Part shown: piece by piece, positions 1 to 64,000 of the stretch | Position numbering within the stretch: the first letter of the stretch is position 1 | Layout of the letters: each line of letters opens with the position of its first letter | Assembly: GCF_001512285.1 (NCBI RefSeq) | Contig: NZ_LNUV01000004.1 | Location: forward strand, 124,001 to 188,000 | Origin: Arthrobacter sp. EpRS71 | Lineage (GTDB): Bacteria > Actinomycetota > Actinomycetes > Actinomycetales > Micrococcaceae | Length of the DNA: 64,000 nucleotides | Direction of reading: 5' to 3' | Notes under the pieces: model-generated | Told to the model about the DNA's origin: nothing | Databases searched by the model: none | Seen by the model: only the letters and a program-made list of their open reading frames with translations | Position numbers and translations under genes: made by a program

Positions 1-1437
1 GAACTCGGCGCGGGTTTCGCCGAAGAGGGGTCCCAGGAAGTTGTCTGCGTCCGCATAGGAGCCGTTCCAGCCGAGCAGATGCAGGCCCCGGTCCCCGGCA
101 GACTGGACTCTTTGGAGGTAGCCATCCTCCCAGTCGATGGGAACCGGCTTGATGTTGAAGCCGACAGCGACGAGTTGGCGGCTGAGCTCGGCGTAGATCT
201 TTTCCGGTGTGGGCATGTAAGCCCTTGTGGCGTTGAGCGGGTAGTAGAACTTCAGCTCTTCACCCTTGTAGCCGGCCTTCTTCAAGAGCTCCTTCGCTTT
301 CTCCGGGTTGTATCCCAGGGAAGGAGCGTTGTTATTGAAGCCGCTGAGCTTGGGCGGCACGAACTGTGAGGCCTGCGCCGTGTTGTCGATGAAGAACTTG
401 CGGATCAACGTCTCTTTGTCGATCGCCATCTCGATCGCTTGGCGCACTTCGGGCTTTTCCAGTGGTGCAACAGCCTGGTTGATCCCCAAATACATCACCG
501 AGAAGGGGTCGCGCTGGATGATCTGGACACCCTTCTTGACCAGTTGGTCAAACGTCCCTGACGTCACCAGGTCATAGGCGTCGATCTTGCCGTCCAGCAG
601 AGCCTGTTGGCGTGTTTCCGCGCGATCATAGGGAACGAAGTTGATGGTTGCTATCTGGCCCCGGTTGCCCCAGTAGCCCTTGTAGCTGGACAAGGTGAGC
701 CTTGTCTCGTCCCACGCGGTGAATTCGTACGGGCCAGTGCCCACAGGATGGCCGGCGTAAGTGGACATGGCCTGGCCGTTCCGTACCTGGTTGAGGACAT
801 TGGCCTTTTGTGCCTCCAAGGCAGCCGGGGAAGATATTGCGAAGGCCGGCAGAGTCAACGCCTGAAGGAATCCGGTGAAGGGGCGCGTCAGATTGATCTG
901 CACGTCGCTGGCCGAGACCACCTTGCAGTCCTTGAAGATGGAGAACACTGGTTGGTCCGAGTAAGCCTTGAAGACACTTTGGAAAGAAATGCCGGGTGCC
1001 TGGTTCCGGAGTTCCTCTGGAAAGGTGAACCATCGGTTGAAGTTGGCGCATACTGCGGTTGCATCCAGGGGAGTGCCGTCGTGAAAGGTCACACCGGAGC
1101 GGAGCGTGAAGTCGTAGCTCAGCCCGTTGTTGCTGTCTTTCCACTCCGTGGCGAGGAGGGGAGTCGTTTGCCCTGTTTCTCCATCCACCCCCACCAGTCC
1201 TTCAAGGACCTGGCGGGTGACGCGGTACGACTCGGAATCCGCGGTCATGGCGGGATCCAGGCCCAAGGGCATGGACGCTGTGCCGAAATTGAAGGTTGCC
1301 GTCGGTTCAACCGCGGGGGAGCTGCCGGTGGACGACGACGGCGACGGACCAGGGGTTCCGGTGCACCCTGCCAGCCCCAAAGCCAGGACGGCCGCTCCGA
1401 ACTGCATGCCCAGGCGCCGCATTTTGCTGCTTGCCAC
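1..1437 (-). CDS. ABC transporter family 5 substrate-binding lipoprotein (3' end outside window)
   Basis: Extracellular solute-binding protein of the oligopeptide/dipeptide/nickel type (SBP_bac_5), which would deliver a ligand to an ABC importer. 479 codons are visible and the frame runs off the left edge, so the C-terminus is missing. I chose GTG at 1437 because GAGGGGA lies 6 nt upstream; an in-frame ATG at 1422 is the alternative. The N-terminus is a lipoprotein signal with lipobox LAGC (Cys25), followed by a Ser/Pro-rich linker. The mature part shows typical family segments: GLDPAMTADSESYRVTRQVLEGL near residue 60, WKDSNNGLSYDFTLRSGVTFHDG near 100 and GTGPYEFTAW. A possible -10 (TAGACT) lies at 1501-1496. 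The ligand cannot be told from sequence. No permease or ATPase gene is inside the window; they may lie beyond the left edge. Confidence 0.9.
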   Translation of the reverse strand, partial: MASSKMRRLGMQFGAAVLALGLAGCTGTPGPSPSSSTGSSPAVEPTATFNFGTASMPLGLDPAMTADSESYRVTRQVLEGLVGVDGETGQTTPLLATEWKDSNNGLSYDFTLRSGVTFHDGTPLDATAVCANFNRWFTFPEELRNQAPGISFQSVFKAYSDQPVFSIFKDCKVVSASDVQINLTRPFTGFLQALTLPAFAISSPAALEAQKANVLNQVRNGQAMSTYAGHPVGTGPYEFTAWDETRLTLSSYKGYWGNRGQIATINFVPYDRAETRQQALLDGKIDAYDLVTSGTFDQLVKKGVQIIQRDPFSVMYLGINQAVAPLEKPEVRQAIEMAIDKETLIRKFFIDNTAQASQFVPPKLSGFNNNAPSLGYNPEKAKELLKKAGYKGEELKFYYPLNATRAYMPTPEKIYAELSRQLVAVGFNIKPVPIDWEDGYLQRVQSAGDRGLHLLGWNGSYADADNFLGPLFGETRAEF

Positions 1438-1565
1438 TCGTGTCCCCTCAAGCCGGTTGGAAGTGCTGTGGCCGGCTTCGGCCAGACCGCATTCCAGTCT
1501 AGTTGAACGTCCTGAGTGCCCTTCCCAGCGCACTTTCAGGAGGTCCCCGGCTGCTTGAGGACAGA

Positions 1566-1594
1566 AATACCCCCGGCCTGCAGCCGGGGGTATT
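1566..1594 (-). terminator. Intrinsic terminator of tRNA-Leu
   Basis: A perfect 12-bp stem (1566-1577 with 1583-1594) closes a 5-nt loop. Read on the minus strand it starts 10 nt after the tRNA-Leu 3' end and is followed by a T-rich stretch. Confidence 0.75.
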
Positions 1595-1604
1595 CATGTA
1601 GCTG

Positions 1605-1686
1605 TGCGCAAGGGGGGACTTGAACCCCCACGCCCGAAGGCACAGGAACCTAAATCCTGCGTGTCTGCCAATTTCACCACTCGCGC
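1605..1686 (-). tRNA. tRNA-Leu (anticodon TAG)
   Basis: On the minus strand the sequence folds as an 82-nt class II tRNA. The acceptor arm GCGCGAG pairs with CTTGCGC, the anticodon arm CAGGA/TCCTG encloses loop TTTAGGT (anticodon TAG), there is a long variable arm, and the T arm carries GGTTCAAGTCC. The discriminator base is A and CCA is not encoded. The gene lies between bcp and the substrate-binding protein gene, all on the minus strand. Confidence 0.95.
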
Positions 1687-1749
1687 TGGCAGGCAATCCG
1701 ACCGTCTGAAGGGACGGTGGCTGCCATATACCGGCCTCCAGTGTACCCG

Positions 1750-2223
1750 TTACTTGTCCAGCTGGAGATCCCGCCGGAGTTTGGCAACGTGCCCGGTGGC
1801 GCGCACGTTGTATTGGGCAAGGGAAATCTTTCCATCGGGATCAACCACAAAGGTGGATCTGATCAATCCCATGTAGCTGCGCCCGTAGTTTTTCTTCTCG
1901 CCCCATGCCCCATATGCCTCGGCGACGGCGTGGTCCTCATCCGAGAGTAACCGGAAGGTCAGCTGTTCTTCTTCGTGGAACGCCGCGAGTGCCTTGACGG
2001 GATCGGGGGAGACGCCGACAACCTCGTATCCGGCAGCCTGCAGGGATCCCAGCGTGTCGCGGAAATCGCATGCTTCCTTGGTGCACCCGGGCGTGGAAGC
2101 AGCGGGATAGAAATAGAGGATGGTTTTACGTTCGTGGAGGTCCGACAAGCTCACGCTTTTACCGGTTTCATCCTGAAGTGTGAAGTCCGGGGCGACGTCT
2201 CCCGGGATAAGTCGTTCAGCCAA
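1750..2223 (-). CDS. bcp: Thioredoxin-dependent thiol peroxidase, Bcp/PrxQ family peroxiredoxin
   Basis: Cytoplasmic peroxidase that reduces hydrogen peroxide and organic hydroperoxides using thioredoxin. I place the start at TTG 2223 because AAGGAG lies 6 nt upstream, giving 157 residues, the usual family size; a longer reading frame exists but lacks a ribosome-binding site. The active-site segment PAASTPGCTKEACDFRD holds the peroxidatic Cys47 and a second Cys52, the spacing of atypical two-cysteine Bcp/PrxQ enzymes. The segments GDVAPDFTL and YGRSYMGLIRSTFVVDPDGKI are also family hallmarks. It is divergent from the MarR-type gene, with 84 bp between the two starts; a redox link between them is only a guess. 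Confidence 0.93.
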   Translation of the reverse strand: MAERLIPGDVAPDFTLQDETGKSVSLSDLHERKTILYFYPAASTPGCTKEACDFRDTLGSLQAAGYEVVGVSPDPVKALAAFHEEEQLTFRLLSDEDHAVAEAYGAWGEKKNYGRSYMGLIRSTFVVDPDGKISLAQYNVRATGHVAKLRRDLQLDK

Positions 2224-2295
2224 AATGTTCTCCTTGCCAGTGTTCGCGATTTTCCAGTTTAGTGGGAGAAGCCGCGCCCTCACCCCTTCGACGCA

Positions 2296-2301
2296 TATAC
2301 T
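2296..2301 (+). promoter_or_regulatory. -10 box (TATACT) of a leaderless MarR-family gene
   Basis: TATACT ends 6 nt before ATG 2308, so transcription is predicted to start on the A of the start codon. No Shine-Dalgarno sequence precedes the ATG. No clear -35 is seen. Confidence 0.6.
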
Positions 2302-2307
2302 GTCGGC

Positions 2308-2769
2308 ATGCCAGATATGGAGAGATGGCCCACCACCCGTTTGCTTTCAACAGCCGCGCGCTTGGTGGAAATCTCGTGGAACGAAAAATTGAAGTCCATC
2401 GGCCTGACCCACGCCGGTGTCATTGCGATGCAAGTGTTGGCTGCCAAGGGAGCCATCACCCAGGCAGCTTTGGCCGAACTTGCGCGGGTCAAGGCCCAGA
2501 CCATGGGTACCACCCTCGCAAGGCTTGAACTGCACGGGCATGTCACCCGGCAACGCAGTGATTCAGACCGCCGAAGTCACGTGGTAACCCTGACTGACGC
2601 CGGAATTGAAGCTCTAGCTGAAGCAGTAAAGCTCGAACAGGATGTTTTGTCCCCCGTAGCCGTGGATACCGTCCGGCTGCGCGAGGAACTTAGGATAGTC
2701 GTCCGCGGCCTGGCGGGGTTGCCGGAGCCGGAAGCCCACCAGACCGACACCGACTTGCCCCAGGCCTGA
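2308..2769 (+). CDS. MarR-family winged-helix transcriptional regulator
   Basis: 153-residue DNA-binding protein, probably a homodimer. The segment from about residue 35 to 100 has the MarR helix-turn-helix and wing: ITQAALAELARVKAQTMGTTLARLELHGHVTRQRSDSDRRSHVVTLTDAG. The DxRxxxVxLT wing motif is intact. The C-terminal 25 residues are acidic and Pro-rich and look disordered. The start at 2308 is supported by the leaderless spacing to a -10 box; a second in-frame ATG three codons later cannot be excluded. The gene is divergent from bcp. Its ligand and targets are unknown; many MarR proteins sense phenolics or oxidants. Confidence 0.88.
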   Translation: MPDMERWPTTRLLSTAARLVEISWNEKLKSIGLTHAGVIAMQVLAAKGAITQAALAELARVKAQTMGTTLARLELHGHVTRQRSDSDRRSHVVTLTDAGIEALAEAVKLEQDVLSPVAVDTVRLREELRIVVRGLAGLPEPEAHQTDTDLPQA

Positions 2770-2781
2770 CCTCAGCATGTG

Positions 2782-2809
2782 GCCGGGGTTTCCTTCGGGA
2801 AGCCCCGGC
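2782..2809 (+). terminator. Hairpin after the MarR gene with a C(TTCG)G tetraloop
   Basis: The stem 2782-2793/2798-2809 (12 pairs, one G-T) closes a TTCG tetraloop. There is no T run, so it may work with the neighbouring hairpin at 2818-2859. Confidence 0.55.
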
Positions 2810-2817
2810 ATGGAAAC

Positions 2818-2859
2818 GCTAAAGGCTCCGGATCGTAGATACGATCCGGAGCCTTTAGC
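2818..2859 (-). terminator. 19-bp perfect hairpin between the MarR gene and tRNA-Lys
   Basis: The arms 2818-2836 and 2841-2859 are perfectly complementary with a 4-nt loop. It sits 4 bp after the tRNA-Lys 3' end on the minus strand, and after the MarR gene on the plus strand, so it probably acts in both directions. Confidence 0.7.
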
Positions 2860-2863
2860 TTTA

Positions 2864-2939
2864 TGGTGCACCCCCCGGGACTCGAACCCGGAACCCATTG
2901 ATTAAGAGTCAATTGCTCTGCCAGTTGAGCTAGAGGTGC
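2864..2939 (-). tRNA. tRNA-Lys (anticodon CTT), copy 1
   Basis: 76 nt including an encoded CCA. The acceptor GCACCTC pairs with GGGGTGC, the anticodon loop is CTCTTAA (anticodon CTT) on stem ATTGA/TCAAT, and the T arm has GGTTCGAGTCC. It is identical to the copy at 3135-3210. A -10-like TAGAGT lies upstream on the minus strand at 3007-3002. Confidence 0.97.
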
Positions 2940-3095
2940 AGCTATTGTTTCGGCTTATTCGGGGAATTCGCATTCCCCGTTGACCTCCGCAACGACAAAT
3001 AACTCTACACCACTTTTTTGTGGCCACGGACCATAAAGGGCCATGCGTGATGAACGCCATGTGGTTGCTCTCCTAGAGCGGCATTAAACAACAAG

Positions 3096-3130
3096 AAAGG
3101 CCTTGGAGTGAAATTCACTCCAAGGCCTTT
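3096..3130 (-). terminator. Intrinsic terminator of the second tRNA-Lys
   Basis: A perfect 15-bp stem (3096-3110/3116-3130) with a 5-nt loop lies directly after the tRNA 3' end on the minus strand and is followed by a T-rich tract. Confidence 0.8.
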
Positions 3131-3134
3131 TCCT

Positions 3135-3210
3135 TGGTGCACCCCCCGGGACTCGAACCCGGAACCCATTGATTAAGAGTCAATTGCTCTGCCAGTTGAG
3201 CTAGAGGTGC
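3135..3210 (-). tRNA. tRNA-Lys (anticodon CTT), copy 2
   Basis: Same 76-nt sequence as copy 1, CCA encoded, anticodon CTT. Each copy has its own upstream promoter region and its own downstream hairpin, so they look like two independent transcription units that arose by tandem duplication. Confidence 0.97.
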
Positions 3211-3275
3211 AGCTGTTGATTTGGATCTCACCCGGGAGCTTTTTATTTCCCCGGCGATCTCCGCAACGACATGTA

Positions 3276-3304
3276 ACTCTACACGACTTCCGCCGAAGTG
3301 TGAA
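3276..3304 (-). promoter_or_regulatory. Promoter of tRNA-Lys copy 2
   Basis: On the minus strand TTCACA (3304-3299) and TAGAGT (3281-3276) are 17 bp apart. The same TAGAGT -10 with similar downstream sequence recurs upstream of copy 1 and in the tRNA-Gln promoter at 31643. Confidence 0.65.
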
Positions 3305-3328
3305 ATCCGCAGCTTGTCGCCTCTGGCT

Positions 3329-4507
3329 TCACGGAGCAACCCTCAGAATCAGCGCAAAATCAGGGTTTCTGTTGTTGCTGATGACCCACAGCGTGCCGTC
3401 GGGGGCGCGGGCCACGTCCCTCAGGCGCCCGTATTGTCCTGTGAAGTAGGCCACAGGGGTGCCTGCGGTCTCCCCATCGAGGGGAACCGCCCACAAGCGT
3501 TGGCCGCGAAGCGCGCCCGTGTAGGCCACGCCATCCACAATTTCGAGCCCGCTGGGTGAGGCGTCCGACGTTGACGGCCAGACGACCTTCGCATCGATCA
3601 GGTCGCTGCGTCCCGGCGCGCCCGTCACCGTGGGCCAACCGTAGTTTCCTCCAGGGGTGATCAGGTTCAATTCGTCATCCACGTCCGGGCCGAACTCGCT
3701 TGCCCAGAGCCGTCCGTCACTGTCCCAGGCAAGGCCCTGCACGTTCCGGTGCCCGTAGCTGTATACGGGATTGTTGCCGAAAGGATTTCCCGTGGCCGGA
3801 CGCCCTTCCGGAGTGAGCCGAAGAATCTTGCCACCCAAGGCGTTTGTATCCTGCGGCTGGTCCCGGCGCTGGGAGTCACCGGTACCTACATAGAGGAACC
3901 CATCCGGGCCGAACCTGATCCGGCCGCCGTTATGCGTGGACGCTTTGGGCATTCCGGAGAAGATCACCTCAGCCTCGCCCAAAGCCAGTGAGCCACCCGT
4001 ATCCCCGGTGAGTTTCATGCGGGCAATCCGGTTATCGCCGGGGGCTGTGAAGTAGGCATACAGCCAGCGGTCCGTTGCGAAGTCGGGCGAGAGGGCCAAG
4101 CCCAACAGTCCGCCTTCCCCGCCGGGGTCGACGCCGGGCACCTCGCCTACGGTGGTGGTTTGCTCGTTGCGGATGCTCTTGACTTGGGCGGAATCGCGCT
4201 CGGACACCACAGCTGTGCCATCCGGCAGGAAGACCACCGACCACGGCAGCTGCAGTCCGGCGTCGAGCTTCCGGGTGACTTCCGGAATCTGCGGCGACGC
4301 AGGCGCCGTTTGCCCGGCTCCCGTGGAAGGGGGCCCGGGCGCGGCTGACCCTCCCTGGCTCGTTGATGCCCCAGGTGTTGCCGCCGTGCCGGGCGACGAT
4401 GGACTGCCGGTGCATCCGGTCAGGGCAAGCATCAGGGCGAGCAGGGTAAATGCAAGAGCACGCATCGGGTGCCCGCGCCGTTCCCAAGGGTGCCGGCCTG
4501 TGTTCAT
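3329..4507 (-). CDS. PQQ-dependent aldose sugar dehydrogenase-like lipoprotein (GSDH family)
   Basis: Predicted outer-face lipoprotein with a six-bladed beta-propeller of the glucose/sorbosone dehydrogenase family (soluble GDH / YliI type), which oxidises sugars with PQQ. The N-terminus has a hydrophobic segment and lipobox LTGC (Cys32), then a Ser/Gly/Pro-rich linker to about residue 75. Propeller motifs are clear: LALSPDFATDRWLYAYFT, HNGGRIRFGPDGFLYVGTGD, YSYGHRNVQGLAWDSDGRLWASEFG and LNLITPGGNYGWP. The start at 4507 is uncertain; ATG 4465 would place the signal peptide closer to the N-terminus, and neither has a good ribosome-binding site. The gene is 30 bp downstream of the acidic membrane protein gene on the same strand. 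Substrate, and whether the host makes PQQ, are unknown. Confidence 0.85.
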   Translation of the reverse strand: MNTGRHPWERRGHPMRALAFTLLALMLALTGCTGSPSSPGTAATPGASTSQGGSAAPGPPSTGAGQTAPASPQIPEVTRKLDAGLQLPWSVVFLPDGTAVVSERDSAQVKSIRNEQTTTVGEVPGVDPGGEGGLLGLALSPDFATDRWLYAYFTAPGDNRIARMKLTGDTGGSLALGEAEVIFSGMPKASTHNGGRIRFGPDGFLYVGTGDSQRRDQPQDTNALGGKILRLTPEGRPATGNPFGNNPVYSYGHRNVQGLAWDSDGRLWASEFGPDVDDELNLITPGGNYGWPTVTGAPGRSDLIDAKVVWPSTSDASPSGLEIVDGVAYTGALRGQRLWAVPLDGETAGTPVAYFTGQYGRLRDVARAPDGTLWVISNNRNPDFALILRVAP

Positions 4508-4537
4508 GGCTGCTGGATTCCTGCCGCGCGATGGGAC

Positions 4538-5539
4538 TCAGTGCCTGCTGCGGCGGGGTGGCCGGAAACCGGCAGCTTCGGCGTGCGCGGACGATTCGAA
4601 CCACACATCAGCGGCAGCCTCGTCATAGCCCGCAGTGTCTTCGTCGTGGTACGTCATGGCAGATGCGCTGGCCTTGACGGGATAGGCGTCCCCTGGTGCG
4701 CTGGAAGATCCTGTGCCGTACGGGTGCTCGACGGCCAAATGACCCGAACCGGCCGAATCTTCGGCCGCAGCGGATTCGGCGCCCGGAAGGGTGGGTGCAT
4801 GTGCGTCGGTGTACTCGTGGTGATGAACCGGGGTGCCGTTGGCATCGGTCCACGACGATTCCCACTCTGCCTTATCCGCTGCCGCATCCGCGCCTGATGA
4901 CTCGCTGGCCACTGCCGGATCGGGCGTGGGCTCGGAGGTTGCCGCGGCGGAACCTGCGTCCCAGTCGTCAACATCGCCGGCGTCGGCTGCATGGACCTTT
5001 GCTTCAGTGTCCACTCGCGGTTCATCCACCACTGGTTCGTCGATCACAGGTTCGGCAACTGTGGGGGTTGCGATAACGGGTTCCGCAACGGTCAATCCTG
5101 GTGTTGGCTCCGGCTGAACATGAGAGTCGACTACTGCCGGTGCGTCGTCGACGGCGGTCCGTGGCTCTGCCTCCACATCAGCTGTGGCGGGGGAGGCCTC
5201 GGAGTTTCCTTCGGAAGCGGCGGGTGCTGAAGGGGCGGGTTCCTTGGTGTCAGGTTCGTCGACCTTCGGGCCGCTGCCCTCGGCGGCTGCCTTACCGAGG
5301 TTGGTCACACCCGCCAAACCTGCCACGCCTGCTGCGACCACACCGGCATCAGGCACAGAGGCAGAGTTGCTGGGCGACGTCGCAGCCGGGGGAGTAGCGC
5401 CGGAAAGCTCTCCGGGGCGAACATCGGCGGTGGTTTGGCTTGAGGTGGAATCGGTATTCCGCGTCTTGTTGCGGTTCATCAGCCACCAAACAATAGCAAC
5501 GACCAAAACAATGACAATGACCCAAATAATCCAGTCCAT
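4538..5539 (-). CDS. Hypothetical acidic, Ala/Pro/Glu-rich membrane-anchored protein
   Basis: 333 residues, function not recognised. Residues 2-21 form one strongly hydrophobic helix followed by the basic stretch NRNKTR, which predicts an N-out/C-in single-span anchor with a cytoplasmic tail. The rest is low in complexity: many Ala, Glu, Asp, Pro, Ser and Val, with an imperfect VAEPVI/VDEPVV repeat near residues 155-175, so it is probably mostly disordered. The C-terminal 40 residues are more ordered and aromatic (AMTYHDEDTAGYDEAAADVWFESSAHAEAAGFRPPRRSRH) and may be the conserved part. Start ATG 5539 has AGAAGGG 9 nt upstream. It may be cotranscribed with the downstream sugar dehydrogenase gene. 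Confidence 0.75.
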   Translation of the reverse strand: MDWIIWVIVIVLVVAIVWWLMNRNKTRNTDSTSSQTTADVRPGELSGATPPAATSPSNSASVPDAGVVAAGVAGLAGVTNLGKAAAEGSGPKVDEPDTKEPAPSAPAASEGNSEASPATADVEAEPRTAVDDAPAVVDSHVQPEPTPGLTVAEPVIATPTVAEPVIDEPVVDEPRVDTEAKVHAADAGDVDDWDAGSAAATSEPTPDPAVASESSGADAAADKAEWESSWTDANGTPVHHHEYTDAHAPTLPGAESAAAEDSAGSGHLAVEHPYGTGSSSAPGDAYPVKASASAMTYHDEDTAGYDEAAADVWFESSAHAEAAGFRPPRRSRH

Positions 5540-5707
5540 GGTTGGAGGCCCTTCTGCTCACTGGGGTGCAGCTCGTGGTAATCCCGACGTTACGTGCCTG
5601 CTAATGGGCTGTCCAGCGTTTGACCTGCTGCTTCGCTCGAAATATCAGCTTCCTGTCTATGTGGGGGTCGGGAATAATTCCGGTGCCGGTAATTTCTTTG
5701 AGTCGCT

Positions 5708-5713
5708 TAGTCT
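5708..5713 (+). promoter_or_regulatory. -10 box (TAGTCT) of the leaderless LysR-family gene
   Basis: TAGTCT is followed by 6 nt and then ATG 5720. There is no Shine-Dalgarno sequence. The 5540-5719 interval otherwise shows nothing I can assign. Confidence 0.55.
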
Positions 5714-5719
5714 GGCTCC

Positions 5720-6640
5720 ATGGACTTCAAAAGGCTGCAGATTCTGCGCGAATTGGCGGACCGGCAAAGTGTTGGCGCCACCGCCGAGGCCTTGAATGTC
5801 ACGGCCTCGGCGGTTTCGCAGCAGCTCAAAACACTGCAGGCAGAGATCGGCGTCGTCCTGGTGGAGAAGGTGGGCCGCGGCGTTCAGCTGACCGAAGCCG
5901 GGCTGGCCATGGCAGCGGCGGCCTCGGATATCGCTACGGCCATGGCAAGGGCAGAGTCCACCCTTGACACCTACCGGAGAGGCTGGCAAACACGGGTCTC
6001 CGCAGCCTTCTTTCCCAGTGCCGCGGAAATGCTGCTTCCAGGGGTGCTGCACCGTGTTGCCTCCATGGACGGGCTGAGCTTCGATGCTCATTTCGAGGAC
6101 CCGGGAACCGCCCACTTCGCCCCGCTGGTGGCGGATTACGACATTGTTCTGGCGCACAGCGTGGACGGGCCGGAGGTTTTTGCCAGGAGGGGCCTGACGG
6201 TGGTGCCGCTTTTGGAAGAAGCGCTGGACGTTGCCATGCCCGCTGGTCATCCCCTGGCCGCCAAGGCGCGGCTCAGCCCCCAGGACGTGGTGGACTACCC
6301 GTGGATCGGCGTACCGGAGGGATTCCCCTTCGATACAGTGCTTCGCCAAATCGAACTCCATGCCGGCAGGCAAGCCTTGAGGGGGCAGCGGTACCCGGAC
6401 CTGAGGGTGCTTGAGGCCCTGGTGGGAGCAGGGCACGGTATTTGCCTCCTGCCGCGGTACACGGCCCGGGCCAGTGCGCGGCGGGGGCTCGTACTTCGGC
6501 CTCTCGATGAGGTAAAAGCCAGCAGAAGCATTGTGGCGTTGTCCCGGCAGGAGGTCGCCGCGAGAGGCACCATCGCCATCGTCCTGGACATGCTTAAGAG
6601 TGAAGCTGCGGCCATCGCCAAGGAACTTAACGAGTCATAG
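5720..6640 (+). CDS. LysR-family transcriptional regulator
   Basis: 306-residue LysR-type regulator. Residues 1-60 form the winged helix-turn-helix (LQILRELADRQSVGATAEALNVTASAVSQQLKTLQAEIGVVLVEKVGRGVQLTEAG). Residues about 90-295 match the periplasmic-binding-protein-like effector domain. It lies 38 bp upstream of ilvD on the same strand, but ilvD has its own -10 box overlapping this gap, so cotranscription is optional. A role in branched-chain amino acid control is suggested only by position; the family is not diagnostic. LysR proteins often act on a divergent neighbour, and here the divergent gene is the acidic membrane protein. Confidence 0.9.
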   Translation: MDFKRLQILRELADRQSVGATAEALNVTASAVSQQLKTLQAEIGVVLVEKVGRGVQLTEAGLAMAAAASDIATAMARAESTLDTYRRGWQTRVSAAFFPSAAEMLLPGVLHRVASMDGLSFDAHFEDPGTAHFAPLVADYDIVLAHSVDGPEVFARRGLTVVPLLEEALDVAMPAGHPLAAKARLSPQDVVDYPWIGVPEGFPFDTVLRQIELHAGRQALRGQRYPDLRVLEALVGAGHGICLLPRYTARASARRGLVLRPLDEVKASRSIVALSRQEVAARGTIAIVLDMLKSEAAAIAKELNES

Positions 6641-6665
6641 AGCGTTGGTAGTTGCCCGGTGCACA

Positions 6666-6671
6666 TAGACT
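6666..6671 (+). promoter_or_regulatory. -10 box (TAGACT) of leaderless ilvD
   Basis: TAGACT is followed by 7 nt and ATG 6679, which predicts an mRNA with 0-1 nt of leader. No ribosome-binding site is present. Confidence 0.55.
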
Positions 6672-6678
6672 TTGGACC

Positions 6679-8400
6679 ATGAGTGACACCACCCAGATTG
6701 CGACAGATAACACGCCGGACATCAAACCCCGCAGCCGGGTGGTGACCGACGGCATTCACGCAGCACCGGCCCGTGGCATGTTCCGCGCGGTGGGCATGGG
6801 CGACGAGGACTTCGCCAAGCCCCAAATTGGTGTCGCCAGTTCGTGGAACGAGATCACCCCCTGCAACCTTTCCCTGAACCGACTTGCCCAGGGCGCTAAG
6901 GAAGGGGTCCACGCCGGCGGCGGCTTCCCGATGCAGTTCGGCACCATCTCCGTCTCTGACGGCATTTCCATGGGCCACGAGGGCATGCACTTCTCCCTGG
7001 TCTCCCGTGAGGTGATCGCGGACTCCGTGGAAACCGTGATGCAGGCCGAGCGCATCGATGGCTCGGTGCTCCTGGCCGGCTGTGACAAGTCCCTCCCGGG
7101 CATGCTCATGGCTGCCGCCCGCCTGGATCTCGCATCGGTCTTCCTGTACGCAGGCTCCATCATGCCGGGCTGGGTCAAGCTTGAAGACGGCTCGGAGAAG
7201 GAAGTTACCCTCATTGATGCCTTCGAAGCGGTGGGTGCCTGTGCCGCCGGCAAAATGAGCATGGAAGACCTTACCCGTATCGAAAAGGCCATCTGTCCCG
7301 GCGAAGGCGCCTGTGGCGGGATGTACACGGCCAACACCATGGCGTGCATCGGTGAGGCCCTGGGCATGTCCCTCCCGGGTTCAGCCGCCCCACCGTCGGC
7401 AGACCGCCGTCGTGATGATTTTGCCCGCAAGTCCGGCGAAGCGGTGGTAAACCTGCTGCGCCTGGGCATCACGGCCCGCGACATCATGACCAAAAAAGCC
7501 TTCGAGAACGCCATTGCCGTCACCATGGCGTTCGGTGGTTCCACCAACGCCGTGCTGCACCTGCTCGCGATCGCCCGCGAAGCCGAAGTTGAGCTGACGC
7601 TGGACGACTTCAACCGCATCGGCGACAAAATCCCGCATCTGGGGGACCTCAAGCCTTTCGGCCGCTACGTCATGACGGACGTCGACAAGATTGGCGGTGT
7701 GCCGGTCATCATGAAGGCACTGCTCGACGCCGGACTGCTGCACGGTGACTGCCTCACCGTTACCGGCAAGACCCTCGCTGAAAACCTTGCCTCGATCAAC
7801 CCGCCGGACCTTGATGGCAAAATCCTCCGCGCCTTGGACAACCCGATCCACAAGACCGGTGGCATCACCATCCTTCACGGTTCCATGGCCCCCGAAGGCG
7901 CAGTAGTGAAGAGCGCCGGCTTCGATGCGGACCTTTTTGAGGGAACGGCCCGGGTCTTCGAGCGTGAGCAGGGCGCCCTCAGCGCGTTGGATAACGGGGA
8001 AATCAGCAAGGGCGACGTCGTGGTCATCCGCTATGAAGGCCCCAAGGGTGGCCCGGGCATGCGCGAAATGCTGGCCATCACCGGAGCCATTAAGGGCGCA
8101 GGCCTTGGCAAGGATGTGCTGCTGCTGACCGATGGCCGGTTCTCGGGTGGCACAACAGGTTTGTGCATTGGCCACGTTGCTCCTGAAGCCGTAGACGGTG
8201 GTCCTATTGCCTTCGTGAAGGACGGCGACCGCATTCGTGTGGACATCGCCGCACGTTCCTTCGACCTCCTGGTGGACGATGCCGAACTCGAAGCCCGCAA
8301 GGTGGGGTGGGAGCCGCTGCCTGCCAAGTTCACCAAGGGCGTGTTGGCCAAGTACGCCAAGCTGGTTCACAGTGCCTCCACCGGGGCCTACTGCGGATAA
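6679..8400 (+). CDS. ilvD: Dihydroxy-acid dehydratase
   Basis: Fe-S enzyme that converts 2,3-dihydroxyisovalerate and 2,3-dihydroxy-3-methylvalerate to the 2-keto acids of valine and isoleucine. 573 residues, normal length. The three conserved cysteines are visible: Cys62 (EITPCNL), Cys135 ([11 protein letters not shown]) and Cys212 ([14 protein letters not shown]). The C-terminal [19 protein letters not shown] segment is also typical. I start at ATG 6679 rather than an upstream in-frame codon because the family N-terminus ([23 protein letters not shown]) begins soon after and the -10 box is correctly spaced. The gene is separated from ilvBNC by a hairpin and the ilv leader, so it is its own transcription unit. 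Confidence 0.97.
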
Positions 8401-8410
8401 TTCCTGCTGA

Positions 8411-8438
8411 ACGCCGGCTGTCACGAGACGGCCGGCGT
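8411..8438 (+). terminator. Hairpin after ilvD
   Basis: ACGCCGGC pairs with GCCGGCGT, and the stem continues through GTC/GAC to an ACGA tetraloop (12 pairs with one wobble). There is no T run, so it may be a weak terminator or an mRNA 3' end stabiliser. Confidence 0.45.
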
Positions 8439-8465
8439 CCGGCAGGCGGACATCACTGTCCAAAT

Positions 8466-8504
8466 AGTGAGATACGATAGTCGTCAATTGACACGTATCT
8501 CACT
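8466..8504 (+). promoter_or_regulatory. 11-bp perfect inverted repeat in the ilvBNC promoter/leader region
   Basis: AGTGAGATACG (8466-8476) and CGTATCTCACT (8494-8504) are perfectly inverted around a 17-nt centre. A candidate -10 box, TACGAT (8473-8478), overlaps the left arm, so the repeat could be an operator, or the right arm could lie at the mRNA start. The TGAGA/TCTCA half-sites recur in the leuC promoter. Confidence 0.55.
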
Positions 8505-8523
8505 TTGAGGGAACACTGAACGC

Positions 8524-8577
8524 ATGATCACATTCGTTACCGTCGGCGTCGTCGTCCTTACCAAGCGCGTGGCTTAG
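8524..8577 (+). CDS. Valine-rich leader peptide of the ilvBNC attenuator
   Basis: A 17-codon open frame encodes [17 protein letters not shown] and stops at TAG 8575. Six of 17 residues are valine, three of them consecutive (GTC GTC GTC), with one Ile and one Leu. A GAGGGA ribosome-binding site lies 12 nt upstream. It is followed by mutually exclusive hairpins and a Rho-independent terminator before ilvB, the layout of a transcription attenuator that senses charged tRNA-Val. A comparable leader is known for Corynebacterium glutamicum ilvBNC. Confidence 0.85.
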
Positions 8578-8644
8578 CCCGACTGGTAACGAACCGTCAC
8601 GCGCAAACCCCTCGAAGAGCCGGAAGGCTGAGGGGTTTTTTTAT
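8536..8644 (+). promoter_or_regulatory. Attenuator hairpins and terminator ahead of ilvB
   Basis: Hairpin A pairs 8536-8546 (the valine codons) with 8579-8590, 11 bp with one bulged T. Hairpin B pairs 8565-8573 with 8596-8604 and cannot coexist with A. The terminator pairs 8605-8613 with 8630-8638, has an inner AGCC/GGCT stem with a GGAA tetraloop, and ends in a seven-T run. A ribosome stalled on the valine codons would block A and favour B. How B or another pairing prevents the terminator is not obvious; GAGGG at the leader ribosome-binding site could pair with the terminator 5' arm. Confidence 0.8.
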
Positions 8645-8692
8645 TCCCCGAAGCAAGACCCATCTAATGAAGATCCACTAAGGAAGAGTCCG

Positions 8693-10597
<1,905 letters not shown>

Positions 10598-10599
10598 GC

Positions 10600-12214
<1,615 letters not shown>

Positions 12215-12245
12215 TCCTTCGGTGCCGGCCTAACGGCTGCGCACT

Positions 12246-12284
12246 ACGACGCCCGTCCGGTCATCACAGCCGGGCGGGCGTCGT
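12246..12284 (+). terminator. Hairpin after ilvC
   Basis: A 15-pair stem, 12246-12260 with 12270-12284 (one wobble), encloses a 9-nt loop. It is GC-rich but lacks a T run. Confidence 0.55.
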
Positions 12285-12301
12285 CGCATATCAACCGCCA
12301 T

Positions 12302-12508
12302 TTCTCCAGCGATTTGCACAGTCTTCTCCAGCGACTTGCACAATCGCGTGGGCTGTGAACTTCTTCACAACCACTGCCGGTGTGGCCGTAACATCCCTCC
12401 CCGGCACAGGAATCCCCGCCCGGATTCGATATTCTGGGCTGGTCCCGGCGCCGTGCCCCGGGCCACGCATCCGCTCCTTGTCCAGTTCTGTCCAAAGTTG
12501 TCCAAAGT
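12302..12508 (+). promoter_or_regulatory. Repeat-rich control region upstream of serA
   Basis: The ilvC-serA interval holds three repeat sets. TTCTCCAGCGAYTTGCACA occurs at 12302-12320 and 12324-12342 (22-bp period). The inverted repeat TGTGAA/TTCACA lies at 12354-12369. TGTCCA occurs three times at exact 10-bp spacing (12479, 12489, 12499), ending just upstream of the serA start. Candidate -10 boxes are TAACAT (12389) and TATTCT (12430). The set suggests binding of one or more regulators, not identified. Confidence 0.45.
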
Positions 12509-12521
12509 AAGGTGCCTCCCC

Positions 12522-14117
12522 GTGTCAGCCAGCAAACCCGTCGTCCTCCTCGCCGAGGAACTTTCGCCCGCCACAGTTGAGGCATTGGGCCCGGACTTTG
12601 AAATCCGACAGACCGACGGCGCCGACCGTTCCCAGCTGCTGTCCGCCATTGCCGACGTCGATGCCATTCTGGTCCGCTCGGCTACCCAAGTGGATGCCGA
12701 AGCCATTGCCGCGGCAAAGAACCTCAAGGTGATCGCCCGTGCAGGCGTGGGCTTGGACAACGTGGACATCAAGTCCGCAACCCAGGCCGGTGTCATGGTG
12801 GTGAACGCCCCGACGTCCAACATCGTCTCAGCCGCAGAACTCACGGTTGGGCACATTCTGAGCCTCGCCCGCCACATTCCGCAGGCCAGCTCTGCGTTGA
12901 AGAACGGCGAGTGGAAGCGTTCCAAGTACACCGGAATCGAACTTTTTGAGAAGAAGATCGGCATCATCGGCCTGGGACGCATTGGTGCTTTGGTGGCTGC
13001 ACGCCTCCAGGGTTTCGACGCTCAGATCCTGGCGTACGACCCCTACATCACGTCCGCCCGCGCAGCCCAGCTGGGCGTCAAGCTGGTCACACTGGATGAG
13101 TTGCTGGAAAACTCGGACTTCATCACCATTCACATGCCTAAGACACCTGAAACGGTGGGGATGCTCGGCGCCGATGCTTTCCGCAAGATGAAGGAAACGG
13201 CCTACGTGGTCAACGTGGCCCGCGGTGGCCTCGTGGACGAGGAAGCACTCCACATTGCGCTGAAGGAAGGCCAGATTGCCGGCGCAGGCGTTGACGTCTT
13301 CGTCAAGGAGCCCAGTACGGATCTGCCGTTCTTCGAGTTCGACAACGTCATTGTGACCCCCCACCTGGGTGCATCCACTGACGAAGCGCAGGAGAAGGCA
13401 GGCGTGTCCGTTGCCAAGTCCGTGCGCCTCGCCCTTGCCGGGGAGCTTGTACCGGACGCCGTGAACGTTGCCGGTGGGGTTATCGCTCCGGACGTTCGCC
13501 CGGGTATCCCGCTGATCGAGAAGCTGGGGCGTATCTTCACTGCGCTGACCCACGCATCCTTGACGCAGATCGACGTCGAGGTGGCCGGTGAAATTGCCGC
13601 ACTTGATGTCAAGGTGCTCGAGCTTGCCGCGCTGAAGGGTGTTTTCGCCGATGTGGTCACCGAGCAGGTCTCCTACGTCAATGCTCCCGTGATCGCCGAA
13701 CAGCGTGGGATCAACACCCGCCTCATCACCACCCCGGACGCTGAGGACTACCGTAATGTCCTGACCATCCGTGGTGCGCTCAGCGATGGTTCCCAGATCT
13801 CCGTTGCCGGAACGCTGACGGGTCCCAAGCAGGTTGAAAAGCTTGTAGGGGTCAACGGGTACGACGTCGAGATTCCCATCAGCGAACACCTGGTTGTTGT
13901 GGCTTACGCCGACCGTCCGGGCGTGATTGGCACTATCGGCCACATCCTGGGCATGAACAACATCAACATCGGCGGGATGCAGGTGGCACGCCAGACCGAA
14001 GGCGGCCAGGTTCTGGCGCTCCTGACCATCGACAGTTCCGTTCCGCAGCAGGTGCTGGAAGCCATCAAGGCCGGTATCGGCGCAGAGATGGTCCGTGAAG
14101 TGGACCTGGAGGACTAG
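12522..14117 (+). CDS. serA: D-3-phosphoglycerate dehydrogenase (type I, with ASB and ACT domains)
   Basis: Oxidises 3-phosphoglycerate with NAD, the first step of serine synthesis. 531 residues, the long type I form of actinobacteria. Start GTG 12522 with AAGGTG about 9 nt upstream gives the family N-terminus SASKPVVLLAEELSP. Visible are the NAD motif GLGRIGALVAARLQGF, the catalytic Arg/Glu region (VNVARGGLVDEEAL) and the His loop (VTPHLGASTDEAQEKAG), then the allosteric substrate-binding domain to about residue 450 and a C-terminal ACT domain (VVVAYADRPGVIGTIGHILGMNNINIGGMQV) for serine feedback. It is alone in its transcription unit, between the ilvC hairpin and a strong terminator. Confidence 0.97.
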   Translation: MSASKPVVLLAEELSPATVEALGPDFEIRQTDGADRSQLLSAIADVDAILVRSATQVDAEAIAAAKNLKVIARAGVGLDNVDIKSATQAGVMVVNAPTSNIVSAAELTVGHILSLARHIPQASSALKNGEWKRSKYTGIELFEKKIGIIGLGRIGALVAARLQGFDAQILAYDPYITSARAAQLGVKLVTLDELLENSDFITIHMPKTPETVGMLGADAFRKMKETAYVVNVARGGLVDEEALHIALKEGQIAGAGVDVFVKEPSTDLPFFEFDNVIVTPHLGASTDEAQEKAGVSVAKSVRLALAGELVPDAVNVAGGVIAPDVRPGIPLIEKLGRIFTALTHASLTQIDVEVAGEIAALDVKVLELAALKGVFADVVTEQVSYVNAPVIAEQRGINTRLITTPDAEDYRNVLTIRGALSDGSQISVAGTLTGPKQVEKLVGVNGYDVEIPISEHLVVVAYADRPGVIGTIGHILGMNNINIGGMQVARQTEGGQVLALLTIDSSVPQQVLEAIKAGIGAEMVREVDLED

Positions 14118-14172
14118 CACTGATTCTTATCAGTTAGGTTCGCGTGCCGGCGACACACCTTGGCACGCAGGA

Positions 14173-14240
14173 GTGGCCGGTCTGCTTACAATGGCTGGGT
14201 CCGGGATTCGGACCCGGCAGCAGGCCGGCCACAACTTTTT
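14173..14240 (+). terminator. Two-tier intrinsic terminator of serA
   Basis: A 13-bp outer stem (14173-14185/14220-14232) encloses a second 7-bp hairpin (14197-14203/14209-14215) and is followed by five T at 14236-14240. Confidence 0.8.
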
Positions 14241-14326
14241 GCACACACAGCCCGGTATTCCTCTGTGTCTTTTGAGGAATCACGGTGAATGTGTGCGCGC
14301 CCGCAATCAAGGTCTCAGGGAGCCCA

Positions 14327-17137
14327 ATGAACGCCGTCCAAAGGTTCATCAGAAGCCGTGTGCTGCTGCTGACCGCGGCCATTTTGATCGTCGCCATGTG
14401 CTTATCCGTCCTCGTCCAGAGCCAGTCGCAGGCGGCTCTGAACAGGACAGTGGATGAGAACTCGCGGGGACTCTACGACATCCTGGTCCAGGCCAAGCCT
14501 GATCAGTCACAAGATGGCGACGGCGGTGCATTGATCCAGCCGGAAATCGCCAACGGCCAAGGCGGCATCAGCTTTGAACAGCTTGAGAAGATCCGGACCA
14601 TGGGCCAAACGGCCGTGGCTGCGCCCATCAGCCTGGTCTCCCGTGTCTCGCAGAACCTTGAGGCACCACGCCTCAATGCCATGGACTACCTCGGATACAA
14701 CGCAGGACTCGCCGGCGCAGTAACTGCGGGGGATCCCTCCGCCATGGATTCCAGCAAGTGGCCTGCAGCGGAATCCGTGCTGTCCGATTCCCCCAAGAAG
14801 TACCGTTTGACCGCCTCTGCCACGAGCTCTGACGGCGTGAACCAGCAGACGCTGTTCAAAACCAGTGCTGAAGGTACCTTGGGCAAGGGCCGCCTGATTC
14901 AGGAACAGACTGCGGGCGGGACCAACGTCCGGATCGCCGGCCCTGACGGTGAGACCGGCGTCAAGTTCCCGGCTCCGGCACTGGGCTCGGAGCACAATCT
15001 CTTCAATCTCTCCGTGGCGCTTCCCCTGGCGCCTGAGGTGACAGAATCCGTCGTCGCCGTTGACCCGACCGCTGAGCGGGCGCTGCTGGGCTCCGCAGGA
15101 GATTTCCTTGCGCCGCTGGAGAAGGCTCCTCCGGCAGACGCACGTGACGCCGGCGCCATTGGACGCCATTTCGAAAGCCTCTTCACCACTGGCCTCAGCA
15201 TGGATCAGCTGGAAGAGGGACCGGATTTCCTGGGCGTTAAGCTCAAGTACTGGGCGCCGCTGATGACGCAGTACCAGCAGGCCAAACGTGACGGCCTGCT
15301 GACTGATGATTCCCAAGCTATTCCGCTGATTGTTCGTTCCGGCACTTCCCTTGATCTTCAGTACTCGGTGAAGATCGAGGAACTTGATGCAAGCGGCAAG
15401 GTGGTCAAGGAGGTTGGCACCGCAACACGGTCCTTGGACAAGGACTACCTCCCGTTCGTGTCCAAATCCCCGTTCGCCCTCGAATGGCCGGGATCCACTG
15501 ACCACAGCCAATTGCTGGGCAGCACGGCTTCCTTCAGCCAGGGGCTGTACAACCCGGCCACCTGGAGCACCGCATTTGCTGCGGCTCCGAAGTATCAGGA
15601 CGGCGATGAAGCCGCCAACGGAGCAACGGACAAGAGCGCCACGCCGGGGGACTGGGTAACGGTCAACCGCCTGCCTGAGAAGTCCTCCTTCGGGGCAGCC
15701 GTGGACCAGACGCAACGCAAACCGGTAGACGAGCGTTCCTACCGGGAAGACCTGGAAACGGGCAAGAAGCCGGCTACCCCGCTGCCCATGGTGTACGGAA
15801 CCTTTGACCCTGCTGCAGTGAAGGCTGCTGCCGGGGATGTCAACAAGCTTCCTTTGGGCGGCTACGACCCCACTCCCATGACCCTCAGCAAGGACGCTGA
15901 GGGCAAAGAGGTGGAGGGCACGGAACTGAAGCCGTCCCTCAGCGCTACGGGTCTGGTCAGCCAGTCCGCCGGCGCCATCACCGACTACTACGGTCTGGCA
16001 GCAGCGCGTGGTTACGACAACAACGCCGACGTCATTGACGCCATCCGGGTCAAGGCGTCAGCAAGCGGCAACTGGAAAACGGCACAGCCCGAGGTGGAGA
16101 AACTTGCCACCCAGATCCGCGAGCTCGGTCTTGAAGCCACTGTCGTGGCTGGTTCCGCCCGTGAAGACGCCAACATCTTCGTCCCCGGTTACAGCAAGGA
16201 CGACGCCGGCAAGGAATCGCCGCTGGGCACCGTCCAGCAGTCGTGGGTGCGCCAGGACGCCGCCGATGCCGTGTCCGGCTCCCTCACCGGAACCAACGTC
16301 ACCCTGCTGTTCCTCACGCTTCTTGGCGCCACGCTCCTGACGGGTGCCTCCACCGTGAGCTATATCCGTCAGCGCAGGAGTGAAGCCGGAATCCTCCGCG
16401 CCATGGGTTGGACACAGAAACGCATCCGGTCCTGGGTCCTGGAAGAGTTCGCCGTGGGTGCCGCAGCCCTCGCAGCAGCAGGAATCATCCTCAGCTTGCT
16501 GAGCTGGAACATAGCCACCGTGATCGTCTCGGTGACCATGCTTGTCATCTACAGCGGTGCTGCATTGCTGGCAGCCCAGCAGCTGCGCCACCGCGTGGTG
16601 ATTGACCAGGAACCGCAGCACGACGAGCGCCTGGTGACTGTCGACTCGCCTCTGACTTTCGCCAACAGGCAACTGACCACCAACCGCTTCAACTCGATCT
16701 CCCTGGCAGTGGCGGTGGGTGTGTTCGGAGCAGCGGTGGGTGCCCTCATTGCGCTCCTGATCGACATTCCCCGGGCAGCCGGCGCCAGTGCCTTGAGCGG
16801 TCTTGCCGCGGCAAGCATCGCCTTGCCAAGCGTCATCCTCGCCGTCTTCGGTGTGGTGGTTGGCCTGCTCCTGACTTTGGTCACCGGCCGTTTCGAACTC
16901 CATGCCAAACGGGAGTACCTCGGTACTTTGCGTGCCATGGGATGGAACCCGGACATGCTGGGCCAGGTCCGCTTCTTTGAAAACGCACTTGTGGGCACGG
17001 TGGCACTTCCCCTGGGTGTCCTCGGTGCCTTGGGACTGGGCTTGCTCCTGGCTCCCTACGCGGCCCTCTGGGCCGGTTTGGCTGGCCTGTTGGCCGTTAT
17101 TTGCTGGATTCCGATTGCAACGAAAGTAGTCAAATGA
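14327..17137 (+). CDS. FtsX-like ABC transporter permease with a large extracellular domain
   Basis: 936-residue membrane protein of the MacB/FtsX (type VII) exporter superfamily. One transmembrane helix lies at residues about 10-32 (VLLLTAAILIVAMCLSVLV). A very long external region follows to about residue 650. After it comes an FtsX core with several helices (LLFLTLLGATLLTGASTVSYIRQRRSEAGILRAMGWTQKRIRSWVLEEF), and a second FtsX-like unit sits near the C-terminus (EYLGTLRAMGWNPDMLGQVRFFENALVGTVALPLGVLG). ATG 14327 has AGGGAG upstream; GTG 14285 with GAGGA is an in-frame alternative. The stop overlaps the start of the ATPase gene. The substrate is unknown; relatives export peptides or lipids or act as envelope mechanotransducers. 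Confidence 0.88.
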   Translation: MNAVQRFIRSRVLLLTAAILIVAMCLSVLVQSQSQAALNRTVDENSRGLYDILVQAKPDQSQDGDGGALIQPEIANGQGGISFEQLEKIRTMGQTAVAAPISLVSRVSQNLEAPRLNAMDYLGYNAGLAGAVTAGDPSAMDSSKWPAAESVLSDSPKKYRLTASATSSDGVNQQTLFKTSAEGTLGKGRLIQEQTAGGTNVRIAGPDGETGVKFPAPALGSEHNLFNLSVALPLAPEVTESVVAVDPTAERALLGSAGDFLAPLEKAPPADARDAGAIGRHFESLFTTGLSMDQLEEGPDFLGVKLKYWAPLMTQYQQAKRDGLLTDDSQAIPLIVRSGTSLDLQYSVKIEELDASGKVVKEVGTATRSLDKDYLPFVSKSPFALEWPGSTDHSQLLGSTASFSQGLYNPATWSTAFAAAPKYQDGDEAANGATDKSATPGDWVTVNRLPEKSSFGAAVDQTQRKPVDERSYREDLETGKKPATPLPMVYGTFDPAAVKAAAGDVNKLPLGGYDPTPMTLSKDAEGKEVEGTELKPSLSATGLVSQSAGAITDYYGLAAARGYDNNADVIDAIRVKASASGNWKTAQPEVEKLATQIRELGLEATVVAGSAREDANIFVPGYSKDDAGKESPLGTVQQSWVRQDAADAVSGSLTGTNVTLLFLTLLGATLLTGASTVSYIRQRRSEAGILRAMGWTQKRIRSWVLEEFAVGAAALAAAGIILSLLSWNIATVIVSVTMLVIYSGAALLAAQQLRHRVVIDQEPQHDERLVTVDSPLTFANRQLTTNRFNSISLAVAVGVFGAAVGALIALLIDIPRAAGASALSGLAAASIALPSVILAVFGVVVGLLLTLVTGRFELHAKREYLGTLRAMGWNPDMLGQVRFFENALVGTVALPLGVLGALGLGLLLAPYAALWAGLAGLLAVICWIPIATKVVK

Positions 17138-17889
17138 CTGACAAACTCAACCCCGAGCCGACGGCCACCCCGGAGTCCGCGGAAGAGTCCTTGCAGACCC
17201 GAGCCAACACCATTGTCAGGGCTGCCGATCACGCAACCCCGTTGGAGCTGAGCCGTGTCACCATCCACTACGGTGGCGATAAGGGCGGTGCCGAAGAAGT
17301 CGATGTGGTGGATGACTTCAACCTCACCCTCCACTCAGGTGAGATGCACTGTATCGCTGGTCGAAGCGGCTCCGGTAAGACCAGCATCCTGACGGTAAGT
17401 GCCGGGCTGACACTCCCGACGTCGGGCAAGGTCCTCTGGGAGGGCCAGCCCCTGGACAGCATGGGCGACGACGAGATCGCGGACCGCCGCCGGGCACTGA
17501 TCGGTTACGTGGACCAGGGCGGGGCCTTGATCGACGGCATGAGCGCGCTGGAAAACGTCCTGCTCCCCGCTGTGCCGGATGGCGAAGTGGAACAGCGCAC
17601 CGAGATGGCCAAGGACCTCTTGGACCTGGTGGGACTCGGGCGGCGCATGCGTCATCGCCCTGCGCAGCTTTCCGGTGGTGAACGGCAGCGCGTAGCTATT
17701 GCCCGTGCCCTGATCCTGGGAACCCGCGTCTTGGTGGTGGATGAGCCCACGGCCAGCCTCGACCGTGCGGCAGCCAACCGGATCATCGGCATTCTGAAGG
17801 ACACCACCAGCGATGGCATTGCCGTGCTGGTTGCCTCCCACGACCACGAGCTGGTGCGGCTCAGCGATACGCTGACCGAACTTAACTAA
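17134..17889 (+). CDS. ABC transporter ATP-binding protein (LolD/MacB type)
   Basis: 251-residue ATPase that would energise the preceding permease; the genes share an ATGA overlap, so they are translationally coupled. Walker A GRSGSGKTSIL, Q-loop YVDQGG, signature LSGGERQRVAIARAL, Walker B VLVVDEPTASLD and the H-loop SHDHE are all present. The N-terminal 40 residues are a polar extension before the nucleotide-binding domain. I start at ATG 17134, not upstream, because of the overlap. Confidence 0.95.
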   Translation: MTDKLNPEPTATPESAEESLQTRANTIVRAADHATPLELSRVTIHYGGDKGGAEEVDVVDDFNLTLHSGEMHCIAGRSGSGKTSILTVSAGLTLPTSGKVLWEGQPLDSMGDDEIADRRRALIGYVDQGGALIDGMSALENVLLPAVPDGEVEQRTEMAKDLLDLVGLGRRMRHRPAQLSGGERQRVAIARALILGTRVLVVDEPTASLDRAAANRIIGILKDTTSDGIAVLVASHDHELVRLSDTLTELN

Positions 17890-17912
17890 AGCTATTTCAT
17901 CCCAAAAAAAGG

Positions 17913-17918
17913 TAACTT
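17913..17918 (+). promoter_or_regulatory. -10 box (TAACTT) of leaderless metG
   Basis: TAACTT is followed by 6 nt and GTG 17925. The only purine-rich stretch (AAAGG) lies upstream of the -10 and would not be transcribed from this promoter. Confidence 0.55.
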
Positions 17919-17924
17919 CTTAGA

Positions 17925-19484
17925 GTGACGTCTCCAGAGAAATCCCCGTTCTACATCACCACCGCAATCAGCTACCCCAATGGCGTGCCGCACATCGGCC
18001 ACGCTTATGAGGTCATTGCGACTGATGCCATGGCACGCTTCAAGCGCCTTGATGGCCATGAAGTGTTCTTCATGACAGGAACGGACGAGCACGGACTCAA
18101 GATGCAGCAGTCAGCCGAGAAGGAAGGCATCACTGCCAAGCAGCTCGCTGACCGCAACTCGGCAGCCTTCAAGCAGATGAGCCAGGACTTGGGGATCTCC
18201 CATGACCGCTTCATCCGCACTACGGACCAGGACCACTACGCCGCTTCCCAGGCCATCTGGAAGAAGATGGAAGCCAACGGCGATATCTACCTGTCCAAAT
18301 ACGAGGGCTGGTACTCCGTCCGCGACGAGGCATACTACGTCGAGGACGACACCGTGGTGAAGGACGACGGGCTTCGCTACTCCAAGGAGACGGACACCCT
18401 GGTCACATGGACTGCCGAGGAGAGCTACTTCTTCCGGCTCTCCAACTATCAGGAGAAGCTCCTCGCTCTGTATGAGGAATACCCCGAGTTCGGTGCGCCC
18501 CAATCCCGCTTCAATGAGGTCATCAGCTTCGTGCGTCGTGGTCTGGAGGACCTGTCCATTAGCCGCACCACCTTCGACTGGGGCGTTCCCGTCCCGGGCG
18601 ATGAGAAGCACGTTATGTATGTCTGGGTTGATGCCCTGACCAACTACCTGACCGGTGTGGGGTATCCGAATATCGACTCGGAATCCTTCAAGAAATTCTG
18701 GCCGGCCGACGTCCACGTCATTGGCAAGGACATTTCCCGCTTCCATGCGATTTATTGGCCGGCGTTCCTGATGAGTGCAGGCCTTGAGCTGCCCAAGCGC
18801 GTCATGATCCACGGCTTCCTCACCAACAACGGCGTGAAGATGTCCAAGTCATTGGGCAACGTGGTGGCTCCGCAGGACTTCGTGGCACAGTACGGCCTGG
18901 ATCAGTGCCGCTACTTCTTCCTCCGCGAAGTTCCCTTTGGTGCGGATGGCAACTATAACCATGAAGCAATCGTGGGCCGCATGAACTCGGATCTGGCCAA
19001 CAACTTCGGTAACCTGGCCCAGCGTTCGCTGTCCATGGTGGCGAAGAACTGTGAAGGCAAGGTCCCGGTTCCCGGAACCTTTACCGCCGAGGACAACGCT
19101 TTGTTGGCGCAAGCCGGCCAGCTGCTGGAAACTGCCCGCGCGGCGTTCGACAAGCAGGAGTTCAGCAGGGCCTTGGAAGCCATCTGGACTGTCCTCGGCG
19201 ACACCAACGCGTATTTCGCTGAACAAGCTCCGTGGGTACTTCGCAAGACGGACCTCGACCGCATGAACACGGTCCTTTACGTCACCTTGGAGGTTGTCCG
19301 GATCGTGGCGATCCTCGCGCAGCCGGTCATGCCGTCGTCGTCGGCCAAGTTCCTTGAGGTGCTCGGCCAGCCGGAGGGTGAGGCCCGCCAGTTCGCCGCA
19401 ATCGCGACGCCTTTGGTCGCGGGGACAGAGCTGCCGGCACCTGCACCTGTCTTCCCGCGGTACGAAGACCCCGCCGAGGCATAA
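17925..19484 (+). CDS. metG: Methionyl-tRNA synthetase
   Basis: Class I aminoacyl-tRNA synthetase charging tRNA-Met. 519 residues, the short form without a C-terminal tRNA-binding domain. HIGH is at PHIGHAYE near residue 25, and KMSKS is exact ([11 protein letters not shown]) near residue 306. The connective region ([15 protein letters not shown]) lacks the zinc cysteines of the E. coli type. The anticodon-binding helical domain follows ([25 protein letters not shown]). GTG 17925 is supported by leaderless spacing. It lies 35 bp after an ABC ATPase gene and ends before a very strong hairpin shared with the convergent permease gene. Confidence 0.97.
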
Positions 19485-19512
19485 ACCTTCTCTCACATCA
19501 CAGCCGTCAACA

Positions 19513-19567
19513 AGAAACGCTCTCTCACTTCCTTCCGGTCTATCCGGGGAAGTGAGAGAGCGTTTCT
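19513..19567 (+). terminator. Bidirectional terminator between metG and the convergent ABC permease gene
   Basis: The arms 19513-19532 and 19548-19567 are perfectly complementary over 20 bp; the loop can form a further CCGG/CCGG stem. It is followed by GTTTTA. The left arm contains CGCTCTCTCACTTCC, which recurs in related form at 27365-27560. Confidence 0.85.
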
Positions 19568-19602
19568 GTTTTAGGGTGATTAGCTGATAGAGCGTCGGGG
19601 GC

Positions 19603-22071
19603 TTAGGCGGTAGCGAGCCCCTCGACGGGCGACAATCGTGCCGCCCGCCGGGCAGGAATCACCGATGCCAGGAGCCCGGCCACCACCGCGACGCCGAAGA
19701 CTGCGGCCAACTGCAGCCACGGCACAGCCGGAACAACAGTGGCCACGCCGCCCAGGGTTGCCTGCGCTCCAAGCCATCCGTACACAATGCCCATGCCGGC
19801 TCCCATGATCGCTGCCACGCCTGCGACAAGCACAGCCTCGATGGCCAGCATCCCGCGGAGTTGGCCTTTGGTCAGGCCAAGCGCCCGGAGGAGCGAGTTT
19901 TCCCGTGTCCGTTCAAAGACGGAAAGGGACAGGGTATTGGCCACACCGATCAGGGCAATAACCACTGCCACACCGAGCAGCCCCGTAACCACCAGCAGCA
20001 GGACGTCGATGATGCTGTTGAAGGTCACCCGCTCTATCGCAGCTCCGCTGACGGTGCGCTCCTGCACTCCCAACGCTGCGGCAACTTCTTTCTGGATGGC
20101 CTGAACCCGGTCTGCTGACACGGAGTCGTCCAGTTTCACCCACACCATGGCAGGTGTTTCCGGCAGTGGGGCTGAGGAGATACTGGTGCTCTCCACGAAG
20201 CCCGGGACGTGGCGGGTCCGCAGAACCTTGGCGTCGAGCGATACGTTGCCGGACGCCGTCGTGATGGTGGCAGGGCCCTCAGGGGAGTCTTCAGGCAGGT
20301 AGACCGTTCCCGGAGCGGGCTTGAGGTGGTTGTCGCGGAGGACCGACCCGGCATCTGTGGCGCTGAGGCTGTAGATCGTGCTGCCGCCATCGGGCGTGGT
20401 GGCATCACTCAGCGTTCCCACCGGTTGGAGCAGCACCGCAGCGCTCACGCCGTCGAGGGCTTTGATTAGGGAGACAGCATCGCCGGGGTCGCGTCCACCG
20501 TCCACAGCGGTCTGCGCGGAAAGGTCCACCGGATAATTTTCGGCCAGGGTGTCGTTGAACGCCTGCCGGGAGGTGGCCGCGCCTGTCATCATCAAGGACA
20601 CCAGGGTGACACCGATCAGCAGCGCAGCAGCGGTTGCCGACGTGCGGGCGGGGTTGCGGGTGGCATTGACAGCGGCGAGCTTGCCCGGAACACCGGCCGG
20701 AGCTGCCAGGCGCCCGGCCAGCGACACAACGGTGGGGATGAACAGTGATGAGCAGAGCAGGATGCCAACGAACGAGGCTGCACCGCCCAGCAGTGCAAGG
20801 GGAAGCGACACCTTCATGCTGCCGTACACCAGCAGCGCAGAACCACCCGCGAGGGCGATGAGGCCCAGTATCAAGCGGAACTTGCCGCGACGGTTCCGCA
20901 CGGATGCGTCATCGGCGGGCCGCAAGGCGGCAAGGGGCGCGACGGCGGTCGCGGCCTTGGCGGGCACCAGCGCCGCCACCACGGTCAGCAAGGTTCCGGC
21001 CACCAGGCCGGCAATGATGGCCGACGGCGGCACCGCCAACGTCGCGAAGGCTTGCTCGGGTTGGGACTTGGCCCAGGCAATCAGCCCGGTCATCAGGCCG
21101 GTGGCTGCAAGGACGCCCAGTACCGAGGAAACGAATCCCACCACGAGTGCCTCGAGCATGACAGATCCCCGGATCTGCGACCGCCCGGCGCCCAGGCAGC
21201 GCAGGAGCGCCAGTTCCCTGGTCCGCTGAGCCACCAGGACTGAGAAGGTGTTGGCCACCACCAGGGTGGAGACCAGAATCGCGACGCCGGCGAAGGCAAG
21301 CAGGACAACCGTCAGCTGGTCCTGACCGGCGCTCAGCATGGCCACGGTGGAGGTGACCTTTTCCTGCGCAGTTTCCACCACGGGGTCAACCGCGCCCGCG
21401 GATTCCATGCGGTGCGCGATGTACTCCTTGGCCGCAGACACGTCTTCTCCGGGCTTCAGCGCGAATTGGAGGCCAGCGAAGCCGGCCCCCGCATCTTGGA
21501 CTGCGTTCAGTACGGACTCGGAAGCAATCAACTGGGCAGCTGACGACGAGAAAGGATCGTTGGTGGACTGGATCAGGCCCGTAATGGTCACCTTGGCGTT
21601 CTTGACCGGCCCGGCACCGCGCAGCTCCAGAGTGCTGCCAACGGAGAGACCCAAGTGCGCGGCAGTTTTCACATCGACTGCTGCGTCCAATGCTTGTGAA
21701 GGCATGGATCCCGAGGAAAGGACGGCACCTTCCAGGGAAGTGGGGGCCACCTTGCGGAGATGACCATACTGCTCTCCACCGCCGGCCTCAAACGTCACAT
21801 ACGTGGATCGCTCCGCATAGCTGTCTTCCACCGCCGGGGACGAAGCGGCAGCATCCACTGCAGCTTGGGTAAAAGCTTCACCGTTCTTGGACGTGGCAAC
21901 GAGGTCGGCGTTCCGGTACGCCTCTCCGATGCTCGCACCCAGAGATGCGTTGGTGCTCGCGCCCACCATGAGCGTGGAAGAGAGGAACATGACAGACAAC
22001 ATCACGGCCAGGCCGATGGCAACGAACCGCCGGAAATGCGTCGTCACTTGGGAAAGGGCAACACGCAACAT
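19603..22071 (-). CDS. MacB/FtsX-family ABC transporter permease (two-unit)
   Basis: 822-residue permease. The N-terminus HFRRFVAIGLAVMLSVMFLSSTLMVG is the first membrane helix, followed by an external MacB-like periplasmic core domain. Next is a first FtsX core (VLLAFAGVAILVSTLVVANTFSVLVAQRTRELALLRCLGAGRSQIRGSVMLEALVVGFVSSVLGVLAATGL). A second core with its own external domain ends the protein (IALIGVANTLSLSVFERTRENSLLRALGLTKGQLRGMLAIEAVLVAGVAAIMGAGMG). This duplicated layout is common in Gram-positive antimicrobial-peptide or lipid exporters. ATG 22071 lies 3 nt after the ATPase stop, so the two are one operon. The substrate is unknown. Confidence 0.92.
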   Translation of the reverse strand: MLRVALSQVTTHFRRFVAIGLAVMLSVMFLSSTLMVGASTNASLGASIGEAYRNADLVATSKNGEAFTQAAVDAAASSPAVEDSYAERSTYVTFEAGGGEQYGHLRKVAPTSLEGAVLSSGSMPSQALDAAVDVKTAAHLGLSVGSTLELRGAGPVKNAKVTITGLIQSTNDPFSSSAAQLIASESVLNAVQDAGAGFAGLQFALKPGEDVSAAKEYIAHRMESAGAVDPVVETAQEKVTSTVAMLSAGQDQLTVVLLAFAGVAILVSTLVVANTFSVLVAQRTRELALLRCLGAGRSQIRGSVMLEALVVGFVSSVLGVLAATGLMTGLIAWAKSQPEQAFATLAVPPSAIIAGLVAGTLLTVVAALVPAKAATAVAPLAALRPADDASVRNRRGKFRLILGLIALAGGSALLVYGSMKVSLPLALLGGAASFVGILLCSSLFIPTVVSLAGRLAAPAGVPGKLAAVNATRNPARTSATAAALLIGVTLVSLMMTGAATSRQAFNDTLAENYPVDLSAQTAVDGGRDPGDAVSLIKALDGVSAAVLLQPVGTLSDATTPDGGSTIYSLSATDAGSVLRDNHLKPAPGTVYLPEDSPEGPATITTASGNVSLDAKVLRTRHVPGFVESTSISSAPLPETPAMVWVKLDDSVSADRVQAIQKEVAAALGVQERTVSGAAIERVTFNSIIDVLLLVVTGLLGVAVVIALIGVANTLSLSVFERTRENSLLRALGLTKGQLRGMLAIEAVLVAGVAAIMGAGMGIVYGWLGAQATLGGVATVVPAVPWLQLAAVFGVAVVAGLLASVIPARRAARLSPVEGLATA

Positions 22072-22074
22072 GCC

Positions 22075-22869
22075 TCAGGCCCCCAGCTTGCCGAGGCCGG
22101 TCAGGACAGAGTCGGCGGTGGGGTTGTGAATCTCGCCCACCAGTCCGCCGTCGCTCATCAACACCACGCGGTCCGCATAGCTGGCAGCAACGGGATCGTG
22201 GGTGACCATGATGATGGTTTGGCCCATCTCCTGGCTGCTCCTGCGCAGGAGGGCCAGGACTTCTCCGCCGGCCTTCGAATCCAGGTTCCCGGTAGGTTCA
22301 TCTCCGAACACGACGTCCGGCCGGGTCAGCAAGGCCCGGGCAACAGCCACACGCTGCTGCTGGCCCCCGGAGAGCTCATGCGGACGATGCTTCAAGCGGT
22401 CCTTCAGCCCCAGGGTGCTCACCACGGTGTCCAACCATCCGGCGTCGGCGGTGGTTCCAGCCAAGGCAAGCGGCAGCGTGATGTTCTGCTCGGCAGTCAA
22501 CGTTGGCACCAGGTTGAAGGCCTGGAAGACGAACCCGATCCGCTCCCGCCGGAGCGCCGTGAGTTGGCGGTCGTTGAGCCCCGTAAGTTCCGTGCCGCCC
22601 AAGACGATGCGTCCTGAGTCGGCACTGTCCAGGCCGGCAAGGCAATGCATGAGCGTTGATTTGCCGGAACCGGAGGGTCCCATGATGGCAGTGAACTTTC
22701 CGGCGTCGAAGCTCACGGACACCTTGTTCAGGGCAGTGACGCTGGTATCGGCTCGCCCATAGCTTTTGGTCAGCTCATGCGCCTCGACGGCTGGACGGGC
22801 AGTGGTGCCATTCGATCCTGCGGGCCGGCCGGATCCTGACGGGTGGGGGAAGGACGTGAAAGTTGTCAT
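22075..22869 (-). CDS. ABC transporter ATP-binding protein (LolD/MacB type)
   Basis: 264 residues. Walker A GPSGSGKSTLM, Q-loop VFQAFNLVP, signature LSGGQQQRVAVARAL, Walker B DVVFGDEPTGNLD and H-loop VTHDP are all canonical for the MacB/LolD class. The N-terminal 25 residues are a Ser/Gly/Pro-rich lead. It partners the permease 3 nt downstream. It lies 111 bp after the response regulator gene and has its own leaderless -10 box, so it may be transcribed both with and without the two-component genes. Confidence 0.95.
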   Translation of the reverse strand: MTTFTSFPHPSGSGRPAGSNGTTARPAVEAHELTKSYGRADTSVTALNKVSVSFDAGKFTAIMGPSGSGKSTLMHCLAGLDSADSGRIVLGGTELTGLNDRQLTALRRERIGFVFQAFNLVPTLTAEQNITLPLALAGTTADAGWLDTVVSTLGLKDRLKHRPHELSGGQQQRVAVARALLTRPDVVFGDEPTGNLDSKAGGEVLALLRRSSQEMGQTIIMVTHDPVAASYADRVVLMSDGGLVGEIHNPTADSVLTGLGKLGA

Positions 22870-22875
22870 GTTTCC

Positions 22876-22881
22876 ACGCTA
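22876..22881 (-). promoter_or_regulatory. -10 box (TAGCGT) upstream of the ABC ATPase gene
   Basis: On the minus strand TAGCGT is followed by 6 nt (GGAAAC) and ATG 22869. It suggests a promoter inside the regulator-transporter cluster. GGAAAC could also act as a weak ribosome-binding site. Confidence 0.45.
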
Positions 22882-22980
22882 TGTTTCAGCCTTGCCAGGC
22901 GGGATCGGGCTGCGGGCCCATTGTCAGGAAGCCCTGGTCATACCGTGGTCTGAGTTTGGAGGCCGAACGGTATGAGCAGC

Positions 22981-23694
22981 CTAGGTTCCGGGGGACACAA
23001 TCCCAGTCTCATAGGCGATGACCACTACCTGCACCCGGTCCCTGGCGCCAAGCTTGGCCAGGATATGGCCCACATGGGTCTTCACCGTCGCCTCGGAGAG
23101 GAACAGCCCCGCCGCGATCTCGGGATTCGACTGGCCCTGGGCGATCAGCTGGAAAACCTCGCGCTCGCGGGCCGTGAGGCGTTCCACTGCCGCGGCGTGC
23201 TCACTCTGCTCGGGAGTCTGTGTTCTGAGAAGAGGCGCCACGTGGTCCAGCAGGCGGCGTGTGGTGGACGGCGCGATCACTGCATCGCCCCGGTAAACGG
23301 TGCGGATAGCCTCGAGGAGTTCCTCGGGTGGCGCATCCTTCAGGAGGAACCCGCTGGCACCTGCCTGGATTGCGGCAAGGGCGTACTCATCGAGGTCGAA
23401 GGTGGTCAGCACCACAATCTTGATCTCGGCCCGCTGGGAACCCGAGGGCTGAGCAGTTGCTTGCTCCAGTATCCGCCGGGTTGCTTCGATGCCGTCCATC
23501 CCGGGCATGCGGACATCCATCAGGACCACATCGGCTGCAGTGGCGCTGAGTGCTTGGACAGCCTCAATTCCGTTGCCGGCCTCGGCAACCACTTCAAGGT
23601 CCGGCTGTGAATTGATGAGCATGCCAAAACCCGAACGGACCAAATGCTGGTCATCAACCAGGGCCACCCGGATGGGTGCAGGAACGTCAGACAT
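22981..23694 (-). CDS. NarL/LuxR-type response regulator
   Basis: 237 residues. The receiver domain (residues 8-125) has the acidic pocket Asp14/Asp15, phospho-acceptor Asp60 (DVVLMDVRMPGMDG) and the conserved Lys in FLLKDAPPEELL. The C-terminal LuxR helix-turn-helix is LTAREREVFQLIAQGQSNPEIAAGLFLSEATVKTHVGHILAKLGARDRVQVVVIAYETG. I start at ATG 23694, 4 nt after the kinase stop, because upstream in-frame codons lie inside the kinase gene. It forms a pair with that kinase and probably controls the ABC exporter genes directly downstream. Confidence 0.95.
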   Translation of the reverse strand: MSDVPAPIRVALVDDQHLVRSGFGMLINSQPDLEVVAEAGNGIEAVQALSATAADVVLMDVRMPGMDGIEATRRILEQATAQPSGSQRAEIKIVVLTTFDLDEYALAAIQAGASGFLLKDAPPEELLEAIRTVYRGDAVIAPSTTRRLLDHVAPLLRTQTPEQSEHAAAVERLTAREREVFQLIAQGQSNPEIAAGLFLSEATVKTHVGHILAKLGARDRVQVVVIAYETGIVSPGT

Positions 23695-23698
23695 GGGT

Positions 23699-24883
23699 TT
23701 AGGCCTCCGAATAGGGGATGAAAGCGGACACACGGAAACCGCCGCCCTGTTCAGGGCCTGCGGCCAAGGAACCATCGTAGAGGGAGACCCGCTCACCCAT
23801 ACCCCTCAGGCCGTTGCCACCACCTGCCGACGGCGGATCAGCGGCGGCGCCCCGGCCGTCGTCGACGATGTCCAATTGCAGGCCGCGGGCCTGCCAGGTC
23901 AGCGTCACACTGGCCACAGCTTTAGGGCCGGCGTGTTTCATGACGTTGGTGAGGGCTTCCTGAATGATGCGGTATGCCGTTAGTTCGGCACCGGCGGGAA
24001 GTGCCCGGCGGGCTGCCCCGATCTGGTCAAAGGTGACCTGGAGCGTGGCCGCGCGGAAGCCCAGCAGGAGTTCATCGAGGTCTGACAGCCGCGGTTGCGG
24101 GCGGGTAGGGGACTCGTCGTTGGAGCGGAGGACGCCAAGCAGCCGCCGCATTTCCCCCAGCGAGTCCCTGCCCGTTGCTGCGATGGTGGCCAGCGCTTCG
24201 GTGGCGAGCTCCGGTTTCGCCGCGGCCGCGTACCGTGCGCCGTCCGCCTGGGTGATGATGACGGACAGTGAGTGGGCAACGATGTCGTGCATTTCGCGCG
24301 CGATGTGCGAGCGTTCGTCGGCCGCGGCCAACTGGCGCTCCTGCTGCTGTTCCACCTCGAGCCTTCGGGTCCGGTCTTCCAATGCCTGAAGTTGGAGCCG
24401 CCGCACCCGGGTGAGGTCACCCAAGGTCCAGCTCACCAGCACCAGCATCCAAATCAACACTGTGTAAAGGGCGCCAATGGTGAGCCCCATAATGCCCGAC
24501 TCGGTAGTGCTGGAGTACTCACGCGTCGTCAGCATGATGCCGCCCACCATTCCGGCCACCAGGACTGTGCGGCTTGCCCACGCCGGCCCGTAGGCCGCGG
24601 TTGCGTAGATGACCAGGGGGACTGCGATCTGGCCGGCCACAGGCTCGGAGCCCACCGCCCATTGGATCAGGCACACCAGGATTACGACGCCGGCGGCAAC
24701 GGCTGGGCGCGTGCGTCGCCACGCCAGGGGGAGCAGCAGGCTGCAGGAAAGGACAAATAGCCAAGGTCGTGAAGCCAGCAGATAGACCGGACCAAAAAGG
24801 AGTATCAGCAAGGACGTCGCCGTCATATCCACTTTGAAGCGGTTGATCCGGAACCATTCATATACTGCGTGCCTTCTGTCCAC
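23699..24883 (-). CDS. DesK-like sensor histidine kinase
   Basis: 394 residues. Several membrane helices lie between residues 20 and 155, with only short loops, so it probably senses a signal in or near the membrane. The dimerisation domain is HisKA_3 type, with phospho-acceptor His199 in [24 protein letters not shown]. The ATPase domain has the N box ([15 protein letters not shown]) and glycine motifs ([25 protein letters not shown]). GTG 24883 is the start; TAGAGT lies 6 nt upstream. It heads the operon kinase-regulator-ABC ATPase-permease and is divergent from leuB. Confidence 0.93.
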
Positions 24884-24889
24884 GCTACG

Positions 24890-24895
24890 ACTCTA
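24890..24895 (-). promoter_or_regulatory. -10 box (TAGAGT) of the leaderless histidine kinase gene
   Basis: On the minus strand TAGAGT is followed by 6 nt and GTG 24883. The same hexamer is the -10 of the tRNA-Lys and tRNA-Gln promoters. Confidence 0.55.
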
Positions 24896-24972
24896 TGCTC
24901 TTGGTCCGGAGGCGGGCATCATGCCGTGGTCTGAATCGGCACGACGTGGAGTGTTCGCAGAATGAGACGATT

Positions 24973-25003
24973 TTGACCAGCATGTGGATTGCTTGGCTAG
25001 ATA
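24973..25003 (+). promoter_or_regulatory. Promoter of leuB
   Basis: TTGACC (24973-24978) and TAGATA (24998-25003) are 19 bp apart; CTAGAT would give 18 bp. The -10 ends 5-6 nt before ATG 25009, so leuB is probably leaderless. TGAGACGAT just upstream (24963-24971) resembles the TGAGATACGAT arm in the ilvBNC region. Confidence 0.55.
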
Positions 25004-25008
25004 GAGCT

Positions 25009-26061
25009 ATGAGTGCAACGTCCATCAATCTCGCTGTCATCCCTGGCGACGGCATTGGCCCAGAGGTCATCGCCGAAGCCGTCAAGGTCCTCGAAAAGGC
25101 CGTCGCCGCCGAAGGCGTCGCCCTTGAACTGACCAACTACAAGCTCGGTGCCCAGCACTGGCTTGAGACTGGCGAGACGCTCCCGGACGAGGTTCTGGCG
25201 GATCTGCGGACCCGCGATGCCATCCTCTTTGGTGCAGTAGGCGCTGCGCCGGGCGACACCCGCATCCCTTCCGGCATCATTGAACGCGAGATGTTGCTGA
25301 AGCTCCGATTCAGCCTTGACCACTATGTGAACCTGCGCCCGTCCCGCCTCTATGGCACAGTCGGCAGCCCCTTGGCCAACCCCGGCACCATCGATTTCAT
25401 TGTGGTCCGGGAAGGTACCGAGGGCCCGTACGTGGGCAACGGTGGCACGCTGCGCGGCGGAACGCCGCACGAGGTCGCCACCGAAGTGTCACTTAACACC
25501 GCCCACGGTGTGGAGCGCGTTGTCCGTGACGCCTTCCGCCGTGCCAGCGAGCGTCCCCGCAAGCACGTCACCCTTGTCCACAAGCACAACGTGCTCGTGT
25601 TTGCCGGGCACCTCTGGAAGAGGACTGTGGAGGCCGTGGCCCAGGAATTCCCCGAGGTCACCCACGACTACCTGCACATCGACGCGGCCACCATCTTCAT
25701 GGTGACCGAGCCCTCGCGCTTTGATGTCATCGTCACCGACAACCTCTTCGGCGACATTCTCACCGACCTCGCTGCTGCCGTTACCGGCGGCATTGGCCTG
25801 GCGGCATCGGGCAACATCAACATGGACCGCACAGCACCGTCCATGTTTGAGCCCGTCCACGGCTCCGCTCCGGACATCGCCGGACAACAGAAAGCCGATC
25901 CCACCGCGGCCATCCTCTCCGCAGTGCTTCTCCTGGACCACCTTGGCTACACCACGGCGGCCCGAAAGATCGAAGCGGCAGTAGTCGCCGACGTCGAGAG
26001 CCGCACCGGCGAGCCACGCAGCACAGCTGCCATTGGCGACGCTATTGCGGCCGCACTTTAG
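25009..26061 (+). CDS. leuB: 3-isopropylmalate dehydrogenase
   Basis: NAD- and Mg-dependent oxidative decarboxylase of leucine synthesis. 350 residues. Recognisable are PGDGIGPEV at the N-terminus, the substrate-binding arginines ([17 protein letters not shown]), the [11 protein letters not shown] motif, Lys/Asp metal-site segments ([46 protein letters not shown]) and the cofactor loop [28 protein letters not shown] 25009 fits both the family start and the -10 spacing. It stands alone, 117 bp before ilvE, away from leuCD at 36.9 kb. Confidence 0.98.
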
Positions 26062-26178
26062 GCCCAATACTCAGGCGTAAGCTTGTCTTGAATTATTTAC
26101 CTGCTTCCCTGGTCCATCGCTGAACCACACCCTTCTGGGCCCGGTTCGCCCTGCCAGGTAGCTGACTGTGGAGGAAAC

Positions 26179-27291
26179 ATGACTCAGACTGCCCATGGCG
26201 TCGAATTCAGCCAGCAGCTTTCGGAAACACCGAAGTCTGCTGAGGAGCGTGCAGCCGTCCTGGCGAACCCGGGATTTGGCGACTACTTCACCGACCACAC
26301 CGCCGTCGTTGACTACAAGGTTGACGCCGATGGCAATGGCGGTTGGCAGAACGCCCGGATCGAGCCTTACGGACCCATTTCCCTGGACCCCTCGGCCGCG
26401 GTTCTGCACTACGGCCAGGAGATCTTCGAAGGACTCAAGGCCTACCGCCACGCCGACGGCTCGGTGTGGACCTTCCGGCCCGAAGCCAACGCTGCACGCC
26501 TGAACAAGTCGGCCCGCCGCCTGGCCCTTCCTGAGCTGCCCGAGGAGTACTTCCTGGGCGCCATCCGGGAACTGGTGCAGGCAGATCGGGAATGGGTTCC
26601 GTCCGGCGACGGCGAGGCCCTGTACCTGCGTCCGTTCATGATTGCCACGGAGGCCTTCCTCGGAGTTCGGGCTGCCCGCGAAGTGTCTTTCCGGGTTATC
26701 GCTTCACCCGCAGGCAACTACTTTGGTGGGGAGCTCAAGCCCGTCTCCATCTGGATCTCCCGTGAATACGCCCGTGCCGGCCGTGGCGGGACCGGCGCGG
26801 CCAAGTGCGGAGGCAACTATGCTGCTTCCCTGATCGCGCAGCAGGAAGCCGAAGCGAACGGCTGCAAGCAGGTGCTTTTCCTGGACCACTTCAACGACGA
26901 CGCCGTGGAAGAACTCGGCGGCATGAACGTCTTCTTCGTGATGAAGGACGGTTCCCTGGTCACTCCCGCGCTCAGCGGCACCATCCTGGAAGGCGTGACG
27001 CGCATGTCCGTAATCCAGGTGGCCAAGGACATGGGCCGTGAGGTCTCCGAGCGCAAGATCACCCTGGACGAGTGGCGCGACGGCGTCGCTTCCGGCGAGA
27101 TCACTGAGGTTTTCGCTTGTGGCACGGCAGCCGTGATCACGCCGATCGGTGTGCTCAGGGACGCCACCGAGTTCATCGGCGCCGAGGATGCCAAGGCTGG
27201 CGAAACCACCATGGCCATCCGTGAGCAGCTTCTGGGCATCCAGACCGGCACCGTCGAGGATACCCATGGCTGGCTGACCCGCCTGGTCTAA
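26179..27291 (+). CDS. ilvE: Branched-chain amino acid aminotransferase
   Basis: PLP enzyme (fold type IV) for the last step of valine, isoleucine and leucine synthesis. 370 residues, the long BCAT II length. The PLP lysine is Lys209 in [13 protein letters not shown]. Other signatures are [42 protein letters not shown] and [24 protein letters not shown] precedes ATG 26179. The 117-bp gap after leuB contains a possible -10 TAAGCT (26078) but no clear -35; cotranscription with leuB is possible. Confidence 0.97.
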
Positions 27292-27311
27292 CCTTCCTAC
27301 TCACCACACGC

Positions 27312-27349
27312 CGGCGGCCCTCCACTTGGTTTCAAGCGGAGGGCCGCCG
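27312..27349 (+). terminator. Terminator of ilvE
   Basis: A 12-bp stem (27312-27323/27338-27349) with an inner CTTG/CAAG stem and GTTT loop, followed by TTCTGCTT. Confidence 0.75.
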
Positions 27350-27364
27350 TTCTGCTTCCCCGGA

Positions 27365-27560
27365 CGCTCGATCACATCCCTCGGGTTTGCGTCGATCCCT
27401 CTGGCAGTTCCCTCGGGTTTGCGCCAACCCCCCTCGCAGTTCCCTCGGGCGTTCTAACGCTGTCGATCCTGGCACCTCAGCTGCCAGCCGGCGTCTAGCC
27501 CGGGAAGGGCGCGGGATGTGAGAGAGGGGTGGTGGGAAGGGCGTGGGATGTGAGAGAGCG
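27365..27560. repeat. Intergenic repeat cluster with 32-bp spacing
   Basis: TCCCTCGGGTTTGCG occurs at 27377 and 27409 and its first nine bases again at 27441 (period 32). A 25-bp unit containing GGGATGTGAGAGAG occurs at 27502-27526 and 27534-27558 (period 32). In opposite orientation the second set matches the first (CGCTCGATCACATCCC at 27365; reverse complement of 27545-27560 is CGCTCTCTCACATCCC) and the arm of the metG terminator. It lies between ilvE and a hydrolase gene. Function unknown. Confidence 0.6.
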
Positions 27561-27584
27561 TGGATTCAGTGCCAAGATGGGACA

Positions 27585-28400
27585 GTGACTTCAGAATCCA
27601 TGGGGACTTCCGGTGAATCATCCACCGGCCACTCCTCTTCCTTGCAGCGCAGCAGCGAGCTCACCCGCTTCCGGTTGGCCCCGAACCCGGGCCCGATGAG
27701 CCTGGACGGCACCAACTCTTACGTCATTGGCGCCCCGGGTTCGCCCTACGTCGCGGTGGTGGACCCCGGCCCTGATGACGAAAACCACTTGGCTGCGTTG
27801 GCATCGGCTGGTGTTGTGGACGTGGTCCTCATTACTCATCGGCATGCGGACCATACCGAGGCTTCAGCGCGTTTCCACCAGATCACCGGGGCGCCGGTCC
27901 GCGCTGCGTTGCCGGAGCATTGCCATGGTGGTGAGCCGCTCCAGGACGGGGAAGTGCTGACGGCCGGTGGCGTGGAGATCCGCGTGGTGGGAACCCCGGG
28001 CCACACGTCGGACTCCCTCTGCTTCCATCTCCCTCATGACGGCCCCACAGGATCCGTCCTGACCGGCGACACCATCCTGGGCCGTGGAACCACTGTCCTG
28101 GATTACCCGGATGGTCGGCTGGGGGATTACCTGGCAAGCTTGGACCGGCTCGAAGAGCTGGGTCCGGCAACCCTCCTCCCCGCCCACGGTCCGGTGCTGC
28201 CTGCCCTGGACGAGAAGTGCCGCGAGTACCGGGACCACCGTGAGCAGCGGCTTGACCAGATCAGGACGGCGCTGAAAAATCTCGGACAGGATGCATCGAT
28301 ACCAGCCGTCACCGATGCCGTTTATCCCGACGTCGCCCCTTCCGTCAGGTGGGCGGCCGAGACTTCCGTCGCCGCCCAGTTGGATTACCTCCGAAGCTAG
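27585..28400 (+). CDS. MBL-fold metallo-hydrolase (LACTB2/glyoxalase II-like)
   Basis: 271-residue metallo-beta-lactamase-fold hydrolase. The metal motif is exact: His85-x-His87-x-Asp89-His90 in LITHRHADHTEA. It is followed by VVGTPGHTSDSLCF, the bridging Asp in VLTGDTILGRGTTV, and the terminal His in LLPAHGPVLPALDEK. The C-terminal helices (EYRDHREQRLDQIRTAL, YPDVAPSVRWAAETSVAAQLDYL) resemble the winged-helix tail of LACTB2-like proteins. The substrate could be a thioester or RNA; it cannot be told here. GTG 27585 (6 nt after CAAGAT) or ATG 27600 may be the start. FAH-family gene follows after 23 bp. Confidence 0.88.
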   Translation: MTSESMGTSGESSTGHSSSLQRSSELTRFRLAPNPGPMSLDGTNSYVIGAPGSPYVAVVDPGPDDENHLAALASAGVVDVVLITHRHADHTEASARFHQITGAPVRAALPEHCHGGEPLQDGEVLTAGGVEIRVVGTPGHTSDSLCFHLPHDGPTGSVLTGDTILGRGTTVLDYPDGRLGDYLASLDRLEELGPATLLPAHGPVLPALDEKCREYRDHREQRLDQIRTALKNLGQDASIPAVTDAVYPDVAPSVRWAAETSVAAQLDYLRS

Positions 28401-28410
28401 GCCCGGACTG

Positions 28411-28416
28411 TAGGCT
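28411..28416 (+). promoter_or_regulatory. -10 box (TAGGCT) of the leaderless FAH-family gene
   Basis: TAGGCT is followed by 7 nt and ATG 28424, between the stop of the MBL gene and the start. No ribosome-binding site. Confidence 0.5.
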
Positions 28417-28423
28417 TGAGCCC

Positions 28424-29200
28424 ATGCGTATCGCCCGGTTTGTAGTTGATTCTGATCCCCTTTACGGCGTTGTTGAAGGCGAGCCCGGCAGTGAGGAAAT
28501 CACTGTCATCAACGGCGACCCCTTCTTCAATGGCGTTGAACGTACCCACGTGAAGCACAAGCTCGAGGACGTGCGGCTCCTCGCTCCGATCATTCCCCGA
28601 AGCAAGGTTATTGGCGTCGGCCGGAACTTCGCCGAGCACGCCGCAGAACTTGGCAACGAGGTTCCCCAGCAGCCGCTGCTGTTCCTGAAACCCAACACCT
28701 CCGTGGTCGGCCCGAACGATCCCATCGTCCTCCCCTCGTTCTCAGAGGAGGTCTCCTTCGAGGCTGAGCTGTGCGTAGTGATCGGCCGGATCTGCAAGGA
28801 CGTTCCCGAGGACCGTGTTGACGACGTCATCTTCGGTTACACCTGCGGCAACGACCTCACCGCCCGCGATGTCCAGAAGACGGACCTCCAGTGGGCACGG
28901 GCCAAAGGTTTCGACACCTCCGCGCCTCTGGGCCCGTGGATCGAAACCGATCTTGACCACGAGGACCTGACCATCCAAGGCCGCCTCAACGGCGAACTCC
29001 GCCAGGATGGCAGCACCAACCAGATGATCCGCGGCGTACGCGAGCTTGTCTCGATCGTTTCGCACGCATTCACGCTGCTTCCAGGTGATGTCATCATGAC
29101 CGGCACCCCCGCCGGTGTGGGCCTGGTCAAGGAGGGCGACCGTTTTGAAGTGGAGATCGAAGGCATTGGCCGTCTTTCCAACCCGGTGGTTCGCCGCTAG
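28424..29200 (+). CDS. Fumarylacetoacetate hydrolase family protein
   Basis: 258-residue enzyme of the FAH superfamily (C-C bond hydrolases, decarboxylases and isomerases acting on oxo-acids; includes acylpyruvases and HpcE-type enzymes). The fold signature is complete: VGRNFAEHAAELG, LFLKPNTSVVGPNDPIVLP, the metal ligands in FEAELCVVIGR and GYTCGNDLTARDVQKTDLQWARAKGFDTSAPLGPW, and the C-terminal VIMTGTPAGVGLVKEGD. The actual substrate cannot be inferred; oxaloacetate decarboxylase/acylpyruvase-like is common for this subgroup. It ends before a 20-bp terminator and precedes gltX. Confidence 0.92.
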   Translation: MRIARFVVDSDPLYGVVEGEPGSEEITVINGDPFFNGVERTHVKHKLEDVRLLAPIIPRSKVIGVGRNFAEHAAELGNEVPQQPLLFLKPNTSVVGPNDPIVLPSFSEEVSFEAELCVVIGRICKDVPEDRVDDVIFGYTCGNDLTARDVQKTDLQWARAKGFDTSAPLGPWIETDLDHEDLTIQGRLNGELRQDGSTNQMIRGVRELVSIVSHAFTLLPGDVIMTGTPAGVGLVKEGDRFEVEIEGIGRLSNPVVRR

Positions 29201-29222
29201 GCTCCCAGCCAGTCGTTGAAGA

Positions 29223-29270
29223 CCGACGGCGGCTCTTGCCTTTCACACGGAAGGCAAGGGCCGCCGTCGG
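29223..29270 (+). terminator. Terminator after the FAH-family gene
   Basis: The 20-pair arms 29223-29242 and 29251-29270 (one wobble) with an 8-nt loop; only a short T stretch (GCGTTT) follows. Confidence 0.7.
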
Positions 29271-29323
29271 GCGTTTCCGGCCGGGAAACCGACGCGTCGC
29301 CAAGCGGTAAAGTTGGAACCACT

Positions 29324-30844
29324 ATGACTACTGCTTCTGCGTCGAACGCTGCTTCCAGCGCCATCCCTGCCGTCAACGCCGAGACTCCGGTCCGCGTCCG
29401 TTTCTGCCCGTCGCCCACGGGAACACCGCACGTTGGCCTGATCCGCACTGCCCTGTTCAACTGGGCGTACGCACGCCACACCGGCGGCAAGCTGATCTTC
29501 CGCATCGAGGACACGGACTCGGCCCGCGACAGTGAAGAGAGCTACCACCAGTTGCTGGATGCCCTGAAATGGCTCGGCATCAACTGGGATGAGGGCGTGG
29601 AAGTTGGCGGACCGCACGAGCCGTACCGGCAGTCGCAGCGCGGCGACATCTACCAGGATGTCATCGCCAAGCTCAAAGCCGGAGGACACGTTTACGAGTC
29701 CTACTCAACGCCTGACGAGATCGAAGCACGCCACAAGGCGGCGGGCCGCGACCCCAAGCTGGGCTACGACGGCTTCGACCGGCACCTGACGGATGAGCAG
29801 CTGGCACAATTCAAAGCCGAGGGTCGCGAGGCCGTCCTTCGCCTCCGCATGCCGGACGAGGACCTGACCTTCAACGACCTGGTCCGCGGCGAGATTACCT
29901 TCAAGGCCGGTTCGGTTCCCGACTTTGCTGTTGTGCGCGCCAACGGTGCTCCGCTTTACACGCTGGTGAACCCTGTGGACGACGCTCTTATGGGCATCAC
30001 CCACGTTCTTCGCGGCGAGGATCTGCTCAGTTCCACTCCGCGTCAGATTGCGCTGTACCGCGCCCTCTACGCCATCGGCGTGGCCGAGTACATGCCGGAG
30101 TTCGGCCACCTGCCCTATGTCATGGGCCAGGGCAACAAGAAGCTTTCCAAGCGTGACCCCGAGTCCAGCCTGTTCCTGCACCGTGAACGTGGATTCATCC
30201 CCGAGGGTCTGCTCAACTACCTCTCGCTCCTTGGCTGGTCACTGAGCGCGGACGAGGACATCTTCACCGTGGAGCAGCTCGTAGCCAACTTCGATATCCA
30301 CGATGTCCTGGGCAACCCGGCCCGTTTCGATATCAAGAAGGCTGAAGCCATCAATGGAACCCACGTGCGGTTGCTTGCGCCGGAGGACTTCAAGGAACGC
30401 TTGGTGCCTTACCTCCGGGCTGCTGGTTTCGTAGGGGAAATCCTGACCCCGCGGCAGGAAGAGATCCTCGCAGAGGCAGCTCCTCTGGTACAGGAACGCA
30501 TCACCTTGTTGGGAGAAGCTCCGGAGATGCTGGCCTTCTTGTTCAAGGCCGATGACGCGATTGACGTTGCCGACGATGCCCGCAAGGGACTTCCGCAGAA
30601 CCTGGAGGAAGTACTCGACGCTGCCTTGGCGGCGCTGGAACCGATCGGTGAGTGGACGGCCGAGAATATCCAGGCCGCGCTCAAGCAGGCATTGGTGGAG
30701 GATCTGGGCATCAAGCCACGGGCAGCTTTCGGTCCAGTGCGTACGGCCATCTCAGGACGCCGCATTTCTCCGCCCTTGTTCGAGTCGATGGTGATCCTTG
30801 GCAAGGATTCCTCGCTCGCCCGTGTCCGCGCCTTCCGAGGCTAG
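29324..30844 (+). CDS. gltX: Glutamyl-tRNA synthetase
   Basis: Class I synthetase charging tRNA-Glu, and in bacteria lacking GlnRS also tRNA-Gln (later amidated by GatCAB). 506 residues. The HIGH-like motif is in [26 protein letters not shown] and the KMSKS equivalent is KLSKR (near residue 272). The Glu/Asp-binding stretch [11 protein letters not shown] and [14 protein letters not shown] are typical. I start at ATG 29324; an upstream in-frame codon would run through the terminator hairpin. TAAAGT lies 10 nt upstream, giving a very short leader. tRNA-Gln and tRNA-Glu genes lie 0.9-1.1 kb downstream. Confidence 0.96.
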
Positions 30845-30858
30845 CAGCAGAAGCAGTC

Positions 30859-31587
30859 ATGGCCATCTCACGTTCCTTCGGCACCGTCCGTGGTGTCCTC
30901 TTCGATATTGACGACACCTTGGTGGACCTTGAGTACGCCATGACAACGGCACTCCGCGATGTCAGCGAGCATCTCCTGCCCGGCCTGGACCAGGCCGGGT
31001 GGGTGAAGTTCGGCCGCATCTTCACGCACGAGACCACGCACTTCTACGACCGCTATCTGGCCGGGGAGCTGACTTTCAATGAGCAGCGGCTCCTGCGGGG
31101 CAGGGCTGCTTTGGGACACTTTGGCGTGGAGCTTCAGGATGGCGAAGAATCCCAAGCCTGGGTGGCCGAGTACCATCAACGCCAGACGGCGTATGTGCGG
31201 GCTTTTGACGACGTTGAAGGCGTACTCGACGCCCTCGATGCCGCAGGAATTCCCTATGGCGCCGTCAGCAACAACGTGCATGATTACCAGCGGGCCAAGC
31301 TGGACGGTGCAGGCCTGTCGAGGATCAAGATCCTCGTAGGTACGGACACAGTAGGTGTGCCAAAGCCGGACCCGGCGATCTACCTCGAAGGCGTGCGCCA
31401 GTTGGGCACAGGGCCGGCGGAGACCTTGTATGTTGGCGACAACAGGCTGCTTGATGCTGACGGTGCAACGGCAGCAGGGCTGATTGGCGTATGGCTGAAC
31501 AGGACCGGGGAAGTGGTGGAAGAGTTCACCGGACGCCAAGTGGACTCCCTGTCGCGGCTGCTGGTGACGGCTCCCACCGCTGCGTAA
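30859..31587 (+). CDS. HAD-superfamily hydrolase (haloacid dehalogenase-like phosphatase)
   Basis: 242 residues. Motif I is DIDDT (VLFDIDDTLVDL) with the nucleophile Asp and general acid Asp. Motif II is the Ser in GAVSNNVHDYQ, motif III the Lys in GVPKPDPAIYLEGV, and motif IV VGDNRLLDADGA. The cap is an alpha-helical C1 type. This points to a small-molecule phosphatase such as phosphoglycolate or pyrimidine 5'-nucleotidase (YjjG) relatives; the substrate is unknown. It begins 14 nt after gltX and is probably cotranscribed. Confidence 0.9.
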   Translation: MAISRSFGTVRGVLFDIDDTLVDLEYAMTTALRDVSEHLLPGLDQAGWVKFGRIFTHETTHFYDRYLAGELTFNEQRLLRGRAALGHFGVELQDGEESQAWVAEYHQRQTAYVRAFDDVEGVLDALDAAGIPYGAVSNNVHDYQRAKLDGAGLSRIKILVGTDTVGVPKPDPAIYLEGVRQLGTGPAETLYVGDNRLLDADGATAAGLIGVWLNRTGEVVEEFTGRQVDSLSRLLVTAPTAA

Positions 31588-31619
31588 GAATCGTGTGATG
31601 CAGGTAACGGCTTTCCGAT

Positions 31620-31648
31620 TTGTGCACGTGGCGAGACTCCGGTAGAGT
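31620..31648 (+). promoter_or_regulatory. Promoter of the tRNA-Gln/tRNA-Glu unit
   Basis: TTGTGC (31620-31625) and TAGAGT (31643-31648) are exactly 17 bp apart, about 75 bp before tRNA-Gln. Confidence 0.7.
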
Positions 31649-31724
31649 CATTACTCGTGCTGAGGGGCACGGAGGGAAAAGCTGAGGGAAACCAAAGCGT
31701 TGAACTCCGGTCCGAAAGTCACTT

Positions 31725-31796
31725 TGGGATATGGTGTAATTGGCAACACTACGGTTTCTGGTACCGTCATTCTAGGTTCGAGTCCTGGTATCCCAG
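31725..31796 (+). tRNA. tRNA-Gln (anticodon CTG)
   Basis: 72 nt. The acceptor TGGGATA pairs with TATCCCA, the anticodon stem ACGGT/ACCGT encloses TTCTGGT (anticodon CTG), the T arm has GGTTCGAGTCC, and the discriminator is G. CCA is not encoded. Confidence 0.96.
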
Positions 31797-31923
31797 CTCT
31801 GAAAATCCGCGTCAACACGCTGGAAATTCGGATGTTTCAGATCGCTGAGTCGATTTGGAGCGAAGCTGAAAGTGTGAAATACTCATTCAGCTTGATCGCC
31901 GGAAACGGTGATAAAAAGTGCAA

Positions 31924-31999
31924 GGCCCCATCGTATAGCGGCCTAGTACGCCGCCCTCTCACGGCGGTAACGCGGGTTCGAATCCCGCTGGGGTCACCA
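31924..31999 (+). tRNA. tRNA-Glu (anticodon CTC)
   Basis: 76 nt with encoded CCA. The acceptor GGCCCCA pairs with TGGGGTC (one wobble), the anticodon stem CCGCC/GGCGG encloses CTCTCAC (anticodon CTC), and the T arm has GGTTCGAATCC. Probably cotranscribed with tRNA-Gln, 127 bp upstream. Confidence 0.97.
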
Positions 32000-32001
32000 A
32001 C

Positions 32002-32040
32002 AAATCCCCCGGAACCACGGTTCCGGGGGATTTCTTTTTT
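32002..32040 (+). terminator. Intrinsic terminator after tRNA-Glu
   Basis: A perfect 13-bp stem (32002-32014/32021-32033) with a 6-nt loop, followed by CTTTTTT. Confidence 0.9.
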
Positions 32041-32105
32041 CTCCGGTTTTGTCCTCAATGCTTGCGGCGCCCCTGTCACGGGGATTGGACTGGCATGATG
32101 ATGCT

Positions 32106-33887
32106 GTGACCGCTAATGATGATGAGAGAACACCCCGGGCCAGCCAAGCAGCCCTTGGTGCGGCAGCCGCCGTCGAGACCTTGGAAGCGGCCCGCGCGGA
32201 ACTCGCGGCCACGACCCTTCCGCTCGCCGTACCGGAAGTCCGGGAAGCCCGTCAGTGGGTTCGAGAGTCCTTGGCTCAGCTGGACGACTACGTGATTCCC
32301 CGCTACCGGAGCCTGGACGCTCCTCTGCTGGCGGTTGTTGGCGGTTCCACTGGTGCAGGGAAGTCCACCCTGGTCAATGCGCTGATCGGCTACCCGGTCA
32401 CGCGTGCCGGCGCCATCAGGCCCACCACGCGCCAGCCCATCCTCCTCCACCATCCCCTGGACGCGGAGTGGTTTGACGGCCATCGGATTCTTCCGGGCCT
32501 GGACAGGATCCGGGGCACGGTCTCAGACAGTCCTTTGCCGGCGCATCAGGCAGGTGCCACCCCCGATGCGCAGGCCATCACGTCATTGGTCCTGGTGGGA
32601 CACGCGGCTGTTCCTCAGGGAATAGCGCTCCTGGATGCACCCGACGTCGACTCGATCTCTGATGACAACCGCAGGCTCGCCGGCCAGCTGCTTGCCGCAG
32701 CTGACCTTTGGGTGTTTGTTACCACCGCAAACCGCTACGCCGACGCCGTACCCTGGCGCCTGCTCCTGGATGCGGCGTCCAGGGATATCACCGTAGCCGT
32801 TGTCCTGGACCGTGTGCCGGCTGCCGCGGACGAGGAAGTCAGGACTGACCTCCAGGCAATGCTGGACCGGCAGGGCTTGGCCGAGGCGAAACTCTTCGTT
32901 GTTCCTGAAAGTGCCCTCAACGCACTGGGGATGCTTCCGGAGGAGTCCGTGATTTCCTTACGCCAGTGGCTGGGTGCCTTGGCCGCTGATGCAGTCGGAC
33001 GGGCGGAGGTGGCCAGACGAACGCTCAATGGCGCTGTCAAGGCCGTCAGTGTCAGGTTGGACGGAGTCGCCGGCGCCGCTGCCGCCCAGAATGCCGCTGC
33101 CCACGATCTTCGGGTGACGTGCGTTGCTGAGTATGAACAAGCGCTCTCGCGCATTCTGGAGGCCACCAGGGACGGTGCTCTGCTCCGCGGCGAAGTGCTG
33201 GCGCGGTGGCAGGATTTTGTGGGCACAGGTGAGTTTTTCCGGGCGCTTGAACAGAATATCGGGCGGATGCGGGACCGGGTAGGGGCATTCTTCCGCGGCG
33301 AGCCGGCTCCCGCTGTGAAGGTTGAAACCGCCATTGAGACCGGGCTGCAGGCGGTGATCCTGGACGAGGCGGCGAATGCAGCCGAAAACGTGGACAGGCA
33401 CTGGCGCTCGGATGCTGCCGGCCGGGAACTCCTTGGCTCGGAGGATCTTTCGGGTACCAGCGAAGGCTTCGATGCGAAGGCCGCAGCAGCCATCCGTTCC
33501 TGGCAGGAGGGTCTGATGGAGATGATCCGCACCCAAGGCCAGGGCAAACGGACCCAGGCGCGCTGGTTGTCCTTCGGCGTCAACGGGCTCGGGGCCGCGC
33601 TCATGGTGGTGGTGTTCTCCATGACTGCCGGCCTGAGCGGTTTGGAGATCGGCATTGCAGGCGGAACGGCCGTGGTTGGCCAGAAGCTGCTTGAAGCGGT
33701 GTTCGGTGAGGACGCCGTACGTCGTCTGGCCCAGCAGGCCAGGGATGACCTGCATACTCAATGCCAACGGCTCCTGGACGATGAGAGGGAACGGTTCCTT
33801 GGCCGCCTTGAGGCAGCCCATCCGGGCTCCGGGGACGACCTCGCCCGGTATGCCCAAGCATTGCGCCATCTGGCAGGGGCCGCATGA
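32106..33887 (+). CDS. Dynamin-like GTPase, first of a pair (DynA-like)
   Basis: 593-residue P-loop GTPase of the dynamin/GTPase class. The G1 loop GGSTGAGKSTLVNALIG is near residues 79-90, switch-region Thr is in RPTTRQPILL, and a G3-like DAPDVDS precedes helical regions. The C-terminal half is mostly alpha-helical, with hydrophobic segments at about residues 495-530 (GAALMVVVFSMTAGLSGLEIGIAGGTAVVG) that can form a membrane hairpin or paddle. Start GTG 32106 follows CATGAT by 6 nt, a leaderless arrangement. The stop overlaps the next GTPase gene. Adjacent pairs of dynamin-like proteins of this build include Streptomyces DynA/DynB, which stabilise FtsZ rings; assigning that role here is inference. 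Confidence 0.8.
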   Translation: MTANDDERTPRASQAALGAAAAVETLEAARAELAATTLPLAVPEVREARQWVRESLAQLDDYVIPRYRSLDAPLLAVVGGSTGAGKSTLVNALIGYPVTRAGAIRPTTRQPILLHHPLDAEWFDGHRILPGLDRIRGTVSDSPLPAHQAGATPDAQAITSLVLVGHAAVPQGIALLDAPDVDSISDDNRRLAGQLLAAADLWVFVTTANRYADAVPWRLLLDAASRDITVAVVLDRVPAAADEEVRTDLQAMLDRQGLAEAKLFVVPESALNALGMLPEESVISLRQWLGALAADAVGRAEVARRTLNGAVKAVSVRLDGVAGAAAAQNAAAHDLRVTCVAEYEQALSRILEATRDGALLRGEVLARWQDFVGTGEFFRALEQNIGRMRDRVGAFFRGEPAPAVKVETAIETGLQAVILDEAANAAENVDRHWRSDAAGRELLGSEDLSGTSEGFDAKAAAAIRSWQEGLMEMIRTQGQGKRTQARWLSFGVNGLGAALMVVVFSMTAGLSGLEIGIAGGTAVVGQKLLEAVFGEDAVRRLAQQARDDLHTQCQRLLDDERERFLGRLEAAHPGSGDDLARYAQALRHLAGAA

Positions 33888-35503
33888 GCCGCCACGGACA
33901 GGTTCGCGAGTCGTCGCTGCTGCAGCGCAGGCTTGAATCCCTCAATACTGCACGGGAACTGGCTGAGGGTGTCCTGCCGGATGCTGATCTGCAATCCGTG
34001 TACGAGGTCTTGGAGCGTGCCAGCTCGCGGCGGTCTCTTTCGGCAGATCACACGGTGGTGGGATTCTTCGGGGCGACAGGCAGCGGAAAATCCTCCTTGT
34101 TCAATGCTGTTTCGGACAGCAGTCTCGCAACTGCCGCGGCTCGGCGTCCCACGACGTCGGCGCCTTTGGCGGGCATTTGGGGCGAGGAAGGCAGCGGGCC
34201 GTTGCTTGACTGGCTGGACGTCAAAGAGCGGCATACGCTGCCACCGGTTCCAGGGCTCGCGGAGGAGAACACCGGCCTGGTGCTGCTGGATCTGCCGGAC
34301 TTCGATTCCACCAGACTGGAGAATCGGGAGATCGTTCAGCGAATGGTGGGCATGGTTGATGTCCTGGTGTGGGTTCTGGACCCGCAGAAATACGCCGACG
34401 CTGCGGTGCATCATGATTTTCTTCGCCCCATGGCCACTCATGGGGCAGTGACCTTGGTTGTCCTGAACCAGATGGACAAACTCAACGCGGCCGACGCTGC
34501 CGCTGTGATGCAGTCTTTGGAAGGGATCCTTGCACAGGACGGCTTGGGGAAGGTTCGGGTCCTTGGCGCCTCAGCGATAACGGGCGACGGCGTCCAAAGC
34601 CTCCGCGCTGTGATCAGGAAGGTGGTGGTTCAGCGGGAGGCAACAACAGAACGCCTGGCAGCGGACGTTGCGAAGGCCGCCGCGGAACTTGCCAAGGCCT
34701 CCGGCGAGGGCGAAGCCAGGGGCGTCAAAGGTGGAACGAAAGCCCGCCTCGCCTCTGAATTGTCGACGGCGGCAAATGTTCCGGTGGTTGTGGACGCCGT
34801 TCACCGATCTTTTAAGCGGGAATCAGCCAAGAGGACAGGGTGGCCCGTCACCCGGTGGCTTTTGCGTTTCCGGCCCGACCCGTTGCGGCGGCTGAACCTG
34901 GGCAGGGACGACACCAGGCCGGAACTGAACAGAACATCTCTGCCTCCTGCCGGGGCACCCGAGAGGGCGAGGACGGACGCAGCGGTGCGGGATTTTGCGG
35001 ACGAGGCTTCAGCGGGCGCCCCGGGTCCTTGGCGTGCGGCGATCCGCAGTGCGGCAAGGGACGGGCGGGAGGAGCTGCCCGACGCCTTGGATCAAGCGAT
35101 TGCAAGCACTGACCTCTTGGCGGGTAAACGTCCCCTGTGGTGGCTTCTTTTCAATACCCTCCAATGGAGCGCGCTTGTACTCGCTGCAGGGGGCCTGGGC
35201 TGGCTGGGTGTGATGGCCGCGCTGGGCTACTTCCAAATGCCTGTGCCTGAGGTGCCCCGAACAGAAGGGTGGCCGTGGCCAACCCTGATGGTTGCCGGGG
35301 GAGTGGTGTTGGGAATCGCCCTTGCCATCACCGGGAGGATTCTTGGTGGATGGGCGGCGCGTGCCAGGGCTTCGAGGGCGGCGAAGCGGTTGAAGGCAGC
35401 GGTGGCAGCGGTTGCCGAGCAGCGGATTGTGGAGCCCGTCGACGTGGAGATCACCCGCTTGAAAGCGTTCAACTCAGCCCTCAAGGCCGCACGCCCGGGC
35501 TAG
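33884..35503 (+). CDS. Dynamin-like GTPase, second of a pair (DynB-like)
   Basis: 539 residues, start ATG 33884 overlapping the previous stop by 4 nt, so the two products are probably made together. The G1 loop is GATGSGKSSLFNAV (about residues 62-75), switch Thr in RRPTTSAPLAG, G3 is DLPDFDS and G4 is NQMDK, all intact. Residues about 240-400 are Ala/Lys/Arg-rich helices. Two membrane helices follow (LLFNTLQWSALVLAAGGLGWLGVMAALGYF and TLMVAGGVVLGIALAITGRILGGWAA), then a basic helical tail. This suggests a membrane-remodelling or division-associated GTPase that works with its partner as a hetero-oligomer. Its 3' end is 26 bp from the convergent DUF1697 gene. Confidence 0.82.
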   Translation: MSRHGQVRESSLLQRRLESLNTARELAEGVLPDADLQSVYEVLERASSRRSLSADHTVVGFFGATGSGKSSLFNAVSDSSLATAAARRPTTSAPLAGIWGEEGSGPLLDWLDVKERHTLPPVPGLAEENTGLVLLDLPDFDSTRLENREIVQRMVGMVDVLVWVLDPQKYADAAVHHDFLRPMATHGAVTLVVLNQMDKLNAADAAAVMQSLEGILAQDGLGKVRVLGASAITGDGVQSLRAVIRKVVVQREATTERLAADVAKAAAELAKASGEGEARGVKGGTKARLASELSTAANVPVVVDAVHRSFKRESAKRTGWPVTRWLLRFRPDPLRRLNLGRDDTRPELNRTSLPPAGAPERARTDAAVRDFADEASAGAPGPWRAAIRSAARDGREELPDALDQAIASTDLLAGKRPLWWLLFNTLQWSALVLAAGGLGWLGVMAALGYFQMPVPEVPRTEGWPWPTLMVAGGVVLGIALAITGRILGGWAARARASRAAKRLKAAVAAVAEQRIVEPVDVEITRLKAFNSALKAARPG

Positions 35504-35529
35504 AGGGTCCCCACCATCAAAGACAGAGC

Positions 35530-36066
35530 CTAGAGGGACGCGGCTGCATCCCTGACTTTGATGAGGGTGCGCAGGTTCCTGGTGGTCGTGCTGGCTTTGT
35601 AGCGTGCCTTGGCCGAGAGTTTGCTGAAGGGGCTGTCCAGTGTTCCGCCGGCAGGGGCCAGCCAAGCGGAGGCCTCCGGGCCGAGCCGCACCTGTTCCAC
35701 GCCGCCAAGCGCCTCGCCGGCCTGGAAGAGTTCATCAAGCATCGCAGTATCGGAGGCAAGGGTGATGTAGCTGTGCATGGATTTGTCGTCCGCCGGATAC
35801 GGGCATGCGTCCACCAACTCGCCTACCCTTGCAGCGGTGAGGACAACCACCCAGGCGTCGTAACCGAAGGTTTCCCGCAGGCATTTCTCGAACTGTGTTT
35901 TGACGTCCTTGGCGCTGAGCTCACTTTGCAGCACCACGTTCCCGCTGGCCAACAGGGTTTTGACCTTGCTGAACGGGTAGTCCTTCAGTGCAGAGGTGAG
36001 ATCGGCCATCTTGATGTTGATGCCGCCCACGTTGATGCCGCGCAGGAAAACGGCGTAGCTGTACAT
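35530..36066 (-). CDS. DUF1697 family protein
   Basis: 178-residue cytoplasmic protein matching the DUF1697 family: N-terminal YAVFLRGINVGGINIKMADL, then TLLASGNVVLQSE, and the C-terminal TTTRNLRTLIKV. The family has a ferredoxin-like fold and no established function. The start at ATG 36066 is 1 nt after the IclR stop, with no ribosome-binding site, so translation is probably coupled to the regulator gene. No link to leucine synthesis is known. Confidence 0.85.
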   Translation of the reverse strand: MYSYAVFLRGINVGGINIKMADLTSALKDYPFSKVKTLLASGNVVLQSELSAKDVKTQFEKCLRETFGYDAWVVVLTAARVGELVDACPYPADDKSMHSYITLASDTAMLDELFQAGEALGGVEQVRLGPEASAWLAPAGGTLDSPFSKLSAKARYKASTTTRNLRTLIKVRDAAASL

Positions 36067-36067
36067 G

Positions 36068-36787
36068 CTAGTCGTTGTTTTTACGCAGGGCATCGGTCAG
36101 GAGCCGGGCGGCGTTGCAGACCACTTCAGCGTGGAGGCGCCCCGGCTGACGGGTGAGGCGTTCGATCGGACCTGAAATGGACACTGCCGCAATGACCCTG
36201 CCTGACGGTCCGCGAACGGGTGCGGAGACGGAGGCGACCCCGGGTTCACGTTCGCCAAGGCTTTGACCCCAGCCCCGGCGTCGTACACCGGCCAGGACGG
36301 TGGGCGTAAAGCGCGCGTTTTGCAACCCCTCAAGGAGTCGGTCGTGGTCTTCCCACGCCAGCAATACCTGCGCGGCTGAGCCAGCCTTCATGGAGAGCTG
36401 GGTACCCACGGGGATGGTGTCGCGCAGGCCGATGGGCCGTTCGGCTGAGGCTACGCAGACGCGCCAATCGCCCTGGCGGCGGAAGATCTGCGCGCTTTCA
36501 CCCGTAGCGTCACGGAGTTGAATGAGAACGGGGCCAGCAGAGGCGATAAGCCGGTCTTCGCCGGCAGCTGAAGCGAGTTCCACCAGTCGGCTGCCCAGGA
36601 CGAAGCGTCCTTGGATATCGCGGCTCACCAAACGGTGGTGGACAAGTGCCAGCGCCAGCCGGTGAACGGTGGGCCGGGCCAGGCCCGTGGCCGCCACGAG
36701 TTGCGCAAGAGTGGTGGGCCCGGCCTCAAGGGCATCGAGTACTTGGGCCGCTTTATCAATGACACCGACTCCACTAGAATTGTCCAT
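36068..36787 (-). CDS. IclR-family transcriptional regulator, divergent from leuCD (NdgR/LtbR-like)
   Basis: 239 residues. Residues 5-65 are the IclR winged helix ([65 protein letters not shown]). The rest is the GAF-like effector domain ([74 protein letters not shown]). An IclR gene divergent from leuC is the conserved position of NdgR in Streptomyces and LtbR in Corynebacterium, which control leuCD and other amino acid genes; I infer the same role here. ATG 36787 gives the usual family length. The palindrome in the shared promoter also suggests autoregulation. Confidence 0.9.
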
Positions 36788-36796
36788 GTAATGATA

Positions 36797-36825
36797 TTGC
36801 CGTCTCAATATCTGAGATGCAAGTT
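36797..36825 (+). promoter_or_regulatory. leuC promoter with a palindromic operator in its spacer
   Basis: TTGCCG (36797-36802) and CAAGTT (36820-36825) are 17 bp apart. The spacer contains TCTCA-ATATC-TGAGA (36803-36817), a symmetric operator that would block RNA polymerase when bound. It is 15-30 bp from the IclR start on the other strand. The IclR regulator is the likely ligand. Confidence 0.6.
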
Positions 36826-36910
36826 GTTTCGCTGGCCTATTTTGGCGCCGGGCTGCTTCAGTGGAACAAGAACAACGCAACACGCCAATCGCAGTGAAGG
36901 GAGCAAGGCC

Positions 36911-38362
36911 GTGGGAAAGACACTGGCCGAGAAAGTCTGGGACGCGCACGTAGTGCGCAAGGGTGAAGGCGAAGGAGCCAATGCCCAGCCCGATCTTCTC
37001 TTCATCGACCTTCACCTCGTCCACGAAGTAACGTCCCCGCAGGCTTTCGAAGGCCTGCGCCTGGCCGGCCGGCCCTTGCGGCGCGTGGACCTCACTATTG
37101 CCACCGAGGACCACAACACTCCCACGCTGGACATCGACAAACCAATTGCCGACCTGACAAGCCGCACGCAGATTGAGACGCTGCGCGCCAACTGCAAGGA
37201 ATTCGGTGTCCGCCTTCACTCACTCGGTGACAAGGAACAGGGAATCGTGCACGTCGTGGGTCCGCAGCTCGGCCTGACGCAGCCCGGTATGACCGTGGTC
37301 TGCGGCGACTCGCACACGTCAACCCACGGCGCCTTCGGTGCGCTGGCCATGGGCATCGGCACGTCCGAGGTGGAGCATGTCATGGCCACCCAAACCCTGT
37401 CGCTGAAGCCTTTCAAGACCATGGCCATCAACGTTGAGGGCACCCTGCGCCCCGGCGTCACCGCCAAGGACATCATCCTCGCGGTTATTGCCAAGATCGG
37501 CACCGGCGGCGGTCAGGGATATGTGCTCGAATACCGCGGCTCGGCCATCCGGGCGCTGTCCATGGATGCCCGCATGACCATCTGCAACATGTCCATCGAA
37601 GCCGGCGCCCGCGCCGGGATGGTGGCTCCGGACCAGACCACATACGACTACATGCAGGGCCGCCCCCACGCTCCGGAAGGCGCAGACTGGGATGCCGCCG
37701 TGGAGTACTGGAACACGCTGAACACCGACGCCGACGCGACCTTCGACGTCGAAGTTGACCTGGACGCTGACGCCCTGGAGCCGTTCGTGACCTGGGGGAC
37801 CAACCCGGGCCAGGGCGTTTCGCTGTCCGCCAAGGTGCCGTCGCCGGAAGACTTCGGTGATGAGAATGCCAAGGCAGCTGCCGAGCGTGCCCTGCAGTAC
37901 ATGGGCTTGGAAGCCGGCACCCCCATGAAGGACATCCGTGTGGACACGGTCTTCCTGGGATCCTGCACCAACTCCCGTATTGAGGACCTGCGCGCAGCTG
38001 CAGACATTATTCGTGGCCGTGAGAAGGACCCCAACATCCGCATGCTGGTGGTCCCGGGTTCTGCCCGTGTCCGGTTGGAGGCAGAAGCGGAGGGCCTGGA
38101 CAAGGTCTTCAAGGACTTTGGCGCTGAATGGCGTTTCGCTGGTTGTTCCATGTGCTTGGGCATGAACCCGGACCAGCTGGAGCCGGGAGAGCGTTGTGCC
38201 TCAACATCCAACCGCAACTTTGAGGGACGCCAGGGCAAGGGCGGCCGCACGCACCTGGTCTCGCCGGTGGTGGCCGCGGCCACCGCTGTCCGAGGCACGC
38301 TGAGCTCGCCGTCGGACCTTGAGTCCGCTGCCACAGGCACACTGACCGGAATCGCAGTCTAG
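36911..38362 (+). CDS. leuC: 3-isopropylmalate dehydratase large subunit
   Basis: Aconitase-family subunit that isomerises 2- to 3-isopropylmalate with LeuD. 483 residues. Start GTG 36911 has GAAGGGAG 7 nt upstream and gives the family N-terminus [14 protein letters not shown]. The [4Fe-4S] ligands are Cys352 (GSCTNSR), Cys412 and Cys415 ([12 protein letters not shown]). [29 protein letters not shown] is the aconitase signature. LeuD follows after 9 nt. Control is probably by the operator in its promoter; the 26-codon open frame in the leader is not leucine-rich. Confidence 0.98.
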
Positions 38363-38371
38363 GAGGATCCC

Positions 38372-38980
38372 ATGGAAGCTTTCACAACCCACACCGGCAT
38401 CGGCGTTCCCCTGCGCCAGAGCAACGTGGACACGGACCAGATCATTCCCGCTGTGTACCTCAAGCGCATCACCCGGACCGGGTTCGAAGACGCCTTGTTC
38501 GCTGCCTGGCGGAAGGACGAGTCCTTCATCCTGAACCAGGCCCCGTTCAACGCCGGCTCCGTGCTGGTTGCCGGACCCGATTTCGGCACGGGTTCATCCC
38601 GGGAACACGCTGTCTGGGCGTTGAAGGACTATGGTTTCAAAGCCGTTCTCTCTTCACGTTTCGCTGACATCTTCCGGGGAAACTCCGGAAAACAGGGATT
38701 GCTGGCCGCCCAGGTTGCCCAGGACGACATCGAACTGATCTGGAAGGTCCTGGAGAACCACCCCGGTACGGAGATCAAAGTGGACTTGGTCTCCAAAACG
38801 GTGGAGTGCGGCAACGTGGTGGCTCCGTTTGAGATTGACGATTACACCCGTTGGCGCCTCCTGGAAGGCCTCGACGACATTGGCCTGACCCTTCAGCATG
38901 AGGAGGACATCACGGCCTACGAGGCAACACGCCCGTCCTTCAAGCCGAAGACGCTGCCAGCGAAAGTTGATGCGCTCTAG
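38372..38980 (+). CDS. leuD: 3-isopropylmalate dehydratase small subunit
   Basis: 202-residue swivel-domain partner of LeuC. AGGAGG overlaps the leuC stop and lies 5 nt before ATG 38372. Family motifs: [59 protein letters not shown] and [23 protein letters not shown]. The operon ends at a terminator with a five-T run. Confidence 0.98.
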
Positions 38981-39013
38981 CCTCTGATAAGAGGCCGCAA
39001 CCTTGCGGATAAC

Positions 39014-39055
39014 GGACCGGCAGGCCCCCTTTGGACGGGCCGGCCGGTCCTTTTT
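39014..39055 (+). terminator. Intrinsic terminator of leuCD
   Basis: GGACCGGC (39014-39021) pairs with GCCGGTCC (39043-39050), and the stem continues with GGCCC/GGGCC after an A-G mismatch. TTTTT follows directly. Confidence 0.85.
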
Positions 39056-39188
39056 CGTCCGCGGATCCCTGAGGGCTGATCGGCGGGGCGCCGGGCGGTT
39101 CCATTTCGGATCGGTAAAGCGAGCTTCTATGCTTAGCTGGAGCCTTTGTAAGTTTGGGGGGCGAGTAGTCGTGAGGAAACCGGTATAG

Positions 39189-40514
39189 ATGAGTAGTGTT
39201 CTGACAATCCGCGGTGGCGTCCCGTTAACTGGACGAGTGACCGTTCGCGGTGCCAAGAACCTGGTGCCCAAGGCCATGGTGGCGGCGTTGCTGGGCAGCG
39301 AACCATCGGTGCTGAGGAATGTGCCGGAAATCAAGGACGTAGAGGTTGTCACCAGCCTGCTGCAGTTGCACGGGGTGACCGTGGTGAAGGATCCCGAATC
39401 GGGAGACCTCACTTTGGATCCCAAGGATGCGAAGACGGCCTCCAGTACGGCCATTGATGCCCACGCCGGTGATTCGCGGATTCCCATCCTGCTGTGCGGA
39501 CCGCTGATCCACGCGATCGGTGAGGCCTTTATTCCGGACCTGGGTGGCTGCAAGATCGGCGACAGGCCCATCGACTACCACCTGAACGTCCTGCGGCAGT
39601 TCGGCGCCGTGGTGGAGAAGCGCCCGGGCGGCATCCACATTTCTGCCCCGAACGGACTGCACGGAGCCAAAATCTCACTGCCGTACCCTTCAGTGGGCGC
39701 CACCGAGCAGGTGCTCCTGAGTGCAACGCGTGCCGAAGGCATCACCGAACTCATAGGTGCGGCCACTGAACCAGAAATCATCGACCTCATTGCCGTCCTG
39801 CAGAAAATGGGCGCCATCATCAGCGTTCAAACGGACCGGACCATCCGGATTGAAGGCGTCAAGGACTTGCGTGGCTACAACCACCGCGCCCTCCCGGACC
39901 GCAATGAATCCGCGTCCTGGGCCTCTGCTGCCTTGGTGACGCGAGGCGACATCTTCGTAGAGGGCGCTTCGCAGCGCGACATGATGACGTTCCTGAACAC
40001 CTACCGCAAAGTGGGCGGTGGCATGGACATCGGTGACGACGGCATCCGCTTCTATCACCAGGGTGGCAAGCTCTCCCCGCTGGTCCTGGAGACGGACGTC
40101 CACCCCGGATTCATGACGGACTGGCAGCAGCCATTGGTGGTTGCGCTCACGCAGGCCGAGGGCGTTTCCATCGTGCACGAGACCGTGTACGAAAACCGCT
40201 TTGGATTCACGGAGGCCCTTGCGCGCATGGGGGCGAACATCCAGGTGCACCGCGAATGCCTGGGCAGCGTTCCTTGCCGGTTCGGGCAGCGGAACTTCCT
40301 GCACTCGGCAGTGATTTCCGGTCCCACTCCGCTCCGGGGCACGGACATCGACATCCCCGATCTCAGGGGCGGCTTCAGCCACCTCATCGCTGCGCTGGCT
40401 GCCACGGGCACTTCACGGGTTACGGGCATCGACATCATCAATCGCGGTTACGAGCGCTTCACCGAGAAGCTGGCCGGCCTGGGCGCCGATTTCGATATCA
40501 CCACCACCAAGTAG
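39189..40514 (+). CDS. murA: UDP-N-acetylglucosamine 1-carboxyvinyltransferase
   Basis: Transfers enolpyruvate from PEP to UDP-GlcNAc, the first committed step of peptidoglycan synthesis. 441 residues. The catalytic loop GGCKIGDRPIDYH keeps the PEP-binding cysteine (Cys121), unlike mycobacterial MurA where it is Asp, so fosfomycin sensitivity of the enzyme itself is expected. RGAKNLVPKAMVAALL carries the conserved Lys-Asn, and the C-terminal LRGGFSHLIAALAATGTSRVTG is typical. GAGGAAA lies about 12 nt upstream of ATG 39189. It leads a compact group murA-plsC-gpsA-ddl, with gaps of 11, -4 and -1 nt, joining wall and phospholipid synthesis. Confidence 0.95.
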   Translation: MSSVLTIRGGVPLTGRVTVRGAKNLVPKAMVAALLGSEPSVLRNVPEIKDVEVVTSLLQLHGVTVVKDPESGDLTLDPKDAKTASSTAIDAHAGDSRIPILLCGPLIHAIGEAFIPDLGGCKIGDRPIDYHLNVLRQFGAVVEKRPGGIHISAPNGLHGAKISLPYPSVGATEQVLLSATRAEGITELIGAATEPEIIDLIAVLQKMGAIISVQTDRTIRIEGVKDLRGYNHRALPDRNESASWASAALVTRGDIFVEGASQRDMMTFLNTYRKVGGGMDIGDDGIRFYHQGGKLSPLVLETDVHPGFMTDWQQPLVVALTQAEGVSIVHETVYENRFGFTEALARMGANIQVHRECLGSVPCRFGQRNFLHSAVISGPTPLRGTDIDIPDLRGGFSHLIAALAATGTSRVTGIDIINRGYERFTEKLAGLGADFDITTTK

Positions 40515-40525
40515 CGGGGGCTCCT

Positions 40526-41299
40526 TTGAAGGAATCGGCTAAGAGCCGTGCAACATTCATGCTGCTGGCCGGTCTCGCCCGTCCGCTGATGAACCTCCTG
40601 ATGGCCAAGAAGTGGGAAGGGACGGAGAACCTTCCCCCCGGCGGCTTCATCGCAGTACCCAACCACTGCACCGAGATCGACCCCATCGTGATCGGGCACA
40701 TGGTCTACAACCAGAAGCGGCCCCCGCACTTCCTCGCGAAGACGGGCCTCTTCAAGGTTCCGGTGCTGGGGTCCCTGCTGAGAGCGACACGGCAGATTCC
40801 GGTTGAACGCTCGACGGCGGGAGCGAACCGTTCCCTGCATGTAGCCAAGGAAGTGGTGGATGCCGGAGGGGCCATCATCATTTACCCCGAGGGAACCCTT
40901 ACCCGCGACCCCGAGCTGTGGCCTATGAAGGGCCACACCGGCGCGGCCAGGCTTGCTTTGCAGACTGGAGCGCCAGTAGTACCTATGGCGCACTGGGGTG
41001 CGCAGGAGGTGTTCCCGCGGTATGCCAAGCGTTTCCATATCTTCCCGCGTAAAACCGTCCGCGTGCTTATTGGCAAGCCTGTAGATCTCAGTGCATTCAG
41101 GGACCGGCCGATGGACCGTGCAACACTGACCGCTGCCACTGACGTCATCATGGACGCCATCACGGAACTTCTTGAAACCCTTCGCGGCGAAGCTGCTCCT
41201 GCTGAGCGGTGGGATCCGGCTGTCCACAAACAGTCCCGGCATGGCCGTTTCACTGAGGGTGGATCACCTGATGCCCAAGAAGGGGATGGCGGCAAATGA
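40526..41299 (+). CDS. plsC: 1-acylglycerol-3-phosphate acyltransferase (PlsC family)
   Basis: 257-residue acyltransferase making phosphatidic acid from lysophosphatidic acid. The HX4D catalytic motif is NHCTEID (near residue 47) and the glycerol-phosphate motif is YPEGTLTRD. RATRQIPVERS and LALQTGAPVVPMAHWG complete the family blocks. The start is uncertain: TTG 40526 with GGGGG upstream, or ATG 40559. The N-terminal segment MLLAGLARPLMNLLM can sit on the membrane. The C-terminal 30 residues are polar and variable. It overlaps gpsA by 4 nt, coupling acyl-glycerol and glycerol-3-phosphate synthesis. Confidence 0.9.
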   Translation: MKESAKSRATFMLLAGLARPLMNLLMAKKWEGTENLPPGGFIAVPNHCTEIDPIVIGHMVYNQKRPPHFLAKTGLFKVPVLGSLLRATRQIPVERSTAGANRSLHVAKEVVDAGGAIIIYPEGTLTRDPELWPMKGHTGAARLALQTGAPVVPMAHWGAQEVFPRYAKRFHIFPRKTVRVLIGKPVDLSAFRDRPMDRATLTAATDVIMDAITELLETLRGEAAPAERWDPAVHKQSRHGRFTEGGSPDAQEGDGGK

Positions 41300-42348
41300 G
41301 AACAGAGCACGTCACCGTCAATGCGCCGGACATCGTGGCAGTTTTGGGTGCGGGATCCTGGGGAACCACCTTTGCCAAGGTCCTGGCGGACGCGGCTGCG
41401 GCCACCGGATGTGAGCGCAGCATCCGTATCTGGGGCCGCCGGGCCGAAGTGGTGGAGCAGATCAACTCTTCGCACCGCAACGAGCAATACCTTAAGGACA
41501 TCGAACTCCCGGCGTCGGTCACGGCCTCCACGGATGTGGAGGAGGTGCTCAAGGATGCCACGCTGGTGGTCCTTGCCGTGCCCGCCCAGTCCCTGCGTCC
41601 GCAACTGGGGGAGTGGAAGCCGTTTCTAGCCCCCGACGCCGTGGTTGTCTCCTTGATGAAGGGCCTGGAACTGGGCACGGACGCCCGGATGAGCGAAGTG
41701 ATCGCCCAGGAGTTGGGTCTTCCCGCGTCCCGCGTAGCAGTGGTTTCGGGCCCCAACCTGGCGATGGAGATTGCCAGGGAGCAACCAACGGCGTCCGTTG
41801 TCGCCTGCAGCGACGCCGACGCCGCCGCCGCCATAGCGCTGTGCTGCACGGCGCCGTACTTCCGGCCCTACACCAGCACTGATGTTGTGGGCGTGGAAAT
41901 CGGCGGGATCGTCAAGAACGTGATTGCCCTTGCCGTGGGCATTTGCGAAGGCCGCCAGATGGGCGACAACACCAAGGCTTCGGTGATCACACGCGGACTC
42001 GCGGAGACCTCCCGGCTTGCGTTGGCCCTTGGCGGAGAAGCTCACACCATGGCCGGCCTGGCCGGTCTCGGGGATCTCGTGGCCACGTGCTCCTCAGCTC
42101 TCTCACGCAACCACACCGCCGGCAGGCTGCTTGGCGAAGGCCTTAGCCTTGAGCAAGTTGCCGAACACATGACACAGACAGCTGAGGGCATCAAATCCGG
42201 CCCGGCTGTTCATGAGCTCGCCGGCAAGCTAAAAGTTGAAATGCCCATCACGGCCGCCGTTGTGGCAGTGCTTGAAGGCAGAATGTCCGTTGATGACCTG
42301 GGGCCGCGACTGCTGGCCCGGGCACTGAAGTCCGAAGGCGACTACTGA
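41296..42348 (+). CDS. gpsA: Glycerol-3-phosphate dehydrogenase [NAD(P)+]
   Basis: Reduces dihydroxyacetone phosphate to sn-glycerol 3-phosphate for phospholipid synthesis. 350 residues. Rossmann motif VLGAGSWGTTFAKVL, the KGLE and SGPNLAMEIA motifs, and the catalytic Lys in GVEIGGIVKNVIALAVGICEG are all visible, as is GDLVATCSSALSRNHTAG. The ATG shares 4 nt with the plsC stop; the stop shares 1 nt with the ddl start, so the genes form one operon. Confidence 0.97.
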   Translation: MRTEHVTVNAPDIVAVLGAGSWGTTFAKVLADAAAATGCERSIRIWGRRAEVVEQINSSHRNEQYLKDIELPASVTASTDVEEVLKDATLVVLAVPAQSLRPQLGEWKPFLAPDAVVVSLMKGLELGTDARMSEVIAQELGLPASRVAVVSGPNLAMEIAREQPTASVVACSDADAAAAIALCCTAPYFRPYTSTDVVGVEIGGIVKNVIALAVGICEGRQMGDNTKASVITRGLAETSRLALALGGEAHTMAGLAGLGDLVATCSSALSRNHTAGRLLGEGLSLEQVAEHMTQTAEGIKSGPAVHELAGKLKVEMPITAAVVAVLEGRMSVDDLGPRLLARALKSEGDY

Positions 42349-43484
42349 TGGTGACTGACCACTCCACCCCTGTTACGGGCCGTCCCCGTGTAGCGATTCT
42401 CTTTGGCGGGCGCTCCAGCGAACACGCCGTCAGCTGCGTCACCGCCGCTGGTGTCATGGGCGCGATCGACAAGAACAAGTACGAGGTCATACCGATCGGC
42501 ATCGCCAAGTCGGGGCAGTGGGTTCTCGCTTCCGGCGACACCAGCGCCTGGTCCTTGAGTTCGGCAGCGCTTCCCGAGGTGGCGCCGTCGGGTAAGACCG
42601 TCACCTTGGCCGAGGTTGGCGGTGAGCATCAGCTCATCGTGACCGAACCCAATGCCGTGCCCTTGGAACTGGGTGCTGTGGACGTCGTCTTTCCCTTGCT
42701 GCACGGGCCATGGGGCGAGGACGGTACCGTCCAAGGTCTCCTTGAACTCTCGGACACCCGCTATGTAGGAGCCGGAGTGCTGGCCTCGGCCGTGGGAATG
42801 GACAAACACTTCATGAAAGTGGTGTTTGAATCCGCGGGACTGAGCGTAGGGCCCTACGTGGCTGTCACGGACCGCGAGTGGACCACTGACGCCGAATCCG
42901 TTCGAAAGCGGGTGGATAAGCTGGGGTTCCCCGTGTTCGTCAAGCCTGCCCGTGCAGGCTCGTCCATGGGTATTTCCAAGGTGGACTCGATCGAAGGGCT
43001 GGACGCGGCCATCGAAGAGGCCCGCCGTCACGACTTGAAGCTGGTCATCGAAGCCGGCATAGTGGGCCGCGAGATCGAGTGTGCGGTCCTTCAAGGACGT
43101 GGCACAGATGCTCCCCGTACGTCCATGCCGGGTGAGATTGCCGTGGCAGAAGGAGAGCATCAGTTCTACGACTTCGCCGCCAAGTATGTTGAGGACGGGG
43201 CCGCAGCCCTGAGCTGCCCGGCCGATATGCCGGACGAGGCAATCTCGCGGGTACGCGAACTCGCGGCCGTCGCTTTCGACGCCGTCGGAGCAGAAGGCCT
43301 CAGCCGTGTGGACTTCTTCTACACCCCGGCAGGTGAGTTGATCATCAACGAGATCAATACGATGCCTGGCTTCACGCCCAAGAGCATGTATCCGCAGATG
43401 TGGGCGGCATCCGGCTTGGCCTACGGGGACCTGATCGATGAATTGATCCATCTGGCGCTGACCCGCAAGACGGGACTGCGCTAA
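42348..43484 (+). CDS. ddl: D-alanine--D-alanine ligase
   Basis: ATP-grasp ligase making D-Ala-D-Ala for peptidoglycan precursors. 378 residues. ILFGGRSSEHAVSCVTAAGV carries the conserved Glu of the first substrate site. PLLHGPWGEDGTVQGLLEL, VKPARAGSSMGISKV and the metal-binding end of the fold (RVDFFYTPAGELIINEINTMPGFTPKSMYP) are all typical. The active-site loop YDFAAKYVEDGAA contains the KY pair, consistent with D-Ala-D-Ala rather than D-Ala-D-Lac specificity. ATG 42348 overlaps the gpsA stop by one base. Confidence 0.97.
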   Translation: MVTDHSTPVTGRPRVAILFGGRSSEHAVSCVTAAGVMGAIDKNKYEVIPIGIAKSGQWVLASGDTSAWSLSSAALPEVAPSGKTVTLAEVGGEHQLIVTEPNAVPLELGAVDVVFPLLHGPWGEDGTVQGLLELSDTRYVGAGVLASAVGMDKHFMKVVFESAGLSVGPYVAVTDREWTTDAESVRKRVDKLGFPVFVKPARAGSSMGISKVDSIEGLDAAIEEARRHDLKLVIEAGIVGREIECAVLQGRGTDAPRTSMPGEIAVAEGEHQFYDFAAKYVEDGAAALSCPADMPDEAISRVRELAAVAFDAVGAEGLSRVDFFYTPAGELIINEINTMPGFTPKSMYPQMWAASGLAYGDLIDELIHLALTRKTGLR

Positions 43485-43499
43485 CCCCGCCGGAGGTTC

Positions 43500-44009
43500 C
43501 TACTGCGCTGACGGCAGGTTCTGAAGGTCTTCCTGGCCGACGCACTTTCCGGTTGCCTTGATCTTGCCAACCGCGGCTGCCAGCTCGGTCAGAACGGTAG
43601 CCGAGCTGATGTTCGCTGCCTCCAGTTTGACCGGATCGATCAGGATTTCCGTGGCTGGTTCCCGACCGAAGGTGGTCAGGGTGTAGACGGGATCGCCTTC
43701 CTTGATGACCCAGTCGATGTCATTGACGCTGACGCAACGGTCTGTGGTGGGGCCGGGAACGTTCACGCCGCAGCGGAGGATGACCTGGGACGGATCTCCC
43801 CAGGCGGCTGTCGCCTGGCTGTTGGTCTTGCGAAGGGCAGCATCACCGATCTGATCGGGCAGGGCCACCATCATTGGTGCGCAGGCGGGATTGGCGGCGT
43901 CTCCGGCGGCCGTGACGTCCACGGCGGGGGCGCAGGCCGACAAAGCGGTGGCGGAAGCGGAGGCCAGGGCGATGGCCAGAGCAGTCCGGCGGAGGGTCTT
44001 TCGGTGCAT
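43500..44009 (-). CDS. DUF3515 lipoprotein
   Basis: 169 residues with a lipoprotein signal (lipobox LSAC, Cys26). The mature part has four further cysteines (CAPM, LRCGV, DRCVSV, GKCVG), which may form disulfides, and the DUF3515 core (WGDPSQVILRCGVNVPGPTTDRCVSVNDIDWVI). The family is actinobacterial and lies next to ddl/thiL in many genomes, including Mycobacterium. Its function is not established. Convergent with ddl and divergent from thiL. The -10 TAGGGT is 6 nt before ATG 44009. Confidence 0.88.
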   Translation of the reverse strand: MHRKTLRRTALAIALASASATALSACAPAVDVTAAGDAANPACAPMMVALPDQIGDAALRKTNSQATAAWGDPSQVILRCGVNVPGPTTDRCVSVNDIDWVIKEGDPVYTLTTFGREPATEILIDPVKLEAANISSATVLTELAAAVGKIKATGKCVGQEDLQNLPSAQ

Positions 44010-44015
44010 CCATCC

Positions 44016-44021
44016 ACCCTA
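44016..44021 (-). promoter_or_regulatory. -10 box (TAGGGT) of the leaderless DUF3515 gene
   Basis: On the minus strand TAGGGT is followed by GGATGG and ATG 44009. GGATGG could also be read as a weak ribosome-binding site if transcription starts further upstream. Confidence 0.5.
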
Positions 44022-44192
44022 TCCCGCGGGCGCTGGCTGAAAGATTCGCGTTGCCCGGGTCACAATCCTGATGGAACGTGGTGGGGGACTGCCACAGTAT
44101 TCTGTCGGTGGGTCGCGATAGCGTATGGAGGTACCTGCAGACGAGCCGGGTGCAGTGCGTGGGATGCGTCGGCCACTAAAGAACCGAGCGTC

Positions 44193-45230
44193 GTGCCAAG
44201 AGAAGAATTGAGTGCAGTGCCAGTAGAACAGTTGACCGTCCAAGACCTTTCGGAGTCCGCCCTCCTCGCCAGGATTTTCCCGCGACTGCACCATAGCCCC
44301 GGCGTTTTGTTGGGACCCGGAGACGACGCTGCCCTGATTGCAGCACCGGACGGCCGGACCCTCATCTCCATCGACACTCAGACGCAGGATCAAGACTTCA
44401 GGCTTGAGTGGCCCAACGGCTACAAGACCACCGGATACGACGTCGGTTGGAAGGCCGCGGCGCAAAACCTGAGCGACATCAACGCCATGGGCGGCAGCGC
44501 CACGAGTCTCGTGGTGAGCCTCACCATGCCACCGACCACGCCCGTCGAATGGGTGGAAGCCTTTGCCGATGGCCTCACTGCGGCGATCGTTGGCCTGGGT
44601 GCCCCGGACTGCTCCGTGGCCGGCGGAGACCTCGGCCGGGGCAGCGAGCTGGCGGTGACTGTCGCCGTCGTCGGTACTCTTTCCGGTGTGGCGCCGGTCC
44701 TGAGGTCCGGAGCCAACCCGGGGGACATCGTGGCGGTTTCGGGAACATTGGGGAGGGCCGCTGCCGGCTGGGCGCTGCTGGAAAGCGGGATTACCTTGGA
44801 CAGCCTGTCGAGCGAACTGCGGACCTTGGTGGACACCCAGTGCAGGCCGCTGCCTCCGCTGGCCGCCGGCCCCCTGGCCGCGCGTGCGGGTGCCACCGCC
44901 ATGATGGATATTTCCGATGGCCTGATGCGCGATGGAAGCCGCTTGGCCGGCGCCAGCACTGTGGTTTTGGATTTCGATCCCGCTGCCTTGGAGAACTACG
45001 CAGTCCCGTTGGAACCTGCGGCTAAGTTGCTTGGCGAAGATGCCATGCGATGGGTGCTGGGCGGGGGAGAAGACCACAGTTTGCTTGCCACGTTCCCGGC
45101 AAGTATTCAGCTACCGCAGGGCTTCACTGCGATAGGCTCGGTGCAAGCCGTTGTCGAGCCGCCAGGCAGTGGCGTCCGGATTTCCGGGCAAACTGCTGAC
45201 ACTGTTGGATGGGATCACTTTGCAGACTAA
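44193..45230 (+). CDS. thiL: Thiamine-monophosphate kinase
   Basis: Phosphorylates thiamine monophosphate to thiamine diphosphate, the cofactor needed by IlvB among others. About 345 residues. PurM-like fold motifs: GPGDDAALIA, TTGYDVGWKAAAQNLSDINAMGG, SVAGGDLGRGSELAVTV and MDISDGLMRDGSRLA. The start is uncertain: GTG 44193, TTG 44208 or GTG 44217; the last fits family length well and has AGAGAAG upstream. The 183-bp gap to the divergent DUF3515 gene has a possible -10 TATTCT near 44098. Its end overlaps the DAK2 gene. Confidence 0.93.
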   Translation: MPREELSAVPVEQLTVQDLSESALLARIFPRLHHSPGVLLGPGDDAALIAAPDGRTLISIDTQTQDQDFRLEWPNGYKTTGYDVGWKAAAQNLSDINAMGGSATSLVVSLTMPPTTPVEWVEAFADGLTAAIVGLGAPDCSVAGGDLGRGSELAVTVAVVGTLSGVAPVLRSGANPGDIVAVSGTLGRAAAGWALLESGITLDSLSSELRTLVDTQCRPLPPLAAGPLAARAGATAMMDISDGLMRDGSRLAGASTVVLDFDPAALENYAVPLEPAAKLLGEDAMRWVLGGGEDHSLLATFPASIQLPQGFTAIGSVQAVVEPPGSGVRISGQTADTVGWDHFAD

Positions 45231-46329
45231 GATCGCCGCGAATGCGCACGCCATGAAACGTTGGCTCGGCAAGGCGGAGGTGGTCCTCGGTAACCACAGC
45301 GACCGCCTCAATGCGATCAACATTTTTCCTGTCGCCGACGGCGATACCGGAACCAACCTCTATCTCACTGTCCGGGCCGCAGTGGCTGCCTTAGGCGGCA
45401 CTGCGATTGACGCAACGGAGACCGGCAACGACGTCGGGGCGTTGCTGTCCCGGGCCGGGCAGGCGGCCATGGAACAAGCACGGGGCAACTCGGGCACGCT
45501 CTTTGCCGTTTTCCTGTGCGCCGCTGCAGAGCCCTTGGTTGGCAAATCCCGCCTCAGCGCCCCGCTGCTTGCCACAGCCTTGAACAGGGCACAGATCCGG
45601 GCGTGGTCTGCCTTGAGCGAACCCGTGGCCGGCACTATGCTCTCGGTCCTGGAAGCCGCCGCTCATGCTGCCCAGGAAGTGGACGCGAACCAGAGTGGCG
45701 ACGACAGCAACCATGCGTTGGGACTGTCCCTCGACGCCGTAGTGGATGCCGCGTACCAAGCGGTTGTCCGGACCGAGGACGAGCTCGCACAGCTTCATGA
45801 GGCACGCGTTGTGGACGCCGGGGGCGTAGGTATGCTGCTGGTGCTCGATTGCCTCCGTTCCGCCGTTCTGGGTGAGGAACTCCAGGATGAACTACTCGAC
45901 GGCCTCCACGGTTACAAGCTGCAGGATCCCCACATCCATGAGCACATGCCCGCCGACGACGGTGTGGAAGTCATGTGCACCATCAATCTTTCGCCCCTGA
46001 ATGCGGCCATTCTCCGGCAACGCCTGGACGAGATGGGCGAATCCGTGATCATGAGCCAGGTTGGCGGTGCGCAGGGCAACGATGATGACGACGACGAATC
46101 CGGCGTGGAAATGAGCTACAGGTGGCGCGTTCACGTGCATGTTCCTGATCCTGAGCCGGCTGTCGCACTCATTCGTTCCTTGGGAGAGCCCACGGACATC
46201 GCAGTAAGCCAGTTGGCGATTCCCCGTGACAACGGGCACGAGCCGGCCACCCAGGAATCCTCCGGCAGCGAGTCCGCCAGCATCAACGAAGCCTTCAACG
46301 TTCCAGGCCAGTCACGGCATGAATTCTGA
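45220..46329 (+). CDS. DAK2 (DhaL/FakA-like) phosphatase or kinase domain protein
   Basis: 369 residues. The N-terminal DhaL-type ATP-binding domain has the metal motif NIFPVADGDTGTNLYLT and QARGNSGTLFAVFLCAAAEPL-like loop (EQARGNSGT). The second half (DGVEVMCTINLSPLNAAILRQRLDEMGESVIMSQVGG) resembles the middle domain of fatty acid kinase FakA, but the protein is much shorter than FakA (about 550 residues) and lacks the last domain. It may phosphorylate fatty acids or another small molecule with a partner protein not in this window. TTG 45220 overlaps the thiL end and gives the full first helix; ATG 45253 is an alternative. It overlaps recG by 11 nt. Confidence 0.82.
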   Translation: MQTKIAANAHAMKRWLGKAEVVLGNHSDRLNAINIFPVADGDTGTNLYLTVRAAVAALGGTAIDATETGNDVGALLSRAGQAAMEQARGNSGTLFAVFLCAAAEPLVGKSRLSAPLLATALNRAQIRAWSALSEPVAGTMLSVLEAAAHAAQEVDANQSGDDSNHALGLSLDAVVDAAYQAVVRTEDELAQLHEARVVDAGGVGMLLVLDCLRSAVLGEELQDELLDGLHGYKLQDPHIHEHMPADDGVEVMCTINLSPLNAAILRQRLDEMGESVIMSQVGGAQGNDDDDDESGVEMSYRWRVHVHVPDPEPAVALIRSLGEPTDIAVSQLAIPRDNGHEPATQESSGSESASINEAFNVPGQSRHEF

Positions 46330-48574
46330 GCTGGAACTGCCCCTCGAACGCAGGATCGGCAAGCGCTCCGCGGCTGTCATCGAAAAGCACTTGGGCCTCA
46401 AAACCACCGGATCCTTGCTGAACTACTTCCCTCGCAGGTACTTGAGCCGGGGGGAACTGACGCCCATCAGTAACCTTCCGCTGGATGAGGAAGTCACACT
46501 GATTGCCCGGGTGCTGTCCAACAGCACGCGCCAGATGCGGGCACGGCGCGGTTCCATCACGGATGTGGTGGTCACTGACGAAGCCGGAGGCAGCGGCGTC
46601 CCGGGGACGTTGAAGGTCAGCTTCTTCAACGGGTTCCGGGCGAAGGCAGAACTACTGGCAGGTCGGCGCGCCATGTTCTCGGGGAAGGTGTCCCGTTACG
46701 GTGGGTCCCTTGGCTTGACCAACCCGGACTTCCTTCTCTTGGACGAGGACCCTGAAGCCGAGGGGTCCGTGGATCCCGAAAAGCTCGCCGCCATGCCCAT
46801 TCCTGTCTATCCTGCAACGGCTAAGCTGACCAGTTGGTCCATCCACAAGGTGATTACTGCCTTACTGCAGACCATGGACCTTGATTCCCTGCAGGATCCG
46901 CTTCCGGCAAGCATCGTCCGAAGGGACGGGCTGCTGAGCGTGGCTGAGTCCTACCATTTGATCCATTCGCCCGAGACCGCCAAGGATTGGCAACGCGCCC
47001 AGGAGCGCTTCCGGTATCAGGAAGCCTTGGTTTTGCAAACGGCCCTGGCACGGCGTCGCGCCCAACTTGCAGCAGAGGAAGCCACTGCGCGTAGGCCGCG
47101 GGTGGATGGCTTGCTCGGCACCTTCGATCAAAACCTGCCGTTTACTCTTACTGCCGGCCAATCCGCCGTCGGAAAGACGCTGGCTGAAGAGCTCGGGCGC
47201 GACTCTCCCATGAACAGGCTGTTGCAGGGAGAAGTTGGCTCGGGCAAGACCATTGTGGCCCTGCGTGCCATGTTGCAGGTGGTGGACGCAGGCGGCCAGG
47301 CCGCACTCCTGGCACCCACGGAGGTCCTTGCGGCCCAGCACTTCCACTCCATCCGGAAGACGCTCGGAGCGTTGGCCCGTGACCACATCTTTGGCGGCGT
47401 GGGAATGCTGGGCGGCGACTCGGCCCAGGAAGCCGTGCAGGTGACACTCCTGACGGGTTCCATGCCCACGGCTACCCGCAAGCAGGCAATGCTGGATGCT
47501 GCCTCCGGAAATGCCGGCATTGTTATTGGCACCCATGCCCTGCTGAGCGACAAAACCAGTTTCCAGGATCTCGGATTGATTGTGGTGGATGAGCAGCACC
47601 GTTTTGGCGTGGAGCAGCGCGATGCCCTCCGGGCCAAGGCGCAGCGGCCCCCACATTTGCTGGTCATGACGGCTACGCCTATTCCCCGCACGGTGGCGAT
47701 GACGGTGTTCGGTGATCTTGAGACGTCCATCCTTGACGAGCTTCCTGCGGGGCGCGCACCGATTTCGACGCACGTGGTGGGGCTCGCGGAAAATCCGGGA
47801 TGGGTGGACCGCATTTGGAAGCGTTCACGTGAAGAAGTGGACTCGGGTCATCAGGTCTATGTGGTGTGCCCCAAGATTGGCTCGGACGACGACGGCGATT
47901 TCAGCCCGGGCGAAGCGGAACCCAGCGACGCGGACCTTGCGGACGAAGGCCCGGCGCGGGAACTGGCATCGGTGACCGCCGTCGTCGACGCCCTCCTGCA
48001 GGAACCCGCACTGGCCGGCGTCCCCGTGGCACCGCTTCATGGGCGGCAGGATCCGCAGGTGAAGTCGGAGACCATGGCGTCGTTCGCCTCCAACAGCACC
48101 AAAGTGCTGGTGTCCACCACCGTCATTGAGGTGGGCGTGGACGTTCACAACGCCACGCTCATGGTGATCCTGGATGCCGATCGGTTTGGCATCTCGCAAC
48201 TCCACCAGTTGCGCGGCAGGGTAGGGCGTGGGGGATTGCCCGGCACTTGCCTTCTGGTGACTACCTTGGAACCGGGGCATCCGAGTCGTCGGCGGCTTGA
48301 AGCTGTTGCTTCAACAACCGACGGTTTTGAACTGTCCCAGGAAGACTTGAAGCTCCGCAGGGAAGGAGACATCCTGGGTGCTTCGCAATCCGGCGGACGC
48401 TCCACGTTGAAGTTGCTCCGTGTCCTTGACCACGAGGACATCATTGCCCGTGCACGTACTGACGCCCAGGGCCTGGTGTCGGAAGATGCTGCCTTGGACC
48501 ATCAGCCGGCTTTGGCCGCTGCGATTGATGAATATTTGAACCCTGAGAAGGAGGCGTTCCTTGAACGCGGTTAG
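46319..48574 (+). CDS. recG: ATP-dependent DNA helicase RecG
   Basis: Superfamily 2 helicase that reverses stalled replication forks. 751 residues. The N-terminal wedge/OB region covers about residues 1-230 (GSLLNYFPRRYLSRGELTPI). Helicase motifs: Walker A GEVGSGKTIVAL near residue 304, DEQH box VVDEQHRFGVEQR, TATPIPRT, and C-terminal VSTTVIEVGVDVHNATLMVILDADRFGISQLHQLRGRVGRGG, followed by the TRG-like LKLRREGDILGASQSG. An acidic insert SDDDGDFSPGEAEPSDADLADEGPA lies near residues 522-548. ATG 46319 overlaps the DAK2 gene. rsmD follows after 33 bp. Confidence 0.97.
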   Translation: MNSELELPLERRIGKRSAAVIEKHLGLKTTGSLLNYFPRRYLSRGELTPISNLPLDEEVTLIARVLSNSTRQMRARRGSITDVVVTDEAGGSGVPGTLKVSFFNGFRAKAELLAGRRAMFSGKVSRYGGSLGLTNPDFLLLDEDPEAEGSVDPEKLAAMPIPVYPATAKLTSWSIHKVITALLQTMDLDSLQDPLPASIVRRDGLLSVAESYHLIHSPETAKDWQRAQERFRYQEALVLQTALARRRAQLAAEEATARRPRVDGLLGTFDQNLPFTLTAGQSAVGKTLAEELGRDSPMNRLLQGEVGSGKTIVALRAMLQVVDAGGQAALLAPTEVLAAQHFHSIRKTLGALARDHIFGGVGMLGGDSAQEAVQVTLLTGSMPTATRKQAMLDAASGNAGIVIGTHALLSDKTSFQDLGLIVVDEQHRFGVEQRDALRAKAQRPPHLLVMTATPIPRTVAMTVFGDLETSILDELPAGRAPISTHVVGLAENPGWVDRIWKRSREEVDSGHQVYVVCPKIGSDDDGDFSPGEAEPSDADLADEGPARELASVTAVVDALLQEPALAGVPVAPLHGRQDPQVKSETMASFASNSTKVLVSTTVIEVGVDVHNATLMVILDADRFGISQLHQLRGRVGRGGLPGTCLLVTTLEPGHPSRRRLEAVASTTDGFELSQEDLKLRREGDILGASQSGGRSTLKLLRVLDHEDIIARARTDAQGLVSEDAALDHQPALAAAIDEYLNPEKEAFLERG

Positions 48575-48607
48575 AGATCCCCGGTTGCTCGCGCGTGGAG
48601 ATTCCCT

Positions 48608-49174
48608 GTGAGCCGGATCATCGCCGGAGTTGGTGGTGGTAACCCGCTGACCAGCGTCCCCGGAACCGCCACGCGTCCAACCACGGACAGGGTCAAGGAG
48701 GCGTTGTTTTCCCGGTTGGAATCCTTGGCCGTCATTGACGACGCCCGGGTCCTGGACCTCTACGCAGGTTCCGGATCCTTAGGCATCGAAAGTGCCAGCC
48801 GGGGTGCCCGGAGCGTGGATCTGGTGGAGTTCGATGCCAAGGCAAGCGACGTTTGCCAGCGGAATGCGGGCTTGGTCAACCAACTGCTGGGCGGCAAGAC
48901 GGTCTCCGTTCACCGTTCCAAGGTGGAGTCGTTCCTGGAGCGTGCGAGCGACGCCGACATGTGGGACCTGGTCTTTCTTGATCCGCCGTACCCCTTGGAC
49001 GAGCCGGCGTTGAGTGCTGTGCTTGAAAAGTTGGCGCCGCACGTGGACGCCGGAGCCGTCGTGGTGGTGGAACGGAGTTCAAGGAGCCCGGAACCGGCGT
49101 GGCCCGAGTCCTTGGAGTGTTTTGCCGACAAGAAGTATGGCGAGACCAAACTGTGGTTCGCTGAACCGGCGTAA
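48608..49174 (+). CDS. rsmD: 16S rRNA (guanine(966)-N(2))-methyltransferase
   Basis: 188 residues. Adenosylmethionine-dependent methyltransferase of RsmD type: N-terminal MSRIIAGVGGG, TRPTTDRVKEALFSRL, SAM motif VLDLYAGSGSLGIESASRGA and catalytic motif DPPY (LVFLDPPYPLDEP). GTG 48608 has GGAG 7 nt upstream. Gene order recG-rsmD-coaD is usual in actinobacteria, but here two minus-strand genes (49189-51245) separate rsmD from coaD. Confidence 0.95.
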   Translation: MSRIIAGVGGGNPLTSVPGTATRPTTDRVKEALFSRLESLAVIDDARVLDLYAGSGSLGIESASRGARSVDLVEFDAKASDVCQRNAGLVNQLLGGKTVSVHRSKVESFLERASDADMWDLVFLDPPYPLDEPALSAVLEKLAPHVDAGAVVVVERSSRSPEPAWPESLECFADKKYGETKLWFAEPA

Positions 49175-49188
49175 CGCCCCCGGGGACG

Positions 49189-49899
49189 CTAGGCCGTGAT
49201 CCGGTCCAGTTCAACGCCCGTGAGGACGGTGGCGGGGTGGGGGCCGCGGGCCAGTAACTGCGCTGTCCACTCCGAAGACCACGGCTTGCGGGTACCCACC
49301 AGGATGATGTTGCCCGGGTAGCGGCCGGCGAACATTCCTGTTTCGGCGAAGGCGGCGACGTCCGGCATGGCCTGGCGCAGTGCAGCCACTTGGCTGCGCA
49401 CCAGCGTGAGCGCAGGTTCATCGCCCACGTTGACGATCAACACGCCCTCGGGCCGCAGCCGCGCCGCTGCTTCTTCGTAGAACCCGCGGCAGGCGATATG
49501 GGCAGGGGCCTCCGGCCCGGAGAAGATGTCCAGAATCACGACGTCGAACATCACCCGGGCGGGAAGCTCAACCAACGAGTCGCGGGCATCGCCGATGTGC
49601 GTGGTCAATGTGGTTCCGGCAGGCATGGGCAGCTTCTGAAGAACGAAGTCCAGGAGTTCGCGCTCAAGTTCAACCGCATGCTGTTCCGAACCCGGGCGGG
49701 TTGCCTGGATGTAGCGCGCCAGAGTGAGGGCGCCCGCGCCAAGATGGAGGGCGTTAATGGGTTGTCCAGGCTCGGCCGCCAAGTCCACCACATGGCCGAT
49801 CCTGCGCAGGTATTCGTAGAAGATGTCCGAGGGCTCGGCCAGGTTCACGTGTGATTGTTCGGCGCCGCCGATGCTGAGGATGAAGCCGCCCTCAACCAA
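49189..49899 (-). CDS. Spermidine synthase-like (polyamine aminopropyltransferase fold) protein
   Basis: 236 residues from TTG 49899, which has GAGG 8 nt upstream. Rossmann-type methyltransferase-like fold of the spermidine synthase superfamily: GGAEQSHVNLAEP, ALHLGAGALTLARYIQATRPGSEQHAVELERELLDFV, the acidic loop DARDSLVEL and FDVVILDIFSGPEAPAH. The frame stays open upstream without another ATG, GTG or TTG, and that stretch (RFLRTTGQHATIEADTLVEGG) looks coding, so the real start may be a rarer codon or the sequence may contain an error. True spermidine synthases are longer; substrate unknown. Convergent with rsmD; 80 bp after the aminotransferase gene. Confidence 0.8.
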   Translation of the reverse strand: MVEGGFILSIGGAEQSHVNLAEPSDIFYEYLRRIGHVVDLAAEPGQPINALHLGAGALTLARYIQATRPGSEQHAVELERELLDFVLQKLPMPAGTTLTTHIGDARDSLVELPARVMFDVVILDIFSGPEAPAHIACRGFYEEAAARLRPEGVLIVNVGDEPALTLVRSQVAALRQAMPDVAAFAETGMFAGRYPGNIILVGTRKPWSSEWTAQLLARGPHPATVLTGVELDRITA

Positions 49900-49979
49900 G
49901 GTATCGGCCTCGATCGTGGCGTGCTGCCCTGTGGTTCGGAGGAAACGTGTTGCCTGATGCCGGCCGGAGCCTGCGGCGT

Positions 49980-51245
49980 TCAGAGCCTGTCCTTCAGGGT
50001 GGCGAGGCGTTCGGCGGCTTCTTCAAGGACGTCGGTCTTCTTGCAGAAGGCGAATCTCAGCAGGCTGCGTGTGCGCTCGGCCCCTTCCGGATGGCAAAAC
50101 ACGGGAACAGGGATGGCTGCCACGCCAACGAGCCCCGGTAAGCGCCTGGCAAGGTCAACCGAGTCGAGGATGCCCAGGGGTGCTGTGTCGACATTGATGA
50201 AGTAGGTGCCACTCGGGTTGTACACGCCGAATCCGGCAGCGCGCAGGCCCTCGGCGAGGATGTCGCGTTTGTGGCCGAGGGTAGCGGCAATGCCTGTATA
50301 GAACTCATCGGGAAGGCCCAGGCCCACGGCAATGGCGCTCTGGAAGGGGGTGCCGGAGCTGTAGGTCAGGAACTGCTTGACGGTGCGCACCGCAGCTACC
50401 AGGTGTTCCGGTCCGGTGAGCCACCCGATCTTCCAGCCGGTGAAGGAGAAGGTCTTACCGGCAGAGGAAATCGTGATGGTGCGTTCGCCGGCGCCAGGCA
50501 GTGACGTGATCGGGATGTGCGGTACTGAGAAGGTGAGGTGCTCGTACACTTCGTCGCTGACAATGATGGCACCGTACTTTGCCGCCAATTCCACAATCCT
50601 GGCCAGGACGGGCTCCGGGAAAACGGCGCCTGTGGGGTTGTGCGGATTGTTCAGAAGGACAATTTTGGTGCGGCTGCTGAACGAGCTTTCCAAAGCTTCG
50701 AGGTCGGGGAGGAAGTCCGGGGCAAGCAGGGGAGCCGTGACGTGTTTGCCTCCGGCCATGCCGATGATGGCGCCGTAAGAGTCGTAGAAGGGTTCGAAGG
50801 TCAGGACTTCGTCGCCGGGTTGGATGAAGGCCAGCAGGGTGGCTGCGATGGCCTCCGTCGCACCCGTTGTCACGAGGACTTCGGTGTCAGGATCCGGGGT
50901 CAGCCCGTAGAAACGTTGCTGGTGTGAGGCAATGGCTTCGCGAAGCGCGGGAACGCCTTTGCCGGGCGCGTATTGGTTGGCACCTGAGGCGATTGCGGAC
51001 CGGGCAGCGGCTTTGATCTCTGCAGGGCCGTCTTCATCCGGAAACCCCTGGCCGAGGTTGATGGCACCGGTGGACAACGCCAAGGTGGTCATTTCCTCGA
51101 AGATTGTGACTCCCAGATTTCCTTCCGGGGAGAGCAAATTGGCTCCTGTGGCGGCCCGTTGCCACGGTGCCGGTCGGGCGTCCTCGGTGGTGTCTGCGCT
51201 CATTTTCAAGGAAGGGTTGCTGCCTGCGGATGCCATGTCAGCCAT
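49980..51245 (-). CDS. Class I/II PLP-dependent aminotransferase (DapC/kynurenine-aminotransferase-like)
   Basis: About 421 residues, fold type I. INLGQGFPDEDGP, TTGATEAIAATLLAFIQPGDEVLTFEPFYDSY, LLNNPHNPTGAVFP, VSDEVYEHLTF and the PLP lysine in SSAGKTFSFTGWKIGW are clear. This subgroup includes N-succinyldiaminopimelate aminotransferase (DapC) of actinobacteria and methionine/kynurenine transaminases; I cannot choose between them. ATG 51245 is the longest start, but a -10 (TACCAT) overlaps it and lies 7 nt before the next in-frame ATG at 51236, so 51236 may be the true start. Divergent from coaD with 35 bp between starts. Confidence 0.88.
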   Translation of the reverse strand: MADMASAGSNPSLKMSADTTEDARPAPWQRAATGANLLSPEGNLGVTIFEEMTTLALSTGAINLGQGFPDEDGPAEIKAAARSAIASGANQYAPGKGVPALREAIASHQQRFYGLTPDPDTEVLVTTGATEAIAATLLAFIQPGDEVLTFEPFYDSYGAIIGMAGGKHVTAPLLAPDFLPDLEALESSFSSRTKIVLLNNPHNPTGAVFPEPVLARIVELAAKYGAIIVSDEVYEHLTFSVPHIPITSLPGAGERTITISSAGKTFSFTGWKIGWLTGPEHLVAAVRTVKQFLTYSSGTPFQSAIAVGLGLPDEFYTGIAATLGHKRDILAEGLRAAGFGVYNPSGTYFINVDTAPLGILDSVDLARRLPGLVGVAAIPVPVFCHPEGAERTRSLLRFAFCKKTDVLEEAAERLATLKDRL

Positions 51246-51268
51246 GGTATCCCGGCAAAGTCATGGGG

Positions 51269-51274
51269 TAGGTT
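51269..51274 (+). promoter_or_regulatory. -10 box (TAGGTT) of leaderless coaD
   Basis: TAGGTT is followed by 6 nt and ATG 51281. No ribosome-binding site lies in the 6-nt interval. Confidence 0.6.
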
Positions 51275-51280
51275 CGTCTC

Positions 51281-51781
51281 ATGAGACGCGCGGTATGCCC
51301 TGGATCCTTTGACCCCATCCACAACGGACATCTCGAAGTCATCGCCCGGGCCGCCGGCCTGTTCGACGAAGTCATTGTGGCCGTGTCCACAAATTACGCC
51401 AAGAAGTACAGGTTCAGCCTTGAGGACCGCATGGAGATGGCCCGTGAAACCCTGGCCTCCCTACGCGGCATCATCGTTGAGCCCATGGGCGAGGGGCTGT
51501 TGGCTGAGTACTGCCGCCACCGGGGTGTTTCAGCCATAGTCAAGGGCTTGCGTTCATCCTCGGATTTCGACTACGAGCTGCCCATGGCCACCATGAACCG
51601 CCAGCTGACCGGCGTCGAAACGGTTTTTCTGCCTGCAGAAGCGCACTACCTGCACCTTTCCTCCACCTTGATCAAAGAAATCAACGTCCTCGGTGGGGAC
51701 ATCTCCGACTTCGTCCCCAAATCTGTGCTGAAAAGGCTTCTGGCTGGCGAGCCGCCAACGGAACAGCCGCGCAAGGGGTAG
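51281..51781 (+). CDS. coaD: Phosphopantetheine adenylyltransferase
   Basis: Fourth enzyme of coenzyme A synthesis, transferring AMP to 4'-phosphopantetheine. 166 residues. Nucleotidyltransferase motif PGSFDPIHNGHLEVIARA (T/HxGH), phosphopantetheine-binding segments VSTNYAKKYRFSLEDRMEMARETL and VKGLRSSSDFDYELPMATMNRQL, and the ISSTLIKEI-like LSSTLIKEINVLGGDISDFVP. It has its own leaderless promoter and is followed by a 142-bp gap with the promoter of the next operon. Confidence 0.97.
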   Translation: MRRAVCPGSFDPIHNGHLEVIARAAGLFDEVIVAVSTNYAKKYRFSLEDRMEMARETLASLRGIIVEPMGEGLLAEYCRHRGVSAIVKGLRSSSDFDYELPMATMNRQLTGVETVFLPAEAHYLHLSSTLIKEINVLGGDISDFVPKSVLKRLLAGEPPTEQPRKG

Positions 51782-51860
51782 GCTTGACAGGTACCTTGCG
51801 CCGTTGCGCCGAGTTCCCCAAGCTGAAACCACCGCGTAGTTACCTGCGCCCGGCGTCGGT

Positions 51861-51890
51861 TTGAGTCCTCAAGCGTGATCAGGCTAAGAT
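51861..51890 (+). promoter_or_regulatory. Promoter of the DUF177-rpmF-rnc-mutM operon
   Basis: TTGAGT (51861-51866) and TAAGAT (51885-51890) are 18 bp apart. The predicted start near 51897 gives a leader of about 27 nt that contains AGGAG. Confidence 0.6.
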
Positions 51891-51923
51891 GGTACGTCGG
51901 TCATATGTTCTACAGGAGTTCTC

Positions 51924-52475
51924 ATTAAGCGAGATGCAAGTTCGCCCTTGGCGCTGGTAGTCAAGGACCTTGGACGTAGTCCAGGGACCATGCGGACACT
52001 CAACGAGCATGTACCTGCGCCAAGTGACCTTGGTGTGGCGCTCATTGGCGTAAAGGAAGGCTCGGATATCGAGCTGGATCTTCGTCTTGAGGCCGTACAC
52101 GAAGGAATTCTGGTATCCGGAACCGTCGTCGTCGAAGTAACCGGCGAATGCGGTCGATGCCTGGATCCCCTTGCGTATGACCTTGAGGTCAATGTGCAAG
52201 AACTTTTCTTCTATGAAGGCGTCGAGCTTTCAGGCGAAGAAGACGATGAAGAGCAACGTCGAGTCGAGTACGATCTGATCGATCTTGAGCCGGTGTTGCG
52301 GGACGCAGTTGTCACTATGCTGCCGTTCCAGCCGGTGTGCCGGGAAGACTGCCAGGGCCTGTGTTCCGAATGCGGAGCGCGCCTGGAAGACGAGCCGGGG
52401 CACCACCACGAGGTCATTGACCCTCGCTGGGCTGCCCTAGCTGATCTGGCTAAGACTGACCGGCAAACCGATTAG
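51924..52475 (+). CDS. DUF177 (YceD) family protein with probable ATT start codon
   Basis: 183 residues if translation starts at ATT 51924. AGGAG lies 5 nt before this ATT (51914-51918), and the first codons (KRDASSPLALVVKDLGRSPG) read on into the family N-terminus. The only conventional in-frame start nearby, TTG 51948, lacks a ribosome-binding site and would cut off that segment. The protein has CGRCLDPL, an acidic stretch FFYEGVELSGEEDDEEQRR, and the zinc-like C-terminal motif CREDCQGLCSECGARL. YceD is found next to rpmF in most bacteria and is linked to 23S rRNA/50S production. rpmF follows after 33 bp. Confidence 0.88.
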   Translation: MKRDASSPLALVVKDLGRSPGTMRTLNEHVPAPSDLGVALIGVKEGSDIELDLRLEAVHEGILVSGTVVVEVTGECGRCLDPLAYDLEVNVQELFFYEGVELSGEEDDEEQRRVEYDLIDLEPVLRDAVVTMLPFQPVCREDCQGLCSECGARLEDEPGHHHEVIDPRWAALADLAKTDRQTD

Positions 52476-52508
52476 TAAGTGTTCGTCTAAGAGAGAAATG
52501 AGATAGCC

Positions 52509-52712
52509 GTGGCTGTTCCCAAGCGGAAAATGTCTCGCGCAAATACACGCGCCCGCCGTGCCCAGTGGAAGGCAACTGCCCCCAACTTGGTCAAGACCAT
52601 CGAAAACGGTCAGGTTACCTACAGCCTGCCGCACCAGGCAAAGGTCGTTACTGACTCTGCCGGCACCGCGCTGTTCCTTGAATACAAGGGCCGCAAGGTC
52701 GCAGACGCCTAA
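52509..52712 (+). CDS. rpmF: 50S ribosomal protein L32
   Basis: 67-residue ribosomal protein with the standard N-terminus [21 protein letters not shown]. The tail has no zinc cysteines, as in many actinobacterial C-minus paralogues; a second, zinc-binding copy could exist elsewhere. GTG 52509 start with a weak GAGA upstream. rnc starts 23 bp downstream. Confidence 0.97.
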
Positions 52713-52735
52713 TCTGCCGTACAGGCTGACTAAGG

Positions 52736-53446
52736 ATGTCTTCAACTGAAGAGCTTCTGAAGCGTCTCGGTGTCTCGATTGACACCGAGACGCTTCGTCT
52801 TGCTCTGACACATCGCTCATATGCGTATGAGAACGGCGGGATTCCCACCAACGAGCGCCTCGAGTTCCTCGGCGACTCCATCCTGGGATTTTCCGTCACC
52901 GATTCTCTTTACCGTGAGAACCCCTCGCTGCCCGAAGGCGAGCTCGCCAAGCGGCGTTCCGCCGTCGTCAGTACGCGTGCCTTGGCCGGAATTGGCCGGG
53001 AGATCGGCGTTGGTGAGTTCATTTACCTCGGGCAAGGCGAGAAGCTGACCGACGGCAAGAACAAAGCCTCCATCCTGGCTGACACCATGGAGGCCCTGAT
53101 CGGCGCCACGTATCTCTCGAACGACATCGAGACAGCACGTCAACTGGTCATGCGCCTGGTGGGCCCGCTCCTGAAGGATGCAGGTGCACTTGGAGCAGGA
53201 ACTGACTGGAAAACGAGCATCCAGGAGCTGACCGCGAGCCGGCAACTGGGCGCCATCCACTATGCCGTTGAAGGCTCGGGGCCGGATCACGCCCGGACGT
53301 TCGAGGCAGTGCTGAATATTGGCGGCACGCCCTTCGGCAGAGGCTCGGGTCATTCCAAGAAGGAAGCGGAACAAGAAGCTGCCGCTGATGCCTGGCGTGC
53401 CCTGACCGCCCTGGACTCCACCACCGCCGGTCCTGCTACCTCATAA
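52736..53446 (+). CDS. rnc: Ribonuclease III
   Basis: Double-strand-specific endonuclease that processes rRNA precursors and some mRNAs. 236 residues. The signature [16 protein letters not shown] carries the catalytic Glu and Asp; the second acidic pair is in [14 protein letters not shown]-terminal double-stranded RNA-binding domain follows ([67 protein letters not shown]). A perfect 16-bp hairpin lies at codons 8-21 of its own message. The gene precedes mutM by 5 nt. Confidence 0.97.
52759..52796 (+). promoter_or_regulatory. 16-bp perfect hairpin inside the 5' end of rnc
   Basis: GAAGCGTCTCGGTGTC (52759-52774) and GACACCGAGACGCTTC (52781-52796) are exact reverse complements separated by 6 nt. 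In RNA this gives an RNase III-type substrate 20 nt after the rnc start codon. A self-cleavage site is the likely meaning; transcription termination is unlikely because no T run follows. Confidence 0.6.
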
Positions 53447-53451
53447 ACCCC

Positions 53452-54423
53452 ATGCCTGAACTTCCCGAAGTAGAGGTAGTCCGCCGCGGCCTGGCCCGTT
53501 GGGTTCGTGGACGCACCATCACAGGCGTCGATGTCCTGGATTCACGGTCCATCCGTCGGCACGCGCTTGGCACCGAGGACTTCATCGGCAATCTTGTGGA
53601 CGCCACCGTGCTCGACGTTGTGCGCCGGGGGAAGTTCCTCTGGATGCCCCTTGCCATGCCGGACTCGCCGGATGGTGACCCCGGAACTAACCCGGGAGAC
53701 CTCCCGAAGGTGGCGCTCATGGCGCATCTGGGAATGAGCGGTCAACTCCTGATGCAGGACCCGGACGTTGCTGATGAAAAGCACCTCAAAGTCAGAATCA
53801 GGCTCAGTACCGTGCCCGATATGCCCGAACAACTGCGGTTTGTTGACCAGAGAATCTTCGGCGGCCTGTTCGTGACGTCCCTGGTGCCAACAGTCGACGG
53901 CGGCCCTGGCGGCTTGGGCGAGACGCCGCTGCCGGAGATCGCCGAGGAAGCCTCCCACATTGCCAGGGATCCGCTGGACCCCTATTTCTCGTTCGACGCT
54001 TTCTATAAGAAAGTCAAAAGCCGCAAGACAGGCCTGAAGCGCGCGCTTCTGGATCAATCGGTAGTTTCCGGCATCGGCAACATCTATGCGGACGAAGCCC
54101 TGTGGCGTGCCAGGCTCCACTACGCCAGGGCAACGGACACACTTCGCCGAGCGGATGCGGAGCGGTTGGTCGAGGCTGCGAAGGATGTCATGAACGCCGC
54201 CCTTGACGCCGGGGGGACAAGTTTCGACTCCCTATATGTCAACGTCAATGGCGATTCCGGGTACTTTGCCCGGTCTCTGAATGCCTACGGACGTGCTGGT
54301 GAACTGTGCGGACGCTGCGAGGAGATAGGCCTGCGGAGCATCATCAAACGGGAACAGTTCATGAACCGTTCTTCCTATACCTGCCCGGTGTGCCAACCGC
54401 GGCCGCGGAATGGACGTTGGTAG
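53452..54423 (+). CDS. mutM: Formamidopyrimidine-DNA glycosylase (Fpg)
   Basis: Bifunctional DNA glycosylase/AP lyase that removes 8-oxoguanine and formamidopyrimidines. 323 residues, slightly long owing to inserts ([16 protein letters not shown] and [18 protein letters not shown]). N-terminal [13 protein letters not shown] includes the catalytic Pro2 and Glu3; RRGKFLW holds the conserved Lys; the helix-two-turn-helix is [18 protein letters not shown]; the zinc finger is [10 protein letters not shown]...YTCPVCQP with four cysteines. It is the last gene of the operon. smc, which often follows, is instead 8.5 kb away. Confidence 0.97.
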
Positions 54424-54469
54424 GCCCAAAACTGTTCCGGAATCGGGATGGCAATGGCAGACTGTCCCC

Positions 54470-54607
54470 ATGAACAGCTTGGCGTTCCGAATCGCCATCG
54501 CGCACGTCAACGCCACCACACTGCCGGTGGCGTCAGTTCTACCTGCTGCCCTTAACGATATGGCCTGGCAACCACCCGGCAACTCAGCCACTTCGGATAT
54601 GCCATGA
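54470..54607 (+). CDS. Putative small leaderless ORF (45 aa) coupled to the next gene
   Basis: The frame from ATG 54470 encodes 45 residues starting MNSLAFRIAIAHVNATTLPV. CAGACT ends 6 nt before the ATG, the same spacing as the leaderless genes in this window, and the stop TGA overlaps ATG 54604 of the next gene (ATGA). There is no recognisable domain. It could be a short coupled leader protein or chance. Confidence 0.3.
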   Translation: MNSLAFRIAIAHVNATTLPVASVLPAALNDMAWQPPGNSATSDMP

Positions 54608-55329
54608 TGGTGCGGCGGCTGGTGCTTGCAGGCATTTGCCTCGCTGTGCTGATCGCCGCCGCCGCAATCATTCTGGACCAGATGGCTGGGAAGCCAAGGC
54701 CCTCTGCCGTCCAAGCCACATCAACATCCGCTCCCAGTGCGGCATCAAGCGCCGCCCCTGCAGGGGGAGCGACTCCGGGCGGCAACCCTCCGTCCGGGAA
54801 AACGACAACCGGGAGCCCGGCGACTGGCATTCCGACGTCCGGCACCGACGGCAGCGGAAGCAGCAGCGGTGACGGCGGCCCTGTGGCGGCGAAACCCTTG
54901 GAGGTCCTGCCGCCCGTAACGGCAACGCCCACCGGTTTGCCCGAGCCTTCCGCCCCTGCGCCACTAATTACCGGCCCTTTGCCGCAGCCGGGCAGCGCGT
55001 CCGGTGAGGTAGTGGACGGATGGCCGGGAGGGGTCCTGAGTTTGCCCGAAGGTACAACAATCGGCTCCACGTCAGTCTCGACGTCCGGTGATGTCCTTCA
55101 GGTCGCCGCAGACGGCATCATTGCCAAGCCACAAGCCGAGGTCCTGGCGTCCTTCCGCCAGTCCCTGGTGGCCCAGGGATTCTGGTCGGAGGCTGCGCCG
55201 GCTCTGGACGGAGCGATGGCCGAACGGTTCGTGCGAGGCACGGATACGGTGACGGTTTCGGTATCGACTACAGGTACGGGTACCTCACGATTCCAGCTTT
55301 TGGGCAGCCTGCGCGCGGCGGCGGACTAG
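54604..55329 (+). CDS. Hypothetical membrane-anchored protein with Pro/Ser/Gly-rich stalk
   Basis: 241 residues, not recognised. Residues 4-24 (RRLVLAGICLAVLIAAAAIIL) form a signal anchor. Residues about 30-130 are a Ser/Thr/Pro/Gly/Ala-rich disordered stalk. Residues about 140-240 look like a small folded domain (GEVVDGWPGGVLSLPEGTTIGSTSVSTSGDVLQVAADGIIAKPQAEVLASFRQSLVAQGFWSEAAPALDGAMAERFVRGTDTVTVSVSTTGTGTSRFQLLGSL) that probably faces outside the cell. No ribosome-binding site precedes ATG 54604. The MFS gene follows after 8 nt, so the three genes to 57676 probably form an operon. Confidence 0.72.
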   Translation: MMVRRLVLAGICLAVLIAAAAIILDQMAGKPRPSAVQATSTSAPSAASSAAPAGGATPGGNPPSGKTTTGSPATGIPTSGTDGSGSSSGDGGPVAAKPLEVLPPVTATPTGLPEPSAPAPLITGPLPQPGSASGEVVDGWPGGVLSLPEGTTIGSTSVSTSGDVLQVAADGIIAKPQAEVLASFRQSLVAQGFWSEAAPALDGAMAERFVRGTDTVTVSVSTTGTGTSRFQLLGSLRAAAD

Positions 55330-55337
55330 GGGCAGCG

Positions 55338-56651
55338 ATGTACATTTCACTCTCGGACCGCGGGAAACGGGACAAGCCGGAGGGACCACGAACGGCACTA
55401 TCGAGCGAAGTGCCGTTCCGTTTGTCTCCGGTCATTCTGTGGTTGGGCATTGTGAGTATGGTGACCGATGTTTCCTCTGAGTCGGTCACGGCGATCCTGC
55501 CCTTATATGTGACCGGTTTCCTGGGGCTCTCCACCATTGCCTTCGGTTTCATCGACGGCATCAACCAAGGTGCCAGCGCGATCGTCAGGATCGCTGCCGG
55601 CTGGGCTGCCGACCGCAGTGGTCACCCCAAACGGATAGCCTTGGCTGGTTACGGCTTATCGATGCTCGCCAGGATAGGTTTCCTCTTTGCCGGCGGGTTT
55701 TGGGCCATCACGGCGATAGTCACCGGCGACAGAATCGGCAAAGGCATCCGCACGGCTCCGCGGGACGCCCTGATCTCAGTATCTGCGCAGCCTGAACATC
55801 TGGCCCGTTCGTTTGGCGTGCACAGGATGCTGGACAACATCGGCGCTGCCGCCGGGCCGTTGATTGCCTTCTTCGTGTTGCTGATGATCCCCAACGGCTT
55901 CAGCACGGTGTTTGTGGTGTCACTGGCCTTCGCGGTCATTGGTGTCGCCGTCCTCGCCTTGGTGGTGCCGGACATCAAGGCACGCGGCCTCCAAGGAGTG
56001 GAGGGCCGGGAGGGTCGGCGGCTCTTCGCTTTTTCCTGGAGCCACCTGAAGGAACCGGGGCTGGGAAAGTTGCTGATTGCCGCGGGACTCTTGGGCTTGG
56101 TGACCATTGGCGACGGCTTCATCTACCTGGTGCTCCAGGCACGGGACTCTTTCGCTGTCCAGTGGTTTCCGCTGTTGTTCGTCGGTACCAACGTGGTGTT
56201 CCTGGCGTTCGCCATTCCGCTGGGCCGGCTCGCGGACCGGGTGGGGAAGATCCCCGTGTTCGTGGGTGGTCACCTTGCCCTGCTGGCAACCTACCTCCTC
56301 GCAGCGGCGCCGTTCGGAGGGCTGTGGGCGACTATCGGCTGCTTGATCCTTCTGGGAGCGTTTTACGCAGCCACTGACGGCGTCCTGGCCGCCCTGGCCA
56401 GTCAATTGACACCGCCGGGGAAACTCGCCACGGGTATCGCTTCGGCACAGACCGTCGTCGCCCTGACCAGGATGATCGCATCGGCAGGTTTTGGTGTCCT
56501 CTGGTATTCAGTTGGTGCACCAACGGCCATGGCGGTGGCGGGAGGATTGCTGGCCTGCACTGTTGTGGCTGTCGCGGTCATACTTCGAGGTGCCCGGGTC
56601 ATCCCGGCAGCGGAATTAGATGACGCTCATGACGCGGGGCATGACGCATGA
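55338..56651 (+). CDS. MFS transporter
   Basis: 437-residue major facilitator permease with about 12 membrane helices after a 30-residue polar N-terminus. The loop 2-3 motif is GWAADRSGHPKRIALAGYGL, and the conserved GDRIGKGIRTAPRDALISVSA defines a subgroup of uncharacterised prokaryotic MFS permeases. The central cytoplasmic loop (ALVVPDIKARGLQGVEGREGRRLF) separates two six-helix halves. AGGGGC precedes ATG 55338. The substrate is not predictable. It overlaps the next gene by ATGA, which suggests the TolB-like protein acts with it. Confidence 0.88.
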   Translation: MYISLSDRGKRDKPEGPRTALSSEVPFRLSPVILWLGIVSMVTDVSSESVTAILPLYVTGFLGLSTIAFGFIDGINQGASAIVRIAAGWAADRSGHPKRIALAGYGLSMLARIGFLFAGGFWAITAIVTGDRIGKGIRTAPRDALISVSAQPEHLARSFGVHRMLDNIGAAAGPLIAFFVLLMIPNGFSTVFVVSLAFAVIGVAVLALVVPDIKARGLQGVEGREGRRLFAFSWSHLKEPGLGKLLIAAGLLGLVTIGDGFIYLVLQARDSFAVQWFPLLFVGTNVVFLAFAIPLGRLADRVGKIPVFVGGHLALLATYLLAAAPFGGLWATIGCLILLGAFYAATDGVLAALASQLTPPGKLATGIASAQTVVALTRMIASAGFGVLWYSVGAPTAMAVAGGLLACTVVAVAVILRGARVIPAAELDDAHDAGHDA

Positions 56652-57676
56652 GCGGTTCGCTCGTTGAAAGTAAGATGCGGTGGGGTGCCCTTCTTGCCGT
56701 CACAGCGCTGGTGTTGGTGGCGGCGGGTATTTACGCGGTGGGGGCGTACCAGCGGTTTGAAGAGAGCAGAAACGCGGTGTCGTCGGTGGGCGTCACAGCG
56801 AGCCAGCCGCTTCCGGCTGGCTCATTCGTCCTCTTCCGGAACACGGCGTCGGGCCAGGGCTACGGAAACGCAGCCACGGTCCCGTTGTCGGCTCCCGGCG
56901 GATCCCGTGCCGTGAGCGGGCAGGAGTGTGATCGCGTTTACGGAACACGGGACAAAGTGGTGTGCTTGAAAACCAACAGGGGCTTGGTAACAGCGTTTGA
57001 CGCTGTTGTCCTGGACCGCAACTGGGATCGGGAGCGGACATGGCCGGTCCCTGGAATACCCAGCCGGACCCGCATGAGCGCCGATGGATCCATGATTGCC
57101 ACCACGGTCTTCGTTTCGGGCCACTCTTACGCCACGTCTGGCTTTTCCACGGCCACCGAGATCAGCCTCCCGGACGGGACCTCCGGCAATCTGGAGGACT
57201 TTGCCTTGATGGTCAACGGTGAGCGGCTTCTTGCCACGGACAGGAACATCTGGGGTGTGACGTTCGCGCCCGGCCAGAGTGATGTTTTCTACGCCACGGC
57301 AGCTTCCTCGGGACGCATCTGGCTGGTCCGGGGCAGTTTGTCCGCAAAGACCTTGACCGCCATTCACGACAATGTGGAGTGCCCGTCCATCTCGCCGGAC
57401 GGGCAAAGGATTGCGTACAAGAAGAACGACGGCGGCGCGCTGGCAGCTCATTGGAACGTCGCTGTGCTGGACCTCGCTACGGGACAGGAGATTGTCCTCG
57501 CAGAGAGGCGCAGTGTTGATGACCAGATCGAATGGCTGGATAACCACAACCTTCTCTATGGCTTAGCTGACGAATCCACTGACGGAGACAGCAACATCTG
57601 GAAGTTGGGAACCGCACCCGGTTCCCAACCCAGCTTGTTCATCGCCCATGCGTGGTCGCCCAGCGTCGTTCGCTGA
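56648..57676 (+). CDS. TolB/WD40-like beta-propeller protein with N-terminal membrane anchor
   Basis: 342 residues. A single helix at residues 12-30 (GALLAVTALVLVAAGIYAVGA) anchors an external domain. The domain has repeated blade-like segments (TRMSADGSMIATTVFVSGHSY, GVTFAPGQSDVFYATAASSGRIWLVRG, CPSISPDGQRIAYKKNDG, IEWLDNHNLLYGLADESTDGDSNIWKL), so it is probably a TolB-type six-bladed propeller used for protein-protein contact. Cys in ECDRVYGTRDKVVCL could form a disulfide. ATG 56648 overlaps the MFS stop. It converges on the giant DUF4082 gene with 15 bp between the stops and no visible terminator. Confidence 0.8.
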   Translation: MSGSLVESKMRWGALLAVTALVLVAAGIYAVGAYQRFEESRNAVSSVGVTASQPLPAGSFVLFRNTASGQGYGNAATVPLSAPGGSRAVSGQECDRVYGTRDKVVCLKTNRGLVTAFDAVVLDRNWDRERTWPVPGIPSRTRMSADGSMIATTVFVSGHSYATSGFSTATEISLPDGTSGNLEDFALMVNGERLLATDRNIWGVTFAPGQSDVFYATAASSGRIWLVRGSLSAKTLTAIHDNVECPSISPDGQRIAYKKNDGGALAAHWNVAVLDLATGQEIVLAERRSVDDQIEWLDNHNLLYGLADESTDGDSNIWKLGTAPGSQPSLFIAHAWSPSVVR

Positions 57677-57691
57677 AGGATCCCAATAGCG

Positions 57692-60600
57692 TCAGCAAAC
57701 CCTCAACAAACCGCAGAGCAATCCGCCGGACTGGGTGGGAGTCGGTGACGGACTTGGCGTGGCCGTTGCCGTAGGACTTGGTGAGGCCGTCCCTGTTGGT
57801 GTCGCGGTGGCAGTGGATGTGGCCGTTGGAGTTGCTGTGGCCGTCGACGCAGCTTGCTGCTGGGCCGGAGCTGTGGTGGAGTACACCACGTCAACAAAGT
57901 AGTTCGTGGCGTTCCAGGAGCTCGTTGGCATCACACCTCCCGAGCCATACCGGTACCGACCGTTGTTCGGGCCTGCGGCGGTGAACACCCCGCTGTTCCA
58001 GGTCTGGTTGAAGAACCCTGCCGTCGAGGAGTATCGGCCGTTCGGTGCCCTGTAGGACACCACGTAGGTTTGTCCGGTGACCAGCGGCACGGGTGTTGCC
58101 AAGGTGGCGGTTTGCCACCCTGTGGCTGTCTCGTTGGTGAAAGTCACTTGTGCAAGGCGGGTGCCGGCCGAGTTCCACAGCGAGCCCACATGTGTTCCAG
58201 TGTTTCCGGTTCCCTTGTAGAAGCGGATGCCGGTTACATTCCCGGCTTGGGACACGGTGAAGGCGGTACCCAGTTCCACTGACAGGAAGTCAGAGTTCGC
58301 GGCAACCTGTGGAACCAGCGATCCGAAGATCGTGGATAGTTGCACCGCCGGTGCCGCAGTGGTGAATTGCCAGGCCGTGGTGGGGAATGCCTGCCCTTGC
58401 TGGGACACAACGTTTGCCACGCTCACGGAAATCACGGTGCTGGCAGGCAGCGCCGCCGTGGGAGTGAACGTCACGCTCCGGCTGTCGGCGGACAGGACCG
58501 CCGTCCCCGCAACCGGGCTGCCGTTGGCCGTCAGGGTGAATGAAGCGCCCGGCCGTATGGCGGACGAGAAGGTAATGGACGGCTTGACGTCCACCGGTAT
58601 GCCGGTGGCACCCGGCGCCGGAACCTGCTCGGAAATAGTCAACGGCGGTGTGGTCACCGTGAACACCAGATCCACCAGGTAGTTGGCGGTGGAGGAAGCG
58701 TTGGGGAAGTCACTGTTGTAGGCGAAGGCTCCGGAATCCGAGGCTGCACGCAGCGGACCACTCGTCAGGCCGGCACCAAATCCACCGGCAGTGTAGGAGT
58801 ACTTGCCGGTAGGTGACTTGTAGGCCACCACGTACTCTGTATCGGCCTCAATGCTGACAGGCTGGCTGAAGGTGGCCGTTTGCCAGCCCGAACTGGATTC
58901 ATTGGCGAACGTCACTGTAGCCAGCAGCTGCCCGGTGGTCGTGTAGAGCGAGCCGGTGTGGGTTCCGGTGTTGCCGGCCGCCTTGTAGAACCGCACCCCG
59001 GTGACTTGCCCGGCGGTGTCACTGGCAAACCGGACTCCCAGGGACAACGGCACGCCATCGTTCGCATCCGGAGTCGTGGGCGTCACTGTGTCTTGGAAGA
59101 GCGTGCACGGGCACACCCCGGGAGTCCGCGGAGGCGGAACCGTGGTGAATGTCCAGCTGCCCCCGCTTGACATCAGCTGACCGGACACTGAGGTGGCAGT
59201 GACTGTTGCCGTGTAAGAGGTCCCTGCAGCCAATGGTGCAGAAGGCGTGAACGTCACCTTGCGGGTGGTTTGATCGTAGGTGGTGGTCCCTGCGACGGCA
59301 GCTCCGCCGGTGATCTTCAGCCCCAGCGTCACGCTGGATGCCACCGCAGCCTCGGACAGTACGGCGCTGACGGCAGAACTCAGCGGGACACTGGCCGCGT
59401 TGGGGATCGGCGAGTGTGAACCGACAGTGAACGGCGGGTTGGGTACGTTGACTATGACGTCCACCAGATAGCTGGTGGTGGAGCGTGCGGAGGCGAAATC
59501 ACCGCTGTAGGTGTAGGCGCCTGCATCAGAGGCAGCCCGGAGCGGGCCCACGCTCATGCCGGAACCGAACCCGTTGGTAGTGGCCGAGTAGGTGCCGGTC
59601 AGTGATTTGTAGGAAACGATGTAGTCGGTGTTCGCAGCCATTTGTACCGGTTGGCTGAACATTGCCGTTTGCCACCCGGAGGCACTTTCATTCGTGAAAG
59701 CCACGGTTGCCAGTTGCTGGCCTGTTACCGAGTAAAGGGCACCGTTGTGGGTTCCCGTGTTCCCTGCCGACTTGTAGAAGCGCATGCCCAGGACCTCACC
59801 GGCGGAGACACTGGAGAACCTCACGCCCAAGGTCAAGGGAACTCCCTCACGCAGTTCGGCAATACCGGGCGTGACGGAGTCATCAAAGAGGCTGCAAGGG
59901 CAGGCGCCCGGGACTGGCAACGTTGCTGCCGTGGTGAAGGTCCACGTCCCCCCAGCTGTGACCGGCCCACCGATCGAATCAGTGCCGGACAACGTGGCGG
60001 TGAATTGAGTACTGAAGGCGAGGGCGTTCGACGGCGTGAAGGTCGCCCGCCGCGTGGCAGCGTCGTACGCCGTGGTGCCTGCCACCGGCCCGGAAGGCGA
60101 CTGCAGGGTCAACTGGACACTGGCCGCGGTGACGGGTTTGGAGAAGACTGCGCTCACCTTGGTGTTGACGGAAACGCTTGAGGATGAAGGAATCGGTGAA
60201 TGGCCTGATACGGTCATCGGTGAGCTGTCCACGGTGCTGAAGAGGGCGTCGGCGAAGTAATTGCCGCCGTTGTAACTCGTCGTGGGAAAGCCTTGAGACG
60301 TGGCATAGACCCCGGCCGGCTCGGCTCCGAAACCACCGGCCACCTTCAGGGGTGCGTCGGTGGATCCGAAACTTGCCCACTGATAGTCCTTGGTGGAGTA
60401 ATGGCCGTTCGGCGCCCAGTAGGACACGGTGTATTTCTGTCCGGCCGCCACAGGCACAGCTTGGGTGAAGAGTGCGGTCTGCCACCCCGATGCCGTCTCA
60501 TTGGTGAAGGTCACTGTGGCCAGGCGCTCGCCGGTGGAGCTCCACAGGGACCCGGTGTGGGTTCCGGTGTTGGCTGTGCTCTTGTAGAAGCGGACGCCCG

Positions 60601-62599
60601 TGATGAAACCGTCTATGGAGGGCGTAAACCTCAAGCCCATCTCGTACGCTCCGCCATCACCTGAATCCTTGACCGTGGGAATGGTCTGGCCGAAGACGCT
60701 GTAGGGTCCGCTGAGGGTCAGGTTCCTGACGGTTGCTGCCCCGATGTTGGCGCTATCGTCGATGGCCCGGGCCTGGATTGTTGCCGTGGCGAGGCCCTTT
60801 TGGATGTACGTGTAGGTCCAGTTCTGAGTGCCCTGTGCCGGATGCCAGGTGGTGCCGCCATCGGTTGAAACCTCCACCCCGGCCACCACGCCGCCAACAT
60901 CAGCGGCAGTTCCCGTCACGGTGACGCTGTTTCCGTGGGGTACCGTGGCGCCGTTGGCCGGAGCAGAGATGGCGGCAGTGGGCTTGGTGGTATCGGTGCT
61001 GGGCGCCGCGGCAACCAGTCCGGCAGCCCTCGTGGCCGGCTGCGCACCCATGTCGGCCAAAAGATTGACCTGCGCTTGCCTCATGCGGATATCGGCCGGC
61101 GCGCCATTGCCGTCGTGCTCCTGGTCCAGGCCCCAAGTCCATTGGACGCTGCCTGCAGAAAAGACCAAAGCACCGCTTGCTGCCCGGTAGAGAGTCACGT
61201 TGTGGGTGGTGGTTCCCGGAGCCACGGTGTTGCCGAAGTCCTGGAGATATTGTGGAACACTTCCTACCGTGGTGGACAACCTGACCAAACCCGCCGGCCG
61301 GAATCCGTTGTCCAGATCTTCGTTTGACTCGTATCCCACGGTGTGGGGAGCCAAGGCTGCGGAAGAACCAGCGGAAAGCGTCGCCAGAGACGTGTTGCGC
61401 CAGAGCCGTGTTTTCCCTTCCTGAGCGGATACTGTCACAGGTAGGTCAGAGAAATTGGACATGTACAGAGTGCCTGTCAACCCATTCTCGGGGAGCCCAC
61501 CACCGTTGGCTTGCGAAGCGAAGCGAGGATCCCGCCAGGTGCCCGTCCACTGCACTGTGGGGTCAATCTTTTCGTTTGCCCACGTTTCCTTGTAGCAGGT
61601 CAGGGTACGGTTGGCTGCGCCATCCACCGCGGAGGGTTCAAACCGTGTCCTCCAGTACATTTCGTTGCCGGAGAGGAACTGGAGATTCACTCCCGCATCC
61701 CTCGCGGCCGTGACGTTGGCCCGTTGCGGTCCTGACCAATATTCGTCGTGGCCTACAGACAGGAACACTTTGTGGTTCAATAACTCGGCGCCGTTGCGGT
61801 CCGCATCGAGACCACTGATGTAGCTGACGTCGTAGCCATTCTGCTCAAGGAAACGCACCATGGGGTATTCGTTGGCGAAGTAGAAGTCACGGCCATCCGG
61901 TCCTCCTCTGGTTGCCATGGGCCGGTTGTAGCTGACCTTATAGGCGCGGCCGTTGACCCCCTGATAGAAGTCAGCGCCCCCGTAGGAGTTGTAGGCCTGC
62001 CACGTCTGGTCAGCGGTCTGGAAGACCACTGCGGAACGGTTACCATCGTTACGCACGATGAACGTGATGTGGCTTTTCTCCCCTGTATCAGGCCGCTTCA
62101 GCAGGGCGATGTAGACCCCTGAAACGGCTGTGGCCGGCACCTGCCATGTTGCGGACACTGCCCATGTGCCGCAGTCAAAAATGCCTGTGGTGGCGTCACT
62201 GCGGCAGGCTGGCTGATTCTGCCGGAGGACCGACGGCGTCACATCGGCGATTTTGCGTGCGCCCAGGCCGCCGTACCAGCCCGTGCGGTAAATCGCGATG
62301 GTGTAGCTGGGCGCGCTCGTATCCACCTTGAAGCGGATAGGTTGCCCCGCGTTCACACTGATCTCGGTAGAGAAGCCCTGGATGCTGTCATCACCGGCGC
62401 CACTGATGTCCCATTCGGAGGGCGGACTCCCGGCCTTGGAGTTCTCGCACGCCACAAGGTTCACCACAGGATCACATGGGCCCGCCGCAACTGCTGCCGG
62501 TGCTGAAAGGGGCAGCAGGGCCGCCACCATGGCAAGCACCAAAGGCACAAGGAAACCTTTGTAGGCCCGCTGCGGTTGGGTAGCTGAAGGACCGGGCAT
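57692..62599 (-). CDS. Giant secreted protein: N,N-dimethylformamidase-like head, Ig-like and four DUF4082 modules
   Basis: 1635 residues from ATG 62599, chosen for AGGAG 5 nt upstream; the frame extends 19 codons further without support. Residues 13-40 are a signal peptide. Residues about 40-525 match the N,N-dimethylformamidase large-subunit-like domain (IYRTGWYGGLGARKIADV, SYNRPMATRGGPDGRDFYFANEYPMVRFLEQNGYDVSYISGLDAD, FLSVGHDEYWSGPQRANVTAARDAGVNLQFLSGNEMYWRTRFE). An Ig-like domain follows (about 550-630). Then four DUF4082 modules (near 633, 900, 1165 and 1420) each carry GVRFYK-NTGTH-GSL and F-NE-SGWQTA cores, separated by three SbsA/Big_5 Ig-like domains; the period is about 260 residues. 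The C-terminus is a Thr/Ala/Pro/Ser stalk ending GGLLCGLLRVC. Probably a cell-surface carbohydrate- or polymer-related protein; enzyme activity unproven. Confidence 0.88.
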   Translation of the reverse strand: MPGPSATQPQRAYKGFLVPLVLAMVAALLPLSAPAAVAAGPCDPVVNLVACENSKAGSPPSEWDISGAGDDSIQGFSTEISVNAGQPIRFKVDTSAPSYTIAIYRTGWYGGLGARKIADVTPSVLRQNQPACRSDATTGIFDCGTWAVSATWQVPATAVSGVYIALLKRPDTGEKSHITFIVRNDGNRSAVVFQTADQTWQAYNSYGGADFYQGVNGRAYKVSYNRPMATRGGPDGRDFYFANEYPMVRFLEQNGYDVSYISGLDADRNGAELLNHKVFLSVGHDEYWSGPQRANVTAARDAGVNLQFLSGNEMYWRTRFEPSAVDGAANRTLTCYKETWANEKIDPTVQWTGTWRDPRFASQANGGGLPENGLTGTLYMSNFSDLPVTVSAQEGKTRLWRNTSLATLSAGSSAALAPHTVGYESNEDLDNGFRPAGLVRLSTTVGSVPQYLQDFGNTVAPGTTTHNVTLYRAASGALVFSAGSVQWTWGLDQEHDGNGAPADIRMRQAQVNLLADMGAQPATRAAGLVAAAPSTDTTKPTAAISAPANGATVPHGNSVTVTGTAADVGGVVAGVEVSTDGGTTWHPAQGTQNWTYTYIQKGLATATIQARAIDDSANIGAATVRNLTLSGPYSVFGQTIPTVKDSGDGGAYEMGLRFTPSIDGFITGVRFYKSTANTGTHTGSLWSSTGERLATVTFTNETASGWQTALFTQAVPVAAGQKYTVSYWAPNGHYSTKDYQWASFGSTDAPLKVAGGFGAEPAGVYATSQGFPTTSYNGGNYFADALFSTVDSSPMTVSGHSPIPSSSSVSVNTKVSAVFSKPVTAASVQLTLQSPSGPVAGTTAYDAATRRATFTPSNALAFSTQFTATLSGTDSIGGPVTAGGTWTFTTAATLPVPGACPCSLFDDSVTPGIAELREGVPLTLGVRFSSVSAGEVLGMRFYKSAGNTGTHNGALYSVTGQQLATVAFTNESASGWQTAMFSQPVQMAANTDYIVSYKSLTGTYSATTNGFGSGMSVGPLRAASDAGAYTYSGDFASARSTTSYLVDVIVNVPNPPFTVGSHSPIPNAASVPLSSAVSAVLSEAAVASSVTLGLKITGGAAVAGTTTYDQTTRKVTFTPSAPLAAGTSYTATVTATSVSGQLMSSGGSWTFTTVPPPRTPGVCPCTLFQDTVTPTTPDANDGVPLSLGVRFASDTAGQVTGVRFYKAAGNTGTHTGSLYTTTGQLLATVTFANESSSGWQTATFSQPVSIEADTEYVVAYKSPTGKYSYTAGGFGAGLTSGPLRAASDSGAFAYNSDFPNASSTANYLVDLVFTVTTPPLTISEQVPAPGATGIPVDVKPSITFSSAIRPGASFTLTANGSPVAGTAVLSADSRSVTFTPTAALPASTVISVSVANVVSQQGQAFPTTAWQFTTAAPAVQLSTIFGSLVPQVAANSDFLSVELGTAFTVSQAGNVTGIRFYKGTGNTGTHVGSLWNSAGTRLAQVTFTNETATGWQTATLATPVPLVTGQTYVVSYRAPNGRYSSTAGFFNQTWNSGVFTAAGPNNGRYRYGSGGVMPTSSWNATNYFVDVVYSTTAPAQQQAASTATATPTATSTATATPTGTASPSPTATATPSPSPTPTQSGGLLCGLLRVC
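57731..57871 (-). repeat. Low-complexity Thr/Ala/Pro/Ser stalk of the DUF4082 protein
   Basis: The coding sequence repeats short GCCACR/CCAACG-like units that encode TATPT and SPSPT motifs over about 45 residues. It is a linker before the last 11 residues (GGLLCGLLRVC) and a likely site of strand slippage. Confidence 0.6.
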
Positions 62600-62948
62600 G
62601 AGAACTCCTGGAGTGGTACGCCGATTGCTAAGACGGGGCCACGCAATGAAGCGCAACCCCTGCTTGCCGCTCCCCAGCCAGGGTCAAACCAAGATCTTCA
62701 GTTGTGAAACTCAGGGTTGGCGCGGATGGGCGTTCCCAAGATCGGGACCGGACCCGGCAATGACCGAACAGAAGTTCAAGCCGACGCCGGACCACAGGAA
62801 CGAATCCGCCAAGTAACCCTTGGCAGGAGTGTAGGGGTGCGGCATGCCGCCCGCAAGGGCTTCCGCTTTCAGATCCGCAGATTTCGTGCAAACCGCAGTA
62901 GATTTAGTGGATACAGACACCCGGGCCATCCAGGAGAACCGAAGCGCC
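62600..62948. other. 349-bp intergenic region between the giant gene and smc
   Basis: This region should hold the divergent promoters of both genes. A TAGATT (62899-62904) is a possible smc -10, but no matching -35 is clear. A short open frame at 62760-62816 (MTEQKFKPTPDHRNESAK) has no ribosome-binding site and is doubtful. I see no terminator, tRNA or repeat. Confidence 0.5.
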
Positions 62949-64000
62949 TTGCACCTGAAAAGTTTGACTGTCCGAGGATTCAAGTCGTTTGCGTCGGCCA
63001 CGACCTTCGACTTTGAGCCCGGCGTCACCGCCGTCGTCGGTCCCAACGGATCGGGCAAGTCCAACGTCGTGGATGCCTTGGCCTGGGTCATGGGAGAGCA
63101 GGGCGCCAAAACCCTCCGCGGCGGCAAGATGGAAGACGTCATCTTCGCAGGTACCTCGGGCAGGCCACCGCTGGGCAGGGCACATGTTGCCTTGACCATC
63201 GACAACGCAGACAACGCGCTCCCCATCGAGTACAGCGAAGTGACCATCTCCAGGACCCTGTTCCGCACGGGCGGGTCCGAATACGCCATCAACGGCGCAC
63301 CCTGCAGGCTCTTGGACATCCAGGAACTCCTTTCCGATTCCGGCTTGGGCCGCGAAATGCACGTCATTGTGGGACAGGGCCAACTGGACCGCGTGCTCCA
63401 TGCGACTCCCGAGGACCGGCGCGGCTTTATTGAAGAAGCGGCGGGAATTCTCAAGCACCGCCGCCGCAAGGAAAAGACTGTCCGCAAGCTCGAAGCGATG
63501 CAGGCCAACCTCGCGCGGCTCGGAGACCTCACGGCCGAGATACGGCGGCAACTGACTCCGTTGGGCAAGCAGGCGGAGATAGCCCGCCGCGCCCAAACAG
63601 TCCAGTTCGACGTCCGGGATGCCCGTGCCCGACTCCTGGCGGATGACCTCGTTCACCTGACAACCACGCTTGAAAAAGACGTTGCTGACGAGGCTGCCCT
63701 CAAAGAGCGCCGCCTCGTGGTTGAGGCAGGGCTTGGCACGGGGAGGCGACGCCAAGCTGCACTGGAGCAGCAAGCCGCCGAGGCCACGCCACGACTGAAC
63801 GCCGCACGCGAGGATTGGTACCAGCTTTCAGCAACCCGGGAACGGCTCCGCTCACTCGGTTCCCTGGCTACCGAACGCAGGAGGCTTCTGGGTTCGGTGG
63901 AGGCCACACCGGATACTGGACGCGACCCCGAACACCTTGAGCGCCAGGCTGCCCGGGTTCGTGAGGAACAGGCCTCCCTTGAGCACGACATCCTCGCCAA
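62949..64000 (+). CDS. smc: Chromosome segregation protein SMC (3' end outside window)
   Basis: SMC ATPase of the condensin-like ScpAB complex. 350 codons are visible. TTG 62949 gives the canonical N-terminus [19 protein letters not shown] lies 12 nt upstream, and GTG 62907 is a longer in-frame option. Walker [10 protein letters not shown] has its Lys at 37. [21 protein letters not shown], the Q-loop and the SMC N-domain segment [60 protein letters not shown] are typical. From about residue 165 the sequence turns into the first coiled coil (heptads rich in Glu, Arg, Ala, Leu). The hinge and Walker B lie beyond the edge. Confidence 0.96.

Follow-up and report, generated by a model that had tools for sequence, protein, structure and literature searches.

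The rnc gene of Arthrobacter sp. EpRS71, which encodes RNase III, contains a hairpin in its own codons 8–21 that, by comparison with its relatives, is strongly supported as a selected structure. This sense-mRNA structure probably serves as an RNase III feedback site, where the enzyme would recognize and most likely cut its own message and so probably control its own amount. Coordinates below are those of the window, the whole stretch of 64,000 nucleotides that was analysed (positions 124,001 to 188,000 of contig NZ_LNUV01000004.1).

The rnc hairpin and its rarity

The rnc coding sequence (52736–53446, + strand, 236 aa) is an open frame with a Pfam RNase III domain and a dsrm domain, and the nearest named relative found is Arthrobacter bambusae, with an RNase III identity of 90%. 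The gene order on the + strand is yceD, rpmF, rnc, mutM. Upstream lie yceD (DUF177; 51948–52475, Pfam YceD) and, 23 nt from rnc, rpmF (L32; 52509–52712, Pfam L32p), the upstream gene of the presumed operon, while mutM (53452–54423, Pfam Fapy_DNA_glyco) follows 5 nt after rnc. The names rnc, rpmF, and mutM given in a preliminary description of this DNA therefore hold.

The two arms of the hairpin, located by inverted-repeat search and by the covariation alignment, are 16 nt each, 100% complementary, and 6 nt apart. The 5′ arm (52759–52774) starts at the third base of codon 8 and runs through codons 9–13 (K R L G V), the 6-nt apical loop (52775–52780) falls in codons 14–15, and the 3′ arm (52781–52796) covers codons 16–20 (D T E T L) and ends on the opening base of codon 21, just as in the perfect 16-bp hairpin with a 6-nt loop that had been described beforehand. 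A U:G pair (52758/52797) extends the stem to 17 pairs, giving a hairpin of 52758–52797, and in those relatives where the bases flanking the loop pair as well (column pair 25/30), the loop is 4 nt. Within the reading frame, the hairpin is located at about +24 to +61, ~23 nt past the start codon. A 151-nt rnc transcript folds at −66.4 kcal/mol, whereas its 200 dinucleotide-shuffled versions average −42.4 (sd 3.6; z −6.7) and none of them is as low. This fold adds a weak outer helix of 5 bp (52750–52754/52802–52806), and the extended structure (52750–52806) is also seen in genus rows, with the 3′ side of the outer helix retained in 38 of 48 distinct rows. Judging from these rows, the outer helix is less constrained than the main stem, which tells against counting it as part of the site. 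A stable stem-loop within the rnc coding sequence is a feature of autoregulated rnc genes of the Streptomyces and Staphylococcus type, and the rnc transcript analysed here has one. In contrast, the hairpin of E. coli rncO is located in the untranslated leader; the Arthrobacter hairpin, sitting in codons 8–21, is not a leader hairpin of that type, and its position inside coding sequence binds it to codon choice.

The folding energies of 60-nt segments of 58 mechanically chosen ORFs across the 64 kb were compared with those of synonymous recodings, and the rnc segment ranked 2nd of 3869 (z −5.21). The top-ranked segment is the start of ORF 29216, where a strong terminator-like hairpin (29219–29270) is apparently intergenic. 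This hairpin probably lies between genes, inside the mechanical ORF 29216–30841, with the gene start probably near 29324, and was scored among ORF segments since the start codon taken for the ORF is an early one. Perfect hairpins of at least 16 bp with a loop of 3–10 nt number three in the window, the rnc hairpin included, compared to ~1e-4 expected by simple arithmetic in 64 kb of random sequence. Perfect hairpins of 19 bp (2818–2859) and 16 bp (3096–3130) are terminator-like, each being just 3′ of a tRNA-Lys(ctt) gene (2864–2939 and 3135–3210, minus strand). Across the whole genome, R1, a covariance model of the rnc hairpin built from relatives, finds below E 0.01 only the rnc site (E 3.7e-20) and its reverse strand (E 6.2e-9), a uniqueness that applies to sequence plus structure, as scored by R1, and does not extend to hairpins of very different sequence. 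A chance origin is ruled out by the z score of the fold, the synonymous recoding described below, and the rank across the window. An intrinsic terminator was likewise rejected, with no + strand terminator-like site found within 51800–53500 and the hairpin lying early in the reading frame, as was a known Rfam element, with six matches up to E 10 over 52400–53500, the best reaching 20.3 bits where the cut-off is 43 and none exceeding its gathering score.

Conservation, codon pairing, and the sense strand

The 5′ regions of rnc were gathered from named species and from genomes of the genus, family, order, and class. Families are coded, f1 being the family of the window, in which the axis of the stem is −61. 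R1 matches 205 of 206 genus genomes at E ≤ 1e-10, with the places of the matches compared to those of rnc for some of them, and the sole genome without a match (G155) is 68% complete and has no rnc match either. All 93 scored f1 loci (92 genomes) have 15–18 of 18 positions paired at the same axis. Among the loci, 56 belong to the genus (54 genomes), and the pairs L002/L117, L012/L177, and L129/L155 are identical in sequence. A1, an alignment of 52 distinct family rows (all 50 distinct f1 rows, L002, and L003), was made with no row dropped for structure. Here, 96.4% of 936 cells are paired versus 91.1 (sd 0.4) in shuffles, and pairing falls to 31–46% when the partner is slid by 1–3 columns. Two-sided changes are found in 9 of 18 pairs, amounting to 49 cells versus 10.5 in shuffles, and 0 of 500 shuffles reach any of five covariation measures. 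A2 is an alignment of 54 rows from three coded families, made up of 30 of the 50 distinct f1 rows, hand-chosen for distinctness, together with L002, L003, L004, L014, L017, and all f6 (5) and f8 (14) loci. It is 94.0% paired, with a covariation score of 0.424 versus 0.175 shuffled and 147 two-sided cells versus 55.8, and two of the five measures are reached by some shuffles (48/500 and 15/500).

The pairing of the stem is in register with the codons, where Val GTC pairs with Asp GAC, Gly GGN with NCC, Leu CTC with Glu GAG (or, by wobble, with Gly GGG), Arg CGT with Thr ACG, and Lys AAG with Leu CTT. In the Gly codon, the third base mostly tracks the codon that it faces (GGT/ACC, GGC/GCC, GGG/CCC, and GGA/TCC), with GGT/GCC as a common wobble. 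Amino acids change in the same matched manner: replacement of Arg by His (CAT) is accompanied by replacement of its partner Thr by Met (ATG), and other residue pairs found in place of R/T are K/L, Q/L, and S/T. As the division of loci into those that have and those that lack the hairpin is defined on the structure itself, which makes complementarity counts circular, only the kinds of codon pair were used from it. Synonymous recoding was scored in 313 of 328 loci, the 15 left out being without an LTHRS-type motif (8 of them rows tagged ‘no motif’). Recoding of the same protein gives a mean of 11.7 of 18 pairs in the family, while the observed median is 17, and at most 1 of 200 recodings matches the observed pairing in 91/93 f1 loci (the exceptions being L159, 2/200, and L250, 10/200), 5/5 f6 loci, and 13/14 f8 loci. 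The folding energy of the whole region is below z −3 in 65 of 93 f1 loci. The preliminary description had called such complementarity costly for the protein. This is only partly right, as 11.7 pairs on average come from the protein sequence alone under random synonymous codons, and the remainder from codon choice and from matched changes of amino acids.

Variation at synonymous sites is reduced across the hairpin. In the genus (56 loci), synonymous heterozygosity is 0.055 in the 14 hairpin codons versus 0.385 in 101 others, about seven-fold lower, and in the 39 other family loci it is 0.20 in hairpin codons versus 0.51 outside. The low-variation block in the genus (52736–52806; 56 loci, 54 genomes) spans the start codon through roughly codon 24, with the stem accounting for only its central part. 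Its extension back to the start codon, past the stem, is not accounted for by cleavage alone and counts against the feedback reading. Within low-variation codons 1–7 (52736–52758), a 5-bp stem, TCTTC/GAAGA, is located right after the rnc AUG, and the site may include this small stem or the outer helix, which is kept in part. The stem-loop is kept by selection in related species: the genus-wide match, the covariation, the low synonymous variation, and the recoding nulls all bear out the earlier suggestion of selection for the fold, and a check for loss of pairing by synonymous changes in close relatives, also raised there, found that the pairing is kept.

The kinds of mismatch indicate which molecule is selected. 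Across the 15 core pairs of A1, the non-Watson-Crick cells comprise 41 G:U, 2 A:C, and 7 others, where the cells are non-independent through shared ancestry and coding limits on changes, and the excess of G:U is thus to be read as a direction with no P-value. Since G:U is a pair only in sense RNA and far outnumbers A:C, the selected molecule is the sense mRNA. A DNA-level palindrome or antisense structure, such as a protein-binding site, a cruciform, or an antisense RNA, would be served by a perfect inverted repeat that is nearly identical on both strands, and R1 does score the minus strand, but this bias toward G:U makes such an explanation very improbable. Neutral quasi-palindrome correction, by which template switching between the arms would produce matched changes in both without selection, is hardly credible either: it predicts Watson-Crick matches and no reduction in variation, while the hairpin varies about seven-fold less than the rest of rnc, G:U persists in many rows with A:C rare, and the stem is held over several families. 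Nor is it at all probable that the stem is a by-product of the motif (K/E)(R/K)LGV...DxE(T/L)L combined with G+C-rich codon choice. Random recoding does yield many of the pairs by itself, yet the observed median lies well above that mean, 91 of 93 family loci are matched by no more than 1/200 recodings, and amino acids change in complementary codon pairs.

A proposed feedback of RNase III on its own message

Under the feedback reading, free RNase III, when plentiful, would bind the 17–18-bp stem at codons 8–21 and most likely cut it. The cut would take off the start of the rnc frame and expose the fragments to decay, lowering RNase III synthesis. With the hairpin inside the rnc reading frame, removal of the start is the reason why a cut would silence the rnc message, and as a side effect rpmF (upstream) and mutM (downstream) would end on separate RNAs. 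The preliminary description had such a cut separating rpmF from rnc-mutM; rpmF would indeed be parted from mutM, but the cut would fall within rnc and leave a start-less rnc together with mutM. Good bacterial RNase III substrates are usually ~20–22 bp. That the 17-bp stem is shorter than the usual substrate, with the lengthening outer helix only partly kept, speaks against the feedback reading, as do the groups without a significant stem and the lack of the stem in L048 (see below).

Feedback by RNase III through an rnc stem-loop is already known. In S. coelicolor, RNase III (absB) shortens the life of its own polycistronic transcript by cleaving two stem-loops in it, one of which is in the rnc cistron (Xu, Huang & Cohen 2008, as described in the review PMC10126417). 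Like the family of the window, Streptomyces has a significant stem in nearly the same codons (axis −66, shifted by 5 units, equal to 2.5 nt). This predicted Streptomyces stem is interrupted (9 bp and a short inner part), whereas the Arthrobacter stem is perfect. A second Streptomyces stem (axis +8) is not seen in the family of the window; it spans the HRSYAYE-motif codons in the Streptomyces/Kitasatospora loci L007–L011, L013, L019, and L051 and in the f33 loci L298, L300, and L304. The window also has no strong counterpart of the upstream hairpin of the Streptomyces operon, the lowest z outside the rnc hairpin being −3.1, at 52380 (80-nt segments over 51800–53500). In S. aureus, the target of RNase III is a stem-loop within the rnc coding sequence, cleaved at U+296, for which negative feedback was proposed and conservation among staphylococci was described (PMC3386247). 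The S. aureus and Arthrobacter sites are both inside the rnc coding sequence, but that of S. aureus lies well away from the start in a long, irregular helix, in contrast to the perfect stem near the start in Arthrobacter.

The Arthrobacter element, its reach, and its covariation were found neither in the literature surveyed nor in Rfam, and no description of a hairpin in rnc codons 8–21 was found in the open-access literature searched by title or abstract start. Actino-pnp RNA, which sits in the pnp leader, is likewise a hairpin conserved in actinobacteria and carried by the message of an RNA-decay enzyme, although it forms a separate Rfam family of pnp messages (RF01688). It scores above cut-off in the same genome (L329; G000 contig 3, 454553–454626). 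The rpsO-pnp hairpin of S. coelicolor is cut by RNase III (review PMC10126417).

Two further explanations share the selected sense-strand fold and differ in how it acts. The hairpin could act on translation, slowing or pausing the ribosome after initiation or tuning early elongation of rnc, independently of RNase III. The distance of the stem from the start codon, a low-variation block that spans the start codon through the stem, and the G:U bias, denoting a sense-strand RNA function, would all fit a translational role. This is nonetheless unlikely, in that R1 finds no similar site elsewhere in the genome, the product of rnc is itself a dsRNA endonuclease, and in Streptomyces the enzyme cleaves a site within the rnc cistron (PMC10126417); in addition, stems at other positions in other families are easier to account for with a target of the gene product than with a position-bound pause. 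Slightly less likely still is that RNase III represses translation by binding the stem and leaving it uncut, or that another ribonuclease cuts there. A short uninterrupted stem may be better bound than cut, and induction of RNase J in S. venezuelae leads to degradation of the rnc coding region (PMC12096830), but both known cases of rnc-internal autoregulation considered depend on cleavage (PMC10126417 and PMC3386247). By analogy with these two cases, self-cleavage by RNase III would seem to be the preferred reading.

Distribution across the Actinomycetes

Testing of stem axes, which reports groups of at least three loci, finds the stem significant at the same axis in f1, f6, f8, f31, f40, and, as a group, f18, where 2 of 13 single loci are at ≤1/200 recodings. 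Among named taxa, it is carried by Arthrobacter bambusae, Glutamicibacter, Cellulomonas, Promicromonospora, Microbacterium, and Propionibacterium cyclohexanicum, and the same-axis hairpins of some other families have a different sequence. In f7, 0 of 8 loci are at ≤1/200 recodings at the −61 axis. Significant stems at other axes are found in Streptomyces/Kitasatospora (−66 and +8), f7 (−67), f16 (−100), f14 (−118), and f13 (−136). Three families, f9, f12, and f19, are marginal, with 4–5 of 100 shuffles as high, and no axis is significant within the tested rnc stretch for f3, f11, f17, or the hand-made Nocardia/Rhodococcus and Nocardioides-like sets, from which it follows that RNase III does not depend on such a site in all groups. 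A non-actinobacterial control shows a slight excess (mean score 4.2 versus 3.8, with 1/100 shuffles as high), as it does without the wrongly included Micrococcales-titled MAG L074 (17 rows, 4.4 versus 3.9, 1/100). Among single loci, L050 (Acidimicrobiaceae) is at ≤1/200 recodings with just 11 of 18 pairs, and the hairpin is absent from L048, a MAG titled Auritidibacter that forms a very long branch inside the family clade. An order-wide R1 search matches 165 of 297 genomes at E ≤ 0.001 and misses 132, a tally for the order as a whole that includes matches outside rnc. One such match (E 2.6e-9) is in G601 of f8, at 344002–344051 of contig 3, away from the rnc gene on contig 6.

Several named loci were placed by hand: Streptomyces with f33, Pseudokineococcus with f7, Demequina with f9, Microbacteriaceae with f18, L021 with f16, and Nocardia/Rhodococcus relatives with f21. 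A quick tree of 110 proteins without their N-terminus, in which 45 of 106 inner branches are open, supports the placements for f7, f9, f16, and f18, the remaining ones being assumed. On this tree, the −61 state requires at least five changes, and every f1 row there carries the stem. From the distribution and the tree, the stem appears to be of old origin and open to loss, and it may also move, moving being the least certain of these. We propose, tentatively, that an RNase III feedback hairpin in the N-terminal coding region of rnc could be Actinomycetes-wide and repeatedly relocated, with an RNA operator dictating codons and several pairs of N-terminal amino acids. If this operator dictates residues, the pairs R/T, H/M, K/L, Q/L, and S/T would mimic coevolution without any protein contact, making a clear case of RNA structure shaping the amino-acid sequence of an enzyme and calling for caution in coevolution-based protein inference. 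Feedback by RNase III via its own coding sequence would then be widespread in Actinomycetes, beyond Streptomyces and the staphylococci, with control persisting while its position shifts, and the natural variants (perfect, wobble-bearing, shifted, and absent) would be a means to learn the substrate range of actinobacterial RNase III. The axis −100 stem of f16, present in the loci L209, L212, L223, L244, L247, L248, and L273 and in L021, is an interrupted hairpin of 26–29 bp that lies further upstream in rnc, with recoding z scores of −2.6 to −4.4.
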